From Fervidobacterium thailandense (GTDB lineage: Bacteria > Thermotogota > Thermotogae > Thermotogales > Fervidobacteriaceae): 35,526 nt of DNA. Every line of letters begins with the position of its first letter. Positions within the stretch are counted from its first letter, which is position 1. Below the pieces are notes generated by a model. It did no database searches. It was not told the origin of the DNA and saw nothing but the letters and a program-made list of their open reading frames with translations. Of this stretch, positions 1-35,526 are shown piece by piece. The stretch is from positions 1-35,526 of the forward strand of contig NZ_LWAF01000017.1 in the NCBI RefSeq assembly GCF_001719065.1, read 5' to 3'. Position numbers and translations under genes: made by a program.

Positions 1-438
1 TTTCTCAGCCACTTGCACGTCTCTTTGGTCGCTTATTGCAAAAGCTATTAACTCTTCCCTCCGGATGTCTATTACCAGATGGAGCTTCTCGTTCTTTTTT
101 AGCCTTGTGCTTTCTATAGCCACGATACTCCCGATCAGTTTTTTAACGAGCCCGGATAGTTTCTCTTTGTCTATTTTCTTCATTCGATAACTTATTGTCT
201 GTATCGATGGGAGTTTTTCATCGAAAATTACTTGCTTAGCTTTTATTTTCCTGTATAGTTCTCTAATCGAGCGTGATTGGAGGAAGTGGAAAATGATCAA
301 GAGTTTGAGAAAGAGGACATCGCCATACTTACGAAGATACATACGTTTAGAAGGTTTACAAACGATACTTGCGATAGACTCAAGAATATCGTTAGGGATA
401 TTGAAAGAGACAGTAATGAGTTGAGCTCCTTCATTCAT
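1..438 (-). CDS. N-terminal part of a DDE-type transposase-like protein (runs off the left edge)
   Basis: Translating the complement from an ATG at 438 gives an uninterrupted 146-codon frame to the window edge, so the gene is cut off here, not necessarily broken. It starts MNEGAQLITVSFNIPND. It then has a basic helical stretch (KPSKRMYLRKYGD), a hydrophobic helix (LFLKLLIIFHFLQ) and 'LHLVIDIRREELIAFAISDQ', which resembles the beta-strand carrying the first catalytic Asp of DDE transposases. A good ribosome site (GGAGGTG) lies just upstream of the ATG, inside an inverted repeat described separately. The neighbouring TnpB remnant and broken sensor gene fit an insertion-sequence scrapyard. I cannot assign the family; IS4-like is a guess, and a non-transposase DNA-binding protein cannot be excluded without the C-terminus. 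Confidence 0.55.
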   Translation of the reverse strand, partial: MNEGAQLITVSFNIPNDILESIASIVCKPSKRMYLRKYGDVLFLKLLIIFHFLQSRSIRELYRKIKAKQVIFDEKLPSIQTISYRMKKIDKEKLSGLVKKLIGSIVAIESTRLKKNEKLHLVIDIRREELIAFAISDQRDVQVAEK

Positions 439-490
439 GAGCTACACCTCCGAAGAAGAGTAACTAATAGAATGTTATTTGGTGTAGCTC
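439..490 (-). promoter_or_regulatory. Inverted repeat overlapping the transposase ribosome site
   Basis: GAGCTACACC at 439-448 is a perfect 10-bp inverted repeat of GGTGTAGCTC at 481-490, with a 32-nt loop. On the leftward mRNA the 3' arm is GGTGTAGCTC directly before the ATG, and it contains the end of the Shine-Dalgarno (GGAGGTG). A transcript entering from the right would therefore fold the ribosome site into a stem. This is the layout that limits read-through expression of several IS transposases; the function here is inferred. Confidence 0.5.
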
Positions 491-558
491 GTTTTTTCAA
501 GTATCATTCCTAACTTACTTTGGACAGGGTGATTCTTATTCTTACGGGGAGTAGGTGT

Positions 559-1210
559 ATGGGTTATCTAAGATACTACTTTGTAGCGTTGCTGCTTTCG
601 GTTTCAGCTTTTTTGACACTATTCTTTTTATTTTTCTGGTCCATAAGGTGCGAGAGTTCAGCACTCCTAAGTTGGCAGGTTGTTGAAGACCGTGCTGGGG
701 TGCTTTCCGGTCAAGGAGAAAGTCTTCAGAAGTTTTACGTGATTTTAAAGACACCAACCACTATTCTACTTCGTACGAAAATAGATGGCAATGCACAAGT
801 GCCTGAACATTTGAGAAAATCCAAGTACCTCTATATTTCCCAAGCTGATTGTTCCTACCTCCGTGTCTACGTAAATAGCCAGTTTATCGGAAGTGTGGGA
901 TTACACGAAAAACGAACCGGACATTTCTGGTACCAACCGTTCCTGTTCGAGTTGCCCTCCGATACCGAGGAAATTACCATCGTAATGAGCGGGATCTACG
1001 GACTTGGCATCGATTTTGGAGCGTTTCTGGTTGACGAGCGTGGGGCGAAGAGGTTTAACCTCATATTTCGGCTTTGCGTTTCTGATACTTGGATTTTCGT
1101 ATTTTGGCATGGAGAAGAAGCTTGTCTATAAGTTCTTCATCCTTGCCAACTTTATAGAATTTCAATGCTTTAAAACTCCGCACTTCGATGCGAAGATACA
1201 GAGCCGTTAA
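559..1210 (+). pseudogene. Broken membrane sensor, 7TM-DISM-like N-terminal part (frameshifted and truncated)
   Basis: Starts at ATG 559 behind a GGGGAG ribosome site. The product has an N-terminal membrane helix (about residues 7-30), then an extracytoplasmic beta-rich domain ending near 'GIDFGAFLVDERGAKRFNL'. At about 1058-1065 the reading frame shifts. The +1 frame continues with a convincing membrane segment (YFGFAFLILGFSYFGMEKK) and a second hydrophobic stretch, then ends at 1210. This is the layout of 7TM-DISM-type sensors: signal helix, extracellular beta domain, several TM helices, then a signalling domain. The remaining TM helices and any output domain (GGDEF, HD-GYP or kinase) are missing where the IS605-type element begins. 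Family assignment is from architecture only. The frameshift could be a sequencing error, but the truncation is real in this sequence. Confidence 0.5.
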
Positions 1211-1258
1211 CTTAATCAGATTCTCTTGTGATATACTCCTTTTAGTACTCCTCAAACC

Positions 1259-2488
1259 GTGGAGATGCTCTTGAAGGAGTATCCTAAATCTTTTGCCTTT
1301 GACTTGTCAAGAAAGACAGATAAGAAGCTTGCTATTATTTTTGGACACCTAACATATTCAGCATCCAAACTGTGGAATGTTGCTAATTACGAAATACAGA
1401 AGAACGGTGTTTCTATCTATGAACTTGAGCATAAGCTCAAAGATAACTTCTTTGCTCGTAACTTGCATTCTCAGAGTGCTCAAGTTGTCCTCTGAAAATT
1501 TCAAGTTGCTTGGAAGAATACGTTCGATAAGCATACCAAACGTCCACACTACCAGCCCAAGGACGGACATTTCCCAGTGACTTGGAAACAGAACGGTTTC
1601 AAAGTCGTTGGTCGCAAGCTCAGACTGTCTCTCTCAAAGCAAACCAAGGACTACCTCAAATCAGCCCACGGAATCGAGTCCAAGTACGTATGGATAGAGT
1701 TGCCCAAAACTCTATCGCTCGATTCAGTGAAGATTCAGCAAGTTGAACTTGTTCCGTATCAAGCTTTTGGAAACATCTCTTATTCGCTCAGGATAATCTA
1801 CAGGGAACCTATCCAAGATTTCAAAGGCCGGCCAGAGCTAAACGAGCGCAAGATTTTAGCCATCGACCTGGGTGTTAGCAACTTTGCAACGTGCACCGAT
1901 GGAATTAAGAGCTTTATCGTCGATGGTAGGATACTACTTTCCAAACTCAGGCTGGTGAACAAGAAAACAGCCAAACTAAAGTCCGTACTCGACAGGCAAA
2001 AGTTCAAGACTTCTAAGCGACTACACAGACTCCATCGATACGTACAAAACTACGTTAACGACTTTGTGCACAAAGCATCAAAGGGTATTGTCGACTATTG
2101 TGTCAAAAATGGTGTTGGAGTAATAGTTGTTGGTAAACTTAACCATGGGATAACTAACATCGATATTGGAAGCCAAAACAACCAAAAGCTTCATCAGATG
2201 CCGTATGGTAAGTTTTTGCAAAAGCTAAAATACAAAGCCAAAGCCTATGGTATTCAAGTCATCCAAATTGATGAAGCATACACATCGCAAAGTTGTTCGT
2301 GTTGAGGGGTAGTTGATAAAGTCAACAGGAAACACCGAGGTTTGTATGTTTGCTCAAGCTGTGGCATGGTCTTGAACGCAGATGCAAACGGTGCTTTGAA
2401 CATTCTCAAGAAGGTATCTCCGAGCTCGGTAGAGGGAATAGGAGTAGTGGCTTTGGCCAGTCCGGTGCGGTTAAGGTTAGTAAGCTAA
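1259..2488 (+). pseudogene. tnpB: TnpB RNA-guided nuclease homologue with two in-frame UGA codons
   Basis: One reading frame runs from GTG 1259 to TAA 2486-2488 and is interrupted only by TGA at 1493-1495 and TGA at 2303-2305. Visible motifs are a RuvC-I Asp in 'AIDLGVSNFATC', 'YGIQVIQIDEAYTSQSCSC' before the zinc finger, the second finger half 'YVCSSCGMVLNADANGALNI', and the RuvC-III Asp in NADANGA. The second TGA stands exactly at the second Cys of the first CxxC pair (C-S-C-*-G, where TnpB has C-S-x-C-G). At the usual RuvC-II position the text reads VVGKLNHG without Glu; the Glu of DEAYTSQ may replace it, as in relocated-Glu TnpB groups (inference). No ribosome site precedes 1259, so the N-terminus is uncertain. 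Most likely a pseudogene by two point mutations. Confidence 0.7.
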
Positions 2489-2535
2489 CATACCGCACGA
2501 AGAATCCTCGCACTTTAGTGCGGGGAGTAGGTCAA
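2465..2535 (+). ncRNA. omega-RNA-like 3' scaffold and right end of the TnpB element
   Basis: Overlapping the tnpB stop are GTGCGGT/ACCGCAC (2465-2471 with 2492-2498) enclosing GTTAG/CTAAC (2476-2480 with 2485-2489). Next is a hairpin CCTCGCAC-TTTA-GTGCGGGG (2506-2513 with 2518-2525) and then AGTAGGTCAA. This is the usual right-end layout of IS605/IS1341 elements. In active relatives the transcript of this end is the TnpB guide RNA, with the guide beginning right after the element. The stems are intact although the protein frame is not. Confidence 0.55.
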
Positions 2536-2618
2536 GGAGTACGCTTCGTGACGTTGATAAAGTCATGTACGAACTTAAAAGTTTGAAAGGGATGCGAGGC
2601 AAGAATGAGAAATGATTA

Positions 2619-2627
2619 TGGTATAAT
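2619..2627 (+). promoter_or_regulatory. Extended -10 promoter of the chemoreceptor/glycan operon
   Basis: TGGTATAAT (TG at 2619-2620, TATAAT at 2622-2627) is a perfect extended -10. No clear -35 hexamer is present at 16-18 nt upstream. It lies 56 nt before the ATG at 2683 and just after the IS remnant. It is the only promoter I see before the rightward block ending at 8672. Confidence 0.6.
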
Positions 2628-2682
2628 GATAAACAGGAGACTTTGGTAGGTTTCGTTAAAAATTTTGAAAGGAGGTCCCATC

Positions 2683-4497
2683 ATGAAAAGTTTTGTAATG
2701 AACGTGTGGCTTTCTACGTGGAAAAAGCTTTACGGTGAATCGGTTGTGGATGGGCTTGTTAGAGAATTCAACATCGACACTTCTAAGCTTCTGATTCCAA
2801 CGAACGATATTCCGGATGATCTTGTTGTGAGATTCTCCAGAGCTCTTGCTCAGCGAGTTGGTAAAACGTACGAACAACTCTGGGAGGAAACGGGATACAA
2901 CAACATCAGAACGTTCCACTCGTTCTATCCTGGGTACTTCAAGAAAGAAGGTTGTATGTCGTTCTTAAGTGCTATGGACAGCGTTCACAGAGCGCTGACA
3001 CGTAGGATAAAGGGTGCAAAGCCTCCAAGGATCATCTTCAATTACATTGACGAACGAACAGCGGTTGTACGCTACGAGTCAACAAGGGACTTTCGAAGTT
3101 ATTTCCTTGGGCTGCTGAAAGGAGCTTCGGAATTCTTTAACGATCCGCTAAAGATTGAGATCCTTAACCAGGGGGCTACTGGTAACGGTTCGTTCATTGA
3201 GGTAAAGATTGTCTCGACGAAACCGTACGGTAAACACGTGGTTCTGAAACTATACCGCGCTGTCGCCCTTGGCCTTGTTAGGAAGATGTTGACAGCGTAC
3301 ACTTTCAGTGTTCCAGCTATAGTTTTTGTTTTGAGTTTCCTTTTCTCAAGATTTTTTGGACCGCTACTTGGTGCGGTTTTAACAGCAGGTGCGACCGGAG
3401 CAGCGATAGCCTTTGGATTGAGAGATTTCAAGAAAGGTCTTGATGCCACGAAAGAAATGGTCCAGCTTTACAAAGAGAAGAATTTCAACAGCATTGTCAC
3501 AATATCCGGTGACGAGGACTTCCAGGAGGTTTCGAAGGTTAACGCGGAGGCCCTTTACTCGCTCAGGGAATTCTTACTCGGTTTGCAAGGTGATACGGAA
3601 GAAATCATGAATTTCGCAAAGAAAACGCTCGAATCGGCGAACGCGGTGCAGGAACAGATCGATACGATGAAGGACCTCGCTACGCAAGTTGCCGATACAG
3701 CCGTTCAAATCAGCAACGATGCCGAAAGAATTTCCGAAGCCGTCAGTTCTAACGTGGACACCATCACAAGAACGATTACTGAGCAGAACACGATCATCCA
3801 GAACCTGAACATGGCTGTTGAGAAAATCATCGATGCGGCTCGGAGTGTTGAGGCCTCGGCGAACGGGATGCAGAACATGAGTAGGGATTTTGAAAGGGTG
3901 GCTAAGGAAAGTGAGGAACTGAGGAACCAGGCGAGCGCGATCCAGGACATAGCCAACACCGTTATGAGCATAGCTGAGCAGACAAACCTACTTGCCCTCA
4001 ACGCGGCGATAGAAGCGGCACGGAGTGGTGAGGCGGGAAGGGGATTCGCTGTCGTCGCTGACGAAATAAGAAAGCTTGCTGAAGAAAGTAAAGCTTCAGC
4101 AAACAAGATTTCCCAGTTCCTGACAACCGTCTCCAACGGAATAGCCGAGTTGAGTAAGAGCGTTCTTAAGGGGTATGAAGAGCTAAAGAGACAGGCAGAA
4201 GAATTGTCAAGTAGTGCGAACAAGAGTAAGGAATCGAGTGAGATAATCTCTAACATTACCAGGCAGCTGAACACGTTGATTGAAACGCTGAACCACGAAA
4301 CTGTAAAGCTGGAAAACATCACCACGAGCATACAGAACCTACTTGCGATCTCCGAGGAAAGCTCGGCCACGGCTGAGGAAATAAGCGCGTCCATTCAAAG
4401 GTTTCTCGACGAGATTAACTCGGTGTTCACCAACGTAAAGCAAACGATAGAGCTGTTGAACGTAATAAAGGAGAACTTCAATGAGGTGAAAATCTAA
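2683..4497 (+). CDS. Methyl-accepting chemotaxis protein with N-terminal H-NOX heme domain
   Basis: Starts at ATG 2683 (AAAGGAGGT 9 nt upstream), 604 aa. Residues 1-185 are an H-NOX (HNOB) domain that can be aligned by eye, without gaps over the first 140 residues, to Tar4H of Caldanaerobacter (Thermoanaerobacter) tengcongensis. The proximal heme ligand is His102 (AMDSVHRAL), and the YxSxR heme-propionate motif is Tyr131-Ser133-Arg135. The distal pocket residues that stabilise O2 in Tar4H are present at the same numbers: Trp9, Asn74 and Tyr140. Pro115 is also kept. Two membrane helices follow (about 204-224 and 225-246), separated by almost no periplasmic loop. Then comes a cytoplasmic methyl-accepting coiled coil with the conserved hairpin tip ([18 protein letters not shown], near 430-450). 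It should bind O2 or NO in the cytoplasm and signal to CheA/CheW for aerotaxis away from oxygen. It is first in a block with glycan genes, 26 nt before the acyltransferase. Confidence 0.92.
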
Positions 4498-4523
4498 ACC
4501 GTTTCCAAGAGGATGTGAACCGG

Positions 4524-5567
4524 ATGGGTGCAGAGCAAGGAAAGCGACAACTGAACGTTCTTGTGCTTGAAGGTTTGATTCTTGTTTTAGTCGTAATGAT
4601 GCACACGTCTGCTCCGGAATATATCGTTGTGCCACTGAGTTACGGAATACCTACGCTTTTCTTCATCCGTGGTTACCAGTGGAAAGAGAGAACACCGTTG
4701 GAGGTCATTCGAGCAAGAATACAGTTGGTGGCAACGTACTATACGGCGGGATTTATCGGTACCGTTCTTTTTGTCAGCTTTTCTCCCGCAAAGTTTTTGA
4801 ACTACAAGAAGGCGTCTTACTTCTTGAACTTGCTCGTAGCGAACGTGTCGAAGGGAGACGAGGTTGCCGTAGTAGTTGCCCCAATCTGGTTCCTTGCCAC
4901 GTTGTTTTCCGCAGATGTTCTTTACGCTCTGATGAGGAGTTATCTGAAGAATGGTGTAGTCTTTTCTGGGCTTCTTTTTCTTTCAATCCTAATCAGGCCG
5001 CTGGTAAATCACCCACTTTTCTTTAGGTTGGGGTCCGCGTTTCTCGGCTTACCCTTTGTGGAGCTGGGTTGGCAATTTCGAAAGAGGGGTCTAAAGCCAA
5101 ACGTCTTTTGGTTCTTTGTGGCTCTCGCTGTTTTGTTGATCGCATCATTTTACAATGGAAAAGTTTCGTGGTATACCCACGATTTTGGCAATGTTTCCCT
5201 GGCGTATGTTGGTGAAGTGGCTATTATTGTCATAGGCGTTTATCTGGGGCAGTTACTAACAAGCAGTTCCCTGAAAAGCTGGCTTGAGAAGGTTGCTCTG
5301 AACGCACTCTTCATTTTACCTTACCACGGTGTTATCGGGGTGCTTCTGGCTTTTCTATACCTCCCGTTTCTTAAGAGTATCGATACAGTTCAGACTTTTG
5401 TCTCAAAGTATTGGTTTCTGCATTTTGCATTGACCATGGCGGTGATTATGCTCCTCATTGACTATTTACCGTCGACGGCAAAAAGAGTGCTGGTTGGTGA
5501 TATAAGGTTGGTTGGGAAGTTTGTAAGGAAAGTAAATGACAGAGTCAGGAAAACAATCAGGAAATAA
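4524..5567 (+). CDS. Acyltransferase-3 family polytopic membrane protein
   Basis: About 347 aa with roughly ten hydrophobic segments. The first carries a conserved His (VVMMHTSAPEY), and 'VVVAPIWFLATLFSADV' in the middle matches the PxWFL element of acyltransferase-3 (OafA/NodX/WecH-like) proteins, which acylate extracytoplasmic sugars. The C-terminus is short and basic. I chose ATG 4524: the AAGAGGA site at 4507-4513 is at workable distance from it, whereas a GTG at 4515 would sit 2 nt from the site. It follows the chemoreceptor by 26 nt and precedes the glycosyltransferases by 25 nt, so O-acetylation of the glycan made by this cluster is the natural guess. The acceptor and acyl group cannot be read from the sequence. 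Confidence 0.75.
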   Translation: MGAEQGKRQLNVLVLEGLILVLVVMMHTSAPEYIVVPLSYGIPTLFFIRGYQWKERTPLEVIRARIQLVATYYTAGFIGTVLFVSFSPAKFLNYKKASYFLNLLVANVSKGDEVAVVVAPIWFLATLFSADVLYALMRSYLKNGVVFSGLLFLSILIRPLVNHPLFFRLGSAFLGLPFVELGWQFRKRGLKPNVFWFFVALAVLLIASFYNGKVSWYTHDFGNVSLAYVGEVAIIVIGVYLGQLLTSSSLKSWLEKVALNALFILPYHGVIGVLLAFLYLPFLKSIDTVQTFVSKYWFLHFALTMAVIMLLIDYLPSTAKRVLVGDIRLVGKFVRKVNDRVRKTIRK

Positions 5568-5592
5568 AACGACAAATAGGAGTTGATATAAA

Positions 5593-6618
5593 TTGGCTAA
5601 TGAGCCTTTGGTTTCAGTAATTATACCGGCGTACAATGTCGAGAAGTATATTACACGAACATTGGAAAGCGTGTTGGACCAAACATTCAGAGACTTCGAA
5701 ATTATTTTGGTCAACGATGGTTCAACTGACAAGACGGAAGAGGTTGCAAAGAAACTCCTGAAATCTGCAGAGTTAAATTTTCGGATTATTTCACAATCTA
5801 ATAAAGGTGTCAGCGTTGCAAGAAATGTCGGACTTTATAACTCAGCAGGTCGTTACGTTAAATTTCTTGACGCAGATGACGTCATGAAAAGGGAAAGTTT
5901 GCAGTATCTTGTAGAAGCTTGTGAGAACAATAAATTAGCGTTCGCTTTCGGCAAACAGGATGTTATTAACCAAAATGGTAAAATAATGTACACGTACGAT
6001 CAAATGTACTTGGCTGATCTGGAACTTGCCGATTATAAAGTGGTCCTTGAGCAATTCTTAAAAGGAATACTGCACATTAGCTGTAACTCTTCCATATTTC
6101 GAAAAGACATAATTACCGAGAGAAACCTAACCTTTACTCCTGGGGCGAGATTTGGTGAAGATACGGAGTTCATTGCTAAGTACATATTTTTTGCGAAGAA
6201 AATAGCATTTGTTGACAAAGTGGTTTGTGAAGCAGTTGTGAGGTTTGATTCGTCAACGAAAGTTTCGAATCTGGCAGTCTTTCACAATGTCGGATCATTC
6301 AAAAGGTTATACAGGTTCTTTATGAATTTTGGGGAACTTGAGATTGCGCGTGTAATAGAAGAATACTCAATACCGGCAAGTTATGCGTGGGCCATGGGAA
6401 ATTTAGCTTATAATGCTTTTCCCTACCGTTTGTGGAAAAAGCTCTTAGAAAATGATACAATTGGTGCAATGATGAGACGTTTGAAAATAGATTTTCCAAA
6501 GCAAACAAGCTATCATTCCCTTCTCAAATTGGCGAAGCATTTGTATCTGATATCCCCAGCTATTGCGTACTTTGTTTTGAGATTGGTCGGTAAATGGCAT
6601 AGGTGGAGGAATAGTTGA
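5593..6618 (+). CDS. Family 2 glycosyltransferase
   Basis: 341 aa from TTG 5593 (AGGAG at about 5578-5582). The N-terminal GT-A fold begins VSVIIPAYNVEKYI. It has the nucleotide-binding VNDGSTD (Asp42) and the metal-binding DADD at residues 93-96. 'GEDTEFIAKYIF' supplies the usual ED pair before the acceptor helix. The C-terminal 100 residues are helical and basic, without clear membrane spans, so it is probably a cytoplasmic, membrane-peripheral enzyme. It transfers an activated sugar to a growing surface glycan; sugar and linkage are unknown. It lies between the acyltransferase and a second transferase. The region from here to about 9720 is visibly more AT-rich than the flanks, consistent with horizontal acquisition of the glycan cluster. 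Confidence 0.9.
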   Translation: MANEPLVSVIIPAYNVEKYITRTLESVLDQTFRDFEIILVNDGSTDKTEEVAKKLLKSAELNFRIISQSNKGVSVARNVGLYNSAGRYVKFLDADDVMKRESLQYLVEACENNKLAFAFGKQDVINQNGKIMYTYDQMYLADLELADYKVVLEQFLKGILHISCNSSIFRKDIITERNLTFTPGARFGEDTEFIAKYIFFAKKIAFVDKVVCEAVVRFDSSTKVSNLAVFHNVGSFKRLYRFFMNFGELEIARVIEEYSIPASYAWAMGNLAYNAFPYRLWKKLLENDTIGAMMRRLKIDFPKQTSYHSLLKLAKHLYLISPAIAYFVLRLVGKWHRWRNS

Positions 6619-6681
6619 AACTAACCTTAGAGGCTGTAGTATTCGTGGTTTTGTCAGTGCAGATAGGAGGTATGCTTTTCA

Positions 6682-7545
6682 ATGAAGAAAAAGTATTTAA
6701 TAGCTACTTCCTGTAATCAAAGGTGCGAGCTTTTCCTCGTTAATCACTGGCTGAGGTCTTTGAAAGAAAATGTAGATTTGACAAATGTAGACATCTTGGT
6801 AATTGATTTCGGTTTATCACCAAGCGCTCAGTCAGAATTAAAGGGTCAGGATGTTATTTTGTTTCAACCAAGTCGGACTGAAGGTCACATAAATAATCTA
6901 AGGTTTCTGGAACTTAGAGACTACTTGACGGTACACAGTAACTACGAACAGGTCATTTTGTGCGACTCAGGTGACATAATTTTCCAAACCAATATTTCAA
7001 ATGTTTTTGAACTTCAACCTGAAAAGATCAAAGCGGTTCGTGAAGAAATCTCACCGAACATGGACATAGTGGTGAATGATAATAACGTTCTCAATGCTAA
7101 GGAAATAAAAGCATTTTTGAGAGATAGGAACTTGATAAACGCAGGGTTTGTTGTGTATCCAAGAGAGAAGTTTAACGATATAGTTTGTAAAATGTTCGAA
7201 TTAATCCGGGATAAAGATTCGTGGGGGGTTGATATGGTAATTCTTAACTATGTTATATATAGGTACTTTGAAAAAGATTTTTTCGAGCTTCCTCCAATTT
7301 TTAACTTCATACCAACGACCTCGACAAAAAAGTACTTCGTGAAAGATGGCAAATTCTACTTGAGTGATGGCACCCTGATAGCAGTTGTACATAATGCCGG
7401 TGGTCGAAACATTTTTCGACCTATAAGGAACTTTGGTTATGGTAAAGAGTTCAATAAACCAAGGTTTCTCATTCCTTCATTGCTAAGGATGTTTTACCGT
7501 ACGATAAAACTGATAAGGAAGTTAACGAGAAAACTTAGGGGTTGA
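6682..7545 (+). CDS. Putative GT-A glycosyltransferase, GT8-like
   Basis: 287 aa, ATG 6682 with AGGAGG at 6665-6670. 'YEQVILCDSGDIIFQTNI' looks like the strand and DxD metal site of GT8-type transferases (C-D-S-G-D). 'LINAGFVVYPREKFND' matches their NAG/NSG acceptor-side element, and 'LIAVVHNAGG' near the end resembles the His-containing metal ligand. The last 30 residues are basic and amphipathic (RTIKLIRKLTRKLRG), suitable for membrane attachment. It lies 63 nt after the GT2 gene and its stop is 5 nt before the glf ATG. Donor and acceptor cannot be inferred. A related nucleotide-diphospho-sugar transferase family remains possible. Confidence 0.65.
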   Translation: MKKKYLIATSCNQRCELFLVNHWLRSLKENVDLTNVDILVIDFGLSPSAQSELKGQDVILFQPSRTEGHINNLRFLELRDYLTVHSNYEQVILCDSGDIIFQTNISNVFELQPEKIKAVREEISPNMDIVVNDNNVLNAKEIKAFLRDRNLINAGFVVYPREKFNDIVCKMFELIRDKDSWGVDMVILNYVIYRYFEKDFFELPPIFNFIPTTSTKKYFVKDGKFYLSDGTLIAVVHNAGGRNIFRPIRNFGYGKEFNKPRFLIPSLLRMFYRTIKLIRKLTRKLRG

Positions 7546-7550
7546 TAAGA

Positions 7551-8672
7551 ATGTTCGACGCAATCGTGGTAGGTGCCGGCCTATCTGGTTCGACAGCAGC
7601 ACGAATATTAGCCGAGGCTGGTTATAAGGTATTAGTTATTGAGAGACAAAAACACGTAGCAGGTCACTGCCATGACTACAAAGATAATAACGGTATCACT
7701 GTCCATACCTACGGTCCACACATTTTCCATACCAATAACCGAAAAGTCTGGGAGTTTGTTTGCAGGTTCACCGAATTCTATTTCTACCAACATAGAGTCC
7801 TCAGTTATGTTGAGGGACGATTTGTTCCCTTTCCTATCAACAGAGATACACTCGTTGAAATTTTCGGTATAAACATAGCAACATATGAGGTTGAAGAATT
7901 TCTTGAGAAAGAGGTGAAAAAATCAAAGTTTAATGTTCCACCGAGAAATTTTAGAGATGTTGTTGTCTCGCAAGTTGGTGAAAGGTTATACGAGCTGTTT
8001 TTTAAGAATTATACGAAAAAACAATGGGGGAGAGAACCCGAAGAACTTGCACCCGATGTTGCGAGGAGAATACCGGTAAGAACTAATAGAGACGGTAGAT
8101 ACTTCTCGGATAAATATCAGGGTATACCAGCGGAAGGATATACAAAAATGGTCGAAAAAATTCTCAACCACCCGAACATAGTTCTCATGTTAGGGATCGA
8201 TTACTTTGAAGTGAGAGACTTGTTTAAGCCAAAGTTAACGGTATACACAGGAGAACTGGATAAATTCTTTGATTACGTATACGGTAAACTTGAATACCGG
8301 TCACTTAAATTGGAGTTGAGAACGTTAGAACAGGAGTTTTATCAGCCGGTATCAGTCGTTAACTACCCTAACGATTACGACTGGACAAGAGTAACAGAGT
8401 ACAAACATTTCTTGAATGAAAAAAGCGAGAGAACAACAATATGTTATGAGTACCCCATAGAAGAAGGAGAGCCATTTTACGTTGTAATGACTCAAGACAA
8501 TCTTGTAAAAAGAGAAAAGTACCTAAAAGAGGTAGAAAAGCTTGAAAAAACCGGGGAATTCTTGTTTATAGGAAGGTTGGCAGAGTACAAATATTACAAC
8601 ATGGATCAGGCTATAGAAGCAGCTTTAGAAAAAATCACCAAGTATCTGACTAACTCCCTAAGATCTGATTGA
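7551..8672 (+). CDS. glf: UDP-galactopyranose mutase
   Basis: 373 aa from ATG 7551 (GGGGTTGAT about 10 nt upstream). FAD-binding Rossmann motif VVGAGLSGS (residues 7-15) with the ribose-binding Glu of VIERQ. The mutase signature HTYGPHIFHT at about 52-61 covers the loop next to the flavin. Conserved Arg-containing 'IPVRTNRDGRYF' and the late 'GRLAEYKYYNMDQAI', which closes the FAD site, are both present. Length matches the bacterial enzyme. It ring-contracts UDP-Galp to UDP-Galf through a flavin N5 adduct, in the cytoplasm, so the organism probably makes a galactofuranose-containing glycan. It converges with the galactofuranosyltransferase gene, and the two 3' ends overlap by 23 bp. Confidence 0.95.
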   Translation: MFDAIVVGAGLSGSTAARILAEAGYKVLVIERQKHVAGHCHDYKDNNGITVHTYGPHIFHTNNRKVWEFVCRFTEFYFYQHRVLSYVEGRFVPFPINRDTLVEIFGINIATYEVEEFLEKEVKKSKFNVPPRNFRDVVVSQVGERLYELFFKNYTKKQWGREPEELAPDVARRIPVRTNRDGRYFSDKYQGIPAEGYTKMVEKILNHPNIVLMLGIDYFEVRDLFKPKLTVYTGELDKFFDYVYGKLEYRSLKLELRTLEQEFYQPVSVVNYPNDYDWTRVTEYKHFLNEKSERTTICYEYPIEEGEPFYVVMTQDNLVKREKYLKEVEKLEKTGEFLFIGRLAEYKYYNMDQAIEAALEKITKYLTNSLRSD

Positions 8673-9723
8673 TAACTTTTTCTAAATTTTTCCCCTGGGC
8701 CAATTGGTTTCTTAGATTCATGACGTTTTCTCTCCAAAGATTATACTCCTTTTCTGATATGTTTTCCAATATTTCGTCAAGCTCTTCTAAGGAGTGTATT
8801 CCAAAACCTATGTTGTACTTCTTGACCACATCGTACACAGCAGCCTCTTTCCAACAAATCAAGGGTAGGCCGGTAACGATATAAAGGGAAGCTTTATGAG
8901 GAGAATTGTATCTCAAATAATTTCCAACAGTTCCAGATATTTCTTTAGTTTCCTCACCGTCCCAAATTAAACCAAAGTGCCCCTTTAAGTGGTAGGGAAG
9001 TTCATCAGGTGGAAACGCCCCTTTGAGCTCAATGTTTTCGTTTTGCACTATTGTATCAAAACCCTTGCCGTACAAAACTAAACGGTAATTTTTAAATTTC
9101 GAATTGCCCTGAGCTATTTTGTAAAGAAACCCTGACTTCCATTTGCTTAAGTTTCCGGCGTAGACCACTAGAAATTTTCGATCGTCCGGAAACGGTAATC
9201 CCCCAAGACTGGGGCTTTGAGAAGTGTTTGGGAGAGACTCCAAAATATAATCAAACAACTCGATGACAAAGAGAGTGCCATTGAATCCTATTTTCTCTCT
9301 AAGAAAATCGGCCATTTGTTTTGAATGACAAATTGCGTGTGTAAACTTTGAAAAGACAAATTTCTCTCTTAGGAAATCAATTTTTCGAGAAAATCTTATT
9401 GATTCAACATCGTGAATAACAATAATCCTTTTTCCTTTTCGAAACGCAAGTTTAAGAATAGGGGCTAGAAAAAGATCTATCCCAGTCCCGTTTTGAAAAA
9501 ATACGTTTGAGTATTCGTACTCCTTAGTAAAGAACGAGGATAATACTAACTTAAATAGCTTAGTTATCGATAAAACTCTGATTTTCTTCCCATCTTTAAA
9601 CAAGTCTATCGGCTTAAAGTTCATCCTACGAAAAATTCTTTCCACGTCTAACTTGGCCTTCAAAGCTGCGTTAAAGTTTTCCCAGAAAAACGCAGAAACG
9701 TAGTATGTTTCTTGAGATTTCAA
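8650..9723 (-). CDS. Probable beta-1,6-galactofuranosyltransferase, WbbI-like (GT-B)
   Basis: 357 aa read leftward from TTG 9723 with GGAGGTGG just upstream. The fold is GT-B: an N-terminal half with 'RIIVIHDVESIRF', a hinge at 'KFLVVYAGNLSKW' and a C-terminal half with 'GHFGLIWDGE', 'GNYLRYNSPHKASLYI' and 'GLPLICWKEAAVYDVV'. The last three are the hallmark of WbbI-type galactofuranosyltransferases, which use UDP-Galf. Its partner enzyme glf lies tail to tail with it, which supports the assignment strongly. It is expressed from the opposite strand, so the donor-making and donor-using genes are under separate promoters. It shares the AT-rich composition of the cluster. Acceptor sugar unknown. 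Confidence 0.85.
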   Translation of the reverse strand: MKSQETYYVSAFFWENFNAALKAKLDVERIFRRMNFKPIDLFKDGKKIRVLSITKLFKLVLSSFFTKEYEYSNVFFQNGTGIDLFLAPILKLAFRKGKRIIVIHDVESIRFSRKIDFLREKFVFSKFTHAICHSKQMADFLREKIGFNGTLFVIELFDYILESLPNTSQSPSLGGLPFPDDRKFLVVYAGNLSKWKSGFLYKIAQGNSKFKNYRLVLYGKGFDTIVQNENIELKGAFPPDELPYHLKGHFGLIWDGEETKEISGTVGNYLRYNSPHKASLYIVTGLPLICWKEAAVYDVVKKYNIGFGIHSLEELDEILENISEKEYNLWRENVMNLRNQLAQGKNLEKVINQILGS

Positions 9724-9742
9724 ATGAAGCCACCTCCAATTA

Positions 9743-9771
9743 TTGACATCTGTCTTTCCAAATGGTAGAAT
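9743..9771 (+). promoter_or_regulatory. Promoter of tRNA-Gln
   Basis: TTGACA at 9743-9748, 17-bp spacer, TAGAAT at 9766-9771, with TG of an extended -10 at 9763-9764. Transcription should start near 9778, only a few nt before the mature tRNA 5' end at 9783. It is the closest match to consensus in the window. Confidence 0.85.
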
Positions 9772-9782
9772 ATTTTACGCCT

Positions 9783-9856
9783 TGGGAGGTCGTCTAACGG
9801 CAGGACGGCGGACTCTGGATCCGCTAGTGGAGGTTCGAATCCTCCCCTCCCAGCCA
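9783..9856 (+). tRNA. tRNA-Gln, anticodon CUG
   Basis: Cloverleaf read by hand. Acceptor TGGGAGG (9783-9789) pairs with CCTCCCA (9846-9852). The D arm begins at 9792. The anticodon stem is GCGGA/TCCGC (9808-9812 with 9820-9824) around loop CTCTGGA, giving anticodon CTG at 9815-9817. The T arm is GGAGG-TTCGAAT-CCTCC (9829-9845). Discriminator G is 9853 and CCA is encoded at 9854-9856. The U1-A72 start and discriminator G are usual for bacterial tRNA-Gln. Confidence 0.97.
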
Positions 9857-9872
9857 AAAGTTTATTGAAAGA

Positions 9873-9905
9873 GGAGGTCAGGTGTAATCTGACCTCCTTA
9901 TTTTT
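9873..9905 (+). terminator. Intrinsic terminator of tRNA-Gln
   Basis: GGAGGTCAG (9873-9881), 7-nt loop, CTGACCTCC (9889-9897), then TTATTTTT. A perfect 9-bp stem with a U-rich tail on the + strand. It sits between the tRNA and the convergent hisS stop at 9907; the opposite strand has a much weaker U tail. Confidence 0.9.
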
Positions 9906-9906
9906 C

Positions 9907-11166
9907 TCATTCATTTATCATATCCTTCAGTCCGCCCACAACGAAACTCTTTTCGAACTCCACTTGCTCTCCCGTTTCCATGTTCTTGACAATGACCACG
10001 TCACGTTCGAGTTCTTCTTCTCCGATGATTACACAATACTTAGCTCCGAGTCTTGCGGCATGTTTTAACTGTGCGCTTATGCTTCGCTCCATAAGGTCCA
10101 ATCCGGTGGGGATACCAGCTTTTCGAAGTTGTTCGGCGAGTTTAAGTGCTTCGACTTTCACATCGTCTCCTCCCATGTAAGTAACGTAGACGAGGTTTCT
10201 GCCTATTTCTTCGACTTCCACATTTTCAGCCTTAAGGCTCAATATTAGTCGTTCTATTCCTGCGGCAAATCCAAGTGCTGGGACTTCTTTGCCACCTATT
10301 TCTTTAATCAAGTTGTCGTACCTTCCACCACCGGCGATTGCACTCATCGCACCGAGACGTTTGTGGTGGACTTCAAAAACAGTTCTATTGTAGTAATCTA
10401 ATCCACGTACGAGTCTTGGATTTTCAACAAACTGCACACCGCTTTGTTCGAGGAACTTCTTAAGTTTTTGGTAATGTTCCCTTGCACTTTCACCGAGGAA
10501 ATCGGTAATCTTCGGAGCGTTTTCAACGTACTTCACATCGACTTTGCAATCGAGCAATCTGAGTACGTTCCGCTCAAATCGCGCTTTGCAATCGTCGCAA
10601 AGGTTGTCCAGGTGTTTGGAGTAATATTCCCTCAACGCTTCGCGGTACCTGGCCCTGTCTTCGGAGTCTCCCAGGGAGTTTATCTGAATCTCGTAATCAA
10701 TTAAGCCGATTTCTTTGAGAAACCTGTCAACGAAAAGGATAAGCTCCGCGTCGGCTATCGGGGAGTAGCTGCCGAATATCTCCGCACCAAACTGATGGAA
10801 TTGTCTTTGGCGACCAGATTGCGGTTTTTCGTACCTAAACATCGGACCGATGTAAAAGTACTTCTGGGGAAAGCCTTGAGTTATCATTCCGTTCTCAACG
10901 AATGCGCGAACGACCGGTGCAGTTCCCTCCGGGCGGAGTGTGATGCTTCGGCCTCCTTTATCCTCGAACGTGTACATTTCCTTCTGGACGATGTCGGTGT
11001 CTTCACCGACGCTTCTGACAAAAAGTTTCGTTTCCTCGAAGATGGGGGTCCTTATCTCCTCGTAGCCGTATCTGATGGCAACCTCCCGTGCTTTGCTCTC
11101 TATCCAGTACCAATACTTCATCTCATTCCCGTAGATATCCTCCGTTCCCTTTATCTTTTGGTACAC
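9907..11166 (-). CDS. hisS: Histidine--tRNA ligase
   Basis: 419 aa from GTG 11166 (GGAGGTG about 9 nt upstream). It is a class II synthetase. Motif 1 is near 'KEMYTFEDKGGRSITLRPEGTAPVVRAF'-type residues 80-110, motif 2 is FRYEKPQSGRQRQFHQFG, the histidine-specific elements are GLDYYNRTVFEV and GGRYDNL, and motif 3 is PALGFAAGIERLIL. The C-terminal anticodon-binding domain (from about 330) reads YVTYMGGD...AEQLRKAGIPTGLDL. Length is standard. It charges tRNA-His in the cytoplasm. It is last in a four-gene leftward operon, and its start codon lies inside the 3' end of the upstream TPR gene (16-bp overlap), so translation is probably coupled. Confidence 0.97.
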   Translation of the reverse strand: MYQKIKGTEDIYGNEMKYWYWIESKAREVAIRYGYEEIRTPIFEETKLFVRSVGEDTDIVQKEMYTFEDKGGRSITLRPEGTAPVVRAFVENGMITQGFPQKYFYIGPMFRYEKPQSGRQRQFHQFGAEIFGSYSPIADAELILFVDRFLKEIGLIDYEIQINSLGDSEDRARYREALREYYSKHLDNLCDDCKARFERNVLRLLDCKVDVKYVENAPKITDFLGESAREHYQKLKKFLEQSGVQFVENPRLVRGLDYYNRTVFEVHHKRLGAMSAIAGGGRYDNLIKEIGGKEVPALGFAAGIERLILSLKAENVEVEEIGRNLVYVTYMGGDDVKVEALKLAEQLRKAGIPTGLDLMERSISAQLKHAARLGAKYCVIIGEEELERDVVIVKNMETGEQVEFEKSFVVGGLKDMINE

Positions 11167-11918
11167 CTTTTCGACACCTCCGGGATCCTTTTCAAAATTT
11201 CATTTTTGGCATCTTCGTCAACAATTTTCCATTCGGGGCGGATCGGAAGCTTCAAAGCGCTATTGTAAATCTCCAAAGCTTTGCAGAAATCTCCTTTTTT
11301 CTCGTAGAGTTTTCCTAAAACCACGTACGTAAATATATGGCCAGGTTCGAGCTCCAAAGCCCTAAGTAATAGGGTTTCCGCTTTCTTTAAGTCGGGAAAT
11401 AGTGGTACTTCAAGGTATCTGACTCCCGCTAAGAAGTGGGGTTCCCAGCGATCAGGCCCGTATTTGAGTGCCTCGGTCAGGTGATGGTCGACCTTTCCGA
11501 TCAGAGTTATCGCGAGAAGATTATTTTTTTGGATGCGGTGCGAGAGTACTACGACCATGGCGTAGTGGAACTTCCAAAAATTTGGATAGGCTCTTATACT
11601 ACTTTCGGCAAGCTCGTAAGCTTTTGCCGAGTATTCGAACCCTTTCCCACCCCAGCTGTAAAGCTCGGAGTAGGCAATTATGACATCGGCCCTCTCCTCA
11701 AGTGTTAATTTGTTCAAATCCAAGCTTCGTAAGAGTTGGTCAAGTTCCTCAGCTTTTCTGTTTCCAATCAGAAACGTTATTTTGTAAGAAAGCTCACTTA
11801 CTTGGGTTTGTGCGAAAAATGGGCTTGAAAATGATAAAAACAATAGGAATGTCGCTACAAGACAATGTAAGGTGTTTTTAAACCTTAAACAACAATTCCC
11901 TGATTGCGTAAGCCACAC
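11151..11918 (-). CDS. Exported or membrane-anchored TPR protein
   Basis: About 255 aa. The N-terminus contains a signal-like hydrophobic segment (LHCLVATFLLFLSFSS followed by PFFAQTQ), suggesting export with cleavage after FFA. The rest is alpha-helical with tetratricopeptide repeats, clearest at 'AETLLLRALELEPGHIFTYVVLGKLYEKKGDF' spread over about residues 185-220. Cys appears only at the ends. The start is uncertain: GTG 11918, used here, has a GAGG upstream but makes a 41-bp overlap with the HAD gene; no ATG is available. It is third in the rmlA-like/HAD/TPR/hisS operon. TPR proteins are protein-interaction scaffolds, and nothing in the sequence tells the partner. Confidence 0.75.
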   Translation of the reverse strand: MWLTQSGNCCLRFKNTLHCLVATFLLFLSFSSPFFAQTQVSELSYKITFLIGNRKAEELDQLLRSLDLNKLTLEERADVIIAYSELYSWGGKGFEYSAKAYELAESSIRAYPNFWKFHYAMVVVLSHRIQKNNLLAITLIGKVDHHLTEALKYGPDRWEPHFLAGVRYLEVPLFPDLKKAETLLLRALELEPGHIFTYVVLGKLYEKKGDFCKALEIYNSALKLPIRPEWKIVDEDAKNEILKRIPEVSKRCTKR

Positions 11919-12720
11919 CTGCCTCGTTGTTCGACCTTGTGATATACCGAGCGTAACGCTTCACCTCGTCGTGTGCATTTTCAACAACGACGGGAAAACC
12001 AACAAGTTTGAGCATTCCGATGTCGTTGAAACTATCTCCCAAATACATCGTTTCCTCTGGTCTCACACCGAAATAGTTCAGCAAGAACTTCAGTGCTTCC
12101 TCCTTTGAACAGTTCGGTCCGAAGATCTCGTAGAACGATTCGCCTCCCAAAACATTGTTCTTCACGACGCTAACTTCCGATTCGAAGCCGTCGATAGCGC
12201 CCTTTATGGCCCTCAGTATACGTTCTTCTTCACCTACGATGGCTATCTCGGCAATCTCTTCACTCGTTTTTAAGTATTCTACCACGTCCGTTACACGGTT
12301 CAACCTCCATGCGTTTTGTTCCAAGTACTTTTCGAACGCTCCGTGATAATCCATATCGATGTACATATCGTGCTCGTCAAGAAAGGAGGAGTACAGAATG
12401 TAAAACAATCCTTCTTTTCTTGCAGATTCTACGAATCTTTTCGCTATTTGGCTTTTGAGCGGAACTTGGTGGACAATCCTACGACGCAGGGGCTCGTAGA
12501 TGAAAGCTCCGTTTTGAAATATTACCGGAACGTCGAGTCCAAGTTCTTCGATGTACGGTTTTGCCGAATGCAAGTTGCGTCCGGTGGCGACGCTTACGTG
12601 AACACCACGCTCCATCGCTTCCCGAAGGGCCTTTACGTTCTCCTCAGGAATATGCTTATCATCGTCAAGAAGTGTACCATCAAGGTCGGTAACTATCAAC
12701 TTGATCTTCCAGGGTACCAT
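11878..12720 (-). CDS. Cof-type HAD family hydrolase (sugar/nucleotide phosphatase)
   Basis: 280 aa from ATG 12720. Motif I is TDLDGTLLDD with the nucleophile Asp12 and acid/base Asp14. The type IIB cap follows (about 85-200), and motif IV is 'YLGDSFNDIGML' near residue 235, where Cof proteins have GDxxND. Such enzymes dephosphorylate small metabolites such as sugar phosphates, FMN or erythronate phosphates; the substrate cannot be predicted. Frame-compatible GTG and TTG starts exist upstream to 12756, which would overlap the rmlA-like stop. I prefer ATG 12720 since the protein then begins two residues before the typical KIKLIVTDLDGT strand. It is second in the leftward operon. Confidence 0.9.
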   Translation of the reverse strand: MVPWKIKLIVTDLDGTLLDDDKHIPEENVKALREAMERGVHVSVATGRNLHSAKPYIEELGLDVPVIFQNGAFIYEPLRRRIVHQVPLKSQIAKRFVESARKEGLFYILYSSFLDEHDMYIDMDYHGAFEKYLEQNAWRLNRVTDVVEYLKTSEEIAEIAIVGEEERILRAIKGAIDGFESEVSVVKNNVLGGESFYEIFGPNCSKEEALKFLLNYFGVRPEETMYLGDSFNDIGMLKLVGFPVVVENAHDEVKRYARYITRSNNEAGVAYAIRELLFKV

Positions 12721-12742
12721 TTCCACCACTCGCTCCGTTACT

Positions 12743-13822
12743 TTACTTTGCAACAATGACTTTACTCAGGTCACCGGCTATGATTTGCACACCTTTTGGT
12801 TTACCATCCATCTCCGTGATTTCAACTTTCTTTCCTATGAGCGATGAATCGATCCTGGCTGAGAAGTTCGAAATTCTGACCTCATCCATCACTATGGAGT
12901 TCTCGATTTCGCAGTTTTCGATCAAAACACCGTTACCTATCGACGTGTAGGGGCCTATGTAGGCGTTCGAGATCGTGCAGTTTTTACCGATGATGACCGG
13001 TCCCCTGATGACGCTGTTGACGACCTCGGTGCCTTCACCTATGCTCACTCTACCGTGGACCGAGGAAGTAGCTTCGATGACTCCCTCGATCTTGAATTCC
13101 TCTATCACCTCATCAAGTATCTTATGATTGGCCTCTATCAGGTCTTCGGGTTTACCGGTATCCTTCCACCAACCGTAGATGATGTGTCCCTCCACCGTTC
13201 CACGGTGTTGGATGAGCCAATCTATCGCGTCTGTTATCTCGTACTCACCCCTCCAGGAGGGTTTTATGTTTGCGATACCTTCGAATATATCTTTCCTGAA
13301 CAAGTAAAGCCCGATTATTGCTAGGTTTGAAGGTGGATCTTTTGGTTTCTCTATCGTCTTCACGATGCGATTGTTCTCCATTACTGCGATACCAAACCGC
13401 GACGGATCACTCACAGGAGAGAGCATGATGAGTGCACTCAACTCTTTCTTTTCTTCAAATTCTTTAACAAATGGACGTATGTCGTCCAGGATTAGGTTAT
13501 CTCCAAGGTACATGAGGAATTCTTCGTCACCCAGGAAGTCCTTGGCCATACTTACAGCGTGCGCGAGGCCTTTCGGTTCCGGTTGGAGTATGTAGGTGAG
13601 ATGAACTCCAAATTCACGGCCATCACCGAGCGTTTTCTCGAAATCTTCCTTGTTTTCTGGGCTAACTATGATTCCGATCTCGGTTATCCCAGCACTTTTA
13701 ATTTTCTCGATGGTGTAAAGGATAACGGGTTTGTTCGCAACCGGTATGAGGTGTTTGGCTGTGGTGTAGGTTAATGGTCTGAGTCTTGTACCTTTACCAG
13801 CGCATAGCACTATAGCTTTCAT
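12743..13822 (-). CDS. Long-form glucose-1-phosphate thymidylyltransferase-like nucleotidyltransferase
   Basis: 359 aa from ATG 13822 (GGGAGGG 8 nt upstream). The N-terminal pyrophosphorylase domain has the signature LCAGKGTRLRPLTY and the conserved Lys of AKHLIPVANKP. 'LQPEPKGLAHAV' and 'MYLGDNLI' carry the base- and metal-binding residues. From about residue 245 the chain becomes hexapeptide repeats (VSIGEGTEVVNSVI, GPVIIGKNCTISNAYI, GPYTSIGNGVLIENCEI), a left-handed beta-helix. This is the long RmlA form common in thermophiles and archaea, sometimes with dual sugar-1-phosphate specificity. The expected product is dTDP-glucose or a related nucleotide sugar for surface glycans. It is first gene of the operon ending in hisS. 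Confidence 0.88.
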   Translation of the reverse strand: MKAIVLCAGKGTRLRPLTYTTAKHLIPVANKPVILYTIEKIKSAGITEIGIIVSPENKEDFEKTLGDGREFGVHLTYILQPEPKGLAHAVSMAKDFLGDEEFLMYLGDNLILDDIRPFVKEFEEKKELSALIMLSPVSDPSRFGIAVMENNRIVKTIEKPKDPPSNLAIIGLYLFRKDIFEGIANIKPSWRGEYEITDAIDWLIQHRGTVEGHIIYGWWKDTGKPEDLIEANHKILDEVIEEFKIEGVIEATSSVHGRVSIGEGTEVVNSVIRGPVIIGKNCTISNAYIGPYTSIGNGVLIENCEIENSIVMDEVRISNFSARIDSSLIGKKVEITEMDGKPKGVQIIAGDLSKVIVAK

Positions 13823-13873
13823 GAACGTTCCCTCCCAATCACCTGCGATGAGTTTATTTTCTATGCAACTACG

Positions 13874-13879
13874 ATTATA
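13874..13879 (-). promoter_or_regulatory. -10 box of the leftward rmlA-like/hisS operon
   Basis: On the complement TATAAT (13879 to 13874) is preceded by TGG, giving an extended -10. TTTAAA lies 16 nt upstream as a weak -35. The start codon at 13822 is about 50 nt downstream. It diverges from the promoter module of the DUF2828 gene. Confidence 0.6.
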
Positions 13880-14023
13880 CCATTTATCTCACTTTTTTAA
13901 ATGTGGATCCGCAGTTTTTTTAAGCCGATTCTTTCCGAAGTTATGCGTTTTAACTCTCGACTGAATCTCCGGAGAGTTGAAATACACATTTTACTCGTTC
14001 TCTTAAAGTCTTGCGAACAATTC

Positions 14024-14058
14024 TTGTCAGAAAGGGGCGTTCTTGCTGTCTATATTAT
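14024..14058 (+). promoter_or_regulatory. Candidate alternative-sigma promoter module, copy 1
   Basis: TTGTCAGAAA (14024-14033), 8 nt, CTTG (14042-14045), 2 nt, GTCTATATTAT (14048-14058). The same bases at the same spacing recur at 15539-15573 before the sigma-like gene. No -10/-35 pair with housekeeping spacing fits here. A GTC-type -10 with a -35 about 15-18 nt upstream is the style of ECF sigma promoters. The ribosome site of the DUF2828 gene begins 30 nt after it. Just upstream is AACTCTC/GAGAGTT (13952-13958 with 13972-13978), a possible but weak operator. Confidence 0.6.
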
Positions 14059-14100
14059 TCGGAAATAGTTGAGTTCAAAAGGCGAGTGGAGGTGTTGCGA

Positions 14101-15501
14101 GTGAAGAAAACGTGGGAAGGTGGTAACTGCTACGAATTTTCCCTGGATCATCACCTCGAGTTCTTCTCAAAAGCCGGTAGCCTGTTCGAAGGGCGCTGGT
14201 CATTCTACGGAAACGAGGAGTCCGCACTCTCACTTTTCCAGAAAATGTGGGCGCTGAATAGCCTTGAGGATAGATTGTTGTCCATGAAGCTCCTGTTCTG
14301 GTTACGCGATTGCCGTGGTGGAGCTGGGAACAGGAGTGGGTTCAGGTCATGTGCCAAGTGGCTCGCGGTCAACGACGCGCGATGGATGGAGGCGAACCTT
14401 GAACTGGTACCAGAGCACGGTCGCTGGGACGACTTGAAGGTCTTCTTCGGGACACCGCTCGAAGAAGCAGCCGCAAGGCTCTGGGCGCGGGCAATAGCCG
14501 ACGGTAACGTACTCGCTGCAAAGTGGGCCAAGAGGGAATACAAACCACTGCAAAGGGCACTGGGAGTCAACGAAGCGGGATTAAGGAAGTTACTCTCCTC
14601 GCTGAGAAAAGAACACATCGTGGAGCACAAGATGTGCCAGAACCTGTGGCATGAGATAGATTATAGCAAAGTCCCGTCTGTTGCACTTGGGAGGTACTCA
14701 CGTGCGTTCATCAGGCATGACGAGGAGAGGTTTAACGAATACTTGAACAGTGTAAAAAGGGGAGAAGCGAAAATCAACACGCAAGCTCTCTTCCCGCATG
14801 ACTGCGTGGCTACGGTTATGAACGGCCACGATGAGCTCGGTGATCTGCAGTTTGAGAATCTACCAAATTATATGCCCGAAAACTACAAGGTTATCGTCGT
14901 TGCCGACACATCCGGAAGCATGTCCATTCCCATCAGTGGTTCGATCCAAGCCGTCCACGTTTCCATCGGTTTGGCGTTGTATTGCTCGGCCAAGATTCCC
15001 GAGGACAACCCGTTCCATAAGAAGTTCATCGCTTTCGAATCCGAAAGCGAGTTCAAAAACTGGAACGGTATGAAGTTCAGTGAGGCGGTGAAAAATAAGG
15101 AGATCTTCGACGGAGCTTGCGGCGGGACAAGAATCGATAAAGCCCTGAAACTGATACTCGATACGGCACTTTTCTACAACTTAAAGCAAGAACAATTACC
15201 AGAAGTACTGTTGATCGTTTCCGACATGCAGTTCCACATGGGTGTGGAAGGGGATGGCACGGAAGTGGAAAAAGTACTGCGAGAGTTCGAAAAGAAAGGA
15301 TACACCCCTCCAAAAATCGTCTACTGGAACACTGCCGGTTACGCAGGGAGTCCCGCAACTGTGAACACGCCGAATACGGTCCTGATCTCCGGCTTCAGTC
15401 CGGCCGTGCTGAAGTACGTTTTCAGCACGGATTTCTCCCCGCGGAGTGTCATGCTCGCAGCCGTCGAAAAATACGATGTGAAACCACCAACGGGATTTTG
15501 A
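14101..15501 (+). CDS. DUF2828-family Ro/TROVE-like protein with C-terminal vWA domain
   Basis: 466 aa from GTG 14101 (GGAGGTG at 14088-14094); TTG 14095 is the alternative. The N-terminal 250 residues are helical, with features I associate with DUF2828: 'LLSMKLLFWLRDCRGGAG', 'EHGRWDDLKVFF', 'LAAKWAKREYKPLQRA' and 'YSRAFIRHDEERFNEYL'. The C-terminal half is a von Willebrand A domain with a full metal site: DTSGS (Asp269), the Thr of GGTRIDKAL and the Asp of LIVSDMQFH. This helical-ring-plus-vWA layout is that of Ro60/TROVE proteins, which bind Y RNAs and misfolded RNAs; the kinship of DUF2828 with TROVE is my inference from architecture. No signal peptide, so it is cytoplasmic. It shares its promoter module with the sigma-like gene 192 nt downstream. 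Confidence 0.75.
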   Translation: MKKTWEGGNCYEFSLDHHLEFFSKAGSLFEGRWSFYGNEESALSLFQKMWALNSLEDRLLSMKLLFWLRDCRGGAGNRSGFRSCAKWLAVNDARWMEANLELVPEHGRWDDLKVFFGTPLEEAAARLWARAIADGNVLAAKWAKREYKPLQRALGVNEAGLRKLLSSLRKEHIVEHKMCQNLWHEIDYSKVPSVALGRYSRAFIRHDEERFNEYLNSVKRGEAKINTQALFPHDCVATVMNGHDELGDLQFENLPNYMPENYKVIVVADTSGSMSIPISGSIQAVHVSIGLALYCSAKIPEDNPFHKKFIAFESESEFKNWNGMKFSEAVKNKEIFDGACGGTRIDKALKLILDTALFYNLKQEQLPEVLLIVSDMQFHMGVEGDGTEVEKVLREFEKKGYTPPKIVYWNTAGYAGSPATVNTPNTVLISGFSPAVLKYVFSTDFSPRSVMLAAVEKYDVKPPTGF

Positions 15502-15538
15502 GGTGTTAAGGCGGTTTCCGGGAAAATTTCTGAAATTT

Positions 15539-15573
15539 TTGTCAGAAACTTGAGGGCTTGACGTCTATATTAT
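15539..15573 (+). promoter_or_regulatory. Candidate alternative-sigma promoter module, copy 2
   Basis: TTGTCAGAAA (15539-15548), 8 nt, CTTG (15557-15560), 2 nt, GTCTATATTAT (15563-15573), identical in bases and spacing to the module at 14024. A housekeeping-like pair TTGACG (15558-15563), 16 nt, TAGAAT (15580-15585) overlaps it, so two polymerase forms may start transcription of the sigma-like gene here. Confidence 0.6.
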
Positions 15574-15609
15574 ATGGAATAGAATAAATTCGATTCGGAA
15601 ATTTGGGCG

Positions 15610-15729
15610 GTTCCCGAGCCAGCCTTATATTGTCTTGAGTATATTTGTTGAAAGCTTATCTTGCTTTAAATTACCTTTGGGAGGGCTGGTTGAATGGGGT
15701 TCAAGGGGCTTGCGGGCTGGCTCGGGAAC
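15610..15729 (+). promoter_or_regulatory. Leader-to-coding 15-bp inverted repeat, possible RNA switch
   Basis: GTTCCCGAGCCAGCC (15610-15624) is the exact reverse complement of GGCTGGCTCGGGAAC (15715-15729). The right arm is codons 8-12 of the sigma-like gene, so the stem closes a 90-nt loop holding the ribosome site (GGGAGG at 15679-15684) and the ATG. The left arm can instead pair through CCAGCC with GGCTGG at 15684-15689, which overlaps the ribosome site. The leader therefore has two exclusive pairings, one blocking and one exposing translation. The 13-mer TATATTGTCTTGA lies in the loop at 15626-15638. Confidence 0.6.
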
Positions 15730-16386
15730 GGGCAAGTGAGTGCGGAGTTCTACCACGAGATTCTGAAATTCGTTGCGGTTTACATTAACTCAAAAAGAGT
15801 AGATTCGAGAAAGTACGGTATGAGCAAGCACGAACTGGCGTACGAAGTGACGCACTCTTTCGTGCTCAAGTTACCCCAGCTACGGATGGAAGTTCTCGAG
15901 CGTTCGAAAAATCCCGAGGCTTACTTTACCGCTGCCCTCAGGAATTTTGTACTGGATTACCTCTCAAAGAATGAAATGGAATACCTGTCGCTCGATTCGG
16001 ATGCTGGAGAGAACAGGGACTGGATTGAGGTCACGATTTCCGCTGAAACGTATCAGCACTCTTACAACGTGCTCAACGAGGTTGAGCTCGAGGACGCAGA
16101 GGATGAAGAAGTTGAGTTAGTACTCGAACAGTTGGTCGAGGAACTTGAAGCATCGAGTCAAAACGTTAGGCGGAACCTGATGGTCTTCTTTCTAACGGAG
16201 TTACGTCAGGACGTGAACACCTCTCAACTGTACGAGTACGGTCTGACACCGGCGAACATTTACAAGATTAGACAAAGAGCCAAGGAGTTTCTAAAGTCCT
16301 TTGCTCGAGAACACGGATACGATGAACGTGCCGTCGTGAAAGCGACATTCAAGTACCTGTCAGCGTTCGTGCAAAGTAACGAATAA
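15694..16386 (+). CDS. Divergent sigma-70/ECF-like factor
   Basis: 230 aa from ATG 15694 (GGGAGG, 9-nt spacing). Residues 47-92 resemble sigma region 2: 'LAYEVTHSFVLKL' as the core-binding helix and 'NPEAYFTAALRNFVLDYLSKN', close to the ECF pattern NPxAYLxxxxRNxxLDxxRR that forms region 2.3/2.4. A very acidic linker follows (residues 130-152, EVELEDAEDEEVE). Residues 160-205 look like region 4 with a helix-turn-helix (TSQLYEYGLTPANIYKIRQR). Known ECF factors pair with an anti-sigma gene, but none is adjacent. The gene is preceded by the promoter module it shares with the DUF2828 gene, suggesting autoregulation, and is flanked by two structured RNA regions. It could also be a non-sigma helix-turn-helix regulator; family unproven. 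Confidence 0.6.
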   Translation: MGFKGLAGWLGNGQVSAEFYHEILKFVAVYINSKRVDSRKYGMSKHELAYEVTHSFVLKLPQLRMEVLERSKNPEAYFTAALRNFVLDYLSKNEMEYLSLDSDAGENRDWIEVTISAETYQHSYNVLNEVELEDAEDEEVELVLEQLVEELEASSQNVRRNLMVFFLTELRQDVNTSQLYEYGLTPANIYKIRQRAKEFLKSFAREHGYDERAVVKATFKYLSAFVQSNE

Positions 16387-16409
16387 AGTAACGAATGAAA
16401 GATTCCCTA

Positions 16410-16474
16410 AGGATGGGTTCAGCAAAGGTATATTGTCTTGATGGTACTTAAACGGGCGAACGCCCACCCATCCT
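16410..16474 (+). ncRNA. Structured RNA after the sigma-like gene, sharing a 13-mer with its leader
   Basis: AGGATGGGT (16410-16418) pairs perfectly with ACCCATCCT (16466-16474). Directly inside the 3' arm is a hairpin GGGC-GAAC-GCCC (16454-16465), so the two helices can stack. The remaining 35-nt strand contains TATATTGTCTTGA (16429-16441), the same 13-mer found at 15626-15638. It begins 24 nt after the stop codon and ends 8 nt before the terminator. It may be a 3' UTR element or a processed or independent small RNA. The stacked stems resemble the acceptor/T-arm half of a tRNA, but there is no T-loop consensus. Confidence 0.45.
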
Positions 16475-16481
16475 GTAACTG

Positions 16482-16517
16482 GCCACCTCCCACGGTGAGT
16501 GGGAGGTGGCTTTTTTT
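16482..16517 (+). terminator. Strong intrinsic terminator
   Basis: GCCACCTCCCAC (16482-16493), loop GGTGA, GTGGGAGGTGGC (16499-16510), then seven T. A perfect 12-bp GC-rich stem, ending the sigma-like gene and its 3' structured RNA. From here to 16648 I see no gene or clear signal. Confidence 0.95.
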
Positions 16518-16648
16518 ATACGCTCTTTCTAAATCGTAAGTTTTCGCTCAACGGAAAGCGAAGACGCGGATATTTGAGAACTTTATTGCATGGGTGAATA
16601 TTTTTTCTTTAATTCCCCGAAAAGGGATGGTAAAGGGTCTTTTTCAGT

Positions 16649-16677
16649 TTGTGAATAATTTGGCAAAAGGTTAGAAT
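16649..16677 (+). promoter_or_regulatory. Promoter of the glutamine synthetase paralogue
   Basis: TTGTGA (16649-16654), 17-bp spacer, TAGAAT (16672-16677). It gives a leader of about 60 nt to the ATG at 16744. Confidence 0.6.
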
Positions 16678-16743
16678 GTTCTCGGAAACTGTTGAGATTG
16701 TTGCATTTTTGAACGGGTGAGAATGGCGCGGGAGGTAGATGTT

Positions 16744-18114
16744 ATGGACGTAAGTCAAGTCGTGAGGCTTGTTGAAAAGGAAGGTATCAACTTCATCGAC
16801 CTTAAGGTTGTTGATCTGTGGGGAAGATGGCGCCACGTCACGTTGGCCAGGACGAACTTCTCGGAGAAAATCTTCTACGAAGGTGTTGGAGTGGATGCTT
16901 CAAACTTGGGGTACGCTGAGGTTTTCAGTAGTGATATGGTTATTATACCCGATCCTGAAACCGCGTTCGTGGAAACGTACGGTGAAGACAAAGTACTCTC
17001 GATGATTTGCGATGTCTATGAAACGGAAAATATGAAGCCCTGTCCACACGATCCGAGAACGATACTTAAGAAGACACTCGAAAGTATCAGGGATATAGCC
17101 GACGAAGTGTACCTGGGTCCAGAGTACGAGTTTCACGTATTCGAGGAAGTGCGTTACCAGGTTACGAGTAACAAGGTGATGTTCGAAATCGATAGTCTGG
17201 AAGGCTTTTGGAACGCGGAAGAAACTGGGGAATATTTCGTGGGTCGCAAGAAGGGTTACCACAGGATTCCACCGTTCGACACCTTAATGGAAGTCAGGAA
17301 CGCAATAGTCAAAAAGCTACTCGAATACGGCATTCCCGTTAAGTACCATCACCACGAAGTCGGTAGTTGCCAGGTTGAAATCGAACTTCCCCTTATCGAC
17401 GCGCTGAAAGCGGCTGATTACACGATGATGGTCAAACACGTTGCCCGGATGGTGGCAAAAGAATTCGGGTACATTGTAACCTTTATGCCAAAGCCCATGT
17501 TCGACGAGGCTGGTAACGGAATGCATGTTCATCAGTTCCTGAAGAAAAACGGTTATAACATCTTCGATGGAGACAAACTTTACAACCTCTCTCAGGAAGC
17601 GTTGTACTACATCGGCGGTATTTTGAAAAATGCCCCGGCCCTGATGGCCTTCACGAATCCGTCGACGAATTCCTACAGAAGACTCGTTCCAGGATTCGAA
17701 GCTCCCACCAACGCGGTTTTTGCGCTGGCAAACAGAACATCGGCTATCAGAATCCCAGCGTACGTGAAGGATCCAGAAAAGCGTAGGATAGAGTTCAGAA
17801 CGATAGATGCAACGTGTAATCCTTACCTCGGATTTGCGGCGATGATACTGGCTGGAGTTGATGGGATAAGGAGAAAGATAGATCCTGTCGCGGAAGGTTT
17901 TGGACCTTTCGAGGGTGATATGTACGAGAAGGAACTCAAACCGCTCCCAAAGAGTCTTGAGGAGAGTTGCCGAGCACTCCTGGAAAACCACGGCTTCCTG
18001 ACCACGTTCCCGAAGGAACTTATCGAACACTGGGTAAAAGTAAAGCTAAAAGAGGAACGGCTTGTGAATTCCATACCGCATCCGAAGGAATACGATTTGT
18101 ACTTCGACGCGTAA
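16744..18114 (+). CDS. Type I glutamine synthetase family protein
   Basis: 456 aa from ATG 16744 (GGGAGGT 7 nt upstream). All main elements of glutamine synthetase I are present: N-terminal 'DLKVVDLWGRWRHVTL', the metal-binding 'YLGPEYEFHVF', 'KYHHHEVGSCQVEIEL', 'FMPKPMFDEAGNGMHVHQ' (GxGMHxH), 'STNSYRRLVPGFEAPTN', 'NRTSAIRIPAY' and 'EFRTIDATCNPYLGFAAMILAG'. The N-terminal wording (D-L-W-G-R-W-R-H-V-T) is nearer the beta subgroup than the alpha form encoded at 26289-27608. The Tyr-adenylylation loop of enterobacterial GSI is not obvious. It should catalyse ATP-dependent amidation of glutamate, but with a canonical paralogue 9 kb away it could act on another amine or acid. Monocistronic, between its promoter and the 18147 terminator. 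Confidence 0.88.
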   Translation: MDVSQVVRLVEKEGINFIDLKVVDLWGRWRHVTLARTNFSEKIFYEGVGVDASNLGYAEVFSSDMVIIPDPETAFVETYGEDKVLSMICDVYETENMKPCPHDPRTILKKTLESIRDIADEVYLGPEYEFHVFEEVRYQVTSNKVMFEIDSLEGFWNAEETGEYFVGRKKGYHRIPPFDTLMEVRNAIVKKLLEYGIPVKYHHHEVGSCQVEIELPLIDALKAADYTMMVKHVARMVAKEFGYIVTFMPKPMFDEAGNGMHVHQFLKKNGYNIFDGDKLYNLSQEALYYIGGILKNAPALMAFTNPSTNSYRRLVPGFEAPTNAVFALANRTSAIRIPAYVKDPEKRRIEFRTIDATCNPYLGFAAMILAGVDGIRRKIDPVAEGFGPFEGDMYEKELKPLPKSLEESCRALLENHGFLTTFPKELIEHWVKVKLKEERLVNSIPHPKEYDLYFDA

Positions 18115-18146
18115 TTTGTGAAATACGAGTGGAACGTGTTGTTAAA

Positions 18147-18175
18147 AGCCGGTGCTCAGCACCGGCTATTTTCTT
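18147..18175 (+). terminator. Intrinsic terminator after the glutamine synthetase paralogue
   Basis: AGCCGGTGC (18147-18155), loop TCA, GCACCGGCT (18159-18167), then ATTTTCTT. A perfect 9-bp stem. A weak TAAAAT at 18225-18230, preceded by TG, may start the nadE operon downstream. Confidence 0.9.
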
Positions 18176-18266
18176 ACAGTCCGTTCGTTTCGGAGAAACG
18201 TTTTGCCTTTTCGGGTTTTTGGTGTAAAATTTATGTTGAGCAAACGTTAAGTTTGAGGTGAGGTTC

Positions 18267-19118
18267 TTGAGAGAGATTGAGAAAGAAGTATCGAGGATCG
18301 TAGACTTTATACGCAAGTGTGTTAACGATTACGGTTTTCGCGGTGCGGTGCTCGGTGTCAGCGGTGGAATCGACTCAGCGGTGGTTTTAGGATTGTTGAT
18401 CAGGGCGTTGGACAGGGATCGCATTCTGGCCTTGATTTTACCGGAACGTGACAGTTCCAAACGCAGCCTTCGTGACGCACAGAGGGTATGTAAGCACTTT
18501 GGTGTGGTTCCGCAAGTGTACAGTATAACCGGGGCGTTGAGGGCTCTTGGTGCGTACAAACTCTTTCCACCGGCATTTCTGATTCCCGAGAAGTTAAAAC
18601 AAATCTACGCGAGAAACAGGTGGAATCGTTACGAAGATCCGTACATCATGGACCTACTCAACGAAGGTGACGAGTTATTTTTGAAAGGACTTGCGTACTA
18701 CCGTGTGAAGCACAGGGTTCGAATGTGTAAGTTGTACATGGAAGCCGAAAAGAGAAAGTACTGTGTCGTGGGTACGACCAACAGAACCGAGCAACTGCTT
18801 GGGCTGTACGTAAAGTGGGGCGACGATTCGGTGGACATAGAACCGATCATGCACCTGTACAAGGTGGAAGTGTACGAAATGGCAAAGTATCTCGGTGTAC
18901 CTACATATATCATCGAGAAGGCACCGACTCCGGACCTTGTGCCCGGAATCGTGGATGAAGAGGCCTTTGGATTAACGTACGCTGAAATCGATTCCATTCT
19001 AATGGATCTCGAAAAGGGAATTGAAAGGGAAGGTCCCGCAGTTGAACGAATAAAGAAGATAATCACTTCCACTAAACTCAGGGAGCTGAAGTGCCTCCAT
19101 TTGGAGCGAGGTGAGTGA
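18267..19118 (+). CDS. nadE: NAD+ synthetase
   Basis: 283 aa from TTG 18267, placed about 7 nt after GAGGTG; the GTG at 18258 lies inside that ribosome site. It has the ATP-pyrophosphatase P-loop GVSGGIDSAVV near residue 32. 'VVGTTNRTEQLLGLYVKWGD' binds the adenylate and ammonia channel, and 'PIMHLYKVEVYEMAKYLGVP' and 'APTPDLVPG' complete the family pattern. No glutaminase (CN hydrolase) domain, so it is the NH3-dependent type, which amidates nicotinate adenine dinucleotide to NAD+ in the cytoplasm. An insertion around residues 100-150 (FLIPEKLKQIYARNRW) makes it somewhat different from E. coli NadE. The stop overlaps the start region of the next gene (histidine kinase). Confidence 0.93.
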   Translation: MREIEKEVSRIVDFIRKCVNDYGFRGAVLGVSGGIDSAVVLGLLIRALDRDRILALILPERDSSKRSLRDAQRVCKHFGVVPQVYSITGALRALGAYKLFPPAFLIPEKLKQIYARNRWNRYEDPYIMDLLNEGDELFLKGLAYYRVKHRVRMCKLYMEAEKRKYCVVGTTNRTEQLLGLYVKWGDDSVDIEPIMHLYKVEVYEMAKYLGVPTYIIEKAPTPDLVPGIVDEEAFGLTYAEIDSILMDLEKGIEREGPAVERIKKIITSTKLRELKCLHLERGE

Positions 19119-19119
19119 C

Positions 19120-21846
19120 TTGGGTGCAAGGAAGATTTGCAGCGCCTTGCTGAACATCTTTGAAAGCGAATTTCGGGACGAATTTTCCAAGGAAATCACC
19201 GCCGAATTGTGTGGTGTGCTCGGTGCCGAAAGGGTTTCTCTCTGTTTGTTGGAAAAATCGAAGGGGATCTACAGAGTTATATCCGGGAATCTTTTGCCAC
19301 TCTTCTCGAAGGTTCCGATTATGCTCGTCCCGAAGGACCACGATGGTGTTGTCCCCGTGGAGATCGACGGACCGTCCGGAAGGGAAAAGGTTCACGGTAC
19401 GATTTTGAAGAGACAAATCAACGGTTCGGAGGAAATCACTGGTCTACTTTTGTTCGATAAGTACCAATGTACCGATGAACAATTGGCAAAATTGGTTGAG
19501 GACCTTGAATATTTTCTCTGGATCATCCCCAGGTATGAGCACTCAAAGACATACCTTGAGAAGTACAGGTCCCTCTGGATCCTGACGAGGATTTTTGAGG
19601 AATCCCGCACTGTCGAGGAGCTTCTGAAAGAATTCATGTTCGCCGTCGGAGAAATTTTGGAGGCCGAGCGTACGTATTTTGTGCGTGAGATCCACGATGG
19701 TTTCGAAGTTAAAAGCCTTGGTGTGGAAAGAGAAATAACGTTGCATTCGAGGTTTGTACCACGTGAAGAAGTTGATCATGCCACTCTCAAGTACCTGAGA
19801 GGCGGCGACAAGATGGTTTACAAACCGACAGGGTTGGAAAATCTCTTGGGGTCAGTCGTGAAATCGGCCATTTTCACCAAGGCGGAGGATGGTTGGTTTG
19901 TTTTCGTGAACAAACGCGAGAAGAAGCACTACGTTCAGGTCAAATCCTTCGACTCTCTTGATTTTGAGATGGCGCGTGATGCGACAAGACGTTATGTACT
20001 CGCAAGAGGTAGGATCGAGTTCGATATCAAGTTGAGGCATGAGGTTGAAAAACTTAAACAACTCCAAGAGAACTACGAAGAGCTGATAGAAACGCAACGG
20101 GAACAAATTAGGAAGATGAACGCGGTCCATTACATCAGTCAGGCGATGAGGACGATGTACAGTGTGAAAAATGTCTACAAAACACTCCTGCTCGGACTCA
20201 CCTCCGGACGGTTGCTCGGCTACAACCGCGCGCTCCTCCTGGTTTACGATGAGAAGAGGGATGTGCTCGTGGGACGCATGTGGCTTGGTCCCGAGGGTGA
20301 GAACGTCGAGGAAGAGTGGAGAAAGGCGAACATGAGAGCGATGCGCTACGCGGATGTCGTTCAGTATCTAAGGGAAGAGGCGATGACGCTGGAGATAAGC
20401 AACAAATTGACGGAGATGATAGAGAACAAGATCTTCCCGTACAAAGCACATCCAATTCTCGAGCGTTGTGTGTTACGCAAGAAGATATTTATCGCCAACG
20501 AGAAGGTACTCGACGCGATGGGGCTGGGTGCGGCGGATTTGGTTTCGCTACTTGGAACAAAAGATTTCGCGGTCATACCGCTCGTGGGACGGGACAGTAC
20601 TTTCGGTGTGGTGATCGTGGATAACTTCTACACGAAGCGGCCAATTAAGGAATCTGATGTTGAGATACTTAAGCTCATTTCCGATAGTGCGGGACTTGCG
20701 ATAGAGACCGCGATAAACTACGAGGAATTGCGAAATAAGACACTCTCGCTGGAGAGGCAGAAGAGCACCATCGAGTTCCTGCGCGAGTTCTCTGAATCGG
20801 TCTTGCAGAACATGTCATCGGCCATCATCGTTCTCGACAGAGAGGGCCGGATAACGGAGTGGAACAAGAAGGCTGAACTGTACTTTGGAAGAACGAAGGA
20901 GCAGGTGATTGGTTCGGAGTTGGATACGCTGAGCGTTGAGTTCGAGGACCTGAAGGAATTGTCTTTCCAGTGTTTAAGAATCAAGGAAGAAATCACGCTT
21001 AGTAACTACCTCATAAACGTCGGTGCCAAAGAGCGTTACTTCGATATCAAGATTACACCGTTCTGGGACAGTGAGAAGATAATGCTCAGAGGTGTCATCA
21101 TCACGTTGGACGATGTAACGGAGAGGGTAAACCTCGAAAAAGAGCGGAAAAAACAGGAAAAGCTGGCCGCGTTGGGTGAGATGGCGGCGAGGGTTGCGCA
21201 CGAGTTGAGGAATCCAGTTTCCGTGTTGGGTGGTTTTATTAAGAGGCTTGAGAAGAATCAGGGAGACGAGGAAGCTCGAAAGAGGTACATCAAGATAATT
21301 TCCGAGGAGATACTGAGGCTTGAGAACATCGTGAACGAGATCCTCGACTTCAGTAGGGAACCGCGAAGCTTGGAGTTCAGACTCTTTGATATCAACAAGT
21401 TGATAAAAGATGTCTACTTGCTTCTTGAAGAAAAGATAAAGGAAAAGAACATTCTCTTCATGTTCGAGACTGACAAGGAACAGATGTTTGTTTATGGCGA
21501 GGCCGCACGCTTAAAGCAGGTTGCGATCAACTTACTGCAGAATGCTATTGAAGCTACTCCCGTAGGTGGTAAAATATTGGTTGAGACCAGGGAAAGGCTC
21601 GATAGGATAGTTTTCTCCGTTTGGAACGAAGGAACACCCATACCGAAGGACATAGCCGAGAAATTGTTCGTCCCGTTTTTCACGACGAAAGTTCACGGTA
21701 CCGGTCTGGGACTTGCAATCTGCAAGAAGATCGTTGAAGATGAGCATGGTGGGAAGATCTACCACGAGAGCACCGAAGATGGTAACAAGTTCGTGGTTGA
21801 ACTTGAAAAGCCTTCCGAACTTCAAGGGGTGGACCTTGAAAAGTGA
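19120..21846 (+). CDS. Multi-GAF/PAS sensor histidine kinase, cytoplasmic
   Basis: 908 aa from TTG 19120 (GAGG 8 nt upstream); GTG 19111, overlapping nadE by 8 nt, is the alternative. No membrane segment. Order: two divergent GAF-like domains (about 1-140 and 150-310), coiled coil (310-335), a third GAF (about 345-545), coiled coil, and PAS (about 565-680, 'MSSAIIVLDREGRITEWNKKAELYFG'). Next is the HisKA H-box 'ARVAHELRNPVSVLGGF' with phospho-acceptor His694, then the ATPase with N box 'INLLQNAIEAT', G1 'VWNEGTPIP' and F/G2 'FFTTKVHGTGLGLAI'. It should autophosphorylate on a soluble signal and pass phosphate to a response regulator. No regulator gene lies in this operon, so the partner is elsewhere. 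Its place between nadE and panD suggests, weakly, a metabolic or redox signal. Confidence 0.92.
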   Translation: MGARKICSALLNIFESEFRDEFSKEITAELCGVLGAERVSLCLLEKSKGIYRVISGNLLPLFSKVPIMLVPKDHDGVVPVEIDGPSGREKVHGTILKRQINGSEEITGLLLFDKYQCTDEQLAKLVEDLEYFLWIIPRYEHSKTYLEKYRSLWILTRIFEESRTVEELLKEFMFAVGEILEAERTYFVREIHDGFEVKSLGVEREITLHSRFVPREEVDHATLKYLRGGDKMVYKPTGLENLLGSVVKSAIFTKAEDGWFVFVNKREKKHYVQVKSFDSLDFEMARDATRRYVLARGRIEFDIKLRHEVEKLKQLQENYEELIETQREQIRKMNAVHYISQAMRTMYSVKNVYKTLLLGLTSGRLLGYNRALLLVYDEKRDVLVGRMWLGPEGENVEEEWRKANMRAMRYADVVQYLREEAMTLEISNKLTEMIENKIFPYKAHPILERCVLRKKIFIANEKVLDAMGLGAADLVSLLGTKDFAVIPLVGRDSTFGVVIVDNFYTKRPIKESDVEILKLISDSAGLAIETAINYEELRNKTLSLERQKSTIEFLREFSESVLQNMSSAIIVLDREGRITEWNKKAELYFGRTKEQVIGSELDTLSVEFEDLKELSFQCLRIKEEITLSNYLINVGAKERYFDIKITPFWDSEKIMLRGVIITLDDVTERVNLEKERKKQEKLAALGEMAARVAHELRNPVSVLGGFIKRLEKNQGDEEARKRYIKIISEEILRLENIVNEILDFSREPRSLEFRLFDINKLIKDVYLLLEEKIKEKNILFMFETDKEQMFVYGEAARLKQVAINLLQNAIEATPVGGKILVETRERLDRIVFSVWNEGTPIPKDIAEKLFVPFFTTKVHGTGLGLAICKKIVEDEHGGKIYHESTEDGNKFVVELEKPSELQGVDLEK

Positions 21847-21872
21847 GCAACACTTATCGAGGAGGATGAAAG

Positions 21873-22247
21873 ATGTTCGAGATAATGCTCAAGGCGAAGA
21901 TACACATGGCGAGGGTCACGGAGAAGGAGATAGAGTACGAAGGAAGCATAGGAATAGACGAAGAACTTTTAGAATTGAGCGGTATAAAGGTGAACGAACT
22001 TGTGCTCATTTCCGATGTGGAAAACGGAAACAGGTTCGCAACTTACGTTATTCCAGAACCGCGCGGAAGTGGGAAGATCTCACTCAACGGTGCCGCCGCA
22101 AGACTGGTGGAGAAGGGTGATAGGATAATCATCATGGCGTTCGGACTATACGAGCCAACCGAGTATACGGGAGCTAAGATTTTGATACTCAACGACGACA
22201 ACTCCGTCAAGGAGATCCGATATTCAAGTACACATGAGGAGAAGTGA
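21873..22247 (+). CDS. panD: Aspartate 1-decarboxylase
   Basis: 124 aa from ATG 21873 (GGAGGA upstream). The family pattern is plain: '[13 protein letters not shown]', the self-cleavage site EGS (Gly-Ser at about 24-25, giving the pyruvoyl group on Ser25), '[24 protein letters not shown]' across about 55-80, and '[10 protein letters not shown]'. It makes beta-alanine from aspartate for pantothenate/CoA. The C-terminus is a few residues longer than in E. coli. It lies 26 nt after the kinase gene in the same operon; the other pantothenate genes are not in this window. Confidence 0.96.
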
Positions 22248-22315
22248 GGAAGTTTAACTCATCGGAACACAAACGCTGAGTTTGACCGACATGGATAGGG
22301 GGTTACGATACTGCA

Positions 22316-23698
22316 ATGGAAATAACCGTGACCACGTCACCGGACAAAATGGAGGCGTACATAAAGATTACCAACAAATTGCCCGAGGAAACCGTGGACC
22401 TGGAGACGCTTATGGAGGCGATCCGGAAAGCAAAGATCGTCCACGGTATCGATTTCGAAGCCTTGAGACAGTTTTGCAAGGAACCTGTCGAGAACGTCCC
22501 GTTCCTCATAGCAAAGGGTGATCCACCGAAGGATGGAGAGCCAGGAAGGGTCGTTTTTGAAATAGCATCCACATCTTCAAAGGATTACATCGTCAAAGAT
22601 AGGGTTGATTTCAGGGAGTTTCCCGTTCAGCGCAGGATCCTTGTTAAAAAGGGACAACGGCTCGCAACCATCCTCCCTCCAACCGAAGGTGTTCCGGGTA
22701 AAAACGTTTACGGTGAGACTGTACCGGCCAAGCGTGGTGAGGAAGCAAAGGTGGTTCTTGGTAAAAACGTTGCACTCGACGAGGAAGGTCACCACATCAT
22801 AGCCACGGCGGAAGGTCTACTGAAAGTCGATGTCGAAAAGAACTTCATCGAAGTGAGTGAATATTTGGAAATAGAAGGAGATGTCGATTATAACACCGGT
22901 AACATAGATTTTCCAGGTGTCGTATTGGTGAAGGGTGATGTGAAACCCGGTTTTGTGGTACGGGCAAAGGGCGATATCGAGATCCACGGTGTTGTTGAGG
23001 CCGCAACCGTGATCTCGCTTGAGGGGAACGTGAAGTTATCGGGAGTCAAGGGTAAAGATAAAGGACTTGTTAAGGCCAAGAAAGATGTTCACGTGAAGTA
23101 CGCTGAAGCAGTGACGATTGAGGCCGATAATCTCTATTTTGAAACGAACTTACTCGGTTGCATCGTCCGTGTGACCGGTTCGATAATCGGAACGGGAAGG
23201 TCATCCTCGATCATCGGTGGTGAGTACATCGCGGCATTGAAGATTGAGGCTGACGAAATAGGATCCGAATTTGGGACGAACACGTACCTTGAGGTGGGTG
23301 TTAACCCTTACCTCAGGGAGGAAATAAAGATACTGAAGGCGCAGATAGAAATAGACAAAACGAGTATCCAGAAATTACTCACGATCGTCAAGCAGTACAA
23401 GGACCTCAAAGACAAGGGAACACCCATACCACCGGAACGAGAGGAACAATTTGCGAAGGCTACGCGCACACTCATCAACTTGCGTGCGGAATTGGAGAAA
23501 AACATGCGTAAACTCGAAGAACTCCAACAAAAGTTGGGTAGGATGAGGTTCAGTGCGGAGATCATCGCTCGAAAGGTACTCTACCCAGGTGTTGAAGTGG
23601 TGATCCAGGATGCGCGGTACTATTCCGAGCAGCAACTTCCGAAGGTCGTTTTGAGGTACGAGGATGGAAAGATCTTCGTGGGAGGATACGGGGGTTAG
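22316..23698 (+). CDS. FapA-family (DUF342) polymer-binding protein
   Basis: 460 aa from ATG 22316; the GGGGG upstream is rather far (about 13 nt), so initiation may be weak. The N-terminal part (1-160) includes 'IAKGDPPKDGEPGRVVF', and 'GQRLATILPPTEGVPGKNVYG' is the signature of FapA. The middle (about 165-330) is a right-handed beta-helix with Gly/Asp-spaced repeats such as 'VVLVKGDVKPGFVVRAKGDIEIHGVV'. The C-terminal 100 residues form a long coiled coil (LREEIKILKAQIEID... RKLEELQQKLG). Proteins of this family have been tied to flagellar assembly and surface polymers, but the precise role is unsettled. It sits between panD and manA, not with flagellar genes. Confidence 0.88.
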   Translation: MEITVTTSPDKMEAYIKITNKLPEETVDLETLMEAIRKAKIVHGIDFEALRQFCKEPVENVPFLIAKGDPPKDGEPGRVVFEIASTSSKDYIVKDRVDFREFPVQRRILVKKGQRLATILPPTEGVPGKNVYGETVPAKRGEEAKVVLGKNVALDEEGHHIIATAEGLLKVDVEKNFIEVSEYLEIEGDVDYNTGNIDFPGVVLVKGDVKPGFVVRAKGDIEIHGVVEAATVISLEGNVKLSGVKGKDKGLVKAKKDVHVKYAEAVTIEADNLYFETNLLGCIVRVTGSIIGTGRSSSIIGGEYIAALKIEADEIGSEFGTNTYLEVGVNPYLREEIKILKAQIEIDKTSIQKLLTIVKQYKDLKDKGTPIPPEREEQFAKATRTLINLRAELEKNMRKLEELQQKLGRMRFSAEIIARKVLYPGVEVVIQDARYYSEQQLPKVVLRYEDGKIFVGGYGG

Positions 23699-23731
23699 AA
23701 TAATTTGACGGGAATTGACGGAGGTTGGGCG

Positions 23732-24619
23732 ATGGTACTGAAGGCTTTACCGAGGTTCAGACCCATGGTTTGGGGAAACTCCGAACTTAACAGGATCTTC
23801 AACTTGGAGACGGAAGCACCCATCGGGGAGATTTGGTTGCTCTCTGGACATCCGCTGTACGAAACATCGCTGGAAGGCGTGGGTTTAAGTTTGAACGAAC
23901 TTTCCTCGCGGATCTTCGGGAAACGTTATCCAAGGTTTCCGTTACTCGTAAAACTTGTCTCAACGAATCAGTGGCTCAGTGTACAAGTACATCCTGATGA
24001 TGAATTTGCTAAGACGATCGAGGATGAACCGTGGGGAAAGAGTGAAGCGTGGTACTTCGTTACCGATGGCGAGTTCGCAATTTGCGAGGATACCGATCTG
24101 ATGAAAGAACTCGTTAACGAAGGGCGAATCGACGAGATAAAGGATATCTTGACGTTTGTTAAGGTAAAGAGCGGAACAATCGTTAACATCCCGGCGGGTA
24201 CCGTACATGCACTTGGGCCGAATAGTACGGTCGTGGAGGTTCAACAATCCTCGGATCTAACGTACAGAATATACGATTGGGGTAGGCCGAGGGAGACACA
24301 TTTGGAAAAAGCACTGAAGGTTTCAAGAAATGTGAAGGTTAGTGATATAGTCTTCCCAAATGCGAAAGAGCTAAGAACGGACTACTTCACCATAAGGGTC
24401 TTTTCGGATAACTTCGTTGCCGACAAGAATATTCTCAACGAGAATCTTTCTATAATCGTGCCGCTGGAACTGAACAAGGAATTTTCGGCTTATCTTAGTA
24501 TTTCGGATACGTACGCTGAGCGAACTGGTCTTTCCATCCACGGCGAATATTCAATCGGTAATCTCCGCGCGATATTCATCACGCTTGGACCGGTTTACAA
24601 TGCGTTCCTTGAACAGTGA
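23732..24619 (+). CDS. manA: Mannose-6-phosphate isomerase, class I
   Basis: 295 aa from ATG 23732 (GGAGG at 23720-23724). It is a cupin-type enzyme. 'RPMVWGNSELNRIF' and 'APIGEIWLLSGHP' form the N-terminal signature. The zinc ligands lie in 'LSVQVHPDDEFA' (Gln and His), 'GKSEAWYFV' (Glu) and 'IPAGTVHALGPNSTVVEVQQSSDLTYRIYDWGR' (His), spread over about residues 145-180. It interconverts fructose-6-P and mannose-6-P, feeding mannose into central metabolism or GDP-mannose formation. Length is in the range of the short bacterial form. It is last in the nadE operon; its final 69 bp overlap the 3' end of the convergent YgiQ gene. Confidence 0.94.
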   Translation: MVLKALPRFRPMVWGNSELNRIFNLETEAPIGEIWLLSGHPLYETSLEGVGLSLNELSSRIFGKRYPRFPLLVKLVSTNQWLSVQVHPDDEFAKTIEDEPWGKSEAWYFVTDGEFAICEDTDLMKELVNEGRIDEIKDILTFVKVKSGTIVNIPAGTVHALGPNSTVVEVQQSSDLTYRIYDWGRPRETHLEKALKVSRNVKVSDIVFPNAKELRTDYFTIRVFSDNFVADKNILNENLSIIVPLELNKEFSAYLSISDTYAERTGLSIHGEYSIGNLRAIFITLGPVYNAFLEQ

Positions 24620-26302
24620 TCGGACTCTTTCGCTCTTTACAACCTCAACCTCCTCGTTTGTGAATGGGTCAATCCCCGTGTAGTACATCGTTGTGCTTGC
24701 CGTTCCCGGAGTGGGTGTGAATATCTGTACCTGTTGAGGGATGTAATTAAGGTATGCGACGATAAAATCCTTGAGGTAGATGTTTTCATCTTCCCCCTCT
24801 CCCGGATGTCCGACGATGAAGTATCCGATGACGTATTTTCGCTGTCCTTTTCGTTTGGCGAACTCTTCGAATCTTCTTTTGAAGTCAAGAAACTTTTCAA
24901 CGGGAGGCTTTCGCATTAGTCTCAGCACATGGGGATGCGCGTGCTCTGGTGCCAGTTTTAGTTGTCCGGATGTGAAATCAACCAGTGCGCTGATAACGTA
25001 ATCAGCGTTCGGGGAATCCAAAATCAGATCATGCCTTATACCGGAACCAACAAAGACGTGTTTAACACCCCTAACGGACTTGATTTTTCTAAGTAAATCG
25101 ACGAACTGGGCTCCTCCATCGTGCTCCAAGTTCCTACATACCCTTGGATGCAAACAATTTTTCGGGCATTGGCCGTGCGAGTTTCTAACTTCGCAACTCG
25201 TAGACCACATGTTAGCTGTAGGACCACCGACGTCAACGATTGTACCGCGAAAATCCGGGTGTTTGGTGAGGAGCTTTACTTCCTCCAAGATCGAATCCAC
25301 ACTCCTGGAGATAACGTGCGTCGTTTGATGGTGTGTGAGCGCACAAAAACTACAACCACCAAAGCAGCCACGTACGGCTGTGATGGAGAACTTCACGACT
25401 TCGAGGGCCCTGACTTTACCAAGCCGTTCGTAAAAGGGGTGTACTCTTCTCGTGTAAGGAAACAAGTATAACTCGTCGAACTCTTTCTGAGTAAGTGGTG
25501 GTGATGGAGGGTACTGGATAACGTAGCGTGTGTCCTGCTTTTGCACCAAGGCGACGTCCCTGTGAGGGTCTGTTAATTGAATGATCTCCCTGAACATTCT
25601 GTTGTACGCGTTTTTGTCGTAGGAAACTTCCTCGTGCGAAGGAAGATGATGAACAGTTAAGCCATTAAATAGCTCATCGGAGAGGGAACTCTTCCAAATC
25701 ATCGTTCCGCGAATACCCTCGAGGTTTTTGCCCGACTCAAGCCGTTTGGCGATTTCCAAAATAGCCCTTTCACCCATACCGTACACGAGGATATCTGCCT
25801 TCGAATCAACCAGTATCGACTTTCTGACCTTATCACTCCACCAGTCGTAATGGGAAAACCTTCTAAGACTTGCCTCGATACCTCCGATAACGATGGGGAC
25901 GTCTTTGAAAACCTGTTGAATCATATTTACATAACGGATCACCGCTCGATCGGGTCTGCGGTTATTCAGACCACCCGGCGTGTAATCGTCGGATTTTCTC
26001 TTCTTTCTCGATGCTGTGTAGTTAGCCACCATTGAGTCCAAGCTTCCGGCGGTGACACCGAAGAAAAGGTTTGGTTTTCCGAGTCTTGCAATATCTTCCG
26101 GATTAAGCGGTTGCGCGATGATACCAACCTTGTAACCACGTGACTCCAGGAGTCTACCAAGGAGTGCAACACCAAAAGACGGGTGATCGACGTACGCGTC
26201 ACCCGTCACGAAAATAATATCGAGAGAGTCCCAGTTTCTAAGTTCAAGTTCTTCGCAGGTAGTTGGTAAGAATTTCTTAAGCTCCTCCTTAAATGTTCTC
26301 AT
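24551..26302 (-). CDS. YgiQ family radical SAM protein
   Basis: 583 aa from ATG 26302. The N-terminal domain (residues 1-280) is the YgiQ-type region, with 'IIFVTGDAYVDHPSFG', 'FGVTAGSLDSMVANYTASRKKRKSDDY' spread over residues 80-106, and 'PIVIGGIEASLRRFSHYDWW'. The radical SAM cluster site CxxxCxxC is 'RGCFGGCSFCALT' near residue 312. Then come 'TIVDVGGPTANMW' with a Cys-rich stretch (CPKNCLHPRVC), and 'LKLAPEHAHPHVLRLMRKPP'. The reaction is unknown. The start codon lies inside the glnA 3' end (14-bp overlap), so translation is likely coupled. The 3' end overlaps manA by 69 bp. Confidence 0.93.
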   Translation of the reverse strand: MRTFKEELKKFLPTTCEELELRNWDSLDIIFVTGDAYVDHPSFGVALLGRLLESRGYKVGIIAQPLNPEDIARLGKPNLFFGVTAGSLDSMVANYTASRKKRKSDDYTPGGLNNRRPDRAVIRYVNMIQQVFKDVPIVIGGIEASLRRFSHYDWWSDKVRKSILVDSKADILVYGMGERAILEIAKRLESGKNLEGIRGTMIWKSSLSDELFNGLTVHHLPSHEEVSYDKNAYNRMFREIIQLTDPHRDVALVQKQDTRYVIQYPPSPPLTQKEFDELYLFPYTRRVHPFYERLGKVRALEVVKFSITAVRGCFGGCSFCALTHHQTTHVISRSVDSILEEVKLLTKHPDFRGTIVDVGGPTANMWSTSCEVRNSHGQCPKNCLHPRVCRNLEHDGGAQFVDLLRKIKSVRGVKHVFVGSGIRHDLILDSPNADYVISALVDFTSGQLKLAPEHAHPHVLRLMRKPPVEKFLDFKRRFEEFAKRKGQRKYVIGYFIVGHPGEGEDENIYLKDFIVAYLNYIPQQVQIFTPTPGTASTTMYYTGIDPFTNEEVEVVKSERVRSLFKERIVNRSKRDEYRAEITD

Positions 26303-27608
26303 ACTTTATTCGTTCCCACTCGGAGATGTGCGTTGAGTACTCCCACCATTCACGTTCTTTCAGTGCCATGAATTTTTCAAAGATGTGTTCTCCGAGCACG
26401 CTTTTAACAAGCTCACTCTTTTCGGCCTCGGTGAGCGCTTCCTTTAGGTTAGCCGGTAGTCTACTGATACCGCGTTTCTGCTTCTCCGCGTCGGACATTT
26501 TGTAGATGTTCTCTTCCACGGGGAGTGGTGGTTCGATACGCTTTTCTATCCCATCCAGCCCGGCAGCGAACATCACCGCGAGTGCTAAATACGGATTGCA
26601 CGATGGATCCGGTGCCCTGTACTCAAGTCGTGTAGCGTTACCACGTGCTTTCGGAACACGAATGAGGGCGGTTCTGTTCCCTTTACTCCATGCGATGTTA
26701 ACGGGTGCTTCGTAGCCGGGAACCAGTCTTTTGTAGCTGTTCACGGTCGGATTTGTGATCGCGGTAATTTCCCTTGCGTGCGCTATGAGACCACCGATAA
26801 AATACCTCATCGTTTGAGAAATTCCGTCTGGTGCATCGGGATCGTAGAATGCGTTCCGCCCGTCGAGTGTGAAAAGGCTCATGTGTACGTGCATACCACT
26901 ACCGTTGACACCAAAGAACGGTTTCGGCATGAAGGTGGCGAAAAGGTTGTTCCTGATTGCAAGGGTTTTAATGACGAGCTTAACGGTCTGCACATTGTCG
27001 GCGGCGATTACAGGTTCGGCGTAGCGGAAATCGACTTCGTGTTGGGACGGTGCAACCTCATGGTGGGTTGTTTCAACATCCAATCCCATTTCCTCCAGGT
27101 ACACGGAAACTTCAGTACGGATGTGCTCAGCGATGTCGACCGGTAGGAGGTCGAAGTAACTTCCGCTGTCGAGAAACTCGAAGACCGGTTTTCCTTCTTT
27201 TCGTGGTAATATGAAGAACTCGACTTCCGGTCCAGCATAGGGTATGAATCCCATACTTCGTGCCTTTTCCTGGATAAGCTTCAACCTGTAGCGTGGGTCA
27301 CCGTCAAACGGTGTGCTTGGATCCTCGTAAACGTCGCATATGATTCTTGCACTTCTATGTCCGTCGAACGTCCAAGGCAGCATTGCAACAGTTCTGAGGT
27401 CTGGCTTAAGGTACATGTCCGACTCGTGGATGCGTGCGAATCCCTGAACGGACGAACCATCAAACATGATACCGGAATCCAATAATCCCTCAACCTCGTC
27501 CGAAGGAATCTCAACGTTCTTCATCGTACCGTTTATATCCGTGAACTGGAGCCTAAGAAAACGTACGCGGTTCTTGTCGATGAATTCAAGCAGCTTTTCT
27601 CGATCCAC
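26289..27608 (-). CDS. glnA: Glutamine synthetase, type I-alpha
   Basis: 439 aa from GTG 27608 (GGGGGGAT upstream), the usual GSI-alpha length. Motifs are 'LRLQFTDINGTMKNVEIP', 'MFDGSSVQGF', 'YAGPEVEFFIL', 'TTHHEVAPSQHEVDFR', 'FMPKPFFGVNGSGMHVHMS', 'NSYKRLVPGYEAPVNIAWS', 'NRTALIRVP' and 'EYRAPDPSCNPYLALAVM'. The adenylylation-loop region lacks the beta-type insertion, so control is expected by feedback and transcription rather than by GlnE. It forms glutamine from glutamate, NH3 and ATP as a dodecamer. It is first in a two-gene operon with YgiQ, behind a promoter whose start site is covered by a strong imperfect inverted repeat. Confidence 0.96.
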   Translation of the reverse strand: MDREKLLEFIDKNRVRFLRLQFTDINGTMKNVEIPSDEVEGLLDSGIMFDGSSVQGFARIHESDMYLKPDLRTVAMLPWTFDGHRSARIICDVYEDPSTPFDGDPRYRLKLIQEKARSMGFIPYAGPEVEFFILPRKEGKPVFEFLDSGSYFDLLPVDIAEHIRTEVSVYLEEMGLDVETTHHEVAPSQHEVDFRYAEPVIAADNVQTVKLVIKTLAIRNNLFATFMPKPFFGVNGSGMHVHMSLFTLDGRNAFYDPDAPDGISQTMRYFIGGLIAHAREITAITNPTVNSYKRLVPGYEAPVNIAWSKGNRTALIRVPKARGNATRLEYRAPDPSCNPYLALAVMFAAGLDGIEKRIEPPLPVEENIYKMSDAEKQKRGISRLPANLKEALTEAEKSELVKSVLGEHIFEKFMALKEREWWEYSTHISEWERIKYENI

Positions 27609-27634
27609 GGTAATCCCCCCACGTTGTAGAACTC

Positions 27635-27676
27635 TTTAAAGCCGGAGTAATCTACTCGGCCTTTAAACCTACTATA
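27635..27676 (-). promoter_or_regulatory. glnA -10 box and start-site hairpin/operator
   Basis: On the complement, TGGTATAGT gives an extended -10 (TATAGT, 27676 to 27671), with a poor TTGCAC 17 nt upstream. Transcription should begin near 27664. Exactly there lies a 33-bp imperfect inverted repeat, 27635-27667: TTTAAA at both ends and GAGTA/TACTC in the middle, joined by a G/C-rich part with two single-base bulges. It is either a dimeric repressor site at the start point or a stem at the 5' end of the mRNA. Confidence 0.5.
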
Positions 27677-27736
27677 CCACGCCCAAGTTTACCGTGCAAC
27701 TGTTAACAGTTTGATTGGACGTTAAATCACTATTAC

Positions 27737-27795
27737 TTGACTCGCATTCCAAAATACCGTATAATTTTAGTGAATTATTGAGATTGCGTCTCAAT
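27737..27795 (+). promoter_or_regulatory. feo promoter with 19-bp palindromic operator
   Basis: TTGACT (27737-27742), 17-bp spacer, TATAAT (27760-27765). Immediately downstream, ATTGAGA-TTGCG-TCTCAAT (27777-27795) is a perfect 7-5-7 palindrome sitting at or just after the start point (about 27772). Given the iron-transport genes behind it, a metal-responsive repressor site (Fur or DtxR type) is likely. The sequence is not a textbook Fur box, so the regulator is open. Confidence 0.7.
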
Positions 27796-27844
27796 TGCAA
27801 TAAACGCAAATGATTTTAAAACTGCGCATAGGGAGGTGGTTTGT

Positions 27845-28291
27845 GTGAGTACGTTGAAACTCTCGGATGTCCCAGAGAATGTCACTGTTGATGTGATCGG
27901 ATTAGAAGAAAGTGAGATCACACCTCGCCTGCGTGCCGTTGGAATATTGCCCGGTGTTCGTTTGGAGGTGCTGAAATCCGCTCCACTTGGTGATCCGCGC
28001 ATGTACCGTGTCTTCAACAAAGTTATCTCGCTGAGGAACTCTGAGGCTAGCTTGGTACGTGTTAAGATTTCCGATGATTCTCCTTTACCACTACTGAATG
28101 TACCTCCAGGAGATTACGTTGTAGTGCGAATAGATGGTGGATGGATGCTTAGAAGCCGTTTAGCGGCGATTGGTATCGTCGAGGGAAGTGCAATCACGCT
28201 TTTGCCAGATGGCAAGATTAAGACAGCGGCCGGAGAATTTGACATCGGATTCGGACGTATGGCAAAAGTGTTTGTCAAGAAGGTGAGATGA
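27845..28291 (+). CDS. feoA: Tandem FeoA-domain protein
   Basis: 148 aa from GTG 27845 (GGGAGGTGG upstream). Two FeoA (SH3-like) domains lie in one chain. Domain 1 (about 1-75) has 'RLRAVGILPGVRLEVLKSAPLGDPRMYRV' split over about 30-58, then 'ISLRNSEASLVRV'. Domain 2 (about 80-148) has 'VPPGDYVVVRIDGGWMLRSRLAAIGIVEGSAI' spread over 84-115, and a shorter tail. Most FeoA proteins are single domains of about 75-80 aa. FeoA aids ferrous iron uptake by FeoB. The stop is 3 nt before the feoB ATG, so the genes are co-translated. Confidence 0.9.
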   Translation: MSTLKLSDVPENVTVDVIGLEESEITPRLRAVGILPGVRLEVLKSAPLGDPRMYRVFNKVISLRNSEASLVRVKISDDSPLPLLNVPPGDYVVVRIDGGWMLRSRLAAIGIVEGSAITLLPDGKIKTAAGEFDIGFGRMAKVFVKKVR

Positions 28292-28294
28292 ACC

Positions 28295-30202
28295 ATGACA
28301 ATAACGGTTGGCCTCGTTGGTAATCCGAACGTTGGAAAAACGAGTCTCTTCAACAAGCTTGTGGGAGCGAGGCAGTACGTTGCGAATTGGCCAGGTGTGA
28401 CCGTTTCACGCGTGGAGGGTGCTACCGTTCACAAGGGATATACGCTACACTTTGTGGATCTACCAGGTGTTTACACGCTTTCGGCAACCTCTATTGACGA
28501 GAAAGTTACGAGGGATTACCTCTTTTTCAGTCCCCCGAACGTAGTTGTCGTTGTCATCGACTCGATGAGTCCAGAACAGGGAATTTATCTATTACTCGAA
28601 GCATTGGAGCTGAACTTGAACGTTATAGCGGTTTTCAACGCGGTTGATGAACTTAGAAAGGCGGGTACCGTTGTTGATAAATCCGTGTTGGAAACGTTCC
28701 TTGGAATTCCCGTCGTTCTAACCTCGGCGCACACCGGTGAGGGAATCGAGGAATTGATGGACAAGATAATTCAGGTGTTCAAGGGTGGGGATAGACCCAA
28801 GGTTTTCCCTTACCCTGAACACGTTGAAGAAGAACTAAAAAAGATAGAAACTTCGATTCCCAAGGGACTCGTTCAACGGTTCTGCGCGCTGAAGGTTATC
28901 GAAGGAGATAGGTTTATAAGGGATTTGGTGGGGGATATAGATTTAGATTCCAGGAAGGAAATCTATTCGACTTTGGCAACTGACATAGCGAAAGCGCGGT
29001 ACAGCTTTGCAACGGATCTCATTTCCAAGGCGTACAGGAGCTCTGGTCGGTTGTTAACACTTAACGAAGCTATGGATCATGTATTCACGCACAAGTTCAT
29101 CGGCATACCGATCTTCCTGAGTTTAATGTACCTTGCCTTTAACTTTACTTTCAAAGCATCAGAACCTCTTGTGAAGGTTATCGAATCATTGTTTGAGAGA
29201 CTTTCCGAGTTTGTTGGAAAAGGGAATATCGTTGCCTCGTTGGTTTCCCAAGGTTTAATTGGTGGTGTTGGAAGCGTAATAGCCTTCGTTCCAAGTATCT
29301 TTGCACTCTTTGTGGCCCTTGGCATAATGGAAGAGAGTGGTTATTTACCAAGAATCGCGTTTCTAATGGATAGGTTAATGTACAAGTTGAGGCTCACGGG
29401 CCGTTCTTTCATGACGTTACTACTTGGTTTTGGGTGCAACGTGAGCACGGTAATGGCCGCACGGGGTTTGGCCGATGAACGAGAAAGGTTGACGACCATC
29501 CTGGTTTCGCCCTTTATCAGCTGTAGTGCACGTCTACCCGTTTACTTGATGATCACAGCCATAGCGTTCCCCAAATACCGTGCTGAAGCATTCTTCGCGA
29601 TTTACGCAGCAAGTATTCTCCTAACAGCCTTCTCCTCGAGGGTAGTTAACCGGGTAATTTTGAAGGGGCAATCCGTCCCTCTCATTATGGAAGTTCCAAG
29701 GTACAGGCTTCCGAAAATCTCAAATGTTCTCACGTACACTTGGAACAGGGGAAAACATTTTTTGGAAAAAGCTTCTACTATTATACTTGGCGCGAGCGTT
29801 GTAATCTGGGTTCTAAGTTACTTTCCAAATGGTGGAAACGTTGAAAACAGTTTCGTTGCCTTGCTCGGGAGGCTTCTTGAGCCTCTTTTCAAGCCTCTCG
29901 GCTATTCCTGGCAAATCGTGACAGCGCTGATTTTCGGTGGGGTTGCAAAAGAGGTCGTCGTTTCGACCTTTTCACAACTCTACGGAACACTTGAAGGAAT
30001 CAGCATGGACCCCGTTGTAGGTGCGTCACTCATGATTTTCGTGCTTGCGTACGTTCCGTGTCTTGCCACGATTGCCGCTATTAAGGGTGAAACGGGCAGC
30101 TGGAAATACGCTTTGTTCTCCGTCTTTTACAGTCTTGCGGTAGCGTACGTCGCAGCACTTCTTGTAACACTCTTTGGCAGATTCATCTTGCATATATGCT
30201 GA
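28295..30202 (+). CDS. feoB: Ferrous iron transporter FeoB
   Basis: 635 aa from ATG 28295. The N-terminal G domain has G1 GNPNVGKTS (residues 9-17), 'NWPGVTVSRVEG' (switch I), G3 DLPGVY, G4-like FNAVDE (NxxD) and G5 SAHTGEG. A helical domain follows up to about 250. Then come eight or so membrane helices, including the FeoB landmarks 'LLLGFGCNVSTVMAARGL' with a pore Cys, 'FISCSARLPVY' and 'FGGVAKEVVVSTFSQLYG', and 'YVPCLATIAAI' near the end. It imports Fe2+ across the cytoplasmic membrane. The C-terminus ends right after the last helix, without an added soluble domain. A small membrane protein gene follows 28 nt later, in place of a recognisable feoC. Confidence 0.97.
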   Translation: MTITVGLVGNPNVGKTSLFNKLVGARQYVANWPGVTVSRVEGATVHKGYTLHFVDLPGVYTLSATSIDEKVTRDYLFFSPPNVVVVVIDSMSPEQGIYLLLEALELNLNVIAVFNAVDELRKAGTVVDKSVLETFLGIPVVLTSAHTGEGIEELMDKIIQVFKGGDRPKVFPYPEHVEEELKKIETSIPKGLVQRFCALKVIEGDRFIRDLVGDIDLDSRKEIYSTLATDIAKARYSFATDLISKAYRSSGRLLTLNEAMDHVFTHKFIGIPIFLSLMYLAFNFTFKASEPLVKVIESLFERLSEFVGKGNIVASLVSQGLIGGVGSVIAFVPSIFALFVALGIMEESGYLPRIAFLMDRLMYKLRLTGRSFMTLLLGFGCNVSTVMAARGLADERERLTTILVSPFISCSARLPVYLMITAIAFPKYRAEAFFAIYAASILLTAFSSRVVNRVILKGQSVPLIMEVPRYRLPKISNVLTYTWNRGKHFLEKASTIILGASVVIWVLSYFPNGGNVENSFVALLGRLLEPLFKPLGYSWQIVTALIFGGVAKEVVVSTFSQLYGTLEGISMDPVVGASLMIFVLAYVPCLATIAAIKGETGSWKYALFSVFYSLAVAYVAALLVTLFGRFILHIC

Positions 30203-30230
30203 GCGCTTTGGGATGCGGAAGGTGATAACC

Positions 30231-30608
30231 GTGCGATCAGTGACAGTTAAACAATCGTTTATGATGTTCTTAGGTTTTCTGACCGCGATTGCTTATATTA
30301 AAGATGGCGAATACCTCTTTGGGCTGGTTTTGGCGGTGTTTTCCTCGGTGTTCTTGCTCGGGATTTTCGAACAGAAGAATTTGTCATTTTCGTACAAGAT
30401 TGCACATCTTTACGTTGGCAGTATTCTGATGGTAATTGCAGCCAGTTACTTGATTTTGACTTTTGGGCTCTCGTACTTCAACCTTCTTGTCGGTGAAAAT
30501 CCGCTGAGATTGAGTATACCTGACCTTTTACTCGTGGTGACGGGAATCGTGGCACTTTTCAACGTGATTTCCCTGAAAAAAGCCGTCACTGGGGAAAAAA
30601 CACCTTGA
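30231..30608 (+). CDS. Small four-helix membrane protein of the feo operon
   Basis: 125 aa from GTG 30231 (GGAAGGTGAT, close to the anti-Shine-Dalgarno complement, ends 2 nt before it; the G-rich core is about 7 nt away). ATG 30213 in frame is the alternative. Hydropathy by eye shows four membrane segments: FMMFLGFLTAIAYI, LFGLVLAVFSSVFLLGIF, AHLYVGSILMVIAASYLIL and LLLVVTGIVALFNVI. I do not recognise the family and see no metal-binding Cys/His cluster. It is too hydrophobic to be FeoC. Position suggests a role with FeoB, or simple cotranscription. Its stop codon overlaps the -35 box of the B12 riboswitch promoter. Confidence 0.7.
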   Translation: MRSVTVKQSFMMFLGFLTAIAYIKDGEYLFGLVLAVFSSVFLLGIFEQKNLSFSYKIAHLYVGSILMVIAASYLILTFGLSYFNLLVGENPLRLSIPDLLLVVTGIVALFNVISLKKAVTGEKTP

Positions 30609-30633
30609 AAACCGACCTTCAGTGTTCTAAAAT
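30605..30633 (+). promoter_or_regulatory. Promoter of the cobalamin riboswitch/btuFC transcript
   Basis: TTGAAA (30605-30610), 17-bp spacer, TAAAAT (30628-30633). Transcription should start near 30640, giving a leader of about 257 nt that contains the riboswitch. Confidence 0.7.
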
Positions 30634-30664
30634 TAATTTGTAAGGAGCGCTCTACAGTACGGAA

Positions 30665-30860
30665 TATTCAGAATATCCTCCCTCCGCAAGTGTGCGGGAA
30701 GTCCGGTGCAAATCCGGCGCGGGGCCGCCACCGTGAGTGGGGACGAAACCCACAGATTGCCACTGGCCATTGGCTGGGAAGGCGTGGGGAGTAGGATGAT
30801 CCACGAGCCGGGAGACCCTACTTGCGGTAGGAAGGATGCCATCCTCCACGGTCCCTGGGG
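30665..30860 (+). promoter_or_regulatory. Cobalamin (B12) riboswitch
   Basis: The conserved core is clear: GGGAAGTCCGGTGCAAATCC from 30696, then CGGCGCGGGGCCGCCACCGTGA (to about 30735, read in two pieces), GCCACTGGCC near 30769, and AGCCGGGAGACC at 30806-30817. A CCTAC/GTAGG hairpin follows (30817-30831). Downstream, CATCCTCC at 30840-30847 can pair with the btuF ribosome site GAGGAGG at about 30882-30888. There is no U-run terminator, so control is probably at translation: B12 binding should shut off btuF. Confidence 0.95.
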
Positions 30861-30896
30861 ATGGCCATCAATTTTTGCAAAGAGGAGGACGGGAGT

Positions 30897-31793
30897 ATGT
30901 TGTGGAGAGGTACAAGGTGGTTGACAACGGTACTGCTTCTGATTGTCGCATCCTTGATACTTGCGATCGCGGTTGTCGACGACGCGGGAAGGATTGTCAA
31001 CATTCCGGCACCACCAAGAAGGGTTGTTAGTGCTGCTCCAAGCGCGACGAGGTATTTGATTGCACTCGGACTCGAAAATAGGATAGTCGGGGTGACAGCG
31101 TGGGATTCTTACAAAAAAGCGGAAAACATAGGTAACATGGTGCCACTGAATATTGAAAAGATTTATTCCCTAAAACCGGATCTTGTAATAATGTTCGGTG
31201 GTTTCCAATTTCCGGAGGTTGAAAAACTCGAAAAAGCTGGGTTGACCGCGTACGTGCTCAACGCGAACACACTGACGGATATAATAAAGGCTGTTGGGCA
31301 ACTTGGTGCGGTGTTCAACGCAAAGTCCAAAGCTGATGCACTTGTGAAACAGCTAAGGGACAAGATGACGGAGATGGGGATTAGAACGTCAAAGATACCT
31401 CTGGAAAAGCGACCTCGTGTGTTCTTCACGATCACCGTTCCCGATAAAAACACGAAAGAATTGTGGACAGCGGGAACTGGATCGTACGCGAACGAGCTTA
31501 TTGTTATCGCTGGTGGAAGGAACATCGCGGCTCCTTACACGGGTAACAACGGTTGGCTCTCGGTTAGCTGGGAATGGCTCGTTCAGGAGGATCCAGATAT
31601 GATCATCGTGGCCGCCTACGGTGATAGAAACATGGCACTCCAGGCGATCAAAGAACATGCGATAATGAAAAACTTGAAAGCGGTTAAGAACAATAAGGTA
31701 CTTGTTGTCGACGGCGATGACTTGAGCCAGGCAGCACCGCACATTTTTGACTACCTCGAGGTCTTCTACAACTTCTTCTACGGAGGTAAATGA
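30897..31793 (+). CDS. btuF: Cobalamin ABC transporter substrate-binding protein
   Basis: 298 aa from ATG 30897, at the GGAGGACGGGAGT ribosome region; an in-frame ATG at 30861 would fall in the riboswitch expression platform. N-terminal signal or anchor segment 'LTTVLLLIVASLILAIAV' without a lipobox Cys. Then a two-lobed periplasmic-binding-protein-2 fold: 'DAGRIVNIPAPPRRVVSAAPSATRYLIALG' over about 28-58, 'YSLKPDLVIMFGGF', the helix backbone joining the lobes, and 'EWLVQEDPDMIIVAAYG'. It captures B12 or related corrinoids outside the membrane for BtuC. The riboswitch in front makes the substrate assignment solid. It is followed directly by btuC. Confidence 0.9.
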   Translation: MLWRGTRWLTTVLLLIVASLILAIAVVDDAGRIVNIPAPPRRVVSAAPSATRYLIALGLENRIVGVTAWDSYKKAENIGNMVPLNIEKIYSLKPDLVIMFGGFQFPEVEKLEKAGLTAYVLNANTLTDIIKAVGQLGAVFNAKSKADALVKQLRDKMTEMGIRTSKIPLEKRPRVFFTITVPDKNTKELWTAGTGSYANELIVIAGGRNIAAPYTGNNGWLSVSWEWLVQEDPDMIIVAAYGDRNMALQAIKEHAIMKNLKAVKNNKVLVVDGDDLSQAAPHIFDYLEVFYNFFYGGK

Positions 31794-31795
31794 CC

Positions 31796-32818
31796 TTGGG
31801 ACAACGTGCAGGCAGTGCGAAAGGGAAAGGTTTAAAAAGAACGGGGAGCCGTCTGCTCCCCGTTTTTCTGGTATTTACGTTCTTTCTAACCTTCCTCGTG
31901 AACTTGTCGTTGGGTACGGTGAATTTCACACCAGCTAAAATCGTCCGTTCACTCGTTGAAGGCGGTGCCGATAGTTACCTCATTTGGTCGATCAGGTTTC
32001 CTCGCGTGGTAATGGCGACGCTCACCGGTATGGCCCTCGGACTTGTGGGGAACGTATTTCAGTCGATAATGAAAAATCCGCTCGTGGACCCTTACCTGAT
32101 TGGTACTTCTGCGGGAGCATCGTTTGGTGCTTTGCTTGGAATATACTTCATCGTTAATTCAATCGCGTTCGTAAGTATTCCCCTGATGAGTTTCATATTC
32201 TCCATCGTAGCTTCGATGCTAACGATCCTAATCGCGAGAAAGGGAACGATCATACCGGTCGTACACTTAGTTCTCAGTGGTGTATTGGTGAGCACGCTCT
32301 TTTCGGCCGGGAGTATGCTGCTTTTGAACATTGCGAACAGAACGCTCGTGGGCGGACACATCTGGCTTTACGGAACGTTTTCGGGGATGACGATGCGGGA
32401 CATACCTCTACCGTTAGCTTCGCTCGTTACTTTGTTTATTTCTGCATTAGCACTCAGCAGACAGCTTGATGCGATGTCACTTGGTGAGCGGGAAGCGAAA
32501 GGGTTGGGAGTTAATACAGAATTCATCAAATGGTACTTCTACCTACTTGGATCGTTTACAACGGCAACGTTCGTTTCCAAGACTGGTATCATTGGCTTTG
32601 TAGGTTTGGTCGTCCCCCACATGGCGCGTATGATAGTTGGGCCAAAACACTTCAGGAATGTTTGGGCCACCATTTTGATCGGTGGCACGTTGTTACCGGT
32701 GTGTGACACCATCGCGCGTACGGTTCTTAACCCGGTTGAGATACCAGTCGGTATAATAACGGCGTTTATAGGCGCACCGTTTATGTTTGTACTACTCAAG
32801 GTGAAAAATGGTTCCTAA
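31796..32818 (+). CDS. btuC: Cobalamin ABC transporter permease, FecCD/BtuC family
   Basis: 340 aa from TTG 31796 (GGAGGT with 8-nt spacing); ATG 31790 is only 2 nt from that site. About ten membrane helices. Family marks are 'SIRFPRVVMATLTGMALGLVGNVFQSIMKNPLVDPYLIGTSAGASFGALLG' spread over about 58-108, 'LSGVLVSTLF', and the ATPase-coupling loop 'LGEREAKGLGVN', with 'FVSKTGIIGFVGLVVPHMARMI' after it. It moves corrinoids inward with BtuF and an ATPase. No ATPase gene follows: the next gene is convergent and overlaps the last 4 nt. Confidence 0.92.
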   Translation: MGQRAGSAKGKGLKRTGSRLLPVFLVFTFFLTFLVNLSLGTVNFTPAKIVRSLVEGGADSYLIWSIRFPRVVMATLTGMALGLVGNVFQSIMKNPLVDPYLIGTSAGASFGALLGIYFIVNSIAFVSIPLMSFIFSIVASMLTILIARKGTIIPVVHLVLSGVLVSTLFSAGSMLLLNIANRTLVGGHIWLYGTFSGMTMRDIPLPLASLVTLFISALALSRQLDAMSLGEREAKGLGVNTEFIKWYFYLLGSFTTATFVSKTGIIGFVGLVVPHMARMIVGPKHFRNVWATILIGGTLLPVCDTIARTVLNPVEIPVGIITAFIGAPFMFVLLKVKNGS

Positions 32819-34032
32819 TTTTCGGTACCTTGGCGCGTTTGGATTTGCCCAGATGACTCCGATGGTTCTGATGGTTCCGTTGTTTCAGGAGCTTCCGGTG
32901 TCATAGCGTAGCGTCTTTCCCTACTTGCGGATATCGTTGAAACAACATTTCTCATGCTTTGATTCTGGAGATCCGCGAACGAGAAGAGTACAATTTCGTT
33001 CGGTCTTAGTTCCATAACAGTCTCCATCATTCTTTTCAATAACCCGTGATCACCTTTCAACGTGTACACTCCAAGGCCTATTCTTACTCTCGAGAGGCTT
33101 CCAACGCGCCGTTCCGCGGCGGTCGCAATCTTGACCACATCACTGATGTAGGGGCTGTACGCCATGAGACACGCGTAGTCGAGGTATCCATCCTTGAGCC
33201 AAGTTACCCAATCTTGAAACCTGTTGGGCAATCCATCGGAAGCGTAGTTGCCGAATACCGCAGCTGACAAGTTCTTGCCGTACTTTTTCACACGTCTGTA
33301 GATTTCTTCCACGGTCAGATTTACTTGGAGGATTCTGAACCTGTTGAACTCCTCTTCCGTTGGTGTAATCTCCTTCCCGATTTCCAACGAGTACGTTTCC
33401 AGCCAGCGCTGGAAATTTTCAAGCGCGATGGGGTTATAACCGAAGTGCCTATAGGGATATCTGATAAAATCAAGGTGAATCTCGTCAACATCGTAGTTTG
33501 CCGCTATCTCCTCGGCGATGCTTGCGACGTAATTTCGCACTTCAGGTACACCCGGGTCAAGAAATATACCTTCGACGAAACCGCTTGCCCTCGTGTAATT
33601 GAGTAATGAAACTCCGGAAGCGTCGTACGTAACCCATTCCGGAAACCTATTAACCACGTGATTCGGGTCCTTCGGTCGCGAAGTGAATGGCCAAGCATAG
33701 AAGGTGTTCATCCAAGCGGAAATTTTAATGTTGTATGGCTTTGCGAGTTCTATTATCATCCCCAGCGGGTCAAAAGTTTCAGGTTGCTTTTCCAAGACTT
33801 CGGCCCGCGGCAGGATGTTCGATTTGTAGTACGCGTCCATCCTTCCGACAACCTGGACGTATAGTCGGTTAACACCCATTTCCACCGCGAGGTTAACCAC
33901 ACGCTGCACCTTGTCCGGTGAGGTAATTTGGTCCCTCACTACCCAGATCGACAAGCCAGGTTCGTTTATAAGGTTCCCAAGTCCCAATGAAAAGAAAAGT
34001 AGGAGAAGAACCGATAACGTGAAATGCCGCAT
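32815..34032 (-). CDS. Exported GHL10 (DUF187) glycoside-hydrolase-like protein
   Basis: 405 aa from ATG 34032 (GGAGGTTGTTGAAG upstream). Signal peptide 'FTLSVLLLLFFSLGLG' at residues 4-19. A TIM-barrel follows: 'GLSIWVVRDQITSPDKVQRVVNLAVEMGVNRLYVQVVGR' over about 28-67, 'YNIKISAWMNTFYAW', 'VDEIHLDFIRYPY' (the D-x-x-H-L-D-F-I-R-Y-P signature of GHL10) and 'DYACLMAYSPY', with late 'IGLGVY'. The C-terminal 30 residues are a Pro/Glu/Ser/Thr-rich tail. It probably acts on an extracellular or envelope polysaccharide; the substrate is unknown. It is transcribed toward btuC, with stops overlapping by 4 nt. Confidence 0.88.
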   Translation of the reverse strand: MRHFTLSVLLLLFFSLGLGNLINEPGLSIWVVRDQITSPDKVQRVVNLAVEMGVNRLYVQVVGRMDAYYKSNILPRAEVLEKQPETFDPLGMIIELAKPYNIKISAWMNTFYAWPFTSRPKDPNHVVNRFPEWVTYDASGVSLLNYTRASGFVEGIFLDPGVPEVRNYVASIAEEIAANYDVDEIHLDFIRYPYRHFGYNPIALENFQRWLETYSLEIGKEITPTEEEFNRFRILQVNLTVEEIYRRVKKYGKNLSAAVFGNYASDGLPNRFQDWVTWLKDGYLDYACLMAYSPYISDVVKIATAAERRVGSLSRVRIGLGVYTLKGDHGLLKRMMETVMELRPNEIVLFSFADLQNQSMRNVVSTISASRERRYAMTPEAPETTEPSEPSESSGQIQTRQGTEN

Positions 34033-34053
34033 CTTCAACAACCTCCAAAAGTT

Positions 34054-34082
34054 CAAAAAAACAGCCAACGGAACCCGTTGGC
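34054..34082 (-). terminator. Terminator of the flgB-flgC-fliE operon
   Basis: GCCAACGG (34064-34071), 3-nt loop, CCGTTGGC (34075-34082). On the leftward strand the stem is followed by TGTTTTTTTG (34063 to 34054), a good U tract. It lies 72 nt after the fliE stop and just upstream of the GHL10 ribosome site, so the GHL10 gene needs its own start, which I could not place. Confidence 0.85.
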
Positions 34083-34153
34083 GCTTTTCCCGAAATTTTT
34101 GATCAACTTATTTGTTTCGTTTTAGGTTAACGATGCGAGAAAGGAAGCTGTTA

Positions 34154-34444
34154 TTAGAATTGCATTCTCATTATTTCCCTGTAAGCGTCGACGATTTTGT
34201 TTCGAACTTCAACGGTCAATCTCAACGAGATCGAAGCTTTCTCAGCTTCAACGATGAGTTCGTGTATGTTGCTAATCTTCCCGGTGGCAAAATCATCTGT
34301 CATCTTTTCCACCTTTTTCTGTTGTTCATTCACGGATTTTAAGGCATCGGAAAGTATTTTACCGAATTCACTCTCGAATTTTACCGTCTCATTCTTTGCT
34401 TGAACGCTACCAAAAGTCTTACCACTTCCTACCCTCTCTATCAT
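34154..34444 (-). CDS. fliE: Flagellar hook-basal body protein FliE
   Basis: 96 aa from ATG 34444 with a perfect GGAGGTGAT ribosome site. '[30 protein letters not shown]' spans about residues 27-56, and the C-terminal '[29 protein letters not shown]' is the conserved FliE helix pair. FliE links the MS ring to the proximal rod. It is exported by the flagellar type III system, so it has no signal peptide. It is last in the three-gene rod operon; fliF is not next to it. Confidence 0.95.
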
Positions 34445-34478
34445 CGTATCACCTCCTCAAAGGGAGACTTCGGAGAAG

Positions 34479-34895
34479 CTACCTACCTATCTGCAACGCG
34501 GCTGTAATCATGGCCTTTGTGGTGTTGATTGCCATTGCGTTGGCTTCGTACGCCCTCTGCGCGTTGATCATATCAACCATTTCACGAACGATGTTCACAT
34601 TCGGGAGTCTTACATAGCCGTTTTCGTCCGCGTCCGGGTGTGTTGGGTCGTACACGATTCGGAACTCAGAAGGATCCTCGTATATGCGTTTAACAATGAC
34701 CCCTCCGTTTTCTGGACGTCCCCCGATGTTTCTGACTAACTCTTGAAAAACTGGAACCTTTCTTCTGTAAGGTTCACCACGCTCCGTACGGGTCGTTTCC
34801 GAATTCGCGATGTTCGTGGAGATTATCTCTATTCTCAATCTTTGCGCCGACAACCCTGTCGCGGAGATACCAAGGATGTTGAATTCACTCTGCAT
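34479..34895 (-). CDS. flgC: Flagellar basal-body rod protein FlgC
   Basis: 138 aa from ATG 34895, whose GGAGG lies about 11 nt upstream; TTG 34904 is too close to that site. N-terminal rod motif 'LGISATGLSAQRLRIEIISTNIANSETT' over about 8-35, containing the ANxET-like signature of rod proteins. C-terminal 'VDMINAQRAYEANAMAINTTKAMITAALQIGR' is the paired helix that packs in the rod. Standard length. The gap to flgB is 35 nt and to fliE 34 nt. Confidence 0.97.
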   Translation of the reverse strand: MQSEFNILGISATGLSAQRLRIEIISTNIANSETTRTERGEPYRRKVPVFQELVRNIGGRPENGGVIVKRIYEDPSEFRIVYDPTHPDADENGYVRLPNVNIVREMVDMINAQRAYEANAMAINTTKAMITAALQIGR

Positions 34896-34930
34896 AGCTC
34901 TCAAAACCTCCGAAGAAATTCACAACAAGC

Positions 34931-35323
34931 TTATCTGACGTTCCTGATGACGGTGTTGTACCTGTCGATGTTCGCACTCATCAACCTCGCCAATGTCTGG
35001 TATCTGAGCGCATCCTTAACCATCTCGGTGATCTCCATATCTATATCGACGTTGTTTTTATCGTTCGTTATCGATGTACTCTTCTGGGTTACCTGCTTTG
35101 CCGTAACAACCCTCGTGGCCGGTGGTAGGTGCTTCTCGTGTGTTGTGGAAAGTTTCAACTTCATTTGAGATTCCTGGAGGTATTCTTCGAAAGCGATGTA
35201 CTTTCTTTTGTAGCCCGGTGTTTCGGCGTTGGCGATATTTTGCGCGTGCAGTTCTTGCCTTTTTAGTTGTACATCCAGTGCCGTTTTCAGCGTATCAAAA
35301 TTCGAGTTGAATATCGAACTCAA
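34931..35323 (-). CDS. flgB: Flagellar basal-body rod protein FlgB
   Basis: 130 aa from TTG 35323, 7-8 nt after GGAGGTGG; longer in-frame starts to 35362 would place the ribosome site inside the gene. 'LDVQLKRQELHAQNIANAETPGYKRK' over about residues 15-40 is the rod-protein signature. C-terminal 'ITEMVKDALRYQTLARLMSANIDRYNTVIRNVR' closes the helical bundle. Proximal rod subunit, first gene of the operon. Confidence 0.96.
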   Translation of the reverse strand: MSSIFNSNFDTLKTALDVQLKRQELHAQNIANAETPGYKRKYIAFEEYLQESQMKLKLSTTHEKHLPPATRVVTAKQVTQKSTSITNDKNNVDIDMEITEMVKDALRYQTLARLMSANIDRYNTVIRNVR

Positions 35324-35346
35324 GCTACCACCTCCACACTTGTTAT

Positions 35347-35376
35347 ATTCTACCACAAACAAGAAAAATCCTACAA
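35347..35376 (-). promoter_or_regulatory. Promoter of the flgB operon
   Basis: On the complement, TTGTAG (35376 to 35371), 18-bp spacer, TAGAAT (35352 to 35347), with TG of an extended -10. The spacing to the flgB start codon (35323) leaves a short leader of about 15-20 nt. Confidence 0.6.
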
Positions 35377-35526
35377 GAACAATTTAGGCAATTTTGTGGT
35401 CTAATATTTAGTAGAGTATCGTCGGTACCTTTTTTATGGTACTCTAGAAAGTCAATAGGTGAATTCGAAAATTTGCATGTTGGTTAGACGAATCCTTCAG
35501 TTTTTAAGTTTTTGCCAATACCATGC
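35377..35526. other. AT-rich end of window without a recognised gene
   Basis: No convincing coding frame on either strand. AGAGTA/TACTCT at 35413-35443 flanks a GGTACC and a T run, and may belong to a terminator or promoter of a gene beyond the edge. Nothing more can be supported. Confidence 0.3.

Follow-up and report, generated by a model that had tools for sequence, protein, structure and literature searches.

A candidate ECF-type promoter module upstream of a stand-alone CalpS-family sigma factor gene and a Ro60-like gene in Fervidobacterium thailandense

Here, we describe a two-gene block of Fervidobacterium thailandense in which one bipartite sequence module, a candidate promoter, stands upstream of a gene for a Ro60-like protein and of a gene for a sigma factor of the CalpS family. 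The block lies within a stretch of 35,526 nucleotides (contig NZ_LWAF01000017.1, positions 1 to 35,526; hereafter the window), and all of its features are given on the forward strand. Module copy 1 (14024..14058) precedes the DUF2828/DUF7788 gene (14101..15501), and module copy 2 (15539..15573) precedes a leader of about 120 nt (15574..15693), the sigma-like gene (15694..16386) and an intrinsic terminator (16481..16511). That the module stands in front of two genuine genes, as had been claimed in a preliminary description of this DNA, is borne out by Pfam for the first gene and by a CalpS-family profile for the second.

The first gene probably starts at a GTG (14101), with a TTG at 14095 as alternative start, and the only Pfam families that its product matches above cut-off are DUF2828 (1.5e-30) and DUF7788 (5e-29); TROVE is not among them. 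In a Foldseek search with an AlphaFold model of the protein (28 relatives, pLDDT 88), the seven best matches were all Ro60 or Rsr structures (best 1yvr, E 5.9e-9), and a sequence search of the PDB gave only a weak match to Ro60. At the vWA metal site, the motif DxSGSM is nearly invariant in the 28 relatives. Given the Foldseek result and the missing TROVE match, we regard the protein as having a Ro60-like (TROVE-vWA) fold within a family of its own, DUF2828; the Ro60 fold itself is a prediction from the model. The label "Ro-like" in the preliminary description was thus right as a statement about fold. An Rfam search of positions 13820-16740 revealed no Y RNA near the gene, even at E 10. Calp or cas genes were not found near DUF2828 at 80 loci from many phyla, and the literature accessible to us contained no papers on DUF2828 in bacteria. 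As a separate observation, cas1 is located about 2-5 kb from DUF2828 in genomes G076 (L077) and G009 (L078), which may be chance; a probable CRISPR array also lies near DUF2828 in G076 (L077), a genome in which no calpS was found.

The second gene encodes a protein of 230 aa. Against a profile built from 14 other CalpS-family members, with the protein itself left out, it scored 73.6 bits (1.6e-22), whereas canonical sigmas reached at most 22.5 bits, which identifies it as a CalpS-family protein. Its match to the NCBIfam sigma70-ECF model is below the cut-off (1.6e-5) and covers model positions 19-163 of 165; together with the profile score, this match upholds the earlier proposal of a sigma-like product. 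The window sigma is the most diverged member of the family (about 18-25% identity) and is placed in the tree on a long branch, grouped with the members from genome G022 and from contig C13 of its own genome, the latter being a paralog that it matches at 3.4e-11. Eleven of 13 aligned family members match the ECF sigma model. Pfam Sigma70_r2 is recognized in seven of 13 members, the window sigma not being one of them, and Pfam recognized no separate region-4 domain in the window sigma. Its single-sequence structure model is poor (pLDDT 62), with sigma factors as top but non-significant Foldseek matches, and CalpS-family sequences retrieved only weak matches from the PDB. Since neither a CalpT nor a convincing CalpL is encoded in the window, we refer to the window sigma as a stand-alone paralog and not as a cassette CalpS. 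Within its transcript, the two arms of a perfect 15-bp inverted repeat (15610-15624 and 15715-15729, spanning 15610..15729) would pair and so join the leader to the beginning of the coding sequence, and the leader is predicted to fold strongly (MFE -61.8 kcal/mol, z -2.6); this pairing might serve translation control. Strong hairpins (z -4.5) are also predicted at 16410-16512. The sequence TATATTGTCTTGA occurs both in the sigma leader (15626-15638) and between stop codon and terminator (16429-16441), each time in a hairpin region.

The preliminary description had reported a module that occurs twice with identical spacing, and this was confirmed by a scan of the window. Both 14024-14058 and 15539-15573 match TTGTCAGAAA-N8-CTTG-N2-GTCTATATTAT without mismatch, no further copy was present in the window at up to three mismatches, and 100 dinucleotide shuffles yielded no match at this stringency. 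The two 35-mers are identical at 27 of 35 ungapped positions (the 25 named bases and two more), as compared to a mean of 20.3 (sd 1.0, maximum 25) for the best 35-mer pair in 2000 dinucleotide shuffles of the upstream regions. In the 2.04-Mb genome, exact TTGTCAGAAA-N14-GTCTATAT occurs in two places only, upstream of the DUF2828 gene and of the sigma-like gene. A third copy was found neither for the module at up to three mismatches nor for the 17-base core TTGTCAGAAA-N14-GTCTATA at up to two, and at relaxed stringency the scan for additional regulon members returned background only, level with a reversed-pattern control. The genome-wide scan that had been suggested as a check thus recovered two copies, both before genes, and rules out a dispersed repeat.

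Among 61 Thermotogae genomes, the exact 17-base core is present in four, with two copies each in G000, the genome of the window, and in G009, and one copy each in G002 and G017. The latter three genomes belong to another genus. The remaining matches to the core at up to two mismatches were scattered over the 61 genomes about as frequently as matches to the reversed control; at up to one mismatch, the latter gave no match in any of the family's 20 genomes. Exact 17-base matches in three viral contigs trace to one shared stretch unrelated to the locus and were taken as chance. In G009, one copy is found immediately upstream of the sole close relative of the window DUF2828 gene (79% protein identity). 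In a three-way comparison of this copy with the two G000 copies, TTGTCAGAAA and GTCTATAT are fully kept (18 of 18 bases) at a distance of 14 nt, and, a few bases excepted, spacer and flanks are not conserved. CTTG, which had been taken for a conserved part of the module, is not conserved in this independent copy and is therefore dismissed as a module element.

The hypothesis that the two copies are non-functional, left by a recent duplication or marking one end of a mobile element, draws on the surroundings of the module in the other genus. G002, G017 and the first of the G009 sites retain the module, yet an insertion sequence comes after it and the DUF2828 gene is missing there (L019, L020, L021). 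In G009, the module is part of a 250-bp direct duplication, and the duplicate with the intact DUF2828 gene is located 5.4 kb away. Nevertheless, we deem such an origin highly improbable. The two G000 copies are identical in the two blocks and differ in their 14-nt spacers and in their flanks, the distance from GTC to the DUF2828 start codon is nearly constant (48-51 nt in G009 as compared to 53 nt in G000), and dispersed copies elsewhere are absent. Because the G002, G009, and G017 copies have one common spacer, they count as a single lineage, and the number of independent module contexts is three.

All copies can be read as TGTCAGA-N15-[CT]GTC. This resembles the signature of ECF41 promoters, TGTCACA-n16-CGTC with a spacer of 16 +/- 1 (PMC3426412), in the TGTCA-type -35 element, in the [CT]GTC -10 element and in a spacer within this range. 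The -35 elements agree in six of seven bases, the module having G where ECF41 has C at the sixth base. Unlike ECF41 sigma factors, the window sigma has no fused C-terminal domain that Pfam detects. It was alternatively considered that the module is unrelated to CalpS and is either bound by a conventional regulator, which might activate or repress, or is a sigma-A promoter of variant form whose -35 element is poor. TATATT would be a fair sigma-A -10 element, and a sigma-A-like promoter, TTGACG-16-TAGAAT (15558..15585; 10 of 12 consensus bases), overlaps module copy 2, such that transcription of the sigma-like gene by sigma-A is possible. However, the gap between TTGTCA and TATATT is 21 nt and thus too long, the hexamer that stands 17 nt from TATATT is CAGAAA in all copies, which leaves no acceptable sigma-A -35 element at normal spacing, and a TGn extended -10 is missing from its proper position. 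An ECF sigma accounts better for the GTC, which is conserved, and for the gap of 14 nt, and no common regulator gene is adjacent. We therefore consider a conventional regulator site or sigma-A promoter quite unlikely. The earlier reading of an ECF-type layout, distinct from housekeeping spacing, is in agreement with these features, and the module is best described as a putative ECF-type promoter with TTGTCAGAAA as -35 and GTCTATAT as -10 element, as judged from its sequence.

The window sigma belongs to a family with a distinct genomic setting, a link to CRISPR that was not apparent in the preliminary description. Relatives were found in a search of 41 genomes in G000 (the C13 paralog), G022, and G014, and a profile search of 293 genomes identified clear CalpS-family members in 14 Thermotogae genomes. 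Besides G000, 13 Thermotogae genomes have members, which are nearly all encoded in type III CRISPR loci or next to them. These loci comprise genes for protein families C4 (about 137 aa), C3 (sigma-like), C1 (about 260 aa), and C6 (about 480 aa), and csx1, cas10, csm2-5, cas6, cas1, and cas2; Csx1 and SAVED were assigned by Pfam, and cas names by sequence pattern and a reading of gene order. The C6 protein of G000 matches CalpL (PDB 7qda) at residues 39-497, i.e., over nearly its full length (3.6e-16), and also Pfam SAVED and the PADLOC model CRISPR-Lon (2e-70). A serine (S155) and a lysine (K198) are invariant in the C6 family, which by sequence is compatible with the Ser-Lys pair of Lon. For C1, the family profile matches CalpT10 in the structure 8b0u (3.7e-6), and the G000 member of C1 matches PADLOC CRISPR-T (8e-13). 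With C6 corresponding to CalpL and C1 to CalpT, the sigma-like C3 holds the place of CalpS in the CalpL-CalpT-CalpS cascade of type III CRISPR, as described for Sulfurihydrogenibium (PMC11417357, PMC12751052).

In G000, contig C13 (L080) encodes, in this order, CalpS, CalpT, a UvrD-like helicase, an unknown gene, a RecD-like helicase, CalpL, and a SAVED-only protein; the contig then ends in a CRISPR array with at least 12 repeats. Contig C28 starts with csm2-csm3-csm4-csm5, and contig C4 carries a Cmr-type locus with Cas10. The window sigma hence shares with the described cascade its sigma family, and its genome also has type III cas genes and, next to a CRISPR array, CalpT and CalpL homologs; in contrast to the cassette, its own gene is solitary, with neither CalpT nor CalpL beside it. 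CalpL is also encoded by G002, G009, G016, and G017. Further observations at the CRISPR loci concern three smaller points. The C4 family of about 137 aa is conserved upstream of calpS in the Thermotogae type III loci (L012, L066-L076) and has no match in Pfam, PADLOC or PDB. The CalpL gene of G022 is apparently split into two overlapping frames (L011:7398-8935). Genus g2 has, in the vicinity of its CRISPR loci, short isolated ORFs (about 100 aa) with a relationship to the CalpT cluster (L073:5914-6213, L074:10868-11194, L075:11057-11383).

Co-occurrence of the module with the sigma-like gene, which had been put forward as possible support, was recovered as a pattern, as each of the four genomes that carry the exact module also has CalpS and CalpL, with CalpT adjoining CalpS. 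Yet against a background of 12 CalpS genomes among the 20 of the family, this is not significant on its own (about p = 0.1), and the four genomes are not phylogenetically independent. G016 and other CalpS genomes are without the module. The sister species G001 has no exact module, no DUF2828, and no CalpS, and has four ordinary sigma70-family genes in common with G000, which leaves the CalpS-family genes as the extra sigmas of the latter.

We think it probable that a CalpS-family sigma factor recognizes the module as its promoter and drives from it the window sigma gene and the Ro60-like gene, which supports the preliminary description in part. Either of the two G000 paralogs may bind the module. 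The promoter might be real and be read by the CalpS of the C13 cassette only, with the window sigma having different targets or acting further down the cascade. G002, G009, and G017 keep the module, and the only CalpS type found in them is that of the CRISPR locus, which favors recognition by the cassette type at least in G009. Among the family members, moreover, the window sigma has diverged most; it groups with the C13 copy on a long branch and has no CalpT beside it. On the other hand, the module stands directly upstream of the window sigma gene, as is predicted by the autoregulation of ECF sigma factors, and we think exclusive use by the C13 cassette unlikely. The module was not found upstream of the CRISPR-locus calpS operons, which have sigma-A-type promoters, so that no rule links CalpS genes to the module outside the window. 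The module in G000 would be read either by the window sigma itself or by the cassette CalpS with the window sigma as a second tier.

Under the preferred reading of a promoter recognized by the CalpS family, it is intriguing to propose how the block could be connected to CRISPR signaling. Briefly, a type III CRISPR complex would sense foreign RNA, and cA4 would activate CalpL, which is encoded on another contig. CalpL would then cleave CalpT and thereby set CalpS free, and freed CalpS would fire the module promoters. Through positive feedback on its own gene, the window sigma could amplify the response, and production of the Ro60-like RNA-binding protein would start from the module promoter upstream of the DUF2828 gene. 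The regulon would thus consist of two genes, the stand-alone CalpS-family gene and the Ro60-like DUF2828 gene upstream of it. Promoter activity, recognition by the CalpS family, the link to cA4 signaling and the role of the Ro60-like protein are all parts that we infer in this scheme. The complete two-tier cascade, in which the CRISPR alarm (cA4, CalpL, CalpT, CalpS) is passed to a distant self-amplifying CalpS-family sigma and from there to an antiviral Ro60-like protein, is offered tentatively, as a possible and not as the expected outcome.

A transcriptional response to phage is the role attributed to CalpS in bacteria. In the accessible parts of the published work we found no CalpS target promoter, and the follow-up papers, as far as accessible, name no CalpS target. 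The nearest precedent with a known motif is CASP-sigma of the type III-E Craspase system (PMC10028731), which is likewise a CRISPR-tied ECF-type sigma with a bipartite motif upstream of defense genes. CASP-sigma motifs were described at cas1 and two other genes of the locus, and autoregulation was inferred (PMC10028731). CASP-sigma differs from the present case in its effector (Cas7-11/Csx29 and Csx30) and in predicted targets that include cas1 and not a Ro60-like gene, and its sequence relation to the CalpS family is weak, with two of 13 members matching NF041236. For the output gene, a parallel is provided by the rsr-yrlBA-rtcBA operon of Salmonella, which is under control of RtcR and sigma-54 (PMC7790460). 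There, too, a Ro60 ortholog depends on an alternative sigma route, and the sensor has a CARF-type domain; in contrast to the window block, this route uses sigma-54 together with an enhancer-binding protein that senses tRNA fragments, whereas no Y RNA was found and no rtc genes are adjacent at the window block.

The combination of a candidate promoter for the CalpS family and a Ro60-like gene as its output is, to the extent that we have checked, new. A CalpS-family member has this candidate promoter upstream of its own gene, and the same promoter precedes a Ro60-like gene in two genera. What a CRISPR-released sigma switches on thereby becomes a testable question, posed for a specific pair of promoters and a specific pair of proteins. 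If true, Ro60-type RNA-binding proteins would be linked to CRISPR signaling, paralleling the CARF-regulated Ro operon of Salmonella. Elsewhere in the window, a cobalamin riboswitch (30671-30839) is located upstream of a gene pair for a substrate-binding protein and a permease.
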